The notes under the pieces: model-generated
Told to the model about the DNA's origin: nothing
Databases searched by the model: none
Seen by the model: only the letters and a program-made list of their open reading frames with translations
Program-made: the position numbers and the translations under genes
Shown here: one piece after another, positions 1 through 59,624 of the stretch
Layout of the letters: every line of letters begins with the position of its first letter
How positions within the stretch are numbered: the stretch's first letter is position 1
NCBI GenBank assembly: GCA_913055615.1
Contig: CAJXKK010000017.1
Coordinates: forward strand, 1 to 59,624
DNA length: 59,624 bases
Direction of reading: 5' to 3'
DNA from: an uncultured Ectothiorhodospiraceae bacterium
GTDB lineage: Bacteria > Pseudomonadota > Gammaproteobacteria > XJ16 > Halofilaceae

Positions 1-194
1 AGGTAGACCTCTGCATCCGAGTCGTCGAGTCGCAGTATTCGCAGCAGGCGCAAGGTATTCCCCGGTTGTGTGTTTTTTTCAGGGGTACTCTTCGACCGAA
101 CCCGGTGTCAAGGTTCGGCTGGGGAGTGGGCTTGCTGATAATCGTACGCGCACCCGTCTTTGCAAAATACCGGACTCGATCAAAACCGCAGCTC
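1..194. other. Left edge, no gene recognised
   Basis: I see no convincing coding region here. A T-run at about 71-77 follows GC-rich sequence and could belong to the terminator of a gene lying off the left edge. Short open frames in this stretch have no recognisable family features. Confidence 0.4.
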
Positions 195-270
195 GTAGCC
201 CGGATGGAGGCGAAGCCGGAATCCGGGACGTCGATACCCCGGATTCCGGCTTCGCCTCCATCCGGGCTAC
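195..270. repeat. Perfect 33-bp inverted repeat with 10-nt loop
   Basis: The arms 195-227 and 238-270 are exact reverse complements, beginning GTAGCCCGGATGGAGGCGAA and separated by 10 nt (228-237). The element ends 33 bp beyond the 3' end of the DksA-type gene (304). Sequences starting GTAGCCCGGATG and ending in ATCCGGG are known as dispersed intergenic repeats in proteobacteria, so this is probably a REP/BIME-like palindrome that can also act as a transcription barrier. No T-tract follows it on either strand. Confidence 0.75.
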
Positions 271-303
271 ATGGAGCGGACGTCGAGGCCGACGGGATCG
301 GAT

Positions 304-570
304 TCAGCGCAGCTGGCTGTCCTTGCTGCCGCGGCGGTTGTAAAGACTGGTCTGCCCGTGTTCCTGGTCGTGCTCTTCCTGGCAGGCGACGCAGAGCCGT
401 ACGCCGGGGAGCGCCTGGCGGCGGGCTTCGGGGATCGGGCGGTCGCATTCCTCGCAATGCGTGAGGCTTTCGCCTTCGGGCAGGGACGAGCGCGCCCGCT
501 GCACCTCGTCGTTGATGGTGCTCTCGATCTGCTCGTGGACGTCGTCCTCGTCACCGAAGCCCTTGGCCAT
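304..570 (-). CDS. DksA/TraR-type C4 zinc-finger protein
   Basis: An 88-residue small member of the DksA/TraR family, similar in size to E. coli YbiI. An acidic N-terminal helix (MAKGFGDEDD) is followed by a C4 zinc finger made of CEEC and CVAC, about 20 residues apart, with a basic tail ending RRGSKDSQLR. The family binds the RNA polymerase secondary channel or acts as a small stress-linked zinc protein; the role of short members is poorly known. The start at 570 is preferred because CGAGG lies about 9 nt upstream and the family begins here; a longer in-frame extension to 714 is proline- and arginine-rich and looks non-coding. It stands alone, with the inverted repeat beyond its 3' end. Confidence 0.88.
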   Translation of the reverse strand: MAKGFGDEDDVHEQIESTINDEVQRARSSLPEGESLTHCEECDRPIPEARRQALPGVRLCVACQEEHDQEHGQTSLYNRRGSKDSQLR

Positions 571-768
571 GATGATGTGCCTCGTCGTTTTGACTCGTGA
601 ATACCGGCGAGGTTCGCGCCGGATGGTCGCCGGATCACCGTTTCGCAGAGGATAGGCCCGCCCGCTGTGCGCTGCCAAGTCGCGCGCCCTGCGTGGACGC
701 GCATACGAATCCACGATCCACGATCCGCAATGCGATCTCGCTCGGAGGCGCAGGCGCGTCAGTCACGG

Positions 769-2157
769 TCAACGGCGAGGTGTCTCCGGGCGCGTATCGA
801 CCTCCGGGACGACGACCGACTCGGCGCAACCTTCCTCGGCAGTGGCCGAAGTCCCGGAAACCGGGATTACCTCGGGTGCACGTTGTCCATGAACCGCGTA
901 TTGCCGCAGGAACCACACGAGGGCGACCGCCTGCAGGACCACGGTAGCGGCGAATGCGATCCGGTAGCCGGCCGGATCGTATTGGCGGGTGACCGGGTCT
1001 TCCCAGCCGCTCAACACCCCGCCGATCGCCCACTGTATGGTGAATGCGGCCAAAAATACCAGCACGTTGAGGGCGGTGTTGGCGCGCCCGGCCAGATGGC
1101 GGCCGAAGTGACGCGACAGCAGCGAGTAGCTCAGGCTCCCCGATGCGGCGAGGAAGCCGACGCCGACGAGCAGCACCCATAGCATGGGGCCGGTGAGGCC
1201 GACAGCGAGGATGGCAATGGCGATCATGAATGCCGTCATACCGCCGGCCGCGACGGTGACCGGGCGCAGTCCGAGACGCGTCAGCCGTTCGGTGAGCAGC
1301 CCGAGCGCGAGAAAACCGATACCCAGGCTCGCGGCGATGATCAGCAGATGGGTGGCGACCGCATCGCGCCCGAAACCGGCGACATCACGCAGCCAGGGCC
1401 CCGCCCAAAGCCCGTGGATCGACAGGGACGTCCCCATCGATACGGCGGCCAGCGGGGCGATACCGAGGAAGAACGGATCGCGAAACACGAGGCCGAGGCC
1501 GCGCAACTGATCCGTGAAGGTCGTATGGCCGGGCGGTTCATGATGGTCCGGGACGATCGTGAACACCGCCAGCGAGAGGGCCATAGCGAATACACCCAGT
1601 CCGATGAACAGCGTCCGCCAGTCCAGCACCCCGAGGAACCACTCGACCGGGACCGTAGCGCTGATCGCGCCGAGCGCGCCGAATGCCAGCAGGCAGGCGT
1701 AGACGGACGGCAGCCGATGCGGGGCGAACCACATGGCGAAGGCCTTGAACGCCGCCATCATGCAGCAGGAGACGCCGGCGCCGATCAGGGCGCGGCCGAT
1801 GGACAGCCCGAGGAGGCCGTCGGAGAACGCGAACACGAGCGAACCCGCGGCGGCGAGCGTGAGCAGGGCCGCCTCGACGCGACGGGGACCGAAGCGGTCG
1901 AGGAGGATACCCAACGGCAACTGGAGCACCGCGAAAGCGGCCATGTACATGCTGGTCAGGAAGCCGAGCGCGTCGGCGCCGAGGCCCGTATCGGCGACCA
2001 GATCCGGTGCCGCTACCGCGTTAACGGTACGAAACACGTAGGACAGGTAATAACCCGCGGCGAATGGCAGGAACAGGCGCAGCACGAGCCCCGTGCGCGG
2101 GCGGCCGGGGGCGTTGCTGGTTCCGTTCAGCTCGCTGCCGGGACCGTTGGAGGGCAC
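769..2157 (-). CDS. MFS transporter
   Basis: A 462-residue major facilitator superfamily permease with about 12 predicted hydrophobic segments. The first begins near residue 27 (LRLFLPFAAGYYLSYVFR). The loop after TM2 carries the typical GILLDRFGPRRVE (GxLxDRxGxR) motif. The N-terminal FxxxYxxSYxxR pattern recalls carboxylate or phosphorylated-sugar MFS carriers, but the substrate cannot be assigned. The apparent start is GTG with no clear ribosome-binding site, and the hydrophilic C-terminal tail (about 35 residues) is poorly conserved-looking. It lies 39 bp downstream of the P-type ATPase on the same strand, so the two may be cotranscribed. Confidence 0.85.
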   Translation of the reverse strand: MPSNGPGSELNGTSNAPGRPRTGLVLRLFLPFAAGYYLSYVFRTVNAVAAPDLVADTGLGADALGFLTSMYMAAFAVLQLPLGILLDRFGPRRVEAALLTLAAAGSLVFAFSDGLLGLSIGRALIGAGVSCCMMAAFKAFAMWFAPHRLPSVYACLLAFGALGAISATVPVEWFLGVLDWRTLFIGLGVFAMALSLAVFTIVPDHHEPPGHTTFTDQLRGLGLVFRDPFFLGIAPLAAVSMGTSLSIHGLWAGPWLRDVAGFGRDAVATHLLIIAASLGIGFLALGLLTERLTRLGLRPVTVAAGGMTAFMIAIAILAVGLTGPMLWVLLVGVGFLAASGSLSYSLLSRHFGRHLAGRANTALNVLVFLAAFTIQWAIGGVLSGWEDPVTRQYDPAGYRIAFAATVVLQAVALVWFLRQYAVHGQRAPEVIPVSGTSATAEEGCAESVVVPEVDTRPETPRR

Positions 2158-2196
2158 GCGGGGTCCGTCAGTACGAAGGAGCCGACAGTGTAAGGA

Positions 2197-4941
2197 TCAT
2201 GCCCCGGACGGCAATCCCGTACCCTGGCCGCGCTTACGACGTTTTTCGATGAAGAATTTCTCGAGTTCGACGATCGGTATCACCAGGAATGTGAGCGGGA
2301 TCAGAAGCAGCCAGTAGATCGCAGGCAGTGCCGCGGAACCGAACAGCACCTGCATCGGTGGGGCGTACGTGAACGCGAGCTGCAACAGCACGACGGTCCC
2401 CACGGAGTACCAGATGGCCGTGTTGCCTCCAAGATCGCGCCAGTGGCGGAGCGGTTGGTTCAGCAGGCGTGCATTGAACAGGTAGAAGACCTCGAACAGC
2501 ACCAGGGTATTGACCGCGGCGGTGCGCGCGGTGTCGAGTTCGATTCCGGCGTGGCGCAACACGCTGTAAACGCCGAACGTGCCTGCGAGCATGGTGAACG
2601 CGACCAGCGCGATGCGTCCGACCAGGGCGCGCCGGAGTACGGATTCACCCGCCGGCCGGGGTGGTCTGCGCATGACATGGCGGGCGGCTGGCTCAAAGGC
2701 CAGCGACAGGCCCAGCGTGGCCGCGGTGACCATGTTCACCCAGAGAATCTGCACGGGCGTGACCGGCAGCTGCATGCCGGCGATCACCGCGGCGACGATC
2801 GCGAGCGCCTCGCCGCCGTTCGTCGGCAGGAGGAAGTGTACCGAGCGTTTGATGTTGTCGTAGGCGGAGCGCCCATATCGGACGGCGGCCGCTATGGACG
2901 TGAAGTTGTCGTCCGTGAGGACGATATCGGCCGCTTCCCTGGCGACCTCGGTGCCCTTGCATCCCATGGCGATACCGACGTCGGCCCGTTTGACCGCGGC
3001 GGCGTCGTTGACGCCGTCGCCGGTCATCGCGACAACCTGCCCCTGCGCCTGAAGGGCCTCCACCAGACGCAGTTTATGTTGCGGACTGACCCGTGCGAAC
3101 ACGTCAACGCGTACGACCTCGGCCGCGAGGCGCTGCTCGTCCATCGAGTCCAGATCATTGCCGGTCAGCGCTACGGCCATCTCTTCGTGGATCCCCATGG
3201 CTTTCGCCACGGCCGCGGCCGTCGTCGCATGATCGCCGGTAATCATCTTCACGCGGATTCCGGCCTGCTGGCATTCCGCGACCGCCGTGAGTGCATCCTC
3301 GCGCGGTGGATCGATCAGCCCGATGAGGCCAAGCAATTCAAGATCGGCCGTAATGTCCTTGTGATCGAGGTGCTGCTGGTCCGCGGGCAGGGTGATCCGG
3401 GCGAGCGCGAGTACGCGCTGGCCTTCCGCGGCGATCGCCTCGGCCCGTTCATGCCAGGCGTCCGGGTCGAGAGCCTCGACACCGTTGGCCGTAACCCTGT
3501 GCCCACACATGCCCAGGATCTGTTCCGGGGCGCCTTTGACGTAGACACGCGTATGGTCGTCTTCGCCGCCGTGCAGCGTCGCCATGTATCGGTGCTCGGA
3601 TGCGAATGGCAATTCGTCGATCCGTGGCCGGCGTTCCTGCTCGGCATCCGGGTCCAGTCCCGCCTTGCGGGCGACCGTGATCAGCGCGCCTTCGGTTGGA
3701 TCCCCGTCCAGTTGCCATTGCCCGGACGCATCGCTTGAAATGCTGGCATCGTTGCAGAGCAGGCAGGCGCGCAGCAGCTCGGCGCGGCTTTCCTCGGCCA
3801 ACGGATCAACAGCCGTCTCACCACGGCGGAACTCGCCTTCCGGGGCATAGCCGGTGCCCGTGACTTCCAGCGTATCGCCGGCCGGTGCCAGCGTGACCGC
3901 GGTCATCTCGTTACGGGTCAGGGTGCCGGTCTTGTCGGAGCAGATGGTGTTGACCGAGCCGAGCGTCTCGGCCGCATGCATGCGTCGGACCACGGCATTG
4001 CGCCGGGCCATTGCCTGGACGCCGACCGCAAGCGTGATGGTCATGATCGCCGGCAATCCCTGCGGGATCGCCGCAACCGCGAGGCCGACGGCGGCCAGGA
4101 AGGAATCAGTCAACGGCCAGCCGCGTACGGTCGTGGCCAGCAGGAAAACGAGCGTCGCGATGCCGATGATCGCGACGGTGAGTCGCTTGCCGAAGCGGCG
4201 CATCTGGCGCGTCAGCGGGGTCGCGACGTGCTCGACACCCGCCAGCATTGTCGTCATGGCACCGATTTCAGTCCGCTCGCCGGTGGCGAAAACGACGCCT
4301 TCGCCGTCGCCACTCGTCACAAGCGTGCCGGAGAAGGCGAGACTCCGACGGTCACCCAGCGCCGCGTCAGCGGCGACCGGATCGGTGCTCTTGTCGACCG
4401 GTTCGGATTCTCCGGTGAGCGGCGATTCGTCAACGCGCAGTTCACGCACGCGGGTGAGACGCACGTCGGCAGGTACTTTGTCGCCGGGACCGAGCACCAC
4501 GATATCACCAGGTACGAGTTGCACCGCATCGACCGTGGTTCGCCGGCCATCCCGGCGCACGGTCGCGGTCTGTGTGAGTATGTTCCGGATGGCGGCGAGT
4601 GCTTGCTCGGCGCGGCCTTCCTGGAAGAAGCCGATGATCGCGTTGATGACCACGATGCCGAAGATGGCGCCGCTATCGACCCATTGCTCGAGCAGCGCGG
4701 TTACCGCACCGGCGACCAGAAGCACGTAGATGAGGGTGTCGTTGAACTGGGCGAAGAAGCGGGACAACCGGCCCCGCGAGCCGGGCTCGGGCAATCGGTT
4801 GTCGCCGTATTGCTCGCGACGATTGGCCGCTTCGTCCCCGGTGAGTCCCCGGCTCCGCGTATCGAGATCGGACAGCACCTGCTCCGCATCCACGGCGTGG
4901 ACGGGCGTACTGTCGTCGGTATCGCAATCGTGCCCGGACAT
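2197..4941 (-). CDS. P2-type cation-transporting ATPase (CtpF/Ca2+-ATPase-like)
   Basis: A 914-residue P-type ATPase. It has an N-terminal cation-ATPase domain, the actuator loop TGES, the phosphorylation motif DKTGTLT (Asp336), the nucleotide-binding domain with KGAPE, the hinge TGDGVNDA and about ten membrane segments. It belongs to the P2 group that includes Ca2+-ATPases and mycobacterial CtpF. The TM4 signature normally read as PEGLP is IPQGLP here (Gln294 in place of Glu), and TM6 has VNMVTAATLGL without the SERCA Asp, so ion specificity is open. The start at 4941 has GAGGGA about 6 nt upstream; an upstream Met at 4983 is less likely. The MFS gene follows on the same strand. Confidence 0.92.
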   Translation of the reverse strand: MSGHDCDTDDSTPVHAVDAEQVLSDLDTRSRGLTGDEAANRREQYGDNRLPEPGSRGRLSRFFAQFNDTLIYVLLVAGAVTALLEQWVDSGAIFGIVVINAIIGFFQEGRAEQALAAIRNILTQTATVRRDGRRTTVDAVQLVPGDIVVLGPGDKVPADVRLTRVRELRVDESPLTGESEPVDKSTDPVAADAALGDRRSLAFSGTLVTSGDGEGVVFATGERTEIGAMTTMLAGVEHVATPLTRQMRRFGKRLTVAIIGIATLVFLLATTVRGWPLTDSFLAAVGLAVAAIPQGLPAIMTITLAVGVQAMARRNAVVRRMHAAETLGSVNTICSDKTGTLTRNEMTAVTLAPAGDTLEVTGTGYAPEGEFRRGETAVDPLAEESRAELLRACLLCNDASISSDASGQWQLDGDPTEGALITVARKAGLDPDAEQERRPRIDELPFASEHRYMATLHGGEDDHTRVYVKGAPEQILGMCGHRVTANGVEALDPDAWHERAEAIAAEGQRVLALARITLPADQQHLDHKDITADLELLGLIGLIDPPREDALTAVAECQQAGIRVKMITGDHATTAAAVAKAMGIHEEMAVALTGNDLDSMDEQRLAAEVVRVDVFARVSPQHKLRLVEALQAQGQVVAMTGDGVNDAAAVKRADVGIAMGCKGTEVAREAADIVLTDDNFTSIAAAVRYGRSAYDNIKRSVHFLLPTNGGEALAIVAAVIAGMQLPVTPVQILWVNMVTAATLGLSLAFEPAARHVMRRPPRPAGESVLRRALVGRIALVAFTMLAGTFGVYSVLRHAGIELDTARTAAVNTLVLFEVFYLFNARLLNQPLRHWRDLGGNTAIWYSVGTVVLLQLAFTYAPPMQVLFGSAALPAIYWLLLIPLTFLVIPIVELEKFFIEKRRKRGQGTGLPSGA

Positions 4942-5303
4942 CCGGAATCCCTCGCTTATTGATCCTGTCGCCGGGATGGCCACGGTGGCATCGGCTCCCG
5001 GTGATCATAAACCGCCACGCTGGTGGGATCCCCGCTGCACGTGGCGCCGGTTACCGCTGCCGACGCCCGGCCGGCGCCGACGGCCGTATCCCCCGGAGGC
5101 GCAGATTATACGATTTTCGGCTTCGGGTCCGGCTCCCCGATACACGAATGGAGCGCCACGGCGCTGCTGTTTCCGACGTGCCGATCAGCGGGCGCAAATC
5201 GGGGATGCGTGGCGCTACCCTGGAGGCGTTGCACGCGTTACAGTCCGCTTTGTGCGTTTCCGTTACCCATTACCGCAGCATCCCCGCTGCCACGGCCACT
5301 TTG
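4942..5303. other. Divergent intergenic region, P-type ATPase / mltB
   Basis: A 362-bp region between two divergent genes. No coding potential is evident. An AT-rich patch around 5104-5116 (TTATACGATTTT) could hold a -10 element for the transglycosylase. No FNR-type box with at most one mismatch was found; GTGATCATAAACC near 5001 matches only the left half. Confidence 0.35.
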
Positions 5304-6524
5304 ATGATCGCCCCGAAACAGCTGTTCCGTGCCGTCCTGTGCCTGCTCCCGTTCGCCGGCAGCGCGCAGGCGGCGACGGTTGATGCCTTCTCCGCCTGCG
5401 TCTCCGACCTCCGGGACGAGGCCGCCCGCCACGACATATCCGCCCCCGTCATCGACGAGAGTCTTGCGAGCGTGGAGCGGATCGAGCGCGTGGTCGAACT
5501 CGATCGCTCCCAGCCCGAATTCACGACGCCTTTCAGCGAGTACCTCGGGCGCCGGGTCACGGATACGCGGGTCGACAAGGGCCGTGAACTGCTCGAACGC
5601 CATGAGGATCTGCTTCGCGACATTTACCGCGGTTACGGCGTGCCGCCACGCTATCTGGTCGCATTCTGGGGAATGGAAACGAACTTCGGCAGCTACTTTG
5701 GCGGCGTATCGACGATGAATGCACTTGCGACGCTCGCCTGCGATGACCGCCGCAGCGGTTATTTCACCGAACAGCTGATGGCGGCTTTGGCGATCGTCGA
5801 CGAGGGCGCGATCCCGGCGGACCGGATGGAGGGCTCCTGGGCCGGCGCGCTCGGCCACGTGCAGTTCATGCCATCGGTATTCGCGGAATACGCGGTGGAT
5901 TACGACGACGACGGGCGTCGGGATCTGTGGAACAGCGTGCCGGACGCGATGGCCTCGGCCGCGAATTTCCTGCGCGGCATCGGCTGGAACCCGGGCTGGC
6001 GCTGGGGCCGGGAGGTCACGCTGCCGGCGGATTTCCCGTACGAACTGTCGGGCTATGACAATCGCCGGTCCATGCAGGAATGGAAGGAACTCGGCGTGCG
6101 CACCGCCTACGATCGACCGCTGTCAGGGGCGGATACCGAAGCGGCCCTGATCGTGCCGTCGGGCCATGAGGGACCGAAATTCCTGGTCTACGACAATTTC
6201 AACGTCATCATGCGCTGGAACCAGTCCGAATTCTATGCGCTCGCGGTGGGGCATCTCGCGGATCGTCTCTCCGGGGCCTCGGGGCTGATGAATCCGCCGC
6301 CGGAGAATGCACCCCGGATGACGCGTGACGATGTGATCGCCCTGCAGGAACGGTTAAACGAGCGTGGTTTCGACGCCGGTGCGGCCGACGGAATTCCGGG
6401 TCCGCAGACCCGCGCGGCGATCCGGCGTTTCCAGAAAGAGCAGGGCATGATCGCGGATGGCTACGCGTCACGCCAGGTGCTCGATCGGTTGTCGCTGCAG
6501 GTGGCTGAAAACTCGGAGGACTAA
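5304..6524 (+). CDS. Lytic murein transglycosylase, MltB family, with peptidoglycan-binding domain
   Basis: A 406-residue periplasmic lytic transglycosylase. A Sec-type signal peptide covers about residues 1-20 (LCLLPFAGSAQA cleavage region). The MltB/SLT fold follows, with the catalytic glutamate in GMETNFGS (Glu125) and the downstream GALGHVQFMPS and DYDDDGRRDLW motifs. The C-terminus (about 335-400) is a PG_binding_1 domain with LQERLNERGFDAGAADGIPGPQT. These enzymes cleave the MurNAc-GlcNAc bond to form 1,6-anhydro-muropeptides during wall remodelling. No lipobox cysteine is visible, so it is probably soluble in the periplasm. The start at 5304 was chosen because it gives the signal peptide directly; the open frame extends much further upstream without coding character. 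Confidence 0.92.
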   Translation: MIAPKQLFRAVLCLLPFAGSAQAATVDAFSACVSDLRDEAARHDISAPVIDESLASVERIERVVELDRSQPEFTTPFSEYLGRRVTDTRVDKGRELLERHEDLLRDIYRGYGVPPRYLVAFWGMETNFGSYFGGVSTMNALATLACDDRRSGYFTEQLMAALAIVDEGAIPADRMEGSWAGALGHVQFMPSVFAEYAVDYDDDGRRDLWNSVPDAMASAANFLRGIGWNPGWRWGREVTLPADFPYELSGYDNRRSMQEWKELGVRTAYDRPLSGADTEAALIVPSGHEGPKFLVYDNFNVIMRWNQSEFYALAVGHLADRLSGASGLMNPPPENAPRMTRDDVIALQERLNERGFDAGAADGIPGPQTRAAIRRFQKEQGMIADGYASRQVLDRLSLQVAENSED

Positions 6525-6797
6525 GGGGGCTGTCCGCGGAATCCGTTCCGTCGCGAGGGCGTGGCACCGCGAGCCGGTAGATGGTGTCCCGGACAGGTTC
6601 CTGGTGTCGGTCCGGAGGGCTGAGGCCCCGCTGCGGCAGCGCCGACCAGGCGACACCATTGCGACCGCTGGATCGTGGCCGCCGACCTCGGCATAAGCTC
6701 GCCCACGGGCCGTGTCGCCCGTCCCCCGCACCAGCCACCAGCCAGCTGCCACCTCTCATCTCCTCCTGACGTGCACTTACCCCGGCAGAAAGCAAAC

Positions 6798-6838
6798 ATG
6801 ACCGTCGTCAATGTGCGCTTCCCCACGTTCGTTATTGT
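6798..6838 (+). promoter_or_regulatory. FNR-type box and -10 for the CBS/aldolase/GH65 operon
   Basis: ATGACCGTCGTCAA (6798-6811) matches TTGAY-N4-RTCAA with one mismatch. TATTGT at 6833-6838 sits one base from the position of a -10 if the box is centred at -41.5 (class II FNR geometry). The first downstream gene starts at 6890. The remainder of the 365-bp gap 6525-6889 shows no gene. Confidence 0.6.
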
Positions 6839-6889
6839 TGAGCCCGCACACTTGATCCGAAGCGGCCCGAAGCCGCGAGGAGGCACGCG

Positions 6890-7381
6890 ATGCGCGTGCG
6901 CAATATCTGCAATCTGGCGGTCACGACGGCGCTGAGCAGCTGTTCGGTACGCCGGGCGGCGGCGCTCATGCGCGAGCATCATGTTGGCGATGTCGTGATT
7001 GTGGAAGATTCGGGCGGAGTGCAGTGGCCACTCGGCCTGGTAACCGACCGCGACCTGGTCATGGAGACCATCAGTACATACGGCGATCCCGACACGCTCA
7101 CGCTGGGCGAAATCATGAGCAAGCCGGTTTACTGCCTTATGGAAGACGAGGGAGTCGATCATGGCCTGATGCGCATGCGGGCCGCTGGCGTACGCCGTGC
7201 TCCGGTGATCGGCACGGAGGGCCAGTTGACGGGGATCGTGTCCGTCGACGACGTGATCGCGCTGCTCGCCGAGCGAATGGGAAACCTCTCCGCCCTGCTC
7301 GACCACGAGCGTACACGTGAGCGGGATTTGCGCGGAAGTATGGCGGAACTCTTCACGACGGTATCGGAGGGGAGCACGTAG
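6890..7381 (+). CDS. Tandem CBS-domain protein (Hrp1-like)
   Basis: A 163-residue protein built almost entirely of two CBS domains. The first spans about residues 10-65 (RAAALMREHHVGDVVIVED, LGLVTDRDLVMETIS) and the second about 75-135 (MSKPVYCLMEDEG, RRAPVIGTEGQLTGIVSVDDVIALLAE). CBS pairs bind adenine nucleotides and report energy state. Size and layout resemble mycobacterial hypoxic response protein 1 (Rv2626c). A strong AGGAGG lies 8 nt before the ATG. It is the first gene of an apparent operon running through the flavodoxin-fold, aldolase and trehalose genes, downstream of an FNR-type box. Confidence 0.88.
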   Translation: MRVRNICNLAVTTALSSCSVRRAAALMREHHVGDVVIVEDSGGVQWPLGLVTDRDLVMETISTYGDPDTLTLGEIMSKPVYCLMEDEGVDHGLMRMRAAGVRRAPVIGTEGQLTGIVSVDDVIALLAERMGNLSALLDHERTRERDLRGSMAELFTTVSEGST

Positions 7382-7448
7382 CGGTACCGCGCCCGGAACG
7401 GCCGGGCCGTTGACGCACGCGGTGCCCCGACAAATGGAGAAAAGCGAC

Positions 7449-8024
7449 ATGTGTAACATCCTGGTGTTGTACGAGTCCGCGCCCTGGGCCGGTTCGGAGG
7501 AGTGCGCGTCTGAGGTCGCGAGCGGCGCAGAAGCCGCAGGTGCGGACGTGGCGCTTGCATCGTTCGGGGAGGCGGCGCTCGCCGACATCGCCTGGGCGGA
7601 TGCGCTGGCGCTCGGGATCGATGCACGCGGATCGAACCTCCCGTGGCAGGTCAAGCGCTGGCTCGACGCCCTCGGTTTCTCGGGGTGGCGCGGCGTACTG
7701 AAGGGCAAGCCGGCGTGTGTGTTCGCGGCCGGGCGCCAGGGTGGCCCCGACGCGGACGCGGCCTGCCGGGCGACGGCGCGCGTGCTCGAGGCACGCGGCA
7801 TGAACGCGGTTATTCCGCCGGAACTGGAAGCGGGTAGCGTGGACCGGCACACACTGGGCCATATTCTCGAGACCCGCTTCCCCGAGCGCCGCTCACCCGT
7901 GGTTGCGGCGTCGCGCGCGAGCAGGGCAGAGCGGCCGCCGGCAAGCGCCGGCGCGATCGTCGCCCCGGCGGCGTTTGCGCAGCAACCAAGGATGACCGCA
8001 AAGGGGGAGGCTAAAAAGGCATGA
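7449..8024 (+). CDS. Flavodoxin-fold protein (WrbA-like family, function unknown)
   Basis: A 191-residue protein with a flavodoxin-like Rossmann start ([10 protein letters not shown]). It has an [16 protein letters not shown] segment where flavodoxin-type NAD(P)H-quinone reductases have their substrate and flavin loop. The classical phosphate-binding T/SxTGNT loop is not recognisable, so FMN binding is uncertain. A paralogue lies at 54145-54624, sharing WADxLAxGID, GxNLP, RWLDxLG and the ARVLEARGM-type helix. The start at 7449 is supported by GGAG 9 nt upstream. The C-terminal 35 residues are alanine-rich and variable. Its stop overlaps the aldolase start by 4 bases (ATGA), implying translational coupling. 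Confidence 0.75.
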
Positions 8025-9070
8025 CCGACATCGAGACACTGCTCGGCGCGGAAGCGGAGGACCTGCTCGGCCATGAATGCGTGGGTATTCCCCGCGCGCA
8101 ACTGCATGTTCCCGGGCCGGACTTCGTCGATCGGGTCGTCGCCGACAGCGATCGCCCGGCCGGCGTACTGGCCAGCCTGCGCACGATCTACGGGACCGGG
8201 CGACTGGGCGGCAGCGGCTACCTGTCGATACTGCCCGTCGATCAGGGGGTCGAGCACTCCGCGGGCGCCTCGTTCGCGCCCAATCCGATCTATTTCGATC
8301 CGGAAAACATCGTGCGCCTGGCGCTGGAGGGGGGCTGCAACATGGTCGCCTCGACGGTGGGGGTGCTCGGTGCCGTCGCACGCCGCTACGCGGATCGTAT
8401 CCCGTTGTTGGTCAAGCTCAATCACAACGAGCTGCTGACCTACCCGAACATCCATGACCAGACCCTGTTCACCAGCGTTGATCAGGCATTCGGCATGGGC
8501 GCGAAGGCGGTCGGCGCGACAATCTATTTCGGCTCCCCCGAATCGCGGCGTCAGATCATGGAGGTGTCCGAGGCGTTCTCCTACGCCCATGAACTGGGTA
8601 TGGCGACCGTGCTGTGGGCGTATCTGCGCAACGACGCGTTCAAGCATGAAGGCACGGATTATCACACCGCGGCCGACCTGACGGGCCAGGCCAACCATCT
8701 CGCGGCGACGATCCAGGCCGACATCGTCAAGCAGAAGCAGGCGACCCTGAACGGCGGCTATCCGGCGCTGGACTTCGGTCGGACCGACGAGCGCGTCTAT
8801 GGCGAACTGGCCGGCGAGCATCCGATCGATATGACACGCTACCAGGTGGCGAACTGTTACATGGGCCGTGTGGGCATGATCAATTCGGGTGGCGCACACG
8901 GGGCCGATGACCTGCACCAGGCGGTGCGCACGGCGGTCATCAACAAGCGCGCCGGGGGCACGGGCCTGATCACCGGACGCAAGGCATTCCAGAAGCCGAT
9001 GGAGGAGGGCGTGCAGCTGCTCAACGCGGTCCAGGACGTCTACCTGGACGCCCGGGTGACCGTTGCCTGA
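8021..9070 (+). CDS. fbaB: Class I fructose-bisphosphate aldolase, DhnA/FbaB type
   Basis: A 349-residue aldolase of the archaeal/DhnA class, the same length as E. coli FbaB (350). Recognisable segments are [13 protein letters not shown], the strand [20 protein letters not shown] and [40 protein letters not shown], where the C-terminal phosphate-binding loop lies. The enzyme interconverts fructose-1,6-bisphosphate with DHAP and glyceraldehyde-3-phosphate through a Schiff-base lysine and needs no metal. It overlaps the previous gene by 4 bases. Placement between stress proteins and trehalose enzymes suggests it feeds trehalose-derived hexose phosphate into glycolysis under the same low-oxygen control. 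Confidence 0.93.
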
Positions 9071-9145
9071 TCGGGCGCAGTGCCGGCACCAGCCTGCGCC
9101 GGAGCGGCTGCGGCGTGGCCCGCAAACCGTCCTGGGCACGGCACC

Positions 9146-10780
9146 ATGACGAAACGGGATAGCACCGCCGATTCATCCGACAGCGCGGACAGCCGCGCCC
9201 GCCAGGCGCGGGCGCGTTCATCCGGACAGCCGGCAAAGCCGCTGGCGGGCGTGCTGTTCGACATGGACGGAGTGATCACCGACACGGCCGACGCGCATGC
9301 CGCGGCCTGGAAGCGGTTGTTCGACGAGTACCTGGCGGCACGCCCGGAGCGCGGTGGCGAGGACCACGAGCCGTTCGACCGCGAATCCGACTATCGTGCC
9401 TATGTCGATGGCAAACCCCGCTACGACGGTGTCGCGAGTTTCCTGGAGGCGCGCGGCATCGAACTGCCGCACGGGGATCCGTCCGACCCGCCGGAGCTGG
9501 AGACCATCTGCGGCCTTGGCAATCGCAAGGATGGTTATTTCACGCAATGGCTGCGGGATAATGAGGTCCGCCGTTATCCGACCACCGTCGCGCTCATCGA
9601 AGATCTGCGGGCCGCCGATATCCGGACCGCCGTGTTCTCCTCGAGCCGCAATTGCGAGGCCGTGCTGCGCGAGGCCGGGGTTCACGACCTGTTCGACACG
9701 CGCGTGGACGGCAACGACCTCGCCCGTCTCGAACTGCCGGGCAAGCCGGATCCGGCGATTCTCCACGAGGCGGCCGCCCGCCTCGGACTGTCCCCCGACG
9801 CAACCGCCGTGGTCGAGGACTCCGTGGCGGGTGTGGAGGCGGGTGCCCGTGGGGGGTATCGACCGGTGGTGGGGATCGACCGGGGTAACTACGGCCACGC
9901 ACTTCATGAGGCCGGCGCGGACATCGTGGTCCGGGACCCGGGCGAACTCCGCCTCGATCCGGATCGAACGCTGGTCACGCGACGGTTGCACACACTGCCC
10001 TCGGCGCGCGGACACCTTGCGGACATCCAGGCACGTATCGGCGACCGGACACCGGCGCTGTTCCTCGATTACGACGGGACGCTTACGCCGATCGTCACGG
10101 ATCCGGCGGCCGCGGATCTGGGACAGCGCATGCGATCCGTGCTGGATCGGCTCGCGCAGCACATGCCGGTGGCGATTATCAGCGGTCGGGGCCTGGACGA
10201 TCTGCAGCGGCGCGTGGGGCTCGATGCGGTGATCTACGCCGGTAGCCACGGCTTTGAGCTCAGAGGGCCCCGATTCGAGGAAACGGCGAAGCACGCCGAG
10301 GCGTTCCTGCCCGGACTCGACTCCGCCGAGGCGGCACTGCGCCAACGGCTCGCGAACATCGAGGGTGTTCTGATCGAGCGTAAACCCTTCGCCATCGCGG
10401 TGCATTATCGGCGGGCGGCGGCGAGTGCCGTCGATTCCGTTGAAGCCGAGGTGGACGCGGTGGTTTGCGGACAGCGTGGCCTGCGCAAACGCCACGGCAA
10501 GAAAGTCTTCCAGGTCCAGCCGCGGCTCGACTGGGACAAGGGCCACGCGGTGACCCGGCTGCTGGAACGGCTCGAACCCGAGCGCGGGGAATACATCCCG
10601 ATCTATATCGGTGATGACCTCACGGATGAGGATGCGTTCCGCGCCCTCGCCGGGCGCGGGCTCACGATCGCCGTGCGGGATGGCGAGCGCGCGACGGCCG
10701 CGGACTACGGCCTGGAAGATACCAGCGACGTCGAAAGTTTCCTCGCCGAACTGAGCGCACACGCGGACGCTGAACAATGA
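9146..10780 (+). CDS. Beta-phosphoglucomutase / trehalose-6-phosphate phosphatase fusion
   Basis: A 544-residue protein of two HAD enzymes. Residues about 35-275 form a beta-phosphoglucomutase-like domain (LFDMDGVITDT, nucleophile Asp39; FSSSRNCEAVL; PGKPDP; VVEDSVAGVEAG). Residues about 300-540 form an OtsB-type trehalose-6-phosphatase (LFLDYDGTLTPIV, nucleophile Asp308; ISGRGLDDL; YAGSHGFE; IGDDLTDEDAF). The first half should convert beta-glucose-1-phosphate to glucose-6-phosphate and the second dephosphorylate trehalose-6-phosphate. The stop overlaps the start of the GH65 gene by 4 bases. Domain order followed by GH65 is the same as in the single polypeptide OtsB1 (Rv2006) of M. tuberculosis. 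An alternative start 22 codons upstream (9080) is possible; the site before 9146 is weak. Confidence 0.92.
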   Translation: MTKRDSTADSSDSADSRARQARARSSGQPAKPLAGVLFDMDGVITDTADAHAAAWKRLFDEYLAARPERGGEDHEPFDRESDYRAYVDGKPRYDGVASFLEARGIELPHGDPSDPPELETICGLGNRKDGYFTQWLRDNEVRRYPTTVALIEDLRAADIRTAVFSSSRNCEAVLREAGVHDLFDTRVDGNDLARLELPGKPDPAILHEAAARLGLSPDATAVVEDSVAGVEAGARGGYRPVVGIDRGNYGHALHEAGADIVVRDPGELRLDPDRTLVTRRLHTLPSARGHLADIQARIGDRTPALFLDYDGTLTPIVTDPAAADLGQRMRSVLDRLAQHMPVAIISGRGLDDLQRRVGLDAVIYAGSHGFELRGPRFEETAKHAEAFLPGLDSAEAALRQRLANIEGVLIERKPFAIAVHYRRAAASAVDSVEAEVDAVVCGQRGLRKRHGKKVFQVQPRLDWDKGHAVTRLLERLEPERGEYIPIYIGDDLTDEDAFRALAGRGLTIAVRDGERATAADYGLEDTSDVESFLAELSAHADAEQ

Positions 10781-13215
10781 GCGAATGGACACTCGGCTAC
10801 CACGATTATGTACCGGAGGAGGAGGGACTGCGCGAGGCCCTCTGTGCGCTCGGCAACGGCTATTTCGTGACCCGCGGGGCCGCGCCCGACAGCGTTGCGG
10901 ACGCGGTCCACTATCCGGGCACGTATGTGGCGGGTGGCTACGATCGGCTCGTCAGCCGGGTCAGCGGACGCGACATCGAAAACGAGGATCTCGTCAATCT
11001 GCCGAACTGGCTGCGACTCGAAATCCGCAGTAAAGGCGGCGCCTGGTGCGGGATCGATGACGTCGAGCTGCTGGATTTCCGCCAGGAACTGGACCTCTAT
11101 GCCGGCGTGCTGACGCGCGACCTCCGGTTCCGGGACGACCAGGGACATACCACCCGCTGGCATGAACGCCGGCTGGTGAGCATGGCCGACCCGCATCTGG
11201 CGGCTTTGGCGGTGGAGATCACGCCGGAGGACTGGTCCGGCGACGTCGAACTCCGTACCGGCCTCGATGGCTCGGTGACGAATGCCGGTGTCAGCCGTTA
11301 TCGGGCGCTTGACGGGCAGCATCTGCAGATACTGGACGTCCAGCCGGTCGATGCCGAATCGATCATGCTGCACAGCCGCATGATTCAGTCGCGGCGCGAG
11401 CTGGCCCAGGCCGTGCGCACGCGTGTCTACCGCAACGGTGATCGTGTCACGGGCGAGCGCCGCACGATCCACACGGCCCGCTGGATTGCCCAGGAGATCG
11501 AGGCCACGGTGGAGGTGGATACCCCGATCGTGGTCGAAAAGACACTGGCACTGTATACCTCGCGCGATCCCGCGATCTCGGAAGCATGCCAGGCGGCGAG
11601 CCAGAGGGTCCGCGCGGCGGGCCGCTTCGATGAGCTGCGGGGCGCGCACGTTCAAAGCTGGCAACGCCTCTGGCACGAGTTCGATCCGCTCATCGAGTGG
11701 CGCGACGGCGCGGACCCGGCCGACGAAGACACGGTCCTCAAGGTTCGCCTGCATGCCTTTCACCTCTTGCAGACGCTGTCGCTGCATACCACCGACTATG
11801 ACGTCGGAGCGCCGGCGCGCGGCTGGCATGGCGAGGCCTACCGCGGGCACGTGTTCTGGGACGAACTGTTCATCTTTCCGGTCCTGAATCTGCGGCTGCC
11901 CGATCTCACCCGCGCGCTGCTGCTGTATCGCTTCCGGCGCCTGCCCGCGGCCCGCGCGGCCGCGCAACAGGCCGGCTACGCCGGTGCCATGTTCCCCTGG
12001 CAGAGCGGCAGCGAGGGCCGCGAGGAAAGCCAGAGCGTCCATCTGAATCCGCGTTCAGGCCGGTGGATCCCGGACAATTCGTACCGCCAGCGCCATATCA
12101 ATGCGGCGGTCGCCTATAACGTGTGGCAGTACTACCAGGCCACCGCGGATCACGAGTTCATGTTCTTCTACGGCACGGAGATCCTGATCGAGATCGCGCG
12201 TTTCTGGGTAAGCATCGCTACCCGGGACGAGGCCGACGGCGGCTGGTCGATCAGGGGCGTCATGGGGCCGGATGAGTACCACACCGCGTATCCGGGCGCG
12301 GATCCGGTCGCGGAAGGCGGTATCGACAACAACGCCTATACGAACGTCATGGCGGCGTGGTGCCTCCTGCGTGCGCAGGAGGCCCTCGACCTGCAGCCGG
12401 CCGACTCGCGCTGGGCTCTGTGCGATCGCGTAGCGCTCACGGACACGGAGATCGAGCACTGGGATGCGGTCAGCCGCGGGCTGCGGATACCGTTCCACGG
12501 TGACGGCATCATCAGCCAGTTCGAGGGCTATGAGGACCTGGAGGAGTTCGACTGGGACGGCTACCGTGCGGCCTACGGCGACATCCATCGCCTGGACCGT
12601 ATCCTGGAATCGGAAGGCGACACCCCCAACCGCTACAAGGTCTCGAAGCAGGCCGACGTACTGATGCTGTTCTACCTGTTTTCCGCCGATGAACTGCGGG
12701 TTCTCTTCGAGCGAATGGGCTATCGGCTGGAGCCGGACACGATCCCGAAGAACGTCGCCTACTATATGCAGCGAACGTCGCACGGCTCGACGCTGAGCTT
12801 CGTGGTGCATGCCTGGGTGCTCGCGCGATCGGACCGGGCCCGCTCGTGGCATTGCTTCCGGGAGGCGCTCGACAGCGATATCGCGGACGTCCAGGGCGGT
12901 ACCACGTCCGAGGGCATCCATCTTGGTGCCATGGCCGGTACGCTCGACCTGCTCAATCGCTGTTATCTGGGGATCGAGACCCGTGGCAATGTCCTGCACC
13001 TGGATCCGGCGCTGCCGGACAGCCTCGAGCGGCTGCGGTCGGTCCTGCGCTACCGCCAGCACAAGCTCGTCGTCGAGGCGACGCACGATACCGTCAGCGT
13101 GCGCAGCCACCCGCTGGTGGCCCCGCCGATCACGGTTGCTTATCGGGGCCGGGTGTACGAGCTGTCACCGGGACTGGATTTCACCTTCTCGCTGGTGCGG
13201 GAACCGCGTGCCTGA
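10777..13215 (+). CDS. Glycoside hydrolase family 65 disaccharide phosphorylase (trehalose/kojibiose type)
   Basis: An 812-residue GH65 protein with the usual N-terminal beta-sandwich, (alpha/alpha)6 barrel and small C-terminal domain. Family marks are LGNGYFVTRGA near the N-terminus, HGEAYRGHVFWDELFIFP, and the catalytic acid in RGVMGPDEYH (Glu500). KQADVLMLFYLF and the HGSTLSFVVHAWVLAR segment precede the phosphate-binding region TSEGIHLGAMAGTLD. GH65 enzymes invert linkage and release beta-glucose-1-phosphate, which matches the beta-PGM domain encoded just upstream with a 4-base overlap. Trehalose or trehalose-6-phosphate is the likely substrate from context; kojibiose, nigerose or maltose cannot be excluded from sequence alone. 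Confidence 0.92.
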   Translation: MSEWTLGYHDYVPEEEGLREALCALGNGYFVTRGAAPDSVADAVHYPGTYVAGGYDRLVSRVSGRDIENEDLVNLPNWLRLEIRSKGGAWCGIDDVELLDFRQELDLYAGVLTRDLRFRDDQGHTTRWHERRLVSMADPHLAALAVEITPEDWSGDVELRTGLDGSVTNAGVSRYRALDGQHLQILDVQPVDAESIMLHSRMIQSRRELAQAVRTRVYRNGDRVTGERRTIHTARWIAQEIEATVEVDTPIVVEKTLALYTSRDPAISEACQAASQRVRAAGRFDELRGAHVQSWQRLWHEFDPLIEWRDGADPADEDTVLKVRLHAFHLLQTLSLHTTDYDVGAPARGWHGEAYRGHVFWDELFIFPVLNLRLPDLTRALLLYRFRRLPAARAAAQQAGYAGAMFPWQSGSEGREESQSVHLNPRSGRWIPDNSYRQRHINAAVAYNVWQYYQATADHEFMFFYGTEILIEIARFWVSIATRDEADGGWSIRGVMGPDEYHTAYPGADPVAEGGIDNNAYTNVMAAWCLLRAQEALDLQPADSRWALCDRVALTDTEIEHWDAVSRGLRIPFHGDGIISQFEGYEDLEEFDWDGYRAAYGDIHRLDRILESEGDTPNRYKVSKQADVLMLFYLFSADELRVLFERMGYRLEPDTIPKNVAYYMQRTSHGSTLSFVVHAWVLARSDRARSWHCFREALDSDIADVQGGTTSEGIHLGAMAGTLDLLNRCYLGIETRGNVLHLDPALPDSLERLRSVLRYRQHKLVVEATHDTVSVRSHPLVAPPITVAYRGRVYELSPGLDFTFSLVREPRA

Positions 13216-13297
13216 AGCCCGGCGACGCCGGCTGCCCGCCGCGGGCCGCATGCCACGGTAACCGCCGTGGCCGGCGGGTCATTCGGAGGGGCCAAGG

Positions 13298-13945
13298 GTG
13301 CTTGAGGCGTTACTTGTCGATTTTGGCGGGGTCGTGGCCCGCGAGGGTTTCGTTGCGGGTCTGCGAGCACTCGGTCGCGCCCGGGGAGTGGAGCCTGATC
13401 GCCTTGAGGCGATCGGCCACGAAGCGGTCCATGAGTCCGGCTACGTAACCGGCAACGGCAGTGAGCACGACTTCTGGCGCCTCGTCCGGGAACGCACCGG
13501 TCTGCGCGGCGAGGACCGGGAACTCTCGGCGGTCATCCTGGAACACTTCGTGGTGCGCGACTGGATGCTTGATTACGTGCGTCGCGTGCGCGCCCGCGGA
13601 ATCCGCGTCGCGATCCTGAGCGATCAGACCGACTGGCTCGAGTCCCTCGACCGGCGCGATCACTTCGGGCGCGACTTCGATCGGATATTCAACAGCTATC
13701 GCCTGGGCCGTTCCAAGCGCGAGCCAATCCTGTTCGACGAGGTCGTCGCGACACTGCGCATCGCGCCGGCGGCGGCCCTGTTCGTCGACGATACCGCCGC
13801 CCACGTCGAGCGGGCGCGCGAACGCGGGCTCAACGGCCTCGTATACCACGATCGTCGCCAGTTCGCCCGCGAACTGCGTGCTTGGCCCGAGCTGCCGGTT
13901 CTTGCCCCGGTGCCAACCCGGGACCACGGACCGGCGCCGGAGTGA
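13298..13945 (+). CDS. HAD-superfamily hydrolase (YihX/epoxide-hydrolase-N-like)
   Basis: A 215-residue HAD phosphatase. Motif I is VDFGGVV (nucleophile Asp8, with Gly10 where classical phosphatases have the second Asp), motif II ILSDQTDW, motif III around GRSKREP and motif IV LFVDDTAAHVERA. The DFGG variant is typical of the YihX/haloacid-dehalogenase-like subgroup, whose E. coli member hydrolyses alpha-glucose-1-phosphate. That activity would fit this sugar-phosphate neighbourhood but is only inferred. The start is GTG with GGAGG upstream. It lies 82 bp after the GH65 gene and may end the same operon. Confidence 0.82.
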   Translation: MLEALLVDFGGVVAREGFVAGLRALGRARGVEPDRLEAIGHEAVHESGYVTGNGSEHDFWRLVRERTGLRGEDRELSAVILEHFVVRDWMLDYVRRVRARGIRVAILSDQTDWLESLDRRDHFGRDFDRIFNSYRLGRSKREPILFDEVVATLRIAPAAALFVDDTAAHVERARERGLNGLVYHDRRQFARELRAWPELPVLAPVPTRDHGPAPE

Positions 13946-14032
13946 GCGGCCGTGAAGCCGGTCCCGGTGCAACGCCGGCGCGGTCCAGTGAGTGCAATCA
14001 CCGCCGGCCCGGCGCATGAGCGCGGCGGTTCG

Positions 14033-14548
14033 TCAGGTGGCCGGGCTGTCTCCTTCCGGACCCAGCAGTTCCTCGGCAAGGGCCTCCTCGCCGTGCATGC
14101 GGATCAGACCGTCGAGTTCGGGGCCAAGCGTGTCTTCGTCCCCGGGGTCGAGCAGTCCCTGTCCGGTGAGTTCGGCGGCCAGGCCGGCCTCGAGCGCCTC
14201 CCGCACGTCTTCCAGGATGATCGGGTTCTCGGGGTCGACACTGCGCATGGCGAGCTGCCGGATCAGGGTGGACAGGGGCCCCGATGCACGCACCCGCATC
14301 AGGTGCACGAGGGCAACCTGATCGCCGTACTCCCCGATCAGGTCGTCGAGTTCGTCGGCCACCGCGTCGGGGTCGGTCTCATCGAGTTCGCCTCGCTCGC
14401 GCATGGTCCCGAGCAGGCCACGGGACACGGCCTCCCGGGCCGTCGCCAGCGTAGCCGCCTCCGCACGTTCCGGATCGTCGAGCACGGATCGCAATACGCG
14501 GGCCAGGGTCGGGCTTACCTGATCGGCCAGATCGGTGGGCGTGGTCAT
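14033..14548 (-). CDS. Acidic hypothetical protein
   Basis: A 171-residue, strongly acidic, probably soluble and helical protein. I recognise no family. It contains two similar-looking segments: DELDDLIGEYGDQVALVHLM in the middle and PELDGLIRMHGEEALAEEL at the end. This suggests an internal duplication with the pattern ELDxLIxxxGxxAL. There is no signal peptide or membrane segment. The start codon overlaps the phosphoribosyltransferase stop by 4 bases, so it is the third gene of a tight operon with a hydrolase and a phosphoribosyltransferase. Its function is unknown. Confidence 0.75.
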   Translation of the reverse strand: MTTPTDLADQVSPTLARVLRSVLDDPERAEAATLATAREAVSRGLLGTMRERGELDETDPDAVADELDDLIGEYGDQVALVHLMRVRASGPLSTLIRQLAMRSVDPENPIILEDVREALEAGLAAELTGQGLLDPGDEDTLGPELDGLIRMHGEEALAEELLGPEGDSPAT

Positions 14549-15207
14549 GTTCCGTCTCCCTCGTATTGAGCCAGGAGGGCGACGACCTCGTCGTCGCTGG
14601 TCTGCGTGAAATCGTGATAAAAGAAGCCGATCGCGCCGAAGCGCCCGGGCGTCTGCAGGCAGATCACCTCATCCGCCTCGTCCCGCAGATCGGTGACGGT
14701 GTCGGGCGGGGCGACGGGCACCGCCAGCACGATTTTCTTCGGGTTCCGCTGGCGCAACCCCTTGATGGCCGCTCTGGCGGTCGCGCCGGTGGCAATGCCG
14801 TCGTCGACTATGATCACGGTTCGGCCTTCGACGGGGGTCCGCTCGCGGTCGGCGAGCCAGGTTCGGCGGCGGCGCTCGAGCTCGCGGATCTCGTCCGCCT
14901 CGATCTGTTCGAATTCGTCTTCGGTGATGCGGGCCGATTGCAGGACGTCCTCGTTGACCACGACCTCGGGGTGCTCGCCATCGACCACCGCCCCGAGTGC
15001 CAGTTCGGGCTGCCGCGGCACCCCGATCTTGCGCACCAGCACGATGTCGAGCGGCGCCGACAGTGCGCCGGCGATCTCGGCGGCTACGGGGACGCCCCCG
15101 CGTGGCAGGGCCAGTACGACCGGATGGTCATAGTTTTTCGTGACGAGTTCGCGGGCGAGCAGCCGGCCCGCTTCGATCCGGTCGGCAAAGATATGCGTGC
15201 TCATCAT
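14545..15207 (-). CDS. Phosphoribosyltransferase-family protein
   Basis: A 220-residue type I phosphoribosyltransferase fold. The N-terminal part has LALPRGGVPVAAEIA and LVRKIGVPRQPELALGAV. The PRPP loop is VIIVDDGIATGATARAA (two acidic residues followed by GxATGAT). The family acts on or senses PRPP, but the acceptor is unknown; in mycobacteria a homologous domain is fused to a dienelactone-hydrolase domain in Rv0571c. Here the hydrolase is the separate gene immediately upstream. The start at 15207 overlaps that gene's stop (ATGA), which argues against the longer frame to 15240. The gene after it also overlaps by 4 bases. Confidence 0.88.
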   Translation of the reverse strand: MMSTHIFADRIEAGRLLARELVTKNYDHPVVLALPRGGVPVAAEIAGALSAPLDIVLVRKIGVPRQPELALGAVVDGEHPEVVVNEDVLQSARITEDEFEQIEADEIRELERRRRTWLADRERTPVEGRTVIIVDDGIATGATARAAIKGLRQRNPKKIVLAVPVAPPDTVTDLRDEADEVICLQTPGRFGAIGFFYHDFTQTSDDEVVALLAQYEGDGT

Positions 15208-15857
15208 TGATGGGCCCTCGGCAGATGGGTCTCGAACCAATCCCCGGCGTGCTCGATCACCTGCTCGAGCGCGCCGGGCTCCTCGAACAGATGCGTGGCT
15301 CCGGGTACCACCCGAAGCAGCTTCTCCCCGGCCAGTGTCTGCAGCGCACGTTGATTGAGTGCGAGTACATCCCGGTCCTCGCCGCCGACGATGAAAAGCG
15401 TGGGCGCCTGCACCCGGTCCAGTACGGACTCGGCAAGGTCCGGGCGACCGCCGCGTGAGACGACGGCGGCGATCGATCCGGGCATTTCCGCGGCCGCGAC
15501 CAGCGCGGCCGCCGCACCGGTGCTGGCCCCGAACAGGCCGATGGGGGGACAGTCGTCCGCATTTTCAAGGGCCCAGCGGACCGCTTCGGCGACGCGTCCG
15601 CCGAGCAGCGGGATGTCGAAGACATTGGCGCGGTCGCGGGCTTCCTCGTCCGTGAGCAGATCGAACAACAGCGTGCCCAGTCCCCGGCCATTGAGGGCTT
15701 CCGCCACCGCGTTGTTGCGTGGGCTCAGGCGGCTGGAGCCACTCCCGTGGGCGAAGACCACCAGGCCATCGGCTTGCGCCGGGATCGTCAACTGTCCGGG
15801 CAGGTGCTGCGCGCCGATATGGACCGTGCGTCGCGTCAATTCGGTTGCGGAATTCAT
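15204..15857 (-). CDS. Alpha/beta hydrolase, dienelactone-hydrolase-like
   Basis: A 217-residue alpha/beta hydrolase. The oxyanion-region strand is VVFAHGSGSSRLSPRN, the nucleophile elbow is LFGASTGAAAAL (GASTG), the acid is likely in FIVGGEDRDVL, and the catalytic histidine in PGATHLFEEPGALE. The family hydrolyses esters or lactones; no substrate is inferred. It is the first gene of the hydrolase-phosphoribosyltransferase-unknown operon. The ribosome-binding site is weak (AAGG). A TGAC-N5-GTCA dyad lies upstream (15902-15914), with one base too many to match an FNR box. Confidence 0.85.
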   Translation of the reverse strand: MNSATELTRRTVHIGAQHLPGQLTIPAQADGLVVFAHGSGSSRLSPRNNAVAEALNGRGLGTLLFDLLTDEEARDRANVFDIPLLGGRVAEAVRWALENADDCPPIGLFGASTGAAAALVAAAEMPGSIAAVVSRGGRPDLAESVLDRVQAPTLFIVGGEDRDVLALNQRALQTLAGEKLLRVVPGATHLFEEPGALEQVIEHAGDWFETHLPRAHQ

Positions 15858-15976
15858 GATGTAACCTTGTCGTTTACCGGGGTGTGCCCTGATCGCGCGC
15901 GTGACGTGCCGTCATGGTCTTTGCGGGGGCCTGCCCTTTGCTTATGGTGTGAGCCGTGTCCTCGAGGGGTAGCGCG

Positions 15977-16996
15977 ATGTCCGAATCCAGTCCCGATCTC
16001 CCGGTGGCCGACGCGGTCGACACGACCCTGGCGACACGGATCGCATACCTCAGCCGCCCGGACAGCTACCCGGAGCGACCGTCCACCGTGGAGGCGATCG
16101 AGACCCGGCTTTCCTGGGTATTCCTCACCCCCGAGCGGGCCTGGAAACTGAAAAAACCGGTCTCGTACGACCATCTCGATTTCAGTTCGATCGAGGCACG
16201 TTGGCGCGACTGCCAGGCGGAAGTACGCCTCAATCGGCCGCTGGCCCCCGACGTCTACCTCGGCGTCGAGGCCCTCACGGCCCGACCCCACGGTCTGCTC
16301 GAGATCGGCGGCGACGGCGCGCCCGTGGACTACCTGGTCTGTATGCGCCGGTTGCCGAGCGCGCGGTGCCTTGAGAACCAGATCCGGGCCGGCGAACCGG
16401 AGGCGGGGGAGGTGGCGCGGGCGGCGGAGGTGCTGGCGGATTTCTACGCGGGAGCGCCGACAGTGGGTGCCGTGGACCCGGATGCGCTTGCCGAAGAGGT
16501 CGATATGCACGCGCGCGAACTCGAGGGCCTGGCGCTGGGGCCGGACGCGGGTGTCGGGGCGCTGCGGGACCGACTCGCCGAGGCCATCGCCGCGCAGCGG
16601 GCGTGCCTGGCTTCGCGCCAGCGCCGGGAGGTCCACGGTGATCTGCGGCCCCAGCACGTCTATCCCGGCGAACCGCCCGTGTTCCTCGATCGGTTGACCT
16701 TCCGGCGCGATCTGCGGCTGATGGACCCGGCTGAGGAACTCGCCTTCCTTGCCCTCGACACGGAACGCCTTGGAAGCGCCTGGGTAGGCGAAGTATTTGT
16801 CGACGCCTACCGCCGGGCCACCGGGGATACGGTGCCGACGTCGGTATTCGCCTGCTATCGCGCGCGGCGGGCCCTGCTGTGGGCACTGCTCAGCGGTCGC
16901 CATCTCCTGCGCGGCGGTCCGGAGCGCCCCTGGCGCGAGCGCACGCGCGCGTACCTGGCGCTCGGCCTTGCCAGTCTCTCCACGGGCGCGGACTGA
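15977..16996 (+). CDS. COG2187-type aminoglycoside-phosphotransferase-fold protein
   Basis: A 339-residue protein of the COG2187 family, an uncharacterised branch of the APH/choline-kinase fold. The N-terminal lobe has the segment VFLTPERAWKLKKPVSYDHLDFS with the Lys-Lys expected at the nucleotide site. The C-terminal lobe has the Brenner-type motif VHGDLRPQHV and the metal-binding Asp in FLDRLTFR. Many homologues carry an additional P-loop kinase domain, as Rv2004c of M. tuberculosis does; that half is absent here and the protein ends after the APH fold. The ATG at 15977 is preferred to a GTG seven codons upstream because GAGGGG precedes it. The substrate is unknown. Confidence 0.8.
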   Translation: MSESSPDLPVADAVDTTLATRIAYLSRPDSYPERPSTVEAIETRLSWVFLTPERAWKLKKPVSYDHLDFSSIEARWRDCQAEVRLNRPLAPDVYLGVEALTARPHGLLEIGGDGAPVDYLVCMRRLPSARCLENQIRAGEPEAGEVARAAEVLADFYAGAPTVGAVDPDALAEEVDMHARELEGLALGPDAGVGALRDRLAEAIAAQRACLASRQRREVHGDLRPQHVYPGEPPVFLDRLTFRRDLRLMDPAEELAFLALDTERLGSAWVGEVFVDAYRRATGDTVPTSVFACYRARRALLWALLSGRHLLRGGPERPWRERTRAYLALGLASLSTGAD

Positions 16997-17013
16997 AGCG
17001 TGATCGGGGGCGA

Positions 17014-17994
17014 TCACGGGTCCAGTACCTCGGTGACGGGCGTATCCCCGTGCAGCGCACGGATCACGCGGGCGAACAGTCGCCGCACCGGGACCCTTTC
17101 GACGCGACCCTGCCAGAGATCCTGCATGCGCGGTGCGACGCTGTCGGTGACGAACAGGCGGTCGACCGCCGGATCCTGCAGCAGCCGCTCAGCCCCCGGG
17201 GCGAATAACGCGTGTGTCACCACGGCGTAGACGCGATCGGCGCCGCGCTCGCGGCAGGCGCGCGCCGCTCGGCTGATGGTCGTGCCTCCCGCGATCAGAT
17301 CGTCGACGATCACGGCCGTTCGCCCCGCGACCTCACCGGCCACCGTGTCACCGGTGACCACGCCCTCGCTGCGGTGCTTGTCCAGGAAGGCGGTTGCGGG
17401 CTCGCGTCCGGTTCGAGTGGCGAGGAGGTGGCGCATCGCCGCGGCCCGCTTGGCGCCGCCGGTATCCGGGGAGACCACCGCCAGCGGGCTGTCGCCGAGA
17501 TGTGCCAGCAATGCGTCGGCCAGGGGCGCGCGCGCATGGAGATGTTCGGCCGGGATCCGGAACGCGTTGTCGAACGCCGCCGGGTTGTGCGGCTCCAGCA
17601 CTGCAACGCGGTCCACGCCCATGGCTTCGATCAGCTGTGCGACATAGCGTGAGGTGACGGGATCGCGCGTCTTGGTGCGGCGATCCTTGCGCGCGTAGGC
17701 CAGGTACGGGCAGGCGAGCGTCACGCGGTCGGCACCGTGATCGCGCAGCGTTGCGGCGAAGAACAGCACCCGGCACAGCTTGTCATTGACGGTCTGTTCA
17801 TCGTCGCCGTGCAGCGAATGCAGGATATAACAGTCCCGGCCGCGCACGCTGGTCAGCGGCCGCAGCTTATGCTCCCCATCCTCGAACGCGCGGGTCTCCA
17901 GCGCCGCCAGATCCTGGCCCAGTTCGCTCGCCACGCCGCGGCCGAAGTCTTCGCTCGCTCCGGGGGCGAACAGCATCGTGTCGTCAGGCTGCAC
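17014..17994 (-). CDS. Ribose-phosphate pyrophosphokinase (variant PRPP synthase)
   Basis: A 326-residue PRPP synthetase-family protein. Family marks are FEDGEHKLRP, CPYLAYARKDRRT (the ATP-binding PYxRxDR region), VVSPDTGGAKRA and the PRPP loop AVIVDDLIAGGTTISRA. Compared with housekeeping Prs the flexible loop and PRPP loop differ (KHRSEGVV; DDLIAGGTT), so it is probably a second, divergent synthase. It should make PRPP from ribose-5-phosphate and ATP, which could serve the phosphoribosyltransferase nearby. The start is GTG with GGGGGG about 5 nt upstream; an internal ATG six codons in is an alternative. It converges with the COG2187 gene, leaving only 17 bp between them. Confidence 0.87.
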   Translation of the reverse strand: MQPDDTMLFAPGASEDFGRGVASELGQDLAALETRAFEDGEHKLRPLTSVRGRDCYILHSLHGDDEQTVNDKLCRVLFFAATLRDHGADRVTLACPYLAYARKDRRTKTRDPVTSRYVAQLIEAMGVDRVAVLEPHNPAAFDNAFRIPAEHLHARAPLADALLAHLGDSPLAVVSPDTGGAKRAAAMRHLLATRTGREPATAFLDKHRSEGVVTGDTVAGEVAGRTAVIVDDLIAGGTTISRAARACRERGADRVYAVVTHALFAPGAERLLQDPAVDRLFVTDSVAPRMQDLWQGRVERVPVRRLFARVIRALHGDTPVTEVLDP

Positions 17995-18198
17995 GCATTC
18001 CCCCCGTGTCGCCGTCGGGATCGTCGCGCCGCGCGCACGCGCTAAGCAGGCGCCCCGGTGTCCGCAATGGCTTCATGCGCTCCCGCCCGGCCCGGTGCGT
18101 GATCCCGTCGCGGCGCATCGGGATCAGTCGCCCTGGCCTGTCGCCGTCGCGAGGCGGCATCGGTAGGCTCGTTCGCGGGGTGTGCACGCAGAGCACCG

Positions 18199-19218
18199 CT
18201 ATTCTGTCGGGCTCGCGCCCGCCACCTGGTCGCGCGTCGGCGGTGCCATGAACTCGGGGCCGACGGGGTTGGCCACGGTAGTCGCCAGCACGCGGTCGAT
18301 CTCGGCGAGGGTGGACGCATCCAGTTCGATGTCGGCGATATCGGCGAGCGGGTCGAGCTGGTGGGGGTGGCGCGCGCCCCACAGGGCGATGCCGACGCCG
18401 GGCTTATTCAGGATCCACGCCAGGGCCAGATGGATGATGCGCTTGCCGAAGCGTTCGCGCGCGAGCGTATCCAGTTCATCGACCGCGGCCAGATACTGGC
18501 GGAAGCGGGGGGGCTGGAATTTGGGATCGAAGTGGCGCAGGTCATCGCCCTCGAAACGCGTGTCCTCCCCCATCCGTCCGGACAGGAGTCCCCGGCACAA
18601 CGCCCCGTAGGTCATGGTGGTCAGGCCATGCTTGCGCGCGTAGGGGAGCATGCCGTCCTCGATACCGCGTTCGAACAGGTTGTAGGGCGGCTGGACCACA
18701 TGGACCGGGGCGACCTCACGGAAGCGATCGAGCTGCTCCGTAGAGAAATTGGATACGCCGATGGCGCGGATGCGACCGGCGTCGTGCAGTCGCTTCATGG
18801 CGCCGGCGGTTTCCTCGATCGGCACCAGGGGATCCGGCCAGTGGACCTGGTAGATGTCGATGACGTCCGTCCGCAGTCGTCGCAGCGAGTCTTCCACTTC
18901 GCGTTCGATGCGCTCTGGACGCGCATCGCGGAACGGCCGGTCATCCCGCCAGTTGAGACCGGCTTTGGTCGCAATCAGTACGCGCTCGCGGCGGCCGCCC
19001 TCGGCCAGCGCCCGGCCAACGAGCTCTTCGCTCGTGCCCATGCCGTAGACCGGCGCCGTGTCGATCAGGCTGATGCCGCGATCGACCGCAGCCTGCACGG
19101 TGCGGATCGACTCGGCCTCGTCGGTACCGCCCCATAGCCAGCCGCCGATCGCCCAGGTCCCGAGGCCAATGCGGCTGCACTGCAGGTCCGTTCCGGAGAT
19201 GCTGGTTGTACCGATCAT
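18199..19218 (-). CDS. Aldo/keto reductase
   Basis: A 339-residue NADPH-dependent aldo/keto reductase. The catalytic tetrad is visible: Asp and Tyr in DTAPVYGMGTSEELVG, Lys in LIATKAGLNW and His in IYQVHWPDPLVP. The cofactor-proximal GVSNFS segment is also present. Subfamily and substrate cannot be fixed; the length suits the general-stress/YhdN-like group. The start at 19218 has GAGGG about 10 nt upstream, while the frame extending to 19383 runs over the divergent promoter region. It is divergent from ppsA and has its own FNR-type box on the minus strand. Confidence 0.9.
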   Translation of the reverse strand: MIGTTSISGTDLQCSRIGLGTWAIGGWLWGGTDEAESIRTVQAAVDRGISLIDTAPVYGMGTSEELVGRALAEGGRRERVLIATKAGLNWRDDRPFRDARPERIEREVEDSLRRLRTDVIDIYQVHWPDPLVPIEETAGAMKRLHDAGRIRAIGVSNFSTEQLDRFREVAPVHVVQPPYNLFERGIEDGMLPYARKHGLTTMTYGALCRGLLSGRMGEDTRFEGDDLRHFDPKFQPPRFRQYLAAVDELDTLARERFGKRIIHLALAWILNKPGVGIALWGARHPHQLDPLADIADIELDASTLAEIDRVLATTVANPVGPEFMAPPTRDQVAGASPTE

Positions 19219-19284
19219 GATTGTCCGCCCTCGATTACCGGATACCCCGAGCCGTCCGCTCGTGCGGGCAGTGCCTGAGTGGTG

Positions 19285-19326
19285 ATTCAAACGCCGCCGG
19301 GCACTTGAGTCCATGACCGTAATCAA
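19285..19326 (-). promoter_or_regulatory. FNR-type box and -10 for the aldo/keto reductase
   Basis: Read on the minus strand, the box at 19313-19326 is TTGATTACGGTCAT, one mismatch to TTGAY-N4-RTCAA. TTGAAT at 19285-19290 (minus) lies exactly where a class II -10 would be. The gene starts at 19218. Confidence 0.5.
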
Positions 19327-19369
19327 CGACGCGACCGGTCGCCGGCGTGAGTTGCCGGCGGCCCGAAAC

Positions 19370-19411
19370 GTGACCTGAGTCAAGGAGGCCGCGGGAGCGC
19401 GCGCCTACCAT
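19370..19411 (+). promoter_or_regulatory. FNR-type box and -10 for ppsA
   Basis: GTGACCTGAGTCAA (19370-19383) has one mismatch to TTGAY-N4-RTCAA. TACCAT at 19406-19411 is exactly at the expected -12 to -7 position. The predicted transcript start (about 19418) falls before the ATG at 19447 and so argues against the in-frame start at 19423. Confidence 0.6.
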
Positions 19412-19446
19412 GATTCTGCCCGATGATCGGCTGGAGGCTGGAAATC

Positions 19447-21846
19447 ATGAACGTGGCCGAGTATGTGCGCTCGCTGGACAGCCTGGGAGCCGGAGATGTC
19501 AGCGTGGTCGGCGGCAAGAATGCTTCCCTTGGCGAGATGATCCAGCATCTCGGGGGCGCGGGTGTGCGCGTGCCGCAGGGGTTCGCCACTACCGCCGACG
19601 CCTACCGGGAGTTCATCGAGGCCGGTGATCTGAGTAACCGCCTGCGCACGGAACTCGAACGGCGCGCGGCAGGGGAGCAGAGCCTCGCGGCCACCGGCAT
19701 GCACATCCGGCAACTGTTTCTGGAAACCGATCTTCCGGCCGGGCTCGCGCGCGCGATCGGCGAGGCATACGCCGCACTGGGGCGGGACCTTGGCCGCGAG
19801 GACCCCGATGTGGCCGTGCGCTCCAGCGCCACGGCCGAGGATCTGCCGCAGGCGAGTTTCGCCGGCCAGCAGGAGACCTTTCTCAACGTCCGCGGCTTCG
19901 ATTCGCTGCTGGACGCGTGTCGGCGTTGTTATGCGTCGTTGTTCACGGACCGCGCCATCAGTTACCGGGAAGAGAACGGTTTTGACCATTTCGAGGTTGC
20001 GCTGTCGATCGGCGTCCAGCGTATGGTCCGCTCCGATCAGGCCGGGTCCGGGGTCATGTTCTCGATCGATACCGAAACCGGCTTCCCGCGCGCCGTGCTG
20101 ATCAATGCGGCCTGGGGTCTGGGTGAGACCGTCGTGCAGGGCACCGTCGATCCGGACGAATACATGGTCTTCAAGCCGTTGCTCGAACAGGGCGGCTATC
20201 GGCCGATCATCGAGAAATCCGCGGGACGCAAGGGACGCAAAATGATCTACGCGGGTGACGGGGGAGGGGCCACCGAACTGGTGGATACCTCGGTGGACGA
20301 GCGCGACGCGTACGTGCTCGATGGCGACGAGATCCTCCAGCTCGCCCGCTGGGCCGTGGCCGTCGAGCGGCACTACGGCATCGCCATGGACATGGAGTGG
20401 GCCCGCGACGGCGCCACGGGCGAACTCTTCATCGTACAGGCGCGCCCCGAGACCGTGCAGTCCCGCCGGGAAGCGAGCATGCTCAACAGCTACCGCCTGC
20501 TGGAGCAGGGCGAACCCCTGGCGCGCGGGCACAGCATCGGCGATGCCGTCGCCGCCGGCGCCGTCTGCCGGCTCGAGAGCCCCGAAGAAATCGAGCGCTT
20601 CGTCGACGGCGCGGTGCTCGTGACCGGCATGACCGATCCGGACTGGGTGCCGATCATGAAGCGCGCCGCCGCGATCGTGACCGACCACGGCGGGCGCACC
20701 TCGCATGCGGCGATCGTGAGTCGGGAACTCGGGCTGCCGGCGATCGTGGGCACGGGCAACGGGAGCGAGGTGCTGGAAGACGGATGCGAGGTCACCGTGT
20801 CCTGCGCCGAAGGAGACGAGGGGGTGGTGTACGCCGGCCGGCTCGGTTTCGAGGTGAATGAACTGTCGCTGGACGATATCCCGGATACGCGTACCGCCAT
20901 CATGCTCAACCTGGCGAATCCGGCGGCCGCCCAGCGCTGGTGGCGGCTGCCGGCGCGCGGCGTGGGCCTGGCCCGCATGGAATTCATCATCAACAACCAC
21001 ATCAGGATCCATCCGATGGCCCTGGTGCGGTGGCCCGATATCGATGACGAAGATGCGCGCGGGGAAATCGACGCTTTGACCCGCGGCTACGAGGACAAGA
21101 CCCGCTACTTCGTCGACAGGCTGGCACTGGGCATCGGGCGCATCGCGGCCTCGTTCTGGCCGGAACCGGTGATCGTGCGCACCAGCGACTTCAAGACCAA
21201 CGAATACGCCCAGCTCATCGGCGGCCATGCGTTCGAGCCGCGGGAACAGAATCCGATGCTCGGCTGGCGCGGCGCGAGCCGCTATTACGATCCCGACTAC
21301 CGCGAGGGATTCGCTCTCGAATGCCACGCCCTGCACAAGGTGCGCAGCGAGCTGGGATTCACCAACGTGGTCGTCATGATCCCGTTCTGCCGCACGCCGG
21401 AGGAGGCGGACAGCGTACTCGAGGTCATGGCCGATAATGGGCTCGAGCGCGGCGCCGACGGGCTCGAGGTCTATGTGATGGCCGAGCTGCCTTCGAACGT
21501 AGCGGAGGCCGACGAATTCGCCGCGCGGTTCGACGGTTTCTCCATCGGCAGCAACGATCTTACCCAGCTCGTGCTCGGCGTCGACCGGGACTCGGATCGC
21601 CTGGCGCGCCTGTTCAACGAGCGCCAGCCCGCGGTAACGCGCACGATCGGCCAGATGATCGCGGCCGCGCGCACGCACGGCCGCAAAATCGGACTCTGCG
21701 GCCAGGCACCGAGTGACCACCCCGCATTCGCGCGGCTGCTGGTCGACGCCGGCATTGACTCGATCTCGGTCAATCCCGACAGTTTCATGGCCGTCAAGGA
21801 ACATGTCGCGGCGGCCGAGCGCGGCGACGCGGCCGGCGATGAATGA
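19447..21846 (+). CDS. ppsA: Phosphoenolpyruvate synthase
   Basis: A 799-residue PEP synthase. The N-terminal ATP/pyruvate-binding domain has GGKNASLGEMI and VAVRSSATAEDLP. The swivelling phosphohistidine domain has TDHGGRTSHAAIVSRELG (His420), and the C-terminal TIM barrel ends with the acid/base cysteine in GLCGQAPSDHP. It converts pyruvate and ATP to PEP, AMP and phosphate. A GGAGG lies 9 nt upstream of the start. It is divergent from the aldo/keto reductase, with a dedicated FNR-type promoter, and is followed 89 bp later by a universal stress protein. Low-oxygen control of PpsA suggests recovery of PEP from fermentative or storage-derived pyruvate. Confidence 0.96.
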   Translation: MNVAEYVRSLDSLGAGDVSVVGGKNASLGEMIQHLGGAGVRVPQGFATTADAYREFIEAGDLSNRLRTELERRAAGEQSLAATGMHIRQLFLETDLPAGLARAIGEAYAALGRDLGREDPDVAVRSSATAEDLPQASFAGQQETFLNVRGFDSLLDACRRCYASLFTDRAISYREENGFDHFEVALSIGVQRMVRSDQAGSGVMFSIDTETGFPRAVLINAAWGLGETVVQGTVDPDEYMVFKPLLEQGGYRPIIEKSAGRKGRKMIYAGDGGGATELVDTSVDERDAYVLDGDEILQLARWAVAVERHYGIAMDMEWARDGATGELFIVQARPETVQSRREASMLNSYRLLEQGEPLARGHSIGDAVAAGAVCRLESPEEIERFVDGAVLVTGMTDPDWVPIMKRAAAIVTDHGGRTSHAAIVSRELGLPAIVGTGNGSEVLEDGCEVTVSCAEGDEGVVYAGRLGFEVNELSLDDIPDTRTAIMLNLANPAAAQRWWRLPARGVGLARMEFIINNHIRIHPMALVRWPDIDDEDARGEIDALTRGYEDKTRYFVDRLALGIGRIAASFWPEPVIVRTSDFKTNEYAQLIGGHAFEPREQNPMLGWRGASRYYDPDYREGFALECHALHKVRSELGFTNVVVMIPFCRTPEEADSVLEVMADNGLERGADGLEVYVMAELPSNVAEADEFAARFDGFSIGSNDLTQLVLGVDRDSDRLARLFNERQPAVTRTIGQMIAAARTHGRKIGLCGQAPSDHPAFARLLVDAGIDSISVNPDSFMAVKEHVAAAERGDAAGDE

Positions 21847-21935
21847 GCCACGAGCGGCGCGCGGTCCCGTCCGGGACGGTGAGCTGATGCAAATGGCCGT
21901 GTAGGCGGCGAATTCGGATCCTGCTGGAGGTAACC

Positions 21936-22457
21936 ATGATGCAACGTATATTGATCGCGACCGATGGTTCGGAGAATGCCCGGCGTGCGGAGGCACTGGG
22001 CAGCCGGATTGCGTCGTGTTTCGGCGCTCAGGTATTGCTCGCGCATGTGCAGGCCGAAGAGCTGAGTGAAAGCGACGTCCGGGGAATGGCGCAAATGTGG
22101 CAACAGGTTGGACCCCAGCCATTCGGGGTTCTGCACATGGACGACCTCGTCCAGCATGTGGGAAGCACGCCCGGTCGCCAGCATGTCGACACACGGGACA
22201 AGGCATTGCAGGAGATCGGCAAGCATATCCTGGAGAAGGCCAGCGAGACGGCCCGGGAGGCCGGCGTCGAGGAGGTCGAGACGCGGCTGCTCCACGGCGA
22301 TCCCGCCACGACCCTTATCGAACTGGCGGACCTGGAGGGCGTCGACCTCGTGGTGATGGGCTCACGCGGCATGGGCCGGGTCGAAGGTGTCTTGCTGGGC
22401 AGTGTTTCGCAGAAGGTTTCGACCCGAATCACGGCGAGTTGTCTGCATGTGCGATGA
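21936..22457 (+). CDS. Universal stress protein, UspA family
   Basis: A 173-residue single-domain USP. It opens with the beta-strand RILIATDGSENA (Asp for nucleotide binding) and ends with the ATP-type motif GSRGMGRVEGVLLGSVSQKV, which matches Gx2Gx9G(S/T), then ASCLHVR. It should therefore be an ATP-binding USP, the class prominent in hypoxia and dormancy responses. A middle insertion of about 40 residues rich in Gln and His (QQVGPQPFGVLHMDD) makes it longer than the usual 140-150 residues. A GGAGG about 7 nt upstream supports the start; it is probably cotranscribed with ppsA. Confidence 0.92.
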   Translation: MMQRILIATDGSENARRAEALGSRIASCFGAQVLLAHVQAEELSESDVRGMAQMWQQVGPQPFGVLHMDDLVQHVGSTPGRQHVDTRDKALQEIGKHILEKASETAREAGVEEVETRLLHGDPATTLIELADLEGVDLVVMGSRGMGRVEGVLLGSVSQKVSTRITASCLHVR

Positions 22458-22469
22458 ACGGGGCGTGTC

Positions 22470-24320
22470 TCAATCGCCTTCGCGTTCCAGGCTGCAGCAG
22501 TGGCGGTCGGGCGGTTCGGACTCGTCCTCGAGGATGGCGCCGGTGACCGCGTTGGGCCGGAACGCGGTACAGCCTTTCAGTCCGAGTTCGCGGGCGTGGC
22601 GAAACACGGACCGGAAGGAAGCGAAGGTCGTATCCGCCGGCATGTTGATGGTCTTCGAGATGGAACTGTCGACGTATGGCTGCAGGGCGGCCTGCATCCG
22701 CAGGTGGGCATCCGCGTCGAGTTCGTGCGCGGTGACGAAGGCGTCTGGCAACGCGGCGTCGCCATGTTGCTCACGGAAGGCGCGCAAGGCGTAATCGATG
22801 ACCTCGTGTTGTCCGTAGTTGCCGCTCGCGTCCAGGATGTGGCGCCAATGGCGGAAGGCGTAGACTGGCTCGATCCCGTTCGATATCACGTTGGCCAGCA
22901 GGCTTATCGTGCCGCTCGGCGCGACCGCGGTCAGGTGGCTGTTGCGGACGCCGCAGGTGGAGATGCCCGCCTGGATGTCCTGTGGCAGTGAGCGGATAAA
23001 AGCGCTCTCCAGGTAAGCCTCGCGGTCGAACAGTGGGAACGATCCCTTGTCCCCGGCCAGCTGGATCGACGCGCGGTAGGCGGCGTGGCAGACCGTGCGC
23101 ATCGCCGTGGCCGCCCGGTCACGCGCTGCCGGCGACCCGTAATGCAGCCCGAGCATGATCAGGGCGTCGGCGAGCCCGGTGATCCCGAGGCCGAGCCGGC
23201 GCCGCGACTGCTCGACTTCCGCCTGCTCGGCGAGCGGGAACCGGGTGGCGTCGATGACGTTGTCGAGCAGATGCACGGCGGTGCCGGCGGCCCGCGCGAT
23301 GGCGTCAAGATCGAGGCGGGCATGGGCGCTGAACGGCGCCTCCACAAACCGCGTGAGATTGATCGACCCCAGGTTGCAGGCGCCGTAAGGGGGCAGTGGC
23401 ACCTCGCCACAGGGATTAGTCGCGCTGATGGTCTCACAGTAATGCAGGTTGTTGGTCTCATTGATGCGATCAACGAACAACACGCCCGGTTCCGCATGGT
23501 CGTAGGCTTCGCGCGTGATCAGGTCCCAGAGTTCGCGGGCCGGTATCGTGCGCAGAACGCGACAGGGTACAACGCCGTGCCGACCGGGCCACCTGCGCAG
23601 CACCGTGGGCCCGTTCCCCCCGGGGGACCCGTCTATCGTGTCGGCCGGAAACACCAGTGGCCACTTGAGATCGGCATCGACCGCCCGGAGGAAGGCGTCG
23701 CTCACCTGGACCGAGAGGTTGAAGCGCTGCAGGGCGCCGGGTTGCCGCTTGGCGGTGACGAATTCCTCAATGTCCGGGTGGTCGCAGCGCAGGGTGGCCA
23801 TCATGGCGCCGCGCCGCGCACCCGTCGAGAGCACCGACCCGCACATCGCGTCCCAGATACGCATGAACGAAGGGGTGCCGGAGGCGATCATCCCGGTGCG
23901 GCGAGCGACCGTACCGCGCGGGCGCAGCGTCGAGAAATCATAGCCGAGGCCGCCGCCCTGCTGCATGGTCAGCGCGCCTTCACGTAAAGCCTCGAAGATC
24001 CCGTTCATGGAGTCTTCGATAAGCCCCATGACAAAGCAGTTGAACAGCGTCACCTGGTCCTGTGTGCCGGCCCCGGCGAGAATGCGCCCGCCGGGCAGGA
24101 AACGGAAGTCGCGCAGTACGTCCAGGAACTGCTCGCGCAGCTCGGCAGCGCGGGCGGGCTCAACCGCGGCCGTCGCCGTCGCCACCCGATTCCAGGTGGC
24201 GTCGATGTCCGGCTCCAGCGGCAGCCCGCCACTGCGCCAGCGGTAACGGGTGTCCCAGATGTGACGCGCCAGCGGCTCCCGGAGCGGCTCGGTCATATCG
24301 GTATCGGCGCCGGTGCTCAT
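22470..24320 (-). CDS. Adenosylcobalamin-dependent (class II) ribonucleotide reductase
   Basis: A 616-residue class II RNR. The first redox cysteine is in LFNCFVMG, the catalytic trio in NPCGEVPLPPYGACNLGS (Asn302, Cys304, Glu306) with its partner Cys in GACNLGS, and the substrate phosphate loop in TAVAPSGTISLLA. The C-terminus carries a Cys-Cys pair (HCCSLE) that may act as the swinging reductant. There is no N-terminal ATP cone. Class II enzymes work with or without oxygen, so the gene suits micro-oxic survival; NrdZ (Rv0570) is the DosR-controlled counterpart. The start overlaps the DUF2267 stop by 4 bases. Confidence 0.94.
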   Translation of the reverse strand: MSTGADTDMTEPLREPLARHIWDTRYRWRSGGLPLEPDIDATWNRVATATAAVEPARAAELREQFLDVLRDFRFLPGGRILAGAGTQDQVTLFNCFVMGLIEDSMNGIFEALREGALTMQQGGGLGYDFSTLRPRGTVARRTGMIASGTPSFMRIWDAMCGSVLSTGARRGAMMATLRCDHPDIEEFVTAKRQPGALQRFNLSVQVSDAFLRAVDADLKWPLVFPADTIDGSPGGNGPTVLRRWPGRHGVVPCRVLRTIPARELWDLITREAYDHAEPGVLFVDRINETNNLHYCETISATNPCGEVPLPPYGACNLGSINLTRFVEAPFSAHARLDLDAIARAAGTAVHLLDNVIDATRFPLAEQAEVEQSRRRLGLGITGLADALIMLGLHYGSPAARDRAATAMRTVCHAAYRASIQLAGDKGSFPLFDREAYLESAFIRSLPQDIQAGISTCGVRNSHLTAVAPSGTISLLANVISNGIEPVYAFRHWRHILDASGNYGQHEVIDYALRAFREQHGDAALPDAFVTAHELDADAHLRMQAALQPYVDSSISKTINMPADTTFASFRSVFRHARELGLKGCTAFRPNAVTGAILEDESEPPDRHCCSLEREGD

Positions 24321-24703
24321 TCCTGCGGGGGCTCCAGGGGGCTGAGGCGCTCATGCAGCAGCGCCGCCGTGGCGCGCGCGGCAACGACCGGATCGACCCC
24401 GCTGTCCCCGGGGATGCCCTCGCAGACGCGGGCGATGAACGTCTGCGGGCGGCTGCCGTTTCCCTTGAAGCCATCGCCTTGCCAGGCCTCGTAGTAGACG
24501 CCGCGCAGCGCCATGGGCAGACGTGCACCCAGGCGTGCGGCGTCTTCCGGTTCGAAGCGATCGCGGAGTGCGTGCAGCGTGGCCCGCAAAGCGAGATAGG
24601 CGACCTGTCGGTCCTCCGTTCCGAGGTAGTGCATCATCGATCGCAGCCAGACTTCGGACTCTTGCACTCCCGCGTCGAACGGCCCCGCATGAAACCCGTT
24701 CAT
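24317..24703 (-). CDS. DUF2267 family protein
   Basis: A 128-residue helical protein. The family is recognisable from LALRATLHALRDRFEPEDAARLGARLP followed by MALRGVYYEAW. DUF2267 proteins have no settled function and often occur next to stress genes. The start at 24703 has GGAGGG about 8 nt upstream; the longer frame to 24790 overlaps the intergenic region. It is translationally coupled to the class II RNR (ATGA overlap) and lies 47 bp after the GYD-domain gene, so the three genes probably form one operon behind the box at 25132. Confidence 0.85.
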   Translation of the reverse strand: MNGFHAGPFDAGVQESEVWLRSMMHYLGTEDRQVAYLALRATLHALRDRFEPEDAARLGARLPMALRGVYYEAWQGDGFKGNGSRPQTFIARVCEGIPGDSGVDPVVAARATAALLHERLSPLEPPQE

Positions 24704-24750
24704 GGCTTGGTCCCTCCTCGCTGCACTGATGCCTCGTGTGGTTTCCGCGA

Positions 24751-25050
24751 TCAGGCGAGACCGCGGATTTCCTCCTTGAATTCGGACCATTGGGTTGCCG
24801 GCCAGATCTCCGTGTGCGCGTGGCCGAACGAGCGGACAATCATGGCCACTTTCTGCGCCGTCACCATATCCGGCGCTTCAAAGAGGTCAAGATAGTCATA
24901 GGGACCGATCACGGCGAGGTTTTCGCGCCAGTTCACCTCCGGGCAATGCAGTTCGATCTGGCGCATAGCCGCTTTCTCCAGCTCCTCCAGGTCTTTTGGC
25001 GCGGATACCGCCGCGTTGTCGATGTGCGTCACCATCACGAATGTGGGCAT
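24751..25050 (-). CDS. GYD/ferredoxin-like fold small protein
   Basis: A 99-residue protein with the beta-alpha-beta pattern of GYD-domain proteins: PTFVMVTHIDN, the helix DLEELEKAAMRQIEL, and VIGPYDYLDLFEAPDMVTAQKVAMIVRSFGHAHTEIWPA. In this family the characteristic GxYD turn is here GPYDYLD. Function is unknown; the fold suggests a dimeric small-molecule or effector-binding protein. GGGAG lies 9 nt upstream of the ATG at 25050. It is the first gene of the GYD-DUF2267-RNR operon. Confidence 0.78.
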   Translation of the reverse strand: MPTFVMVTHIDNAAVSAPKDLEELEKAAMRQIELHCPEVNWRENLAVIGPYDYLDLFEAPDMVTAQKVAMIVRSFGHAHTEIWPATQWSEFKEEIRGLA

Positions 25051-25131
25051 GTCGATAGGCTCCCGGCCGGGATCATTCGACCCCATGGCTTTTACCGGCT
25101 TCCAGCGTGCCAGAGGTCGTCATGGACCAGC

Positions 25132-25145
25132 ATGATCATGGTCAA
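25132..25145 (-). promoter_or_regulatory. FNR-type box upstream of the GYD/DUF2267/RNR operon
   Basis: On the minus strand the site reads TTGACCATGATCAT, one mismatch to TTGAY-N4-RTCAA. A class II -10 would fall at 25104-25109, where the minus strand has CACGCT (weak). It is the minus-strand element in the 335-bp gap 25051-25385; the other known element there is the hsp20 box. Confidence 0.5.
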
Positions 25146-25268
25146 TATTCGCTGCGGGAATGTTCTGGTCTTTCAGATCGGCAGGCCAAAGCCGCGTGTC
25201 CGCGTGGATCGGCCGCATGAGGTGAAAACACGGCCATGATTCAGGCGGGCGGTGTATGGGGCGGATTG

Positions 25269-25311
25269 TTGATGCACGTCAACGAACTCCCGGTGGATCG
25301 CGTCGCAGACT
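25269..25311 (+). promoter_or_regulatory. FNR-type box for the first hsp20
   Basis: TTGATGCACGTCAA (25269-25282) is a full match to TTGAY-N4-RTCAA. CAGACT at 25306-25311 is the -10 candidate. The box ends 104 nt before the hsp20 ATG (25386), the same distance as at the second hsp20 locus, and both promoters share GCAGACTG. Confidence 0.6.
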
Positions 25312-25385
25312 GATGCCGCGTTCCCGGGTCCCGTCACTCGGGCCGGGGCGCCCCCGAAGGCAATGTCCAGATAGAGGTGCACGTA

Positions 25386-25937
25386 ATGAGTGAACAGAGA
25401 GCAAATACCGGAGAGCACGACATCCCGGTCCAGGGGGGCGGCAGCAAGGGCGCGCTCCGCGGTAGCGAAAACCGGACGCCCGACCGCCCGGAGCGTCGCC
25501 GCCCGGCTGGCCCTGGTCCACGCTTCGGGCCGCTCGTGCCTGCAGGCTTGTCCCCGGAATGGGACCCGTTCGCCGCGCTCGAATGGCCGTCGCTGCCCGC
25601 TGCCGAACTGGATTTCGGTCGCGCGGACCTGAGCAAAACCGACGAAGGCTATGAACTGCAGATCGATCTGCCGGGCATGAAAAAGGACGACATCAAGGTC
25701 GACCTGTCCGATGGCGTGCTCACGGTCTCGGGGGAGCGCAGTGATGAACGCGAGGACGAGCGCAAAGGGTACTACCTGAGCGAACGCTCCTTCGGACGCA
25801 TACAGCGCAGCTTCCGCGTTCCCGCCAGCGTCAAGAGCGAGGATATCAAGGCGCGGTTCAGGGACGGTGTCCTGACCCTCAGTATGCCGAGGACCGAAGA
25901 AGCCCGGAAAAACCAGCGCTCGATCGAGATCGAATAG
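25386..25937 (+). CDS. Hsp20/alpha-crystallin small heat-shock protein (copy A)
   Basis: A 183-residue small heat-shock protein. The variable N-terminal arm (about 1-75) is rich in Gly, Arg and Pro. The alpha-crystallin domain runs from ADLSKTDEGYELQIDLPGMKKDDIKV through VLTVSGERSDER and FRVPASVKSEDIKARFRDGVLTLSMPR. The tail SIEIE contains the IxI/V-type oligomer contact. It acts as an ATP-independent holdase in the cytoplasm. The second copy at 29765-30316 has the same length and most of the same residues from EWDP onward. AGAGGT about 7 nt upstream supports the ATG at 25386 over a GTG three codons earlier. Confidence 0.94.
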   Translation: MSEQRANTGEHDIPVQGGGSKGALRGSENRTPDRPERRRPAGPGPRFGPLVPAGLSPEWDPFAALEWPSLPAAELDFGRADLSKTDEGYELQIDLPGMKKDDIKVDLSDGVLTVSGERSDEREDERKGYYLSERSFGRIQRSFRVPASVKSEDIKARFRDGVLTLSMPRTEEARKNQRSIEIE

Positions 25938-25958
25938 GACTCGACCGGGAACCGGGGT

Positions 25959-26061
25959 CACGGCAGACGGCCACGGCAGACGGCCACGGAAGCCGGGTCG
26001 TTATGCCCCGAACGGCGATGGCCGCCCGTGCCCGTCGCGGCGTGCGACGGGCACGGCCATC
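25959..26061. repeat. 13-bp direct repeat and long hairpin after hsp20 copy A
   Basis: CACGGCAGACGGC occurs twice in tandem (25959-25971, 25972-25984) with a partial third copy. A GC-rich hairpin follows: arms begin GATGGCC at 26017 and end GGCCATC at 26061, and the inner stem is CGTGCCCGTCGC against GCGACGGGCACG. It probably terminates hsp20 transcription against the converging hydrolase gene. A related stem (GGCCGTCGC against GCGACGGGCC, 30411-30434) lies beyond hsp20 copy B. Confidence 0.55.
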
Positions 26062-26142
26062 ACACGGATCAGGCGTCCGCGCCCGGCGAGCGCGGAAACG
26101 GAGATGCGCCCGGTATGCCGGGCTCGTCGGACACCGTTTCCG

Positions 26143-28173
26143 CTATACGAGGTCGCGCGGTATGTGCTCGTCCCAGCTGCGGCAGAACACGCGTCTCTCG
26201 CTGTCGCCGACCCGCTCGTAGGCATCGAGCTCGGCACGCAGGAGGAAGGCGGACCCCGTGCAGGTAAGTTCGGTTCGCGTGACCGTGCGAATGGCCCAGT
26301 CGCCGCGTTCGAGGCCACGGTGCCATTCGACTTCGGCCTTCAGCGATTCGAAGTCGTCCTCCATCGAGGAATAGCGCTCGGTCGCGCGCGCGTGCACGGT
26401 CAAGTCGGTCGCTTCGTGGTACCGCACGCCCTGGTCGTTGATCACCTCGAGGATCGATGCATCGTTTTCGAGGTCACGGTGCACCCACCAGTTATGGTGA
26501 GCCGGCTCGATCTGCCTGATCGGTGCGGTCGGCGCCGCCTCCGGCTCATCGAAGGGACGCAGCGCCTCGTCTTCGGCCCGGGGCGGGCGCGCGGGCAGGC
26601 GCAGCGATGAGCCTCCCGTGTGCACTGTCAGTTGTACCGGTTGTGGCGGGGCCCAGGCCAGTGGCCAGTACGAGGTGGAGAGAGAGAGACGTAGACGATG
26701 GCCCGCCGGGAAATGCTGCGCGACGCCGTTGAGCGCGACACGCACGCGGTACCGCCGACCCGGCTCCAGCGGTTGCGGGTCTTCGCTGCTTTCGCGGTGT
26801 GTCAGGTTGAGGAGGCCGTACGTCACCCGGGTGGCCTTGCCGTCCGGGGCCACGTCGGACAGGCGGGCGGCGATCATCGCCACCGGCCGGTCCACTGAGA
26901 CTTCCAGTTCGGCGATCGGAGCGCCCAGAATCTCGAGCGGCGCCTCGAGCTCGCCGCTGTCGAATACTTCGGCACCGCCATCCTCCTGGCGCTGGTCGTG
27001 CGCCAGGTCGGGGCCGGCGGCGTAGGAGCACCACTTGCCGGCGAACAGTCCCGTCGTCAGAGGCGACTGCTCCGGCAGCGCCTCATCCCCCCGCACGGCC
27101 TCGCCCGGCGCCGCCAGCCGGTTGGGTTCGAGCGCATAGATGCGTTCCCCGACGCCCGGCGTCGGCCACTCGGGCTCGCCGACCCAGCGCCCCGGTCGCT
27201 CGGCATAGCGCGTTGTCGGCGGCACGCTGTCCTGCATCCAGACCCGCAGCATGGGCTCCTCCATGACGCCCCGGTCGACACCCTTCAGCCAGTGGTCCCA
27301 CCAGCGCAGCTGTTCCTGAAGGAAGCCGATGGCCGGGCCGGGTACGCCCTCGTGCGGGTACTTGTGGCTCCAGGGGCCGATCAGGCCTTTGCGCGGCACA
27401 TCGAGGCCGGCGAGCAGGCGGAAGACCGCGTTCGAGTAGCCGTCGGCCCAGCCGCTGACGGCCATCACGGGGCACTGGACGGCGTCGTAATGCTCGCAGA
27501 CCGAGCCGTGTCTCCAGTACTCGTCGCGACGCTGGTGGCGCAGCCAGGTGTCGAGCCAGAGCCCGCTGCCACGCAGTCGGTCGAGCCACATGTCGCGCCA
27601 GCCTTCGCCGGTGAGCTCGGGATCGGGTGGCAGCGAATTATAGGCGAACATCACCGAGGCCCATGAAACGTTTTCGCCCAGCAGGCATCCGCCCATGTGA
27701 TGCACGTCGTCGGCGTAGCGGTCGTCGGTGGAGCAGCAGGTGATCACCGCCTGGAGTTCCGGCGGCTGCATTGCCGCGATCTGCAGGCCGTTGAAACCGC
27801 CCCAGGAGATACCGATCATGCCCACCGCACCGGTGCACCAGGATTGTCGGGCGAGCCAGGCGATGACGGCACACCCGTCTTCGAGTTCGGTCTGCAGGTA
27901 TTCATCGGCGAGCACGCCCTCCGATTCCCCGCTGCCGCGCAAATCCACGCGCACGCATGCGTAGCCGTGCCCGGCGAGGTAGCCGTGCATGCCCTCATCG
28001 CGCTCCGCGGTGCCGAACCGCTTGCGATACGGGATGTACTCCAGAATCGCGGGAACGGGGTGATCGCAGACCGGGCGCCAGATACGGGCAGCCAGACGCA
28101 CCCCGTCGGCCATCGGTATCCACGCGTTCGGTTCCTCGCGCACCTGACAGGGCATCTGCTGGACCGTTTTCAT
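26143..28173 (-). CDS. CocE/NonD-family acyl hydrolase (peptidase S15 type)
   Basis: A 676-residue hydrolase of the CocE/NonD and X-Pro dipeptidyl-peptidase group. The N-terminal alpha/beta hydrolase domain has IPMADGVRLAARIWRP, LEYIPYRKR, RVDLRGSGESEG and the nucleophile elbow GMIGISWGGFNG (GISWG). The C-terminal beta-sandwich contains RYRVRVALNGVAQHFPAGHRLRLSLSTSYWP. No signal peptide is seen, so it is cytoplasmic. Family members cleave ester or amide bonds in varied small molecules and peptides; the substrate here is unknown. The start overlaps the stop of the ATP-grasp gene by 4 bases, indicating that ligase and hydrolase are made together. Confidence 0.88.
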   Translation of the reverse strand: MKTVQQMPCQVREEPNAWIPMADGVRLAARIWRPVCDHPVPAILEYIPYRKRFGTAERDEGMHGYLAGHGYACVRVDLRGSGESEGVLADEYLQTELEDGCAVIAWLARQSWCTGAVGMIGISWGGFNGLQIAAMQPPELQAVITCCSTDDRYADDVHHMGGCLLGENVSWASVMFAYNSLPPDPELTGEGWRDMWLDRLRGSGLWLDTWLRHQRRDEYWRHGSVCEHYDAVQCPVMAVSGWADGYSNAVFRLLAGLDVPRKGLIGPWSHKYPHEGVPGPAIGFLQEQLRWWDHWLKGVDRGVMEEPMLRVWMQDSVPPTTRYAERPGRWVGEPEWPTPGVGERIYALEPNRLAAPGEAVRGDEALPEQSPLTTGLFAGKWCSYAAGPDLAHDQRQEDGGAEVFDSGELEAPLEILGAPIAELEVSVDRPVAMIAARLSDVAPDGKATRVTYGLLNLTHRESSEDPQPLEPGRRYRVRVALNGVAQHFPAGHRLRLSLSTSYWPLAWAPPQPVQLTVHTGGSSLRLPARPPRAEDEALRPFDEPEAAPTAPIRQIEPAHHNWWVHRDLENDASILEVINDQGVRYHEATDLTVHARATERYSSMEDDFESLKAEVEWHRGLERGDWAIRTVTRTELTCTGSAFLLRAELDAYERVGDSERRVFCRSWDEHIPRDLV

Positions 28174-29480
28174 GCGCTCTCCGCCTTGTCTGCACGAGCG
28201 AACCGGAAGCCAAGCAGGCGCTCGATCTCGGCGGCCTTGGCCAGCAGTTCCTTGCGATCGCGGCCGCCAAGGAATATTTCGGCGATCTCGAAGCTGTAGC
28301 TGTCCTGGAAGTCCAGGTGCGCCAGGCGCGTGCCGGCCGGTGCGAGCACCCGCACGCGGACCTCTGGATAGCGAGCGCGCGCGGCATCGATGTCGGCCTG
28401 CGTCGGGCTGCGCTCGACCGTCGCGTCCTCATGGAGTCGGAGCATGATCTTCGCGGCCATCGCGAATCGGCCTTCCCGGGAGGGGAAACGGGGCCTGCGG
28501 CCGAGCACGAGTTCCACCGGGACCTGCTGGTTGATGGCGCCGTCGACCATGAGGAACAGCGGCGAATGCGATTTCGATATCCGGCTGTTGATCTCGAGCA
28601 CCCGGATGCGGTCGCTCCGGGGGTCCCAGTAGAACTCGATATTGAAGGCCCCGTTGTCGTAGCCGATGTGGTCCATCAACTGACGCGTTGCGACGATCAT
28701 GCGCGCCTGGACGCGGCGCGGCAGCGTCGACGGGTACTGGTAGCGCGCGAAGCTGGAGCGGTAGCGGCCGGAGCGAATGGAATCCACGGCCCCGTAAACC
28801 GTCACCTCGCCGTCAAAGACATAGCCCTCCAGCGTGCACTGGTGTCCGCGGGAGATGATCTCCTCGGCGATGCAGTGATAGCCGTCGACCGCGGCGATCT
28901 CACGTGGCGCATCCACGTGAGCCATAAAACCGTTGAACGGTTCCGCCATGCGGTGGATCCGCTCGCGCATCATGCGGAGCGCTGCCGTCAGCTCGCGTCG
29001 GTTGTGGACACGGAAGCCCAGGAAGGACGAGTGCGCCTTCACGGGCTTGACCCAGATGGGGAACTCGAGTTCGAGGCGGGCCAGCGGATCGCCGGCGAAC
29101 GGGTCAAGGGACTGGAAGCGCGGCACCAGGTCGGGGACGACCTGGGCCTGGATACAGCGTGCCCAGTACTTGTGTTCGCAGCGGGCCACGGCTTCGGCCG
29201 TGGGCGAGGGCAGGCCGCGCTCCTGCCGCAGCAGCGGCACCAGTCCGCTGGTCGGGAAGTCCCAATAGCCGATGATGCCGTCCACCGGATCGGGGAACGC
29301 CTCGAGCTCGTCCCGCGCAGTGGCCAGCAGTTCGTCGAATGGGGGGAAGGCGTCGTCCGGCTCGATAATCCCGGGATACTCCAGCAGCGCGTGCCAGGCG
29401 TATTCCCCCGGCTCGCCGAGCGTTTCCATCAGTTCCCGGTTGAACGGGTCGAAGCCCATAACGAATATGTTGCTGCTCAT
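28170..29480 (-). CDS. ATP-grasp ligase-like protein
   Basis: A 436-residue ATP-grasp protein. The central fold shows RCEHKYWARCIQAQ, the ATP-binding strand FPIWVKPVKAHSSFLG, the lid GYHCIAEEIISRGHQ and the metal-binding end FNIEFYWDPRSDRIRVLEINSRIS (Glu and Asn typical of the family). Such enzymes activate a carboxylate as acyl phosphate and join it to an amine or other nucleophile. The substrate is unknown. It is the first gene of a two-gene operon with the CocE/NonD hydrolase, downstream of an FNR-type box at 29563, and sits between the two hsp20 copies. An N-terminal pre-ATP-grasp domain covers about residues 1-125. Confidence 0.85.
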   Translation of the reverse strand: MSSNIFVMGFDPFNRELMETLGEPGEYAWHALLEYPGIIEPDDAFPPFDELLATARDELEAFPDPVDGIIGYWDFPTSGLVPLLRQERGLPSPTAEAVARCEHKYWARCIQAQVVPDLVPRFQSLDPFAGDPLARLELEFPIWVKPVKAHSSFLGFRVHNRRELTAALRMMRERIHRMAEPFNGFMAHVDAPREIAAVDGYHCIAEEIISRGHQCTLEGYVFDGEVTVYGAVDSIRSGRYRSSFARYQYPSTLPRRVQARMIVATRQLMDHIGYDNGAFNIEFYWDPRSDRIRVLEINSRISKSHSPLFLMVDGAINQQVPVELVLGRRPRFPSREGRFAMAAKIMLRLHEDATVERSPTQADIDAARARYPEVRVRVLAPAGTRLAHLDFQDSYSFEIAEIFLGGRDRKELLAKAAEIERLLGFRFARADKAESA

Positions 29481-29534
29481 GATGTCCCCTGTCCGGGCCT
29501 TTTCCCGGGGCGCCCCCGAAGGCCTCTACCACAG

Positions 29535-29576
29535 ACAATGAACATCTCCCCGGGTGTTTACGTTGACCATCGTCAT
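29535..29576 (-). promoter_or_regulatory. FNR-type box and -10 for the ATP-grasp/CocE operon
   Basis: On the minus strand the site (29563-29576) reads ATGACGATGGTCAA, one mismatch to TTGAY-N4-RTCAA. CATTGT (minus, 29535-29540) lies exactly at the class II -10 position. The ATP-grasp gene starts at 29480. Confidence 0.55.
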
Positions 29577-29640
29577 GGTGGGATTCGACAGTGCTCGTCC
29601 GCCAGCGCCCGCTATCGGCTGCAGGGGCATGTGGATCGGG

Positions 29641-29689
29641 CGGTTCGTTGACGTCCGTCAACGAACCGCGCTGCATCACGCTGCAGACT
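29641..29689 (+). promoter_or_regulatory. FNR/DNR-type palindrome for the second hsp20
   Basis: TTGACGTCCGTCAA (29648-29661) is a full match to TTGAY-N4-RTCAA and lies inside a longer perfect dyad with 13-bp arms (CGGTTCGTTGACG, 29641-29668). CAGACT at 29684-29689 is exactly at the class II -10 position. The box ends 104 nt before the hsp20 ATG. Confidence 0.62.
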
Positions 29690-29764
29690 GTTCGCATAAA
29701 CCCGGTTCGTTTCGCCTGAACCGGGTATGTGTGATGGTCGGTCCCGGAAATGAGGTACCTGCAA

Positions 29765-30316
29765 ATGGTTGAGAGGAAGCAGAACACCGGCGACGGTGAA
29801 ATCCCGGTTCGCGGGGCCGGGAGCCTCGCGAAGCTGCGCCAGGAGATGAATCGGTTACTCGACCGCTTCGGCGGGAGTCGCTCGCACCGCCGCGGCCATC
29901 ATAGCGGCTCCGGTCTGGTTGCGGGCCCGCTGCGGGAATGGGATCCGCTCGCCGCGCTCGAATGGCCGTCGCTGGCCGACGCCGATGTGGATTTTGGTCG
30001 CGCGGACCTCAGTGAAACCGACGAGGGCTATGAACTGCAGGTGGATCTGCCGGGCATGAATAAGGATGACATCAGGGTCGATCTCTCCGATGGCATACTC
30101 ACGGTGTCGGGCGAGCGCAGTGATGAACGCGAGGATGAGCGCAAGGGGTATTACCTGAGTGAGCGTTCCTACGGATCCGTGCAGCGGAGTTTCCGCGTGC
30201 CCGACAGCGTCAAAAGCGAGGATATCAAGGCGCGATTCAGCGACGGTGTCCTGACCCTCGGTATGCCCAGGACCGAGGAAGCCAAAAAGAACCAGCGGTC
30301 GATCGAGGTCGAGTAG
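29765..30316 (+). CDS. Hsp20/alpha-crystallin small heat-shock protein (copy B)
   Basis: A 183-residue small heat-shock protein nearly identical to copy A across the alpha-crystallin domain (ADLSETDEGYELQVDLPG, GERSDEREDERKGYYLSER, SVKSEDIKARFSDGVLTLGMP) and tail SIEVE. The N-terminal arm differs and contains LAKLRQEMNRLLDRFGG, a helix typical of HspX/IbpA-type proteins. GAGGT about 8 nt upstream supports the ATG at 29765; an ATG five codons earlier is less likely. Like copy A it has an FNR-type box at a fixed distance and a related GC hairpin downstream, which points to duplication of the whole transcription unit. Confidence 0.94.
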   Translation: MVERKQNTGDGEIPVRGAGSLAKLRQEMNRLLDRFGGSRSHRRGHHSGSGLVAGPLREWDPLAALEWPSLADADVDFGRADLSETDEGYELQVDLPGMNKDDIRVDLSDGILTVSGERSDEREDERKGYYLSERSYGSVQRSFRVPDSVKSEDIKARFSDGVLTLGMPRTEEAKKNQRSIEVE

Positions 30317-30553
30317 GAATACGACCGAAAACCCGGTTACGGCCCATGACTCACGGCCCATGCGCCGCGGTCGTGCGCCGGAGATCCCCGGCGCGGCGAT
30401 TGCCGATGGTGGCCGTCGCTGCATGCGACGGGCCTGTCGTCTTCGGCTCCGTTCCGTGGTGACGCCCGCACCGCGAGCGTGGCCCACGGCTCCGCCCGGC
30501 TTCGGACGATGGATCCGGATCCGGTTCCGCTGCGAGCATCACACCGTGTTCGG

Positions 30554-31324
30554 TCACCAGGCGGTGTAACCACCGTCGATCACGAGTTCCGACCCGGTCA
30601 TGAATTTCGACTCGTCCGATATCAGATAGACGATGCCCCAGGCGATGTCATCCGGTTCGCCGACGTGGCCGACGGGATGGCGTCCGCCCAGCTCCTGCTG
30701 GAAACCGTCGGCATCGTAGCCGAGCCGCCGGCCAAGGCCTTCGACGAGCGGCGTCCATATATAGCCGGGGTGCACGGAGTTGATCCGGATGCCCTCGCGC
30801 GCATAAGCGATCGCATCGTTCTTGGTCATCAGCCGAACGGCCCCCTTCGACGCGTGATAAGGGGGAACATCCCCGGCGCCGATGATCCCGTAGATCGATG
30901 ATAGATTGACGATGCTGCCACCATGGCGTTCGCGGATGCGCGGAATGGCATGCTTCGTTCCCAGGAACACGCCGTTGATGTTGACGTTCATCACGTGCTC
31001 CCAATCGGCCAGCGCGATGTTTTCGGTGGACTTGTTGATGCCGGCGACGCCGGCATTGTTCACCAGGCCGTCCACCCCGCCGTAATGGGAACTCACATCG
31101 GTGAGCACGCGCTCCCACTCCGATTCATCCGTGACATCGAGGTGCCAGTAATCGCCTCGTCCCCCGGCTTCCGCGATCTCGTCGGCTACGGCGCGGCCTT
31201 CGTCGTCGAGCATGTCGGTCACGGCCACGGCGGCACCTTCCTCGGCGAGGCGCAGGCAGCAGGCCCGCCCGATGCCGCGGGCGCCACCCGTGACGACCAC
31301 CACTTTTTCGGCTACCCGTTTCAT
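30554..31324 (-). CDS. Short-chain dehydrogenase/reductase
   Basis: A 256-residue classical SDR. The cofactor loop is VVTGGARGIG, followed by VTDMLDDEG (Asp after the second strand suggests NAD preference), LVNNAGVAG, the catalytic Ser in NLSSIYG, the YHASK active site and VHPGYIWTPL. Domain length and motifs fit the 3-alpha/20-beta-hydroxysteroid dehydrogenase-like group, but the substrate is unknown. The start at 31324 has GGAGG about 9 nt upstream; the long frame extending to 31642 overlaps GAPDH and is not coding. It lies 47 bp downstream of GAPDH on the same strand and probably ends the pgk-gap transcript. Confidence 0.92.
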   Translation of the reverse strand: MKRVAEKVVVVTGGARGIGRACCLRLAEEGAAVAVTDMLDDEGRAVADEIAEAGGRGDYWHLDVTDESEWERVLTDVSSHYGGVDGLVNNAGVAGINKSTENIALADWEHVMNVNINGVFLGTKHAIPRIRERHGGSIVNLSSIYGIIGAGDVPPYHASKGAVRLMTKNDAIAYAREGIRINSVHPGYIWTPLVEGLGRRLGYDADGFQQELGGRHPVGHVGEPDDIAWGIVYLISDESKFMTGSELVIDGGYTAW

Positions 31325-31371
31325 CTTCGATATTCCTCCGGCTCCGTTGTCCCTGTCGGGGACGTTCGTGA

Positions 31372-32376
31372 TCAAGCGTTGGCCCCGACGAGTTCGGCCA
31401 GATCGACAACCCGCCGTGCATAACCCCACTCGTTGTCGTACCACGCGAGGACCTTCAGGGTGTGCGTTCCGATCGCCATGGTGCACGGCAGATCGACCAG
31501 TGCGGAGTAACCACTGCCGACGATGTCGCTCGAAACGAGTTCGTCGTCGCTGGTGCCGAGGATGCCGTACAGTTCGCCGTCGGCGGCGGCGCGAAAGCGT
31601 TCGTTGACGGCATCGACACTGATCGGCTGTTCGGTACGGCATACGAAATCGACCAGGGATCCGTCGACCACCGGCACGCGCACCGCCACGCCATCCATCC
31701 GCCCCGCCAGCCGCGGCAGGACTTCGGCCGTGGCCTGGGCCGCGCCGGTCGTGGTCGGGACGATGTTGGCCAGTGCGGAGCGCCCGCGCCGCGGCTTCTT
31801 ATGGGGCTGGTCGACCAGCGTCTGGCCGCCCGTGACCGCGTGCACCGTGGTCAGGAAACCGGATTCGATGCCGAAGGCCTCGTCGAGCACCCGGGCCACG
31901 GGGGCGAGGCAGTTCGTCGTGCACGAGGCATTCGACAGCACTGCATGACGGCCCGGATCGTAGTCGCCGTGATTGACCCCCATGCAGACGGTGAGGTCGG
32001 GTTCCTTGCCAGGTGCCGTAATGATCACACGCCTCGCGCCGGCCTCGAGGTGTCGACTCGCCCCGGCCCGGTCGCGGAATACGCCCGTCGCCTCGATCAC
32101 GATCTCCACCCCGAGTTCCCCCCAGGGCAGGTTTGCCGGGTTGTCTTCCTGAAAGCAGCGGATTTGACGGTCGCCCCAGTGGAGACGGTCTTCTTTCGCC
32201 GCCACCTGTTCACCGGCGCTGCCGTAGACGCTGTCATGGCGCAGCAGATAGGCGAGCTGCTCGGTAGTTGCGATATCGTTGACCGCGACCACCTCGAAGT
32301 GCGGTGAACCTATCAGGCCCCGCAGAGTCAATCGGCCGATACGTCCGAGTCCGTTGATGCCGATGCGTGTTGCCAT
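31372..32376 (-). CDS. gap: Type I glyceraldehyde-3-phosphate dehydrogenase
   Basis: A 334-residue phosphorylating GAPDH. The NAD-binding start is RIGINGLGRIGRL, the catalytic cysteine is in NASCTTNC (Cys152), the active-site His is in TTVHAVTGGQTLVD, and the C-terminal signature is WYDNEWGYARRVVDLAELV. The loop after the His reads VDQPHKKPRRGRSALANIVP, the KKxxRGR form. It converts glyceraldehyde-3-phosphate, phosphate and NAD+ to 1,3-bisphosphoglycerate. GGAGG precedes the ATG at 32376; the frame continues upstream but lacks coding features. The gene follows pgk by 168 bp on the same strand. Confidence 0.95.
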   Translation of the reverse strand: MATRIGINGLGRIGRLTLRGLIGSPHFEVVAVNDIATTEQLAYLLRHDSVYGSAGEQVAAKEDRLHWGDRQIRCFQEDNPANLPWGELGVEIVIEATGVFRDRAGASRHLEAGARRVIITAPGKEPDLTVCMGVNHGDYDPGRHAVLSNASCTTNCLAPVARVLDEAFGIESGFLTTVHAVTGGQTLVDQPHKKPRRGRSALANIVPTTTGAAQATAEVLPRLAGRMDGVAVRVPVVDGSLVDFVCRTEQPISVDAVNERFRAAADGELYGILGTSDDELVSSDIVGSGYSALVDLPCTMAIGTHTLKVLAWYDNEWGYARRVVDLAELVGANA

Positions 32377-32544
32377 GTGTGCTTCCTCCCGTTCCGGCCT
32401 TGCCGCGGTTCTGCCGCCGCGCCGGGCGTTTTGTTCACCAGTATCGACCATGGCAGCGCGCACCATCGGTCGGGATGCCGGAAATTCCAATCCGGAGCGG
32501 TGCAGGACCGAGCGCACGCATCACCGTGTACCGGTAACCTTCGT

Positions 32545-33711
32545 TCACTCGTCCCCAAGCGCCTGCAGGGCGGGCAGCGTGCGGTGGGCAACGTAGCTCA
32601 GAAAGGCGCCGCCGCCCGTGGACACGTGGGTCATCGCGTCGAGTAGCCCGAGCCGTTGCGGGATCCCGGTCGTGTCACCCCCGCCCACGATCGCGTTCGC
32701 ACCGGAGCGGGCGATGGCCCGGGCGACGGTCCGCGAGCCTGCGAAGAAACGCGGGTCCTCAACGTATCCCATGGGTCCGTTCCAGATGACGGTTCCCGCC
32801 TGCTCGAGAATCTGCCGGTAACGGGTGCTCGTCTCGGCACCGATGTCCAGCGCCGCGACCCCGGCGGGAAGCATGTCGACCGTGAGCACGTCGTCCCGGG
32901 GTGCGGGCACCGCGTGATCGACCGGGAGCAGTAGTCGGTCCCCGGCCTTGTCAAGCAGCTGGCGGGCGGCGTCGAGCTGGTCTTCCTCGACCGGGGCGCC
33001 GCCGACGTCATCACCGCGCGCCTTGAGCAATGTGAACGCCGGCACGCCGCCCACCAGTACGTGGTCGACGCGGTCAAGCAACGCCCGCATTGCGGCGATT
33101 TTGTCCGACACCTTGGCGCCGCCGATGACGGCCACGAAGGGGCGTGCCGGCTGATCCATCGCACCGTCGATCGCCTGTGTTTCGCGCCTGACGAGCAGGC
33201 CGGCCGCACGATCCGCCGCCGGAAAGTGTCGGGCCACGGAATACACCGACGCGTGCCGGCGGTGGCAGACCGCGAACGCGTCGTTGACATACACGTCACC
33301 GAGTTGAGCGAGTCCCGCGGCCAGGTCGGGATCGTCGGCCTCTTCGCCAGGATGGAAGCGCAGGTTCTGCAGGAGTCCGAGCGTGCCCGGGCGCAGCGCA
33401 TACGCCATCGACTGCGCCGTTTCCCCCGTGATGTCGTCGCAGTGTTGAACGGCGCGATCGGGCAGCAGGTCGGCGAGCCGTGAGGCGATGGGGTCGATAC
33501 GCAGATCTTCGATACGCTGGCCCCCGGGCCGGCCCAGATGGGTCGCAACGACACAGGCGCAGTCGCGCTGGAGCAGGTATTCCAGCGTCGGTAGCGCCGC
33601 CCGGATGCGGGTATCGTCGCGGATCGTTCCGTCGTCATGGAGTGGCACGTTGAAATCCACGCGCACGAGCGCGCGGCGGCCTTCGATGTGAAGCGATTCC
33701 AGTCCTTGCAT
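32545..33711 (-). CDS. pgk: Phosphoglycerate kinase
   Basis: A 388-residue PGK. The N-terminal signature is RRALVRVDFNVPLHDDG, the substrate-binding segment THLGRPGG, the hinge VIGGAKVSDKI, and the ATP-site motifs IWNGPMGYVEDPRFFAGS and GGGDTTG, ending STGGGAFLSYV. It makes ATP from 1,3-bisphosphoglycerate and ADP, one of the substrate-level phosphorylation steps available without oxygen. The start at 33711 has GGGAG about 8 nt upstream; the frame to 33894 continues into the promoter region. It is the first gene of an apparent pgk-gap-SDR operon behind an FNR-type box. Confidence 0.96.
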   Translation of the reverse strand: MQGLESLHIEGRRALVRVDFNVPLHDDGTIRDDTRIRAALPTLEYLLQRDCACVVATHLGRPGGQRIEDLRIDPIASRLADLLPDRAVQHCDDITGETAQSMAYALRPGTLGLLQNLRFHPGEEADDPDLAAGLAQLGDVYVNDAFAVCHRRHASVYSVARHFPAADRAAGLLVRRETQAIDGAMDQPARPFVAVIGGAKVSDKIAAMRALLDRVDHVLVGGVPAFTLLKARGDDVGGAPVEEDQLDAARQLLDKAGDRLLLPVDHAVPAPRDDVLTVDMLPAGVAALDIGAETSTRYRQILEQAGTVIWNGPMGYVEDPRFFAGSRTVARAIARSGANAIVGGGDTTGIPQRLGLLDAMTHVSTGGGAFLSYVAHRTLPALQALGDE

Positions 33712-33856
33712 ATCGAGTCTCCCGGCCGGTGCCCGGTGTTGTGCATCACGCGGCCACGGTGCGCAAATCCGGCGGCGACATTGTCGGGATGCCGTCCACC
33801 GCCGGTGCCCTATGGATGTTGCTGGCAGGCCATGCGGTTCGTGTGATAACCCAAGC

Positions 33857-33898
33857 AGACTGCCATTACCCGTTCCCGCGTTCATTGACCACAATCAT
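33857..33898 (-). promoter_or_regulatory. FNR-type box for the pgk-gap-SDR operon
   Basis: On the minus strand the site at 33885-33898 reads ATGATTGTGGTCAA, one mismatch to TTGAY-N4-RTCAA. CAGTCT (minus, 33857-33862) is at the class II -10 position. It lies in the 507-bp pgk/glgX gap, which also holds the glgX box and no additional gene. Confidence 0.5.
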
Positions 33899-34036
33899 GT
33901 TCGTGCGAGCTTGCCGCGCGAATCAGGCGCCCGGGCGCTTTCCCCGGGTGGCGCTGGCCACCCCCGCGGGGATTTCGCGATCAGCGGCGTACACATGCAC
34001 TTTCAACACCGACGCGGCCGCCCGCAGTGCGCATCG

Positions 34037-34077
34037 TTGATCTTGATCAACGCGTCGTCGGCGAAATGCGTTATGAA
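34037..34077 (+). promoter_or_regulatory. Perfect FNR box and -10 for glgX-treZ-malQ/treY
   Basis: TTGATCTTGATCAA (34037-34050) is a perfect match to the FNR/ANR consensus TTGAT-N4-ATCAA. TATGAA at 34072-34077 lies one base from the class II -10 position. The predicted transcript starts near 34085, giving a leader of about 135 nt before glgX. Confidence 0.7.
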
Positions 34078-34218
34078 TGTGGTCTATTCGTACAGCGACC
34101 GGTGGCAGCGCCCGCCGGGGATGCGGGTGGCGGCTATGGTCATGGGCGACAGGGAGGCGCAGCGGGGCGGTGAGGCGCACGTGAACGCCCGCGCTCGACT
34201 CGCGTTCATACGTGACGA

Positions 34219-36420
34219 ATGCAGCCGGCCGATCGGTCCGCCGTGCGCCCTCCGGGGGTGGATGTGAACAGGCACCGCTGGGCCGTGTGGCCCGGGAAAC
34301 CCTACCCGCTCGGCGCCACCTGGGATGGTGAAGGCGTCAACTTCGCGCTGTTTTCGGAGAATGCGGAAGCGGTCGAGCTGTGCCTGTTCGATCCTCACGG
34401 CCACGAGAGCGGCCGGATCCCGCTGGAGGAGCAGACGGATCTCGTCTGGCACTGCTATCTCCCGGAAGCGCGCCCGGGGCAGCATTACGGCTACCGCGTG
34501 CACGGCCCCTACGACCCTGAACAGGGGCACCGCTTCAATCACCACAAGCTCCTGATCGATCCCTACGCGAAAATGATCGAGGGGGCGCTTCAGTGGACCG
34601 ATGCGCACTTCGGCTACGTCGTCGGCGACCCCGACGCGGATCTTTCATTCGACACCCGCGACAACGCCGCCGATATGCCCAAGTGCAAGGTCATCGACCC
34701 CGCCTTCAGCTGGCACGATGACCGGCCACCGGGTACGCCCTGGCACGAGACGGTGATCTACGAACTGCACGTGCGCGGATTCACCATGCTTGCGCCATGC
34801 GTGCCTCAGCCCCTGCGCGGCACGTATGGCGGCATGGCCAGCGAGCCCGTGGTCAATTACCTCTCCCGTCTCGGCGTGACCGCGGTCGAGCTGATGCCGG
34901 TGCATGAGTCGGTGACCGAGCGACGGCTTGCCGATCGGGGATACGCCGATTTCTGGGGGTACAATTCCATTGGCTACTTCGCGCCGGAACTCGGCTATTC
35001 CGCGAGCGGTACCGCGGCCGAGTTCAAGACCATGGTGAAACGGCTCCACTCGGCGGGCATCGAGGTCATCCTGGACGTGGTGTACAACCACACGGCCGAG
35101 GGCAGTGAACTGGGGCCGACGCTGTGTTTCCGTGGTATCGACAATGCCCTTTACTACCGCCTGGATCCCGACGAGCCACGCGGTTATCTCGATTTCACCG
35201 GTACCGGCAATACGCTCAATCTGCGCCAGCCGCGGGTGGTCCAGCTCATCATGGACAGCCTGCGCTACTGGGTGACCGAGATGCACGTCGACGGCTTCCG
35301 CTTCGATCTCGCCTCCGCCCTCGCGCGGGAACTGCACGAGGTCGATCGGCTTGGCACCTTCTTCGACCTGATCCACCAGGATCCGACCCTCTCGCAGGTC
35401 AAGCTGATCGCCGAGCCCTGGGACGTGGGCGAGGGCGGTTATCAGGTGGGCAACTTCCCGCCGGGCTGGACCGAGTGGAACGGGCAATACCGCGATACGG
35501 TACGCTCGCTCTGGCGCGGTGACCCCGGCCAGGTCGGCGATCTCGCCACGCGGCTGTCCGGTTCCTCGGATCTCTACCAGAGCGATGGTCGGCGGCCGGT
35601 CGCGAGCATCAATTTCGTTACCTGTCACGACGGCTTCACGCTGGCCGATCTCGTCAGCTACAACCACAAACACAACGAGGACAACGGCGAGGACAACGCC
35701 GATGGAACGGATCACGATCTGTCTTCGAATCACGGGGTTGAAGGACCCACGGAGGATACGGAAATCCGGTCGTTGCGCCTGCGCCAGCAGTGCAACCTTC
35801 TCGCCACGCTGCTGCTTTCACAGGGCGTGCCGATGCTGCTCGCCGGTGACGAGATCAACCGTACCCAACGCGGTAACAACAACGCCTACTGCCAGGATAA
35901 CGAGATCAGCTGGGTCGACTGGGCGCTGGACGACGCGGACCGCGAAATGCTCGCGTTCGCCCGCCATGTCATCGCGCTCCGTCGGCGCCATCCGATATTT
36001 CGCCGGCGTAAATTCCTGCGCGGGGAGCCGGTACAGGCCGATGGGCGCAAGGACGTAAGCTGGTTGCGACCGGGCGGCGGGGAGATGGCGGCCGCGGACT
36101 GGGATGAGCCGGAGCGCAGGTGTCTCGGCATGTTCCTGCTCGGCGAGGGCCTCGAGGAATACGATGACCGCAATTACCGGCTGCTGGACGATAATTTCCT
36201 GGTACTACTGAACGCCGGTGCGGAGGAGGTCACTTTTCATTTGCCGCGGCGGCCCGGTCACGCCCGCTGGTTGCCGGTGGTCGACACGTTCGCCGGGCTC
36301 GAGGCCATGGGCGCGGGCCGGGCTCCGGGCGCGAAGATTGCACTCGCCGGCCGTTCACTGATGGTGCTGCGCCAGCCCGCCCCATCGAGCCCGTCACGAC
36401 ACGTGGAGACCGGACCGTGA
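34219..36420 (+). CDS. glgX: Glycogen debranching enzyme GlgX
   Basis: A 733-residue GH13 isoamylase-type debranching enzyme. An N-terminal CBM48-like domain ([20 protein letters not shown]) precedes the catalytic barrel. The catalytic residues are Asp363 in DGFRFDLA, Glu399 in AEPWDVG and Asp471 in [18 protein letters not shown] and [21 protein letters not shown] are GlgX hallmarks. It cleaves alpha-1,6 branches of limit dextrins, releasing short maltooligosaccharides, the substrates of the TreY and MalQ domains encoded downstream. The ATG at 34219 lacks a clear ribosome-binding site; a GTG at 34264 preceded by GGGGGT is a credible alternative. The stop overlaps the treZ GTG by 4 bases. Confidence 0.95.
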
Positions 36421-38282
36421 GTGAGCATGCCTATCGGATGCCCTTTGGCACTACCGTGATGGAGGACGGCCGCGTCCGATTTCGTCTGTGGGCACCGGGG
36501 GCCGACGACGTCGCCCTGCGGATCGAAGACACGCCCATGGGCACGGAACTGACGATGGCGCCGGAGGCGAACGGCTGGTTCGGAATCCTGACCGCACTGG
36601 CGGTCCCCGGCAGCCGCTATCGATTCCGCCTCGACGGCGGAGATCTGCTGCCGGACCCCGCGTCCCGCTTCCAGCCCGAGGGCGTGCACGGACCGAGCGA
36701 GGTCGTCGATCCGTGCGAGTACGCCTGGACAGGAAGCGACTGGCGCGGGCGACCGTGGCATGAAGCGGTGATCTACGAACTCCATGTCGGGGCCTTTACG
36801 CCCGAGGGGACCTTTGCCGCTGCGGCGGAGCGCCTTGACCATGTCGCGTCGCTGGGCGTCACGGCGATCGAATTGATGCCGGTGGCGGCTTTCCCGGGCG
36901 CGCGCAACTGGGGTTACGACGGCGTGCTGCCGTTCGCGCCCGATGCCACGTATGGGCGGCCGGAAGATCTCAAGGCGCTGGTGGAAGCGGCTCATGAACG
37001 CGGGCTGATGGTCCTGCTCGACGTCGTCTACAACCACTTCGGTCCGGAGGGCAATTATCTGCCCCGTATCGCGCCGGATTTTTTCAGCACGCGCCACCAG
37101 ACACCCTGGGGGGCCGCCATCAACTACGATGGCCCCGGCAGCGTCCAGGTGCGCGCCTTCATGATCGACAACGCGTTGTACTGGTTGACCGAATTCGGTC
37201 TCGACGGGTTGCGGCTCGACGCCATCGATTCGATTGTTGACGATTCCAGCCCCGATATCGTCGCCGAGCTCGCCGCACGTGTACGAAGCGTTACGGCTGC
37301 CGGACGTCACGTCCATCTCGTGGTCGAGAATGACCGCAACGAGACCCGCTACCTGGAGCGCGATGCCCGCGGCCGGCCGCGGGCCTTCGACGCACAGTGG
37401 GACGACGATTTCCATCACGCGGCGCACGTGCTTGCCACGGGCGAGGATGACGGCTATTACCGCGATTATGCCGATCGGCCCGCCGAGTGGCTCGGCCGTT
37501 GCCTGGCCGAGGGCTTCGGCTATCAGGGGGAGCCCTCGGGCTGGCGTGCCGGCCGTGCACGGGGTTCGGACAGCCGCCACCTGCCGCCGACCGCGTTTGT
37601 CGGCTTCCTGCAGAATCACGATCAGATCGGCAACCGGGGTTTCGGTGAACGCCTCGCCTCGCTGGCACCACCCGAGGCGGTGCGCGCGCTCACGGAGGTT
37701 CTTCTGCTCGCGCCGCAGCCGCCGCTGCTGTTCATGGGTCAGGAATGGGCCACGACGCGGCCGTTTCTGTTCTTCTGCGACTTCGAGCCCGATATTGCCC
37801 GGCGGGTGGCTGACGGACGTCGCGAAGAGTTTTCCGGCTTTCGGTCGTTCAGCGACGCCTCGGCGCGCGCGCGGATCCCCGATCCAGGCGCTGCCGCGAC
37901 CTTTGCGGGCAGCGTGCTCGACTGGGACGAGCCGACGCGCCGTCCGCACGGCGACTGGCTGGAACTGCATCGGGCATTGCTCCGGCTGCGGCAGCGGGAG
38001 GTCGTCCCGCGCCTCGCGGATGTGGGTGGTCACTCCGGACGCTACCGGACGCACGGGGCCAACGGCGTGGCCGTGGACTGGTCGCTGGCCGATGCCAGCA
38101 CCCTGCGGCTGCGCGCCAACCTCGGTTCGGGCGCCATTACCGCGGTGGACGCCCCGACCGGCCGTCTGCTGCATGCGAGCCCGGACCAGAATGGTACCGG
38201 CCTGCCGGCGTGGTCGGTCCGCTGGTATCTCGACGAGCCGGGCGCGTCGGGGGGGAGCGTGAATGAGGGCCCGCTACCGTGA
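36417..38282 (+). CDS. treZ: Malto-oligosyltrehalose trehalohydrolase
   Basis: A 621-residue GH13 TreZ. After a short N-terminal beta domain ([13 protein letters not shown]) comes the barrel with [16 protein letters not shown] and [21 protein letters not shown]. Asp268 in DGLRLDAID, Glu304 in VVENDRN and Asp402 in NHDQIGNR are the catalytic trio. [18 protein letters not shown] is a TreZ signature. It hydrolyses maltooligosyltrehalose to free trehalose. It starts with GTG inside the glgX stop (GTGA) and its own stop overlaps the next gene in the same way, so all three genes are translationally coupled. Confidence 0.96.
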
Positions 38283-41200
38283 CCGATTCCGGGCTCCTCG
38301 CGCAGCTCGCCGACCTGGCCGGTATCAGCGCCGGCTACTGTGATAACCTGGGCAACGAACGCGAGACGTCCGATGCGACGCGACGGGCGCTCCTCGCGGC
38401 GATGGGGCTGGATATCTCGAGCGAAGCGGCGATCCACGCCGCGATCGACGGCTATCGCCGCCGCCCGTGGCGTCGCGTATTGCCCCCGGCACAAGTGGTC
38501 CGTGACCGTCGCCATATGCACGTCCCGGTGCGGCTGGCGGCCGCCACGATGGAGCATTCTCACCATTGGCGTCTCGAGACCGAGAGCGGCCACGAGTACC
38601 GCGGGGCGTTTACACCGGCGAACCTGGCGCACGAGGGTGAAATCGAACTCGATGGCGTGACCTGGCGCTGCGTCGGTCTCGAACTGCCGCTGGATCCCGG
38701 CATCGGCTACCACCAACTGGAGGTTGAGCTGCCTTCGGGGGTGCAGGCCCGGACGCGCCTGATCGTGTGCCCGCGGACCTGTCACGTACCGCCACGGGTG
38801 GAACAGGGGCTGCGCATCTGGGGACTGGCGGTGCAGCTCTATGCATTGCGCTCGGCGAACGACTGGGGCATCGGCGATTTCTCCCGCCTGGCCGAGTTGA
38901 CGCGCGGTGTGCGGGATCTCGGCGGCGACGCCGTCGGGCTCAATCCGCTGCACGCACTCTATCCGCACGCGCCGGAGGCACACGCGCCCTACAGTCCGTC
39001 CAGCCGGCTGTTCCTGAATGTGCTCTACATCGACCCGGAGAGTGTGCCCGAACTGGCCGAGGCACCGCCTGCGCGCGCACTCATGGAGCAGCCGGACTTC
39101 CGCCGTCGCCTGCAGGCCGCGCGCGCGAATGAGCTGGTCGACTATGTCGCGGTGGCCGCGCTGAAACGCCCGGTGCTGGAAGCCCTGTTCGCCGCGTTCC
39201 AGCGTCGCCACCTCGATGCCGATAGCGAGCGTGGCCGCGGCTTCGCCGCATTCCGCGCGCACGGTGGGGCCGCACTGCGCCGCCATGCGCTGTTCGAGGC
39301 GCTCGCCGAGCATTTCCCGGCGGGTGACGATGCCGGCCGTTGGCCCGAGGCCTTCCGCGACCCGGATTCGGCCGAGGTCGAGGAATTCGCCCATCGAAAC
39401 GCGCGGCGTGTGGCGTTCTTCGAATATCTGCAGTGGATCGCGGACGAGCAACTGGCGGCGGCGGGGCGGCAAGCGCGCGACAGCGGCATGGCCGTCGGCC
39501 TGTATCACGACCTCGCGGTGAGTGCCGCGGGCCATGGTGCGGAGGTCTGGGCGAACAAGGGGCTGTATGCGCCGGGCGTGAGCATCGGGTCGCCGCCGGA
39601 CGACTTCAATCCCCGCGGTCAGACGTGGGGCCTGCCACCGATGATCCCCGCGCGCCTGACTGAGTCCGCTTACACGCCGTTCATCGAGACGCTGCGCCGG
39701 AATATGCGTCATGCCGGCGCATTGCGCATCGATCATGCCATGGGGCTGATGCGCCTCTACTGGGTGCCCGACGGTCACGAAGCCGACGACGGCGCCTATG
39801 TCCAGTACCCGTTTTCGGACCTGCTGGGGATCGTCGCGCTCGAGAGCCGGCGCCACCGCTGTATGGTCATCGGCGAGGATCTCGGCACGGTGCCGGAGGC
39901 GGTGCCGCGGGCCTTCGACCCGGCCGAGCTGCAGTCGTACCGCGTCCTCTATTTCGAGCGCGAGGCGGACGGTGCATTCCGGGCCCCGCATGCGTACCCG
40001 GAACGCGCACTGGCGACCGTGAGTACGCATGATCTGCCGCCGCTCGCCGGCTACTGGGCCGCGCACGACCTGCTGACACGGGCTGAACTGGAACTGTTTC
40101 CTTCGGATGAAGTGCGTGTCGAGCAGTTCGAGCAGCGCGCGCACGACCGTGACGCTTTGCTCACGGCCCTCGGGCGCGAACGGTTGCTGCCGGCGGACGT
40201 ACCTGCAGCGGGCGCCGACGTCGCCCATCTCGATGGCGGCCTGCGGCGGGCAGTGCAGCGCTACGTGGCGCGCGCGCCCAGCCGCCTGATGATGGTCCAG
40301 CCCGAGGACGTGCTCGGCCAGCGTGAGCAGGCGAACCTGCCCGGCACGACCGACGAGCATCCGAACTGGCGCCGACGCCTGCCGGTGGCGGCGATGGACA
40401 TCGGCGCGCATCCGGAGTTCCGCGCGCTCGCCGATGCATTGGCCGAAGAGGGGCGCGGCCGCCCGGTCGAAGAGCCGACCCCGGTGGCGGCCGCGGGGGC
40501 TGCACCGCGCGCCACCTATCGTCTGCAGCTCGGTGCCGATCTGACCCTGCGCCATGCATGCGCGCTCGTGCCCTATCTGGAAGCGCTCGGGATCAGTCAC
40601 TGCTATCTGTCTCCGGTACTGCAGGCGCGGCCGGGCAGTACCCACGGCTACGATGTGGTCGATCACCACCGGATCGACGCCAGCGTCGGCGACCGGGACG
40701 ACTTCGAGGCGCTCGCGGGGGCGCTGCACGCGCGCGGTATGGGCCTGATCCTCGACATCGTTCCGAACCATATGGGGGTGATGGGCGCCGACAATGCCTG
40801 GTGGCTCGACGTCCTCGAGAACGGCCCGGCTTCCGCTTTCGCCGGGTATTTCGATATCGACTGGCAACCGGCGCGTGCCGAACTCGCAGGCCGCGTGCTG
40901 GTCCCCGTACTCGGTGACCATTACGGGGTCGTACTCGAGGCGGGTGAGCTGCGCCTCGGACTGGACGCGGACGCACGCGGGTTGGCCGTTCACTATTACG
41001 AGCATCGTTTCCCGCTGGATCCGGGTACCTGGCCGCTGCTGCTCGAGTATTGGCCGGAACACCTGGAAGCGGCGGTCGGCGCCGATTCGGTCGAGCTTGC
41101 CGAGCTCCGCGATCTGTCCGGCGCGCTCGCCGAACTGCCGGGGCGCGGCACGGTGGGTGCGGAACGCCGCGCGCAACGCGAGCGCGTCAAGGAGGGGGCT

Positions 41201-43378
41201 CGCGAGCGCCTCGCGAGGCTCTGCGGCGCGTGCCCCGAAATCCGCGCGCACCTCGACGCGGTGTGCGCCTTCTTCAATGGCCTGGTGGGCGAACCGTCGA
41301 GCTTCGAGCCTTTGCACGATCTGATTGAAGCGCAGGCCTGGCGGCTGGCGCACTGGCGGGTCGCCGGCGACGAGATCAACTATCGCCGTTTTTTCGATAT
41401 CAACGATCTGGCGGGGCTCACCGCGGAGCGCGAAGAGGTCTTCGAAGCGACCCATCGACTCGTCCTCGACCTGCGGGCGGGCGGGCACCTGGACGGTGTG
41501 CGTGTGGACCATCCGGACGGCCTGTACGACCCCCGCGGCTATCTGCGGCGGCTGGCCCGCCGTCTCGAGTCCGCCGCACCCGCGGGGGCGGTGCCGGCCT
41601 ATCGCGTGGTCGAGAAAATCCTGATGGGTTCCGAGTCGCTGCCCGGAGACTGGCCGGTGCACGGAACCACCGGCTACGACTTCGCCAATCTCGTGGGACG
41701 ACTGTTCGTCGATCCCGGCGGTGAACGCGGCCTGACCAACGCGTACCATCGTTTTGTCGGTCGCCGGGTCCGTTTCGACGTGGAGACCTATCAGGCCCGG
41801 CACCAGGTCATGCGTCGCCAGATGGCCGCCGAACTGGCGACCCTGGCGAACCGTCTCGATCGTCTGACCGAACTGGACTGGCGCACGCGTGACTTCACCC
41901 GGGCCGGCCTGCGCGAGGCGCTCGCCGAGATGATCGCCTGCTTCCCGGTCTACCGCACGTATATCGAACCGGAACGGGTTTCGGCGCATGATCGCGCGAC
42001 GATCGAGCACGTATTCGCGCGCGCGACCGCGAACGCCCGTATCGATCCCGGTGTACTGGCTTTCGTGCGGGACGTCCTCCTGTTGCGGCCGGATTCGGCG
42101 CTGGGCGAATCGATGCGCCCGGCGCTCGCCGATCTGGTCATGCGATTCCAGCAGTACAGCGCGGCGGTAGCGGCAAAGGCCGTCGAGGACACCGCGTTTT
42201 ATCGCCACTATCGCCTTGTCGCGCTGAATGAGGTCGGCGGCGATCCGGGTGACTTCGCGGCGTCTCCCGCCCGGGTCCATCGCACGCTGGCCGAACAGGC
42301 GCGTGCCTGGCCGCAGACCATGCTCAACACCGCCACGCACGACGCCAAGCGCGGCGAGGACGTCCGGGCGCGTCTGCACGCACTGTCCGAACTGCCCGCT
42401 CAATGGCGCACCGCCGTGGCCCGATGGCGCGAATGCAACCGGCGTCATCGGCGCGATGCGCGCGGGCGTCGCGCGCCCGACCGCGAAGATGAGTATCTGT
42501 TCTATCAGACCCTGTTGGGGTCGTGGCCGGCGCATGGCGAAGGCCCGGACGAGGCCTTCGCGGAGCGCCTGCGCGGATACCTGTGCAAGGCCGCGCGCGA
42601 AGCCGGTCGGGAAACCTCCTGGTGGCAGCCGGACAGCGCCTATGAACAGGCACTCGGGGCATTCGTGGACGGCGCACTCGGGGACAGCGCATTCCGCGCG
42701 GCGTTCGAGCCGATGCGCGCGCGGGTCCAGCGTCTCGGCTGCGCGAACGCGCTCGGCCAGTGTCTGGTGAAGTTGACCGCGCCGGGCGTGCCGGACCTGT
42801 ATCAGGGCAGCGAGCTCTGGCAGCTCGCGCTGGTCGACCCGGATAATCGACGTGCGGTCGATTTCGAGGCGCTCGCCGGGCATATGGAAACCATCCGCGC
42901 CATCGAGGCGATGCCGGTCGCGCGTCGACGGGACCGGCTCGCCGCGCTCATGGCGGGCGACCACAGCGGCCTCGCCAAGCAGTTCCTGATCCGCCAGACC
43001 CTGGGCGTGCGCCGGCATCTGGCGTCCGTTTTCCGCGACGGTGACTACGTGCCGCTGGAGACCGCCGGCGAGCATTCGGACCACGTCTTTGCGTTCGCCC
43101 GCAGACATGGCGACACGATCGCGGTGACGGCGGTTCCCCGGCTCACGGGCACGCTCACCAACGGTGGCCGCGAGCCCCTGACCGCCGACGTGTGGGGGAC
43201 GACGCGCATACGCCTGCCACCGACCCCGGATGTCGACGGCGCGTTGTCCGATACGATTGCCGGTGGCGTGGTTCCGATCGAGTCTGACGGCACGCACCAG
43301 ACGATTGCCTGTCGCGAGTTGTTCGGTGGATTGCCGGGGAGCCTTCTGGTACCCGGCCGCTCGCTCAAAGGAAGCTGA
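38279..43378 (+). CDS. Fusion of 4-alpha-glucanotransferase (MalQ) and malto-oligosyltrehalose synthase (TreY)
   Basis: A 1699-residue two-enzyme protein. Residues about 1-735 are a GH77 amylomaltase with RIDHAMGLMR (Asp485), GEDLGTVPE (Glu533) and STHDLPPLAGYW (Asp585). A short Pro/Ala-rich linker (EEPTPVAAAGAAP) leads at about residue 742 into TreY (GH13_26): TYRLQLGADLTLRHA, GSTHGYDVVDH, GVRVDHPDGL (Asp1077), VVEKIL (Glu1112), TATHDAKRGED (Asp1355) and PDLYQGSELW. Both catalytic sets are complete. MalQ would lengthen short maltodextrins by disproportionation and TreY would turn their reducing end into a trehalose unit for TreZ. The start is GTG, overlapping treZ. Such genes are usually separate. 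Confidence 0.94.
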   Translation: MTDSGLLAQLADLAGISAGYCDNLGNERETSDATRRALLAAMGLDISSEAAIHAAIDGYRRRPWRRVLPPAQVVRDRRHMHVPVRLAAATMEHSHHWRLETESGHEYRGAFTPANLAHEGEIELDGVTWRCVGLELPLDPGIGYHQLEVELPSGVQARTRLIVCPRTCHVPPRVEQGLRIWGLAVQLYALRSANDWGIGDFSRLAELTRGVRDLGGDAVGLNPLHALYPHAPEAHAPYSPSSRLFLNVLYIDPESVPELAEAPPARALMEQPDFRRRLQAARANELVDYVAVAALKRPVLEALFAAFQRRHLDADSERGRGFAAFRAHGGAALRRHALFEALAEHFPAGDDAGRWPEAFRDPDSAEVEEFAHRNARRVAFFEYLQWIADEQLAAAGRQARDSGMAVGLYHDLAVSAAGHGAEVWANKGLYAPGVSIGSPPDDFNPRGQTWGLPPMIPARLTESAYTPFIETLRRNMRHAGALRIDHAMGLMRLYWVPDGHEADDGAYVQYPFSDLLGIVALESRRHRCMVIGEDLGTVPEAVPRAFDPAELQSYRVLYFEREADGAFRAPHAYPERALATVSTHDLPPLAGYWAAHDLLTRAELELFPSDEVRVEQFEQRAHDRDALLTALGRERLLPADVPAAGADVAHLDGGLRRAVQRYVARAPSRLMMVQPEDVLGQREQANLPGTTDEHPNWRRRLPVAAMDIGAHPEFRALADALAEEGRGRPVEEPTPVAAAGAAPRATYRLQLGADLTLRHACALVPYLEALGISHCYLSPVLQARPGSTHGYDVVDHHRIDASVGDRDDFEALAGALHARGMGLILDIVPNHMGVMGADNAWWLDVLENGPASAFAGYFDIDWQPARAELAGRVLVPVLGDHYGVVLEAGELRLGLDADARGLAVHYYEHRFPLDPGTWPLLLEYWPEHLEAAVGADSVELAELRDLSGALAELPGRGTVGAERRAQRERVKEGARERLARLCGACPEIRAHLDAVCAFFNGLVGEPSSFEPLHDLIEAQAWRLAHWRVAGDEINYRRFFDINDLAGLTAEREEVFEATHRLVLDLRAGGHLDGVRVDHPDGLYDPRGYLRRLARRLESAAPAGAVPAYRVVEKILMGSESLPGDWPVHGTTGYDFANLVGRLFVDPGGERGLTNAYHRFVGRRVRFDVETYQARHQVMRRQMAAELATLANRLDRLTELDWRTRDFTRAGLREALAEMIACFPVYRTYIEPERVSAHDRATIEHVFARATANARIDPGVLAFVRDVLLLRPDSALGESMRPALADLVMRFQQYSAAVAAKAVEDTAFYRHYRLVALNEVGGDPGDFAASPARVHRTLAEQARAWPQTMLNTATHDAKRGEDVRARLHALSELPAQWRTAVARWRECNRRHRRDARGRRAPDREDEYLFYQTLLGSWPAHGEGPDEAFAERLRGYLCKAAREAGRETSWWQPDSAYEQALGAFVDGALGDSAFRAAFEPMRARVQRLGCANALGQCLVKLTAPGVPDLYQGSELWQLALVDPDNRRAVDFEALAGHMETIRAIEAMPVARRRDRLAALMAGDHSGLAKQFLIRQTLGVRRHLASVFRDGDYVPLETAGEHSDHVFAFARRHGDTIAVTAVPRLTGTLTNGGREPLTADVWGTTRIRLPPTPDVDGALSDTIAGGVVPIESDGTHQTIACRELFGGLPGSLLVPGRSLKGS

Positions 43379-43420
43379 TGGGCATGCCCATCAGCCGGTA
43401 GCGTGGCCGCGGATGCCGCG
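43374..43420. terminator. Two stacked hairpins between convergent genes
   Basis: A perfect 22-nt palindrome (GCTGATGGGCATGCCCATCA plus GC, 43374-43395) overlaps the TreY stop. It is followed by a second stem, GGCCGCGG against CCGCGGCC (about 43403-43421). There is no T-tract, so termination would need Rho or act on both strands as a barrier between the trehalose operon and the regulator gene. Confidence 0.4.
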
Positions 43421-43462
43421 GCCAATGGCTGGACGGATGCGGCGAGGGGCCCGCTGAAGGGA

Positions 43463-44266
43463 TCAGTCGCCGGAACCGTCGATCTCCGCCAGCATAGCCA
43501 GCCGTGCCGGGTCCAGAATACGCATCCGGCGACGGCCGTCGGGGCTGACGACGCCTTCCTGCTGCAACCGGGAGAGTGCCCGGCTGGTCGTTTCCGTCGC
43601 CAGACCGAGGAAGCTGGCGATGTCGCCGCGCCGCATCGGCAGGTGCAGTTCGCTCCAGTCGAGTCCCGCCATCCGCAGGCGCCGTGACCAGTCGTGCAGA
43701 AACAGCGCGATACGCGCCTCGGCGTGGCGCCGTCCCATGATCAGGACATGCTGCTGCGAGAGCGTCGTGGCTTACTCCATCAGGCGGAAGATCTGTGGCT
43801 GCAGGCCGTCAACGCGGCGGGCGGCCTCCAGGAGTCGCGACAGATGGATCGCGCATACGCTCGAGCGCTCAAGCGCAACGATCCGGCCGCCCGAAAACGC
43901 CTCGATGCCGGTGCCGAAGCCCGCCGCATCGCCCGGCAGGTGAAATCCCAGGATCTGTTCGCGGCCGTTCGCTTCCTGTACCGAGGTCAGCAGACTGCCC
44001 GAACGCACGATGAACAGTTCCTCCGGCGCGCCGCCCTCGAAGACGCATTGATTGCGGTCCAGCGGGGGGATCGGGCGGAGCACATCGCGCAACGCCTTGT
44101 GGTCGGGCAGAGTGAGCTGCGCGGGCAGGCAACCGGGGGCAAGCTGACAGGTTGTACATGGTGCGGCGCGCGGATGCGCACGGTCGATCAGGCCGTGGCC
44201 GAGGGTCCCGCTCTTGGTGGAGACGTCTGCAGTCGCTCCCTCCTCCTCTTCGTACCCGCTTCGCAC
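43463..44266 (-). pseudogene. FNR-type CRP/FNR regulator interrupted by an in-frame TAA
   Basis: The first segment (44266-43772, 164 residues) is an FNR sensor. It has Cys37, Cys40 and Cys46 spaced C-x2-C-x5-C and Cys138 92 residues later, the arrangement that binds the oxygen-labile [4Fe-4S] cluster in FNR. It ends FRLME and then TAA (43774-43772). The same frame continues without shift as ATTLSQQHVLIMGRRHAEAR and a winged-helix domain, with ETTSRALSRL matching the FNR recognition-helix pattern ExxSR, ending at 43463. The stop lies in the dimerisation helix, so a terminated product lacks the DNA-binding domain. Reinitiation at the ATG at 43738 could give a 91-residue fragment. A nonsense mutation, sequencing error or readthrough are the options. 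The start is GTG with GGAG upstream. Confidence 0.82.
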
Positions 44267-44516
44267 GGTCAGTCTCCCTGAGGTTATCTCTTTAGTGGGA
44301 CCTTCCCAGTTGGGGGGGGAGGCGATAAAATCAGGGTTTTCCCCTACTACGTCTTAGTCAAACATCGCAGGCTCGACGATACAACATTTATGTTTCAGTT
44401 AAGTTATGTATTGGTTGGTGGCGGGCCGTTTTCGCACCGCTCGCGATGTCGGACGGACCCGGCGCAGGACGCGGACCGGCCGGCATACGGCCCGATGGGC
44501 GGGGAGCGGGCCCCAA
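44267..44516 (-). other. AT-rich leader of the FNR-type regulator
   Basis: A 250-bp region, of which 44280-44415 is clearly AT-richer than its surroundings. It contains a G/C-run (TGGGGGGGGAGG, 44311-44322) and a TTGACT -35-like element on the minus strand (44361-44356). No matching -10 at 16-18 bp was found. It probably holds the promoter of the FNR-type gene. No small gene is apparent. Confidence 0.35.
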
Positions 44517-45242
44517 TCAGCCGCGCAGGAGTTCGGACAGGCGAGCGGCATTGGCCGCCGCGTAGCCGGCTTCGTCATTGTCGAAGTAACAGCGCACATC
44601 GTGGCCGGCTCCCGCCCAACCGCGCAGTGTCCTGGCCCAGTCGCGCAGCGCGCGCTCGTCGTAAGACCCTTGATAGGGCCCATCCGGGCCATGCAGTCGG
44701 ATATAGACCGGGTCTGCCGTGACCGTCAAGGGCGAACGCTCTCCCGCCAGCTCATGGATGCAGAAGGCACTGTCGGAATCTTCCAGCAATGCGCGAATGT
44801 CGTCTCTGAACCAGCTCGGGTCGCGGAATTCGAAGACGTAGCGATAACCGCCCGGCAGTGCGGCGAGGAAATACCGCAGCCGGTCCGCGTTCGCATGCCA
44901 GCGCGGTGGCAGCTGAAACAGGATCGGGCCCAGCGCGGGGCCGAGCGTGTCCAGGCGCTCGAGAAACCCGGGTACGGTTGCCTCAGGATCCTTCAGTTTC
45001 TTCATGTGGGTTATGTAGCGGCTCGCCTTGATGGCGAACCCGAAGCCCGCGGGGACCGTTTCGCGCCACTGTTGCAGGGTTTCGACGGACGGGAGCCGGT
45101 AAAACGTGTTGTTGATTTCGACGCTGCGGAAGCGGTCCGCGTAATACGCGAGCCATTCCGGTTCCGGCAGGTCGCGCGGATAGAACGGCCCCGCCCAGTG
45201 AGGGTAGGACCAGCCGGATGTTCCCACGACCACCCCACTCAT
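44517..45242 (-). CDS. DUF72 family protein (YecE-like)
   Basis: A 241-residue TIM-barrel-like protein of the DUF72/YecE family. Typical segments are VGTSGWSYPHWAGPFYP, RFRSVEINNTFYRLPS, GFAIKASRYITHMKKLK, LGPILFQLPPRW, YVFEFRDPSW and VYIRLHGPDGPYQGSY. The molecular function is not established. The start at 45242, 20 bp after the stop of the upstream HhH gene, was chosen over a frame continuing to 45296 that would overlap it. The two genes may be cotranscribed. Confidence 0.9.
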   Translation of the reverse strand: MSGVVVGTSGWSYPHWAGPFYPRDLPEPEWLAYYADRFRSVEINNTFYRLPSVETLQQWRETVPAGFGFAIKASRYITHMKKLKDPEATVPGFLERLDTLGPALGPILFQLPPRWHANADRLRYFLAALPGGYRYVFEFRDPSWFRDDIRALLEDSDSAFCIHELAGERSPLTVTADPVYIRLHGPDGPYQGSYDERALRDWARTLRGWAGAGHDVRCYFDNDEAGYAAANAARLSELLRG

Positions 45243-45261
45243 GCCTGCCCCCGATGGCCGC

Positions 45262-46179
45262 TCAGTGGCGACCGCCGTAGTATGCGCGGCAATCACGCTC
45301 GCGGCCCCGCACCACGCGCCGGCCGGCCAATGGTCCCGAGCGGGCGGTCACGATCGTGCACTGGTGTTCGTCGTGGTCGGACTCGAAATAGATGACCACC
45401 CAATCACGGGTCCGGCCCAGCTCGTGGGCGCGGGCCGTGTTCGAGTAGATGGCGGTGAACGACCAGCCATCGCGCCCGGTGTCGAGAACGGGGAGCCAGC
45501 GTTCGCCCTCGGGATTGAAGCGGCGCGGCGCGATCCGCCGGAGCTCGTCCGCCTCCGCGCGCCGGCGGTACTCGGCATCCACATCCAGCAGCGTCGCCAC
45601 GGGTGGTTCCCCGGGGAGGGCGCCAGCGGGTTCGTCGGCGGCGACCCGGCGGCGTGCACGCCGCCGGGCGGAGCGGCCGAGCATGCCGGCCAGCGCGTCA
45701 CGGATACCGCGGACGCGCTTGTCCCCGATGCCCTCGACGCGCAGCAGGCGCCCGTCGTGGGCGGCCTGTTCGAGTTCTTCCAGCGAGTCGATCCGGAGTT
45801 CATCGTGAATCCGCCGGGCCAGTTCCTCGCCGATGCCGGGCACCCGGGTAAGCAGGGCGCCGGGGCGATGCTCGCTCTCCCTTCGGTCGAGTAACGTCGA
45901 GCGCCCCGTATCCAGGATCTCCGCGAGCGTGGCCGCGATGCCCCGGCCGATGTAGGGGAGCTCGCGCAGCGCTTCTTTGCCGCCGCCGTGGTAGAGCGCC
46001 CAGAGGGGTTGGTCAAGTTCGCGGAGGGTCACCGCCGCCCGCTCGTAGCTGCGGATCCGGAATGGGTTGGCGTCCTCCTCGCGCAGCAGCGTCGCGATAC
46101 GTTCGAGCTGGCGCGCGAGGGCTTCGTTGTCCCCATCGAATTTCGACTCGGGCCCGTCGGCGTGCCTGTCAGTCGTCAT
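45262..46179 (-). CDS. PolX N-terminal-like helix-hairpin-helix protein without polymerase domain
   Basis: A 305-residue protein. Residues about 18-175 resemble the 8-kDa/HhH region of family X DNA polymerases: [32 protein letters not shown], then [35 protein letters not shown] and [16 protein letters not shown], three HhH-type GIG motifs. The polymerase palm Asp motifs and the PHP exonuclease domain are absent. The C-terminal ~100 residues ([24 protein letters not shown] region) form a separate unit, apparently beta-rich, that I do not recognise. DNA binding is likely; an enzymatic role is open. It lies between hppA and DUF72 on the same strand. Confidence 0.82.
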
Positions 46180-46243
46180 CGGCGTGCCCCATTCCGGGCT
46201 GTTTCGGCGCGGCAGGGATCATGCGGGGCATCGACTGCTCCGT

Positions 46244-48247
46244 TTACAGCAACAGTGGCGCGATCGTCAGGCTGACGATCCCGAGCAGCTTGATCAGGAT
46301 ATTCATCGACGGGCCCGCCGTGTCCTTGAAGGGATCGCCCACGGTGTCGCCGATCACCGCGGCATCGTGAGCAGCGGACCCCTTGCCCCCGTGTGCGCCC
46401 TTCTCGATCAGTTTTTTCGCGTTGTCCCACGCGCCACCCGCGTTGGCCAGCAGTAGCGCAAGCACCACACCGGTGGGCAGCGCGACGCCAAGCATGCCGC
46501 CGACCGCCTTCGGACCGAGCACGACACCCACCAGGATGGGCACGGCGAGCGCGGTGCCACCCGGCAGCAACATGCGCGTCAGGGCCGCCCGCGAGGCGAT
46601 GTCGGTACAGCGATCGCTGTCGGGTGTCGCATCCCCCTCGCGTAACCCGGGTATCTCCCGCAGCTGCCGGCGGATCTCGACGATCATCTCCTGGGCGGTA
46701 CGGCCCACCGCGGTCATCGTCATCGCGCTGAACACGAAGGGCAGCAGGGCGCCGATGAATCCGCCCAGCAATACCACCGGGTCGGCCAGATCGAGACTGA
46801 ACCCCGGCTGGGCCTGACGGACCGTCTCGACATACGCGCTCATCAGTGCCAGCGCCGTCAACGCGGCCGCGCCGATCGCATAGCCCTTGCCGATCGCCGC
46901 CGTGGTATTGCCGAGGGCGTCCAGTTCGTCCGTGATCCCACGCGTGTCCTTGCCCATACCACCCATCTGTGCGAGTCCGCCGGCGTTGTCGGCGATCGGG
47001 CCATAGGCATCGACGGCCATGACCATGCCCGTTGTAGCCAGCATCCCCGTCGCCGCCAGCGCGACGCCGTACAGACCGGCGAGCGCCGTTGCCGCGTAGA
47101 GTGCGATGCCGATCGCGAGAACGGGCAGGGCGGCCGATTCCATGCCGAGCGCGAATCCCCGGATCACGACCGTGGCCGCCCCGGTCTCCGCTGCTTTGGC
47201 CAGGTTCCTGACCGGACGTCCCCGGGTGTAGAGCTCGGTGGCACCGCCGATGACGATGCCGGCGACGCTGCCAGCCAGCAGGGCGAGCCATAGCGCCATC
47301 GGCAGTGCGGCCGTGTGGATGCCGACCAGCGAACTCAGCAAAAACAGCGCGGTGGCACCGCCGACCCCGAGTCCGAGCGCGAGGTCCGGCCGTCGGCCCG
47401 CGGTCAGGTACACCAGTCCGAGCGCGAGCAGCGATGCGATGAGTCCGGTCGCGCACAACGCCAGCGGCAGGACGAGCAGCGTCGCGCGCCCCCCAAGGGC
47501 AGCAGCCTCGGCCTGCGGGAGCACGATCGCGATCGCGCTGGCCGCTATGATCGCGCCGCAGTAGGATTCGAAGAGGTCGGCGCCCATGCCCGCCACGTCG
47601 CCGACGTTGTCGCCGACGTTGTCGGCGATCACGCCGGGGTTGCGGGCGTCGTCCTCCTCGAGCCCGCTCTCGATCTTGCCGACGAGATCGGCACCGACGT
47701 CCGCACCCTTGGTGAATATGCCACCGCCGACCCGCGCGAACAGGGCCACCGCCGAGGCCCCCATGCCGAACGCGCTCAGCGTCGAGCCAGTCGCTATATC
47801 CCGCTCCAGCAAAAGGATCAGGCCCCCCACGCCGAGCAGTCCGAGCGAGGCCACCGTGAGTCCCATGACGGCGCCGCCGGAAAAGGCGACTGACAGCGCG
47901 GGACCGCGCCCACGGTCGCGCGCCGCGACAGCCGTGCGGACATTGGCCCGTGTCGCGGCCGCCATGCCGATCGCGCTGGCCAGGCCCGAGAGAGAGGCCC
48001 CGGCGAGGAAGGCCCCGCCGGCGGTTGGACCCAGGGTGAAACCCAGCAGGAGACCAACCACTACGGCGAGGGGCGCCAACCTCGCATACTCGTTGGTGAG
48101 GAACAGCCGCGCGCCGTGCCTGATCGCCGTCGCCCGGGCATTGGTCGCCGCATCGGCCGCCGGCCAGCGACCCACTTCGGCATAAAGCCCGAGGGCGCCG
48201 AGCAATCCGGTGGCGGCTATCAGCAGGGTAATCGATTCTGTCGTCAA
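46244..48247 (-). CDS. hppA: Membrane-bound ion-translocating pyrophosphatase
   Basis: A 667-residue H+/Na+-pumping pyrophosphatase with about 16 membrane segments. The catalytic loop is [37 protein letters not shown] and the late motif is [36 protein letters not shown] (both seen in full but quoted in part). The segment [14 protein letters not shown] carries Ala and Gly at the positions that mark K+-dependent enzymes. It couples PPi hydrolysis to ion pumping, which would conserve energy from PPi made by the neighbouring glgC reaction. The start is TTG with GAGGAG about 6 nt upstream. Confidence 0.95.
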
Positions 48248-48376
48248 CGCCGGCTCCTCGCGGTCGTGAAAGCGATCCGCCCGGGATCTTCGCGGCGCGG
48301 TCCCACCAGTTCGGGCGGTGAGCCGGGACCGGCTGTCGCCCGAGCCCAGAATCCCCCGTGTGCGCGGTGCAGTTCC

Positions 48377-48390
48377 GTGATCATAATCAA
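48377..48390 (+). promoter_or_regulatory. FNR-type box between hppA and glgC
   Basis: GTGATCATAATCAA (48377-48390) has one mismatch to TTGAY-N4-RTCAA and lies 95 nt before the glgC ATG. The class II -10 position toward glgC holds only TACGCC (48413-48418). The same box could serve hppA on the minus strand, where the -10 is also weak. Confidence 0.5.
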
Positions 48391-48485
48391 GTTACGATCA
48401 ATACGAGGGGCATACGCCCGTGCGTGTTCTGCCGTTGCCTGACTGCCTCGTCTATGCTGGGCGCGGATGCGACAGGGGAGTGGCC

Positions 48486-49742
48486 ATGCAGCCGCCCAAA
48501 CCCGAGCGGTTCGTCAGCCGACTCACGCGTGAGACGCTTGCTCTCGTTCTGGCGGGAGGGCGCGGGACACGCCTGGGCGGTCTCACGCTCGAACGCGTAA
48601 AACCGGCCGTTCCGTTCGGCGGCAAATTCCGGATCGTCGATTTCGCGCTCTCCAATTGCGTGAATTCGGGGATCCGCCAGATCGGTGTGCTTACACAGTA
48701 CATGGCGCACGAGCTGGTCCAGCACACGGTCAATGGCTGGAGTTTCTTCCGTGGCGAGTTCGGCGAGTTCGTCGAGCTGCTGCCCGCCCAGCAGCGGATG
48801 GGGGAGATCTGGTATCAGGGCACGGCGGACGCGGTGCACCAGAACACGGACATCATCGCCCAGCATGGACCCGAGTACGTGCTCGTGCTGGGCGGTGACC
48901 ATGTCTACAAGATGGACTATGGGACAATGATCGGCTCCCACGTCGAGCACGGGGCCGACCTGACCGTGGGCTGCATGCCCGTGCCGCGTGAGGAAGCGAC
49001 CGCCTTCGGCGTGCTCGGTGTCGATGCGGACGGCCGCGTGAACCGGTTCGTCGAGAAGCCGCCGGATCCCCCGGCGATGCCGGGCGAGCCGGACCTGGCG
49101 CTGGCCTCGATGGGGATGTACTGCTTCCGTCGCGACTGGTTGCTCCAGCGACTGGAAGAGGACGCGGCCGATCCGGAATCGAGCCATGACTTCGGCAAGG
49201 ATATTCTGCCAAAGGCGGTGGCCGATGGCTGCCGCGTCTACGCGTTCCCCTTCCGCGATCCCGTTGAGGACAAGCCGGGCTACTGGCGCGACGTCGGCGA
49301 CATCGACTCCTACTGGACCGCGAATCTCGAGTTGATCGGTGTCATGCCCGAGCTGAACCTGTATGACCGGGACTGGCCCATCTGGACCTATCAGGAGCAG
49401 TTGCCGCCCGCGAAGTTTGTCTTCGACGAAGCCGAACGCCGGGGCGTCGCGGTCGACTCGATGGTCTCCGGCGGCTGCATCGTTTCCGGTGCTTGGGTCC
49501 AGCACTCATTGCTGTTCTCGAATGTATGGGTCGGCGAGTACTCGCGGGTGGAGGACTCGCTGGCACTGCCCAATGTGCGAATCGGTGCCAATTGCTTCAT
49601 CCGCCGTGCGGTCATCGACGCCGGCTGCGTGATCGAGGATGGGACCGTGATCGGCGCCTACCCCGAACATGACGCCCAGCGCTTCGAGGTCAGTCGCGGC
49701 GGCGTCGTTCTCGTTACCCGCGCCGCGCTGGAGCAGCGCTGA
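48486..49742 (+). CDS. glgC: Glucose-1-phosphate adenylyltransferase
   Basis: A 418-residue ADP-glucose pyrophosphorylase. It has the nucleotidyltransferase loop LVLAGGRGTRLGGLT, KPAVPFGGKFRIVDFALSN, the glucose-1-phosphate region VEKP and the YWRDVGDIDSYW segment. The C-terminus is a left-handed beta-helix with SNVWVGEYSRVEDSLALPNVRIGANC. It makes ADP-glucose and PPi from glucose-1-phosphate and ATP, the first committed step of bacterial glycogen synthesis. GGGGAG about 7 nt upstream supports the ATG at 48486 over a GTG at 48420. Glycogen synthase is not in the window. Confidence 0.96.
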   Translation: MQPPKPERFVSRLTRETLALVLAGGRGTRLGGLTLERVKPAVPFGGKFRIVDFALSNCVNSGIRQIGVLTQYMAHELVQHTVNGWSFFRGEFGEFVELLPAQQRMGEIWYQGTADAVHQNTDIIAQHGPEYVLVLGGDHVYKMDYGTMIGSHVEHGADLTVGCMPVPREEATAFGVLGVDADGRVNRFVEKPPDPPAMPGEPDLALASMGMYCFRRDWLLQRLEEDAADPESSHDFGKDILPKAVADGCRVYAFPFRDPVEDKPGYWRDVGDIDSYWTANLELIGVMPELNLYDRDWPIWTYQEQLPPAKFVFDEAERRGVAVDSMVSGGCIVSGAWVQHSLLFSNVWVGEYSRVEDSLALPNVRIGANCFIRRAVIDAGCVIEDGTVIGAYPEHDAQRFEVSRGGVVLVTRAALEQR

Positions 49743-49948
49743 ATCCCGTCTCCGGCCACCATGCGCCCGCGGAGCGGACCCCGCCCGGTATGCCGTAATC
49801 CGCAGCGCGGCCGGCCGCGGCGCCCGGCCCGGCGGTTGTGTGCCGCCCGTGACAGTTCGTGATTGCCGGCTCTTGATCGGGAATTGCCGCCCCGGCGGGT
49901 GCATCCGTGCGTCGCGCGGCGGTGGCGGAGCGCTCGCGGGCAAGCCGG

Positions 49949-50680
49949 CTATTCTCGACGCGGACCGTCCAGCGAGTCGGCAATGGCGCTGCGGACCGCA
50001 GCGCGCAGGTTATCGATTGCGGACGATCCGGGGCCTTGAGAGGCGATCGGCTGTGCGATCCGTACCGTGATGCGCGCCCGCCGCGGTCGCCACGATCCGG
50101 GTGGCAGGACGTCGCGGGTCCCCCGGAGCGCCAGCGGTACGACGGGAAAGCCACAGTGGGCGGCCACGACGAATGCACCCTTGTGGAACGGCTCCAGCCG
50201 AGGCGATGTCTCGAGCCTTCCCTCGGGGAAGAGAACAAGGGGCCGACCCTTTTTGCCGGCATCGATGAGCCGGCGGGTATCGGCGGTGTCGCGACTTACG
50301 AAGATCACGCCGAGACGACGCATCATCAGACCGAGGGTATAGCGGTAACGCGCGAACTCGGCCTTCACCACGAACGACACCGGTCGTTGCATCATCGAGA
50401 GCAGGATGAGGCCATCGAGATAGCTGGCGTGGTTTGCGACGGCGACGAAGGGCGTTTCGCTCGGCAGGTTGTGCGGCGCGCGGACGTCCACCCGCACGCC
50501 GATGAGCGCCAACAGGCTGCGTGCAATTGCGCCCAGTGCTCGCCAGCGCCAGCGTTCGCTCCGCAGGGTGAGCAGGCAGATCCAGGCGACCGGCGCGAGC
50601 GCAGCAACGACGCCCCAGACCCAGGCGGCGTACAGTCCGGCCGTCAGCGAGGGACCCGCGTAGCAGCGCGACCCCGTCAT
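49949..50680 (-). CDS. PlsC-like 1-acyl-sn-glycerol-3-phosphate acyltransferase
   Basis: An acyltransferase of the PlsC family, 243 residues from the Met at 50680. A membrane segment (LYAAWVWGVVAALAPVAWICLL) precedes the HxxxxD motif NHASYLD, the substrate motif FPEGRLE and the VVPLALRGT motif. It should acylate lysophosphatidic acid or a related lysolipid at the inner membrane. The frame extends 53 codons further to 50839, but that stretch is a Pro/Arg-rich sequence without family character; neither start has a good ribosome-binding site. It lies 219 bp after ftsH on the same strand. The 206-bp gap to glgC (49743-49948) holds no gene. Confidence 0.86.
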   Translation of the reverse strand: MTGSRCYAGPSLTAGLYAAWVWGVVAALAPVAWICLLTLRSERWRWRALGAIARSLLALIGVRVDVRAPHNLPSETPFVAVANHASYLDGLILLSMMQRPVSFVVKAEFARYRYTLGLMMRRLGVIFVSRDTADTRRLIDAGKKGRPLVLFPEGRLETSPRLEPFHKGAFVVAAHCGFPVVPLALRGTRDVLPPGSWRPRRARITVRIAQPIASQGPGSSAIDNLRAAVRSAIADSLDGPRRE

Positions 50681-50899
50681 CGATCGGGCACCGGCAGGGG
50701 CGGGCGTGGTCCGGATCCACGCCCGCCGCGGCTGCGGGCGAGGCCCGCGGCGTGGAGTGGGGCGGATGGCGGTGATGACCGGCGGCGGAATCCGGGTAGT
50801 GACATCCAGTGCGTCCCCGACGGCAGATGAGTCGGCCATGCCAGGCCTTTGTCGACCATGGCAAACGCCACCCGGTCGGTTATTGAGCTTCGTCAGGGA

Positions 50900-52837
<1,938 letters not shown>

Positions 52838-53016
52838 GTTCGCTCCCCCTACCGAGTGAGCCGCCCGTGCCGCGCTTCGCGAACGCGGGGACGGACCGGT
52901 GTCAGGCGCACGCGGCGTCAGGCGGGCGCGTTGTCGCGCGTCGGCGGTGGCGGGAAAAGGCGCCACTCGCCGAGGCGTGAGGTGTCACCACTGAACGCCA
53001 CCCGTCGCGTTTGAGA

Positions 53017-53057
53017 TTGATAAAAATCCACGAGTGATCTGACTCGGCGGTTATCGT
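53017..53057 (+). promoter_or_regulatory. FNR-type box and -10 for the SPW protein
   Basis: TTGATAAAAATCCA (53017-53030) has one mismatch to TTGAT-N4-ATCAA. TATCGT at 53052-53057 is one base from the class II -10 position, and the gene starts at 53108. It lies in the 270-bp gap between divergent ftsH and the SPW gene. Confidence 0.55.
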
Positions 53058-53107
53058 GACAATGCCACACACAACGTACGCATGCTTGCGTATCAAGGAG
53101 GTCAGTC

Positions 53108-53452
53108 ATGCAACAGCGTTGGCAGGATCGCGTGGGGGTCGTGCTCGGTATCCTGCTGGTCCTGATGCCATGGATCGCCGGTTTCTCCGAGGCGGCGATG
53201 GCTGCCGGCAGCGCCTGGATCATTGGCGTTGCCACGATCGTCATCTTCGGCATCGCGATCGCGAAGCCACAGCAGTGGGAAGAGTGGGTCAATCTCGTTT
53301 TGGCCATCGTCCTGCTGCTTGCCCCGTTCGCACTGGGCTTCACGGGATTGACCGGTGCCGCGTGGTCTCACTGGATTCTCGCCATCCTGATCGGTGGCGA
53401 TGCGATCTGGGCACTGGTCGACAGCCAGGGCCCGAGGCGCAGCGCGACCTGA
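53108..53452 (+). CDS. SPW-repeat integral membrane protein
   Basis: A 114-residue membrane protein with four hydrophobic segments arranged as two repeats. The repeat unit reads WQDRVGVVLGILLVLMPWIAGF in the first half and WEEWVNLVLAIVLLLAPFALGF in the second. This W-(x)n-LAxxLLxxPFxLGF pattern is that of SPW (DUF7319-like) proteins of unknown function. A perfect AGGAGG lies 6 nt before the ATG. It is monocistronic, with an FNR-type box upstream. The 221-bp gap after it (53453-53673) holds a perfect palindrome TCGCGTGATCACGCGA (53638-53653) and no gene. Confidence 0.85.
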   Translation: MQQRWQDRVGVVLGILLVLMPWIAGFSEAAMAAGSAWIIGVATIVIFGIAIAKPQQWEEWVNLVLAIVLLLAPFALGFTGLTGAAWSHWILAILIGGDAIWALVDSQGPRRSAT

Positions 53453-53673
53453 GTTTCGTGCCCGAACGCTTAGGCGCAGGTGTCTGAAACGGCCGTCCGG
53501 GCCGCAACGCCCGGAAGGGGTTGATATCCGGCCCCGGCGGCAGTTTCCTGGCGAAGGCGAGTTGACGTAGCGTGAGGCGCCGCCGGTGGCGGGGCCCGGC
53601 CCGCACCTGCTGGCGTTCAGCCGGACCTCACGCCTCATCGCGTGATCACGCGAGGCCCGGCCGGTCCGGATGT

Positions 53674-53880
53674 TCATCCCTCGAGGACGAAAGTGACTTT
53701 GAGATCCACTCGATAGCCGACAATGGCGCCGTTTTCTACGTCGACCTTCTGTTGGGCGACCCAGGCCCCTTTGACGTTCTCGACGCTGCGTTCAGCGCGT
53801 TCGATGCCCTGGCGTATGGCGTCCTCGAAGCTTTGCGGGGATTCCGCCGTGATTTCAATAATCTTGGCTACACTGCTCAT
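53674..53880 (-). CDS. Dodecin (flavin-binding dodecamer)
   Basis: A 68-residue protein covering the full dodecin family (about 65-75 residues). It opens KIIEITAESPQSFEDAIRQGIERA. It has the conserved VKGAWVAQQKVDVENG segment, where the Trp stacks on the flavin and the Gln hydrogen-bonds it, and ends with the strand YRVDLKVTFVLEG. Dodecins store or buffer flavin in a hollow dodecamer and limit photo- and redox damage. GAGAGGA lies upstream of the ATG. It has an FNR-type promoter with a good -10. Confidence 0.95.
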   Translation of the reverse strand: MSSVAKIIEITAESPQSFEDAIRQGIERAERSVENVKGAWVAQQKVDVENGAIVGYRVDLKVTFVLEG

Positions 53881-53910
53881 TATGCCGTCCTCTCGATTGG
53901 GTGCCGTTTG

Positions 53911-53952
53911 ACTCTATGAGTGCACCCACCGTCCCGACATGACGTGCGTCAA
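53911..53952 (-). promoter_or_regulatory. FNR-type box and -10 for dodecin
   Basis: On the minus strand the box at 53939-53952 reads TTGACGCACGTCAT, one mismatch to TTGAY-N4-RTCAA. TAGAGT (minus, 53911-53916) is exactly at the class II -10 position. The dodecin ATG is at 53880. Confidence 0.62.
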
Positions 53953-54144
53953 TATTGCATTCGAATCCCGGCTGAAAGCCGGTCGATCCAGACCGGAGCG
54001 AGAAGACGCGAGCTCGCGGCATCGTGTACCGGTCTCGCTCTGATGCGCCGCCGGCGTACAGCATCGGGATTGTCCGCGAGGGTCCATCGGTATTCGGGCC
54101 AGGATGGAATGCGCCCTGGCGGTGCGTTTCGTCGCCTCGCACGG

Positions 54145-54624
54145 TCACTCGCCAGGGGGCTGTGGCTGCGCCGCCTCGAGTCGCAGGCACCACTGCACGA
54201 AGCTCTGGCCGATGGCCGTGCCACCATCATCGTGCGGCGGCTCAGAGACGCCGAGTTCTGTCGCTGTGACGGTTTCCATACCCCGTGCCCGCAGGATACG
54301 CGCCACGGCCCTCGAGGCGCCGCCCGACTCGTTGGCGTCACCCCGGATCGCGAAGACGCAGCCGGCCTTGTCGCTGAGATGGATCCAGCCATTGCACCCG
54401 AGTGTATCGAGCCAGCGTCCCGCCTCGTCGGGCAGATTCGCTCCGCCGCCATCGATGCCGAAAGCCAGCCCGTCGGCCCAAGAGATCTCGCGCCAGACCG
54501 TCGCCTCGAGGTCGCGCAAGCGGACCTCGGCGCCGTCGCGCTCCGCGGATGCGGCCACGGCCGCTGCGACGTCCGGCACCCGGCCGGGCTCGCTGTATTC
54601 GAAAATGACCAGGAGTCTGCACAT
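54145..54624 (-). CDS. Flavodoxin-fold protein, paralogue of the 7.4-kb gene
   Basis: A 159-residue protein with the same architecture as the product of 7449-8024: MCRLLVIFEYSEPG at the N-terminus, SWADGLAFGIDGGGANLP, RWLDTLGCNGW, GCVFAI and ARILRARGMETV. It lacks a recognisable canonical FMN phosphate loop. The two genes flank the island at its left and right parts. The function is unknown; a quinone- or flavin-related role is only suggested by the fold. It is monocistronic on the minus strand, and no good FNR-type box faces it. Confidence 0.72.
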   Translation of the reverse strand: MCRLLVIFEYSEPGRVPDVAAAVAASAERDGAEVRLRDLEATVWREISWADGLAFGIDGGGANLPDEAGRWLDTLGCNGWIHLSDKAGCVFAIRGDANESGGASRAVARILRARGMETVTATELGVSEPPHDDGGTAIGQSFVQWCLRLEAAQPQPPGE

Positions 54625-54753
54625 GATGTAATGGTTCCGGTTGCCGGACGGACTGTAGCGGCGCCCGTCCGAATGTCCTTTGGCTCAGGGTGTCTGGACC
54701 ACTGTGTTATAAGCGGTTGCGTTGACGGTACGGGACAGGGCGCGGGGCACGTT

Positions 54754-54767
54754 ATGACGAAAATCAA
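54754..54767 (+). promoter_or_regulatory. FNR-type box upstream of glgB
   Basis: ATGACGAAAATCAA (54754-54767) has one mismatch to TTGAY-N4-RTCAA and lies 59 nt before the glgB ATG. A class II promoter would start transcription near 54802. The -10 position (54790-54795) reads ACTGAT, a weak match. Confidence 0.5.
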
Positions 54768-54826
54768 CACAACGCCCGACGGCAGGCGGACTGATACGTC
54801 TGGACCATTTGGGTGGGCCGGAACCG

Positions 54827-56992
<2,166 letters not shown>

Positions 56993-57196
56993 AGCACGGC
57001 GCAATCGGGCGACCGCGGTAGTGGCGGGAACGGGCGCGCGCCCGGGTCAGGATTCTGCTCCATTCGGCTGAAACAGAGCCCGGGGATCGGCGGATCGGGT
57101 GGGATCGCTGCGGTTGCCGGCTCGACAGGCCTCCGGTGAAGCGCAGGAGCCCTTGACGAGGAATCAGGGATCTATACAATTCCGGGTTCTTGCAGC

Positions 57197-57273
57197 AGGC
57201 GCGTAGCTCAGCTGGTTAGAGCACCACCTTGACATGGTGGGGGTCGTTGGTTCGAGTCCAATCGCGCCTACCA
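57197..57273 (+). tRNA. tRNA-Val (GAC)
   Basis: A 77-nt tRNA including an encoded CCA. The acceptor stem AGGCGCG pairs with CGCGCCT, the D-arm contains AGCTCAGCTGGTTAGAGC, the anticodon stem CCACC/GGTGG closes the loop TTGACAT with anticodon GAC at 57231-57233, and the T-arm has GGTTCGAGTCC. It closely resembles E. coli tRNA-Val(GAC). It precedes thrS. Confidence 0.97.
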
Positions 57274-57280
57274 CGAATCC

Positions 57281-57319
57281 CGGGCCAGCCGTGGTTTTCA
57301 CGCTGGCCCGTTTGTTTTT
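57281..57319 (+). terminator. Rho-independent terminator after tRNA-Val
   Basis: The stem CGGGCCAGC (57281-57289) pairs exactly with GCTGGCCCG (57302-57310), with a 12-nt loop, and is followed by the T-rich tract TTTGTTTTT. It separates the tRNA from thrS. Confidence 0.85.
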
Positions 57320-57389
57320 CAGGGTGCCCGGCAAGGGACACCCGCGATCACGTGGCCCGTCGTAGGGGTCACCACTGATGGGGAAGACG

Positions 57390-59318
57390 ATGCCCGATAT
57401 TACCCTCCCGGACGGCAGTCGCCGTCACTTCGATGAGGCCGTCACTGTTGGCGATGTCGCGACCGATATCGGTCCTGGACTCGCGAAGGCCGCCGTCGGC
57501 GGCCGGGTCGATGGCGAACTGGTCGATACCGATTACACGGTCGAGCACGACGCCGAGCTCGCCATCGTCACGCCGAAAGACGAGGACGGTCTGCACATGA
57601 TCCGTCACTCGACCGCGCACCTGATGGCGCAGGCCGTGCAGCAGCTCTATCCCGAGGCGCAGGTCACGATCGGGCCGGTGATCGAAGACGGCTTCTACTA
57701 CGATTTCGCCTATGCGCGCTCTTTCACCCCCGAGGACCTCGAAGCGATCGAGGCGCGGATGACCGAACTCGCCCAGGCCGATATCCCGATCGAGCGCTCG
57801 GTCATGGACCGCGACGACGCGATCGGCTTTTTCCTGGACAAGGGCGAGAAGTACAAGGCCGAGATTGTCCGCGAGATCCCGCAGGGCGAGACCATTTCGC
57901 TCTACCGCCAGGACGATTTCATCGACCTGTGCCGGGGCCCGCATGTGCCGAGTACCGGGCGGTTGGGCTCATTCAAGCTGATGAAGGTGGCCGGCGCCTA
58001 TTGGCGCGGCGACTCGAACAACGAGATGCTGCAGCGTATCTATGGCACCGCATGGCCCGACAAAAAGCAGCTCAGGCAGTATCTCCACCGGCTGGAAGAG
58101 GCCGCGAAACGCGACCACCGCAAGCTGGGGCGGCAGCTCGACCTGTTCCATTTCCAGGAAGACGCGCCGGGCATGGTGTTCTGGCACGAGCGCGGCTGGG
58201 CGCTGTATCGCGTGCTCGAGGATTACATGCGCGCGCGCCAGCTGGAGTACGGCTACGAGGAAGTGCATACGCCGCAGATCCTCGATCGCGACCTCTGGAA
58301 GCGTTCGGGCCACTGGGACAAGTTCCGCGACAACATGTTCTCGACCTCGATCGAGGAGCATGACTACGCGATCAAGCCGATGAACTGCCCCGGCCATGTC
58401 CAGCTGTTCAACCAGGGCCTGAAGAGTTATCGCGATCTCCCCGAGAAGATTGCGGAATTCGGGGTCGTGCACCGCAACGAGGCCTCGGGGACGCTGCACG
58501 GCTTGATGCGCGCGCGCCGCTTCACGCAGGACGATGCGCACGTGTTCTGCACCGAGGCGCAGCTGCAGCACGAGATCGCCGAGCTGATCGACATGACCCT
58601 GCAGGTCTACTCCGACTTCGGCTTCGACGACATCGACATCGCGCTGTCGCTGCGCCCGGCCACGCGCGTGGGCTCGGATGAGGCCTGGGACCGCTCGGAA
58701 CGCGCGCTCGGCGAGGCGCTGGACGCGCGCGGACTCGCCCACAGCGTCCAGCCGGGCGAAGGCGCGTTCTACGGCCCGAAGATCGAGTTCGTGCTCAAGG
58801 ACTGCCTCGGCCGCGCCTGGCAGTGCGGCACGATCCAGCTCGATTTCTCCATGCCGGGTCGCCTGGGTGCGCAGTACGTGGACGAGCACGGCGAGAAGCA
58901 GGTTCCCGTGATGATCCACCGCGCGATCCTCGGGTCGATGGAGCGCTTCATCGGCATCCTGATCGAGCACTTCGAGGGCCGGCTGCCGACCTGGCTGGCG
59001 CCGGTGCAGGCGGTGGTGCTGAATATCACGGACGAGCAGGCCGAGCGCGCCCGCGAGGCCGAAAAATCCCTGAAAAAGCAGGGAATTCGGGTGGTTGCCG
59101 ACTTGAGGAACGAGAAGATCGGCTATAAAATCCGGGAACACACGCTCCAGCGTATCCCCTACATGCTCGTGATCGGGCAGCGGGAGCTGGAAACCGGGGC
59201 CGTGGCCGTACGCACCCGTGACGGCCGGGATCTCGGCAGTCGCCCCTTCGAGGCGGTGGCCGCCGGCCTGGTCGACGAGGATGCCAGCCACGGTCGTTTC
59301 GTTCTGGAGGGGGCCTAA
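57390..59318 (+). CDS. thrS: Threonyl-tRNA synthetase
   Basis: A 642-residue class II synthetase. It has an N-terminal TGS domain ([14 protein letters not shown]), the editing domain with the zinc/His motif [14 protein letters not shown] and [16 protein letters not shown], and a catalytic core with PKHM-type motifs [12 protein letters not shown] (zinc Cys), [28 protein letters not shown] (quoted in part), FYGPKIEF and [15 protein letters not shown]. An anticodon-binding domain follows. The start at 57390 matches the usual MPxITLPDGS beginning; an ATG four codons upstream (57378) with AGGGG at good distance is an alternative. infC follows after one base. Confidence 0.96.
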
Positions 59319-59319
59319 T

Positions 59320-59624
59320 ATCGCTCAGGAAAAGAAGAACCGGCGCAACGAGCAGATCGACACGCAGCAGGTGCGGTTGATCGGCTCGGACGGTAATCAG
59401 GTCGGTATCGTCAATATCGAGGAGGCGCTGGACGCGGCAAGGGACGAGAACCTGGATCTCGTCGAGGTCGTGCCGAATGCGGAGCCGCCGGTGTGCCGGG
59501 TCATGGACTACGGCCGCTTCCGGTTCGAGCAGAGCAAGAAAAAGAACGCCGCCCGCAAGAAGGCGAAGCAGATCCAGATCAAGGAAGTGAAGTTCCGCCC
59601 GGGCACGGAAGAGGGCGATTATCG
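59320..59624 (+). CDS. infC: Translation initiation factor IF-3, 5' part, AUC start
   Basis: The gene begins one base after the thrS stop and runs off the right edge; about 101 codons are visible. The protein reads [20 protein letters not shown], then [20 protein letters not shown] and [22 protein letters not shown], which is unmistakably IF-3. No ATG, GTG or TTG is available at the N-terminus. The only sensible start is ATC at 59320, with GGAGG about 9 nt upstream. E. coli infC likewise uses a non-canonical AUU codon, through which IF-3 represses its own translation. Confidence 0.93.

Follow-up and report, generated by a model that had tools for sequence, protein, structure and literature searches.

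The window, by which we mean the whole 59,624-nucleotide stretch of DNA analysed here, carries on its minus strand (44266-43463) an FNR-type gene that reads as 164 sense codons, a TAA stop codon (43774-43772), a further 102 sense codons and a terminal TGA. The initial annotation had described a sensor half and a DNA-binding half in one frame, separated by this TAA inside the dimerisation helix and retaining four cluster cysteines and an ExxSR motif, and translation, Pfam searches and alignment to FNR confirmed this description. The sensor half matched the cNMP-binding domain (39 bits), and the DNA-binding half matched HTH_Crp_2 (66 bits) and Crp (40 bits). When the gene was read with an X at the stop, residues 34 to 259 aligned with the solved FNR of Aliivibrio fischeri (E ~3e-32). 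The cluster cysteines are C37, C40, C46 and C138, and the recognition helix of the CRP-type HTH contains E225, S228 and R229. In the same reading the protein reached 134.3 bits against the NCBIfam Fnr subfamily model, below its cut-off of 228 bits. In DNA of 67% GC an open frame beyond a stop is weak evidence by itself, as illustrated by the 1751-codon open reading frame antisense to the malQ-treY fusion gene, a GC-rich artefact. It is the similarity of sequence and domains, not the open frame, that establishes the gene as more than a product of chance. The features of the locus and of the rest of the window are listed in Table 1.

Table 1. Features of the interrupted FNR-type gene and other features of the window
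Feature	Position	Strand	Remarks
Sensor half	43775..44266	-	GTG start; four cluster cysteines; cNMP-binding-like domain; ends within dimerisation helix; Shine-Dalgarno pairing -7.7 kcal/mol
In-frame TAA stop	43772..43774	-	FNR residue 149 position
Atypical patch across stop	43757..43777	-	FNR residues 148-154; lowest score among 62 family members
DNA-binding half, same frame	43463..43771	-	HTH with ETTSR recognition helix
First ATG of DNA-binding half	43736..43738	-	FNR position ~161; no ribosome-binding site (+0.3 kcal/mol)
Perfect FNR box TTGATCTTGATCAA	34037..34050	+	Upstream of glgX
FNR-type box, one mismatch	start 25269
FNR-type box, one mismatch	48377-48390		Upstream of glgC
FNR-type box, one mismatch	53017-53030		Between ftsH and a small gene
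malQ-treY fusion gene	38279-43378		1699 residues; 4-alpha-glucanotransferase (MalQ) fused to malto-oligosyltrehalose synthase (TreY); full-length orthologue absent from two sister species
HAD-trehalose-phosphatase fusion gene	9080-10780		HAD-family hydrolase domain fused to trehalose-phosphatase domain; adjoins the following gene
Glycoside hydrolase family 65 gene	10777-13215

Alignment to A. fischeri FNR placed the TAA at native residue 149, within the dimerisation helix, which spans residues 140-159 in E. coli FNR; there, the protein is permanently monomeric with the exchange I151A and constitutively dimeric with D154A (PMC4214427). A fragment ending at residue 148 is missing the rest of this helix, with positions 151 and 154. 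A continuous helix with a hydrophobic residue at 151 and a usually acidic one at 154 was not found beyond the stop either, where the gene encodes Thr at 151 and Ser at 154. Positions 148 and 150-154 together scored a mean of -1.59 bits per residue, the lowest value of 62 family members (the next was -0.43), while the flanks on either side of this patch scored as typical. The earlier view that both halves are well preserved is thus correct as regards the cysteines and the HTH, whereas the helix near the stop does not bear it out. Judged from these residues, the stop is not a lone stop within a canonical helix, and a single clean substitution would not account for the history of the gene: several changes may have arisen at the same time, or the helix may have been altered before the stop arose or after it. 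An origin of the stop by paired small indels was locally suggestive but statistically not significant.

The atypical patch bears directly on the leading alternative, in our estimate an unlikely one, that the stop is a sequencing or assembly error and the organism itself has an intact gene. Such an error would fit the presence of both recognisable domains in one frame and the fact that the breaks in two of the genome's FNR-type genes are very small changes. It would also fit the observation that in two-codon windows the gene's largest alternative-frame gain falls at the stop, about half of this gain being supplied by an arbitrary stop penalty. However, no internal stop was seen in any of the genome's 66 ABC_tran domain matches, indicating an assembly that is not error-ridden, though one in which a local error may occur, and the further large genes of the window that were checked were intact. 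Moreover, TAA lies one base from few common codons in a 67% GC genome, and a single wrong base would leave the other six atypical residues around the stop unexplained, making it less likely that one base was miscalled in a gene that is canonical elsewhere. A sense codon at 43772-43774, which according to the initial annotation would make this an intact gene, would not by itself yield a typical FNR helix.

The two halves differ in their prospects of being translated. Anti-Shine-Dalgarno pairing amounted to -7.7 kcal/mol at the GTG start of the N-terminal half versus +0.3 kcal/mol at the ATG at 43738 in the C-terminal half, and the computed pairing revealed no ribosome-binding site ahead of this ATG. 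A product starting there (about residue 161) would be a DNA-binding domain without the dimerisation helix. As the N-terminal half lacks positions 151 and 154 and the C-terminal half lacks both the dimerisation helix and a Shine-Dalgarno sequence, we infer that neither half can act as FNR.

In the tree, the terminal branch of the window gene measured 2.07, compared to a median of 0.49. No orthologue of the gene was found in two sister species, and its neighbours malQ-treY and a DUF72 gene likewise have no full-length close orthologue there. Owing to the long branch and these neighbours, the gene looks accessory. Intact homologues exist with up to 47% identity, and a search for a closer orthologue in genome contigs, plasmids and about 660 whole genomes returned no match exceeding 47% identity along the gene. 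The DNA-binding half scored z = +1.0 relative to the sensor half, showing no decay of its own, and simulated neutral change lowered the HTH score by 0.7 SD at 0.02 and by 1.3 SD at 0.04 substitutions per site. Set against the synonymous divergence of 0.40-0.55 that the intact FNR gene described below shows between sister species, the good HTH score suggests that constraint on the HTH was lost recently on the genus timescale, provided that the starting score was typical of the family; no sister strain carries the gene, and the age is estimated from this family score. The good DNA-binding half agrees with the very recent inactivation suggested by the initial annotation if recent is understood on this timescale. 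As for relaxed selection after the break, the HTH shows no decay, but the residues around the stop are atypical.

Further regulators of the CRP/FNR type were found in the same genome. The second FNR gene whose existence had been raised as a point to check is located on contig 16 (G000:C16:18917-19621), beside genes reading as etfB and etfA, and is intact with its cysteines. Its product is 41% identical to that of the window gene across the whole length, but it is uninterrupted, has a canonical helix (RIISRELVQDHQHL) and is conserved in a sister species. Contigs 5, 4 and 37 encode three CRP/FNR-type proteins that lack the FNR cysteine pattern. The gene on contig 4 (L046, G000:C4:111000-114000) adjoins one reading as cydA, for cytochrome bd oxidase subunit I.

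Allowing up to one mismatch, there are four FNR boxes in the window and 77 in the 3.0-Mb genome, the latter corresponding to about 1.5 per window length. The expectation that the boxes must be read by another CRP/FNR protein is borne out in so far as the contig 16 FNR exists as a candidate, and it would be the simplest reader of these predicted sites. The window should therefore not be treated as an island with its own regulator, as the housekeeping FNR most simply reads its boxes. The boxes upstream of glgX and glgC and between ftsH and the small gene hint at a low-oxygen control of glycogen genes.

A third FNR-type gene with the cysteines, located on contig 7 of the same genome (L043, G000:C7:99591-100400), is broken as well. 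Like the window gene, it is interrupted where the sensor and DNA-binding halves meet, but it is a different paralog, the lesion is a one-base frameshift near residue 161 rather than a stop, and its orthologue in the sister species G002 (L030) is intact. Low dN/dS values for both of its halves (0.16 and 0.11) indicate that this break is recent, too. After the break, its HTH half shows two new prolines and a Glu-to-Lys exchange in the recognition helix. In an unrelated single-contig genome, G036, the first of two tandem FNR genes (L019, G036:C1:196036-196809) contains an in-frame TAA near residue 160. This gene and the window gene have the only two truly internal stops among about 340 FNR matches listed in three surveys that share some matches. 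All of the other flagged stops that were inspected were natural ends or lay upstream of the start, so that for the listed matches a conserved split was rejected. A search of the open literature for split or pseudogene FNR found nothing relevant. The position of the three breaks within 13 residues (149, ~160 and ~161) is curious, but it was noticed post hoc.

Taken together, we consider it probable, at roughly three in four, that the window gene is an accessory FNR paralog that became an ordinary pseudogene fairly recently. A disabling in-frame change separates essential domains, intact homologues are present, and interrupted forms are the exception. The N-terminal half would presumably still be translated from its GTG, giving a 164-residue sensor fragment that could not dimerise and would be degraded or inert; the C-terminal half would probably not be made, and the FNR boxes of the window would be read by the intact contig 16 FNR. 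The paralog would be dispensable because it was redundant; the contig 7 paralog is broken too. We regard the locus as a clear example of FNR paralogs losing their redundancy. Of the three FNR-type copies with the cysteines that were found in the genome, two are broken and one working oxygen switch is left.

A functional split, in which the sensor fragment or the DNA-binding half acts alone or as a partner of an intact FNR, would represent a new regulator architecture, and we regard it as quite improbable. The retained cluster cysteines and HTH residues, the two other FNR genes broken at the same junction and the ability of FNR paralogs to heterodimerise via the dimerisation helix (PMC5934665) would be in line with it. 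The evidence nevertheless points the opposite way: the only two truly internal stops of the listed matches occur in unrelated genomes, and the contig 7 copy has an intact orthologue and shows the new prolines and the Glu-to-Lys exchange after its break. Of two forms of this idea, a dominant-partner role of the sensor half, put forward earlier, conflicts with the loss of the helix from residue 149 on, including 151 and 154 (PMC4214427), and separate translation of the C-terminal half with the absence of a Shine-Dalgarno sequence at its ATG. A related idea, that junction breaks recur in FNR paralogs since cells tolerate a free sensor fragment or benefit from it, for instance as a cluster-binding decoy, appears very improbable to us. 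Readthrough of the TAA to some full-length FNR, also suggested previously, is the least probable of all, for although the frame is open on both sides, the stop is a TAA, no ochre-suppressor anticodon was present among the tRNAs recovered from the genome, the RNA downstream of the stop shows no special structure, its folding being like that of shuffled sequences (z -0.07), and a helix read through the stop would still lack the typical residues.

The pseudogene we propose can be set beside two known systems. With the FNR proteins of A. fischeri and E. coli it shares the Cys-x2-Cys-x5-Cys motif and the distal Cys, the cNMP-like fold, the ETxSR recognition helix and an almost full-length alignment, but it differs from them by the in-frame stop at residue 149, by atypical residues at 148, 150, 151 and 154 and by its score below the NCBIfam Fnr cut-off. 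Herbaspirillum seropedicae, like the source genome, has several FNR copies in one genome; its Fnr1 and Fnr3, unlike the window gene, are working regulators that interact (PMC5934665).
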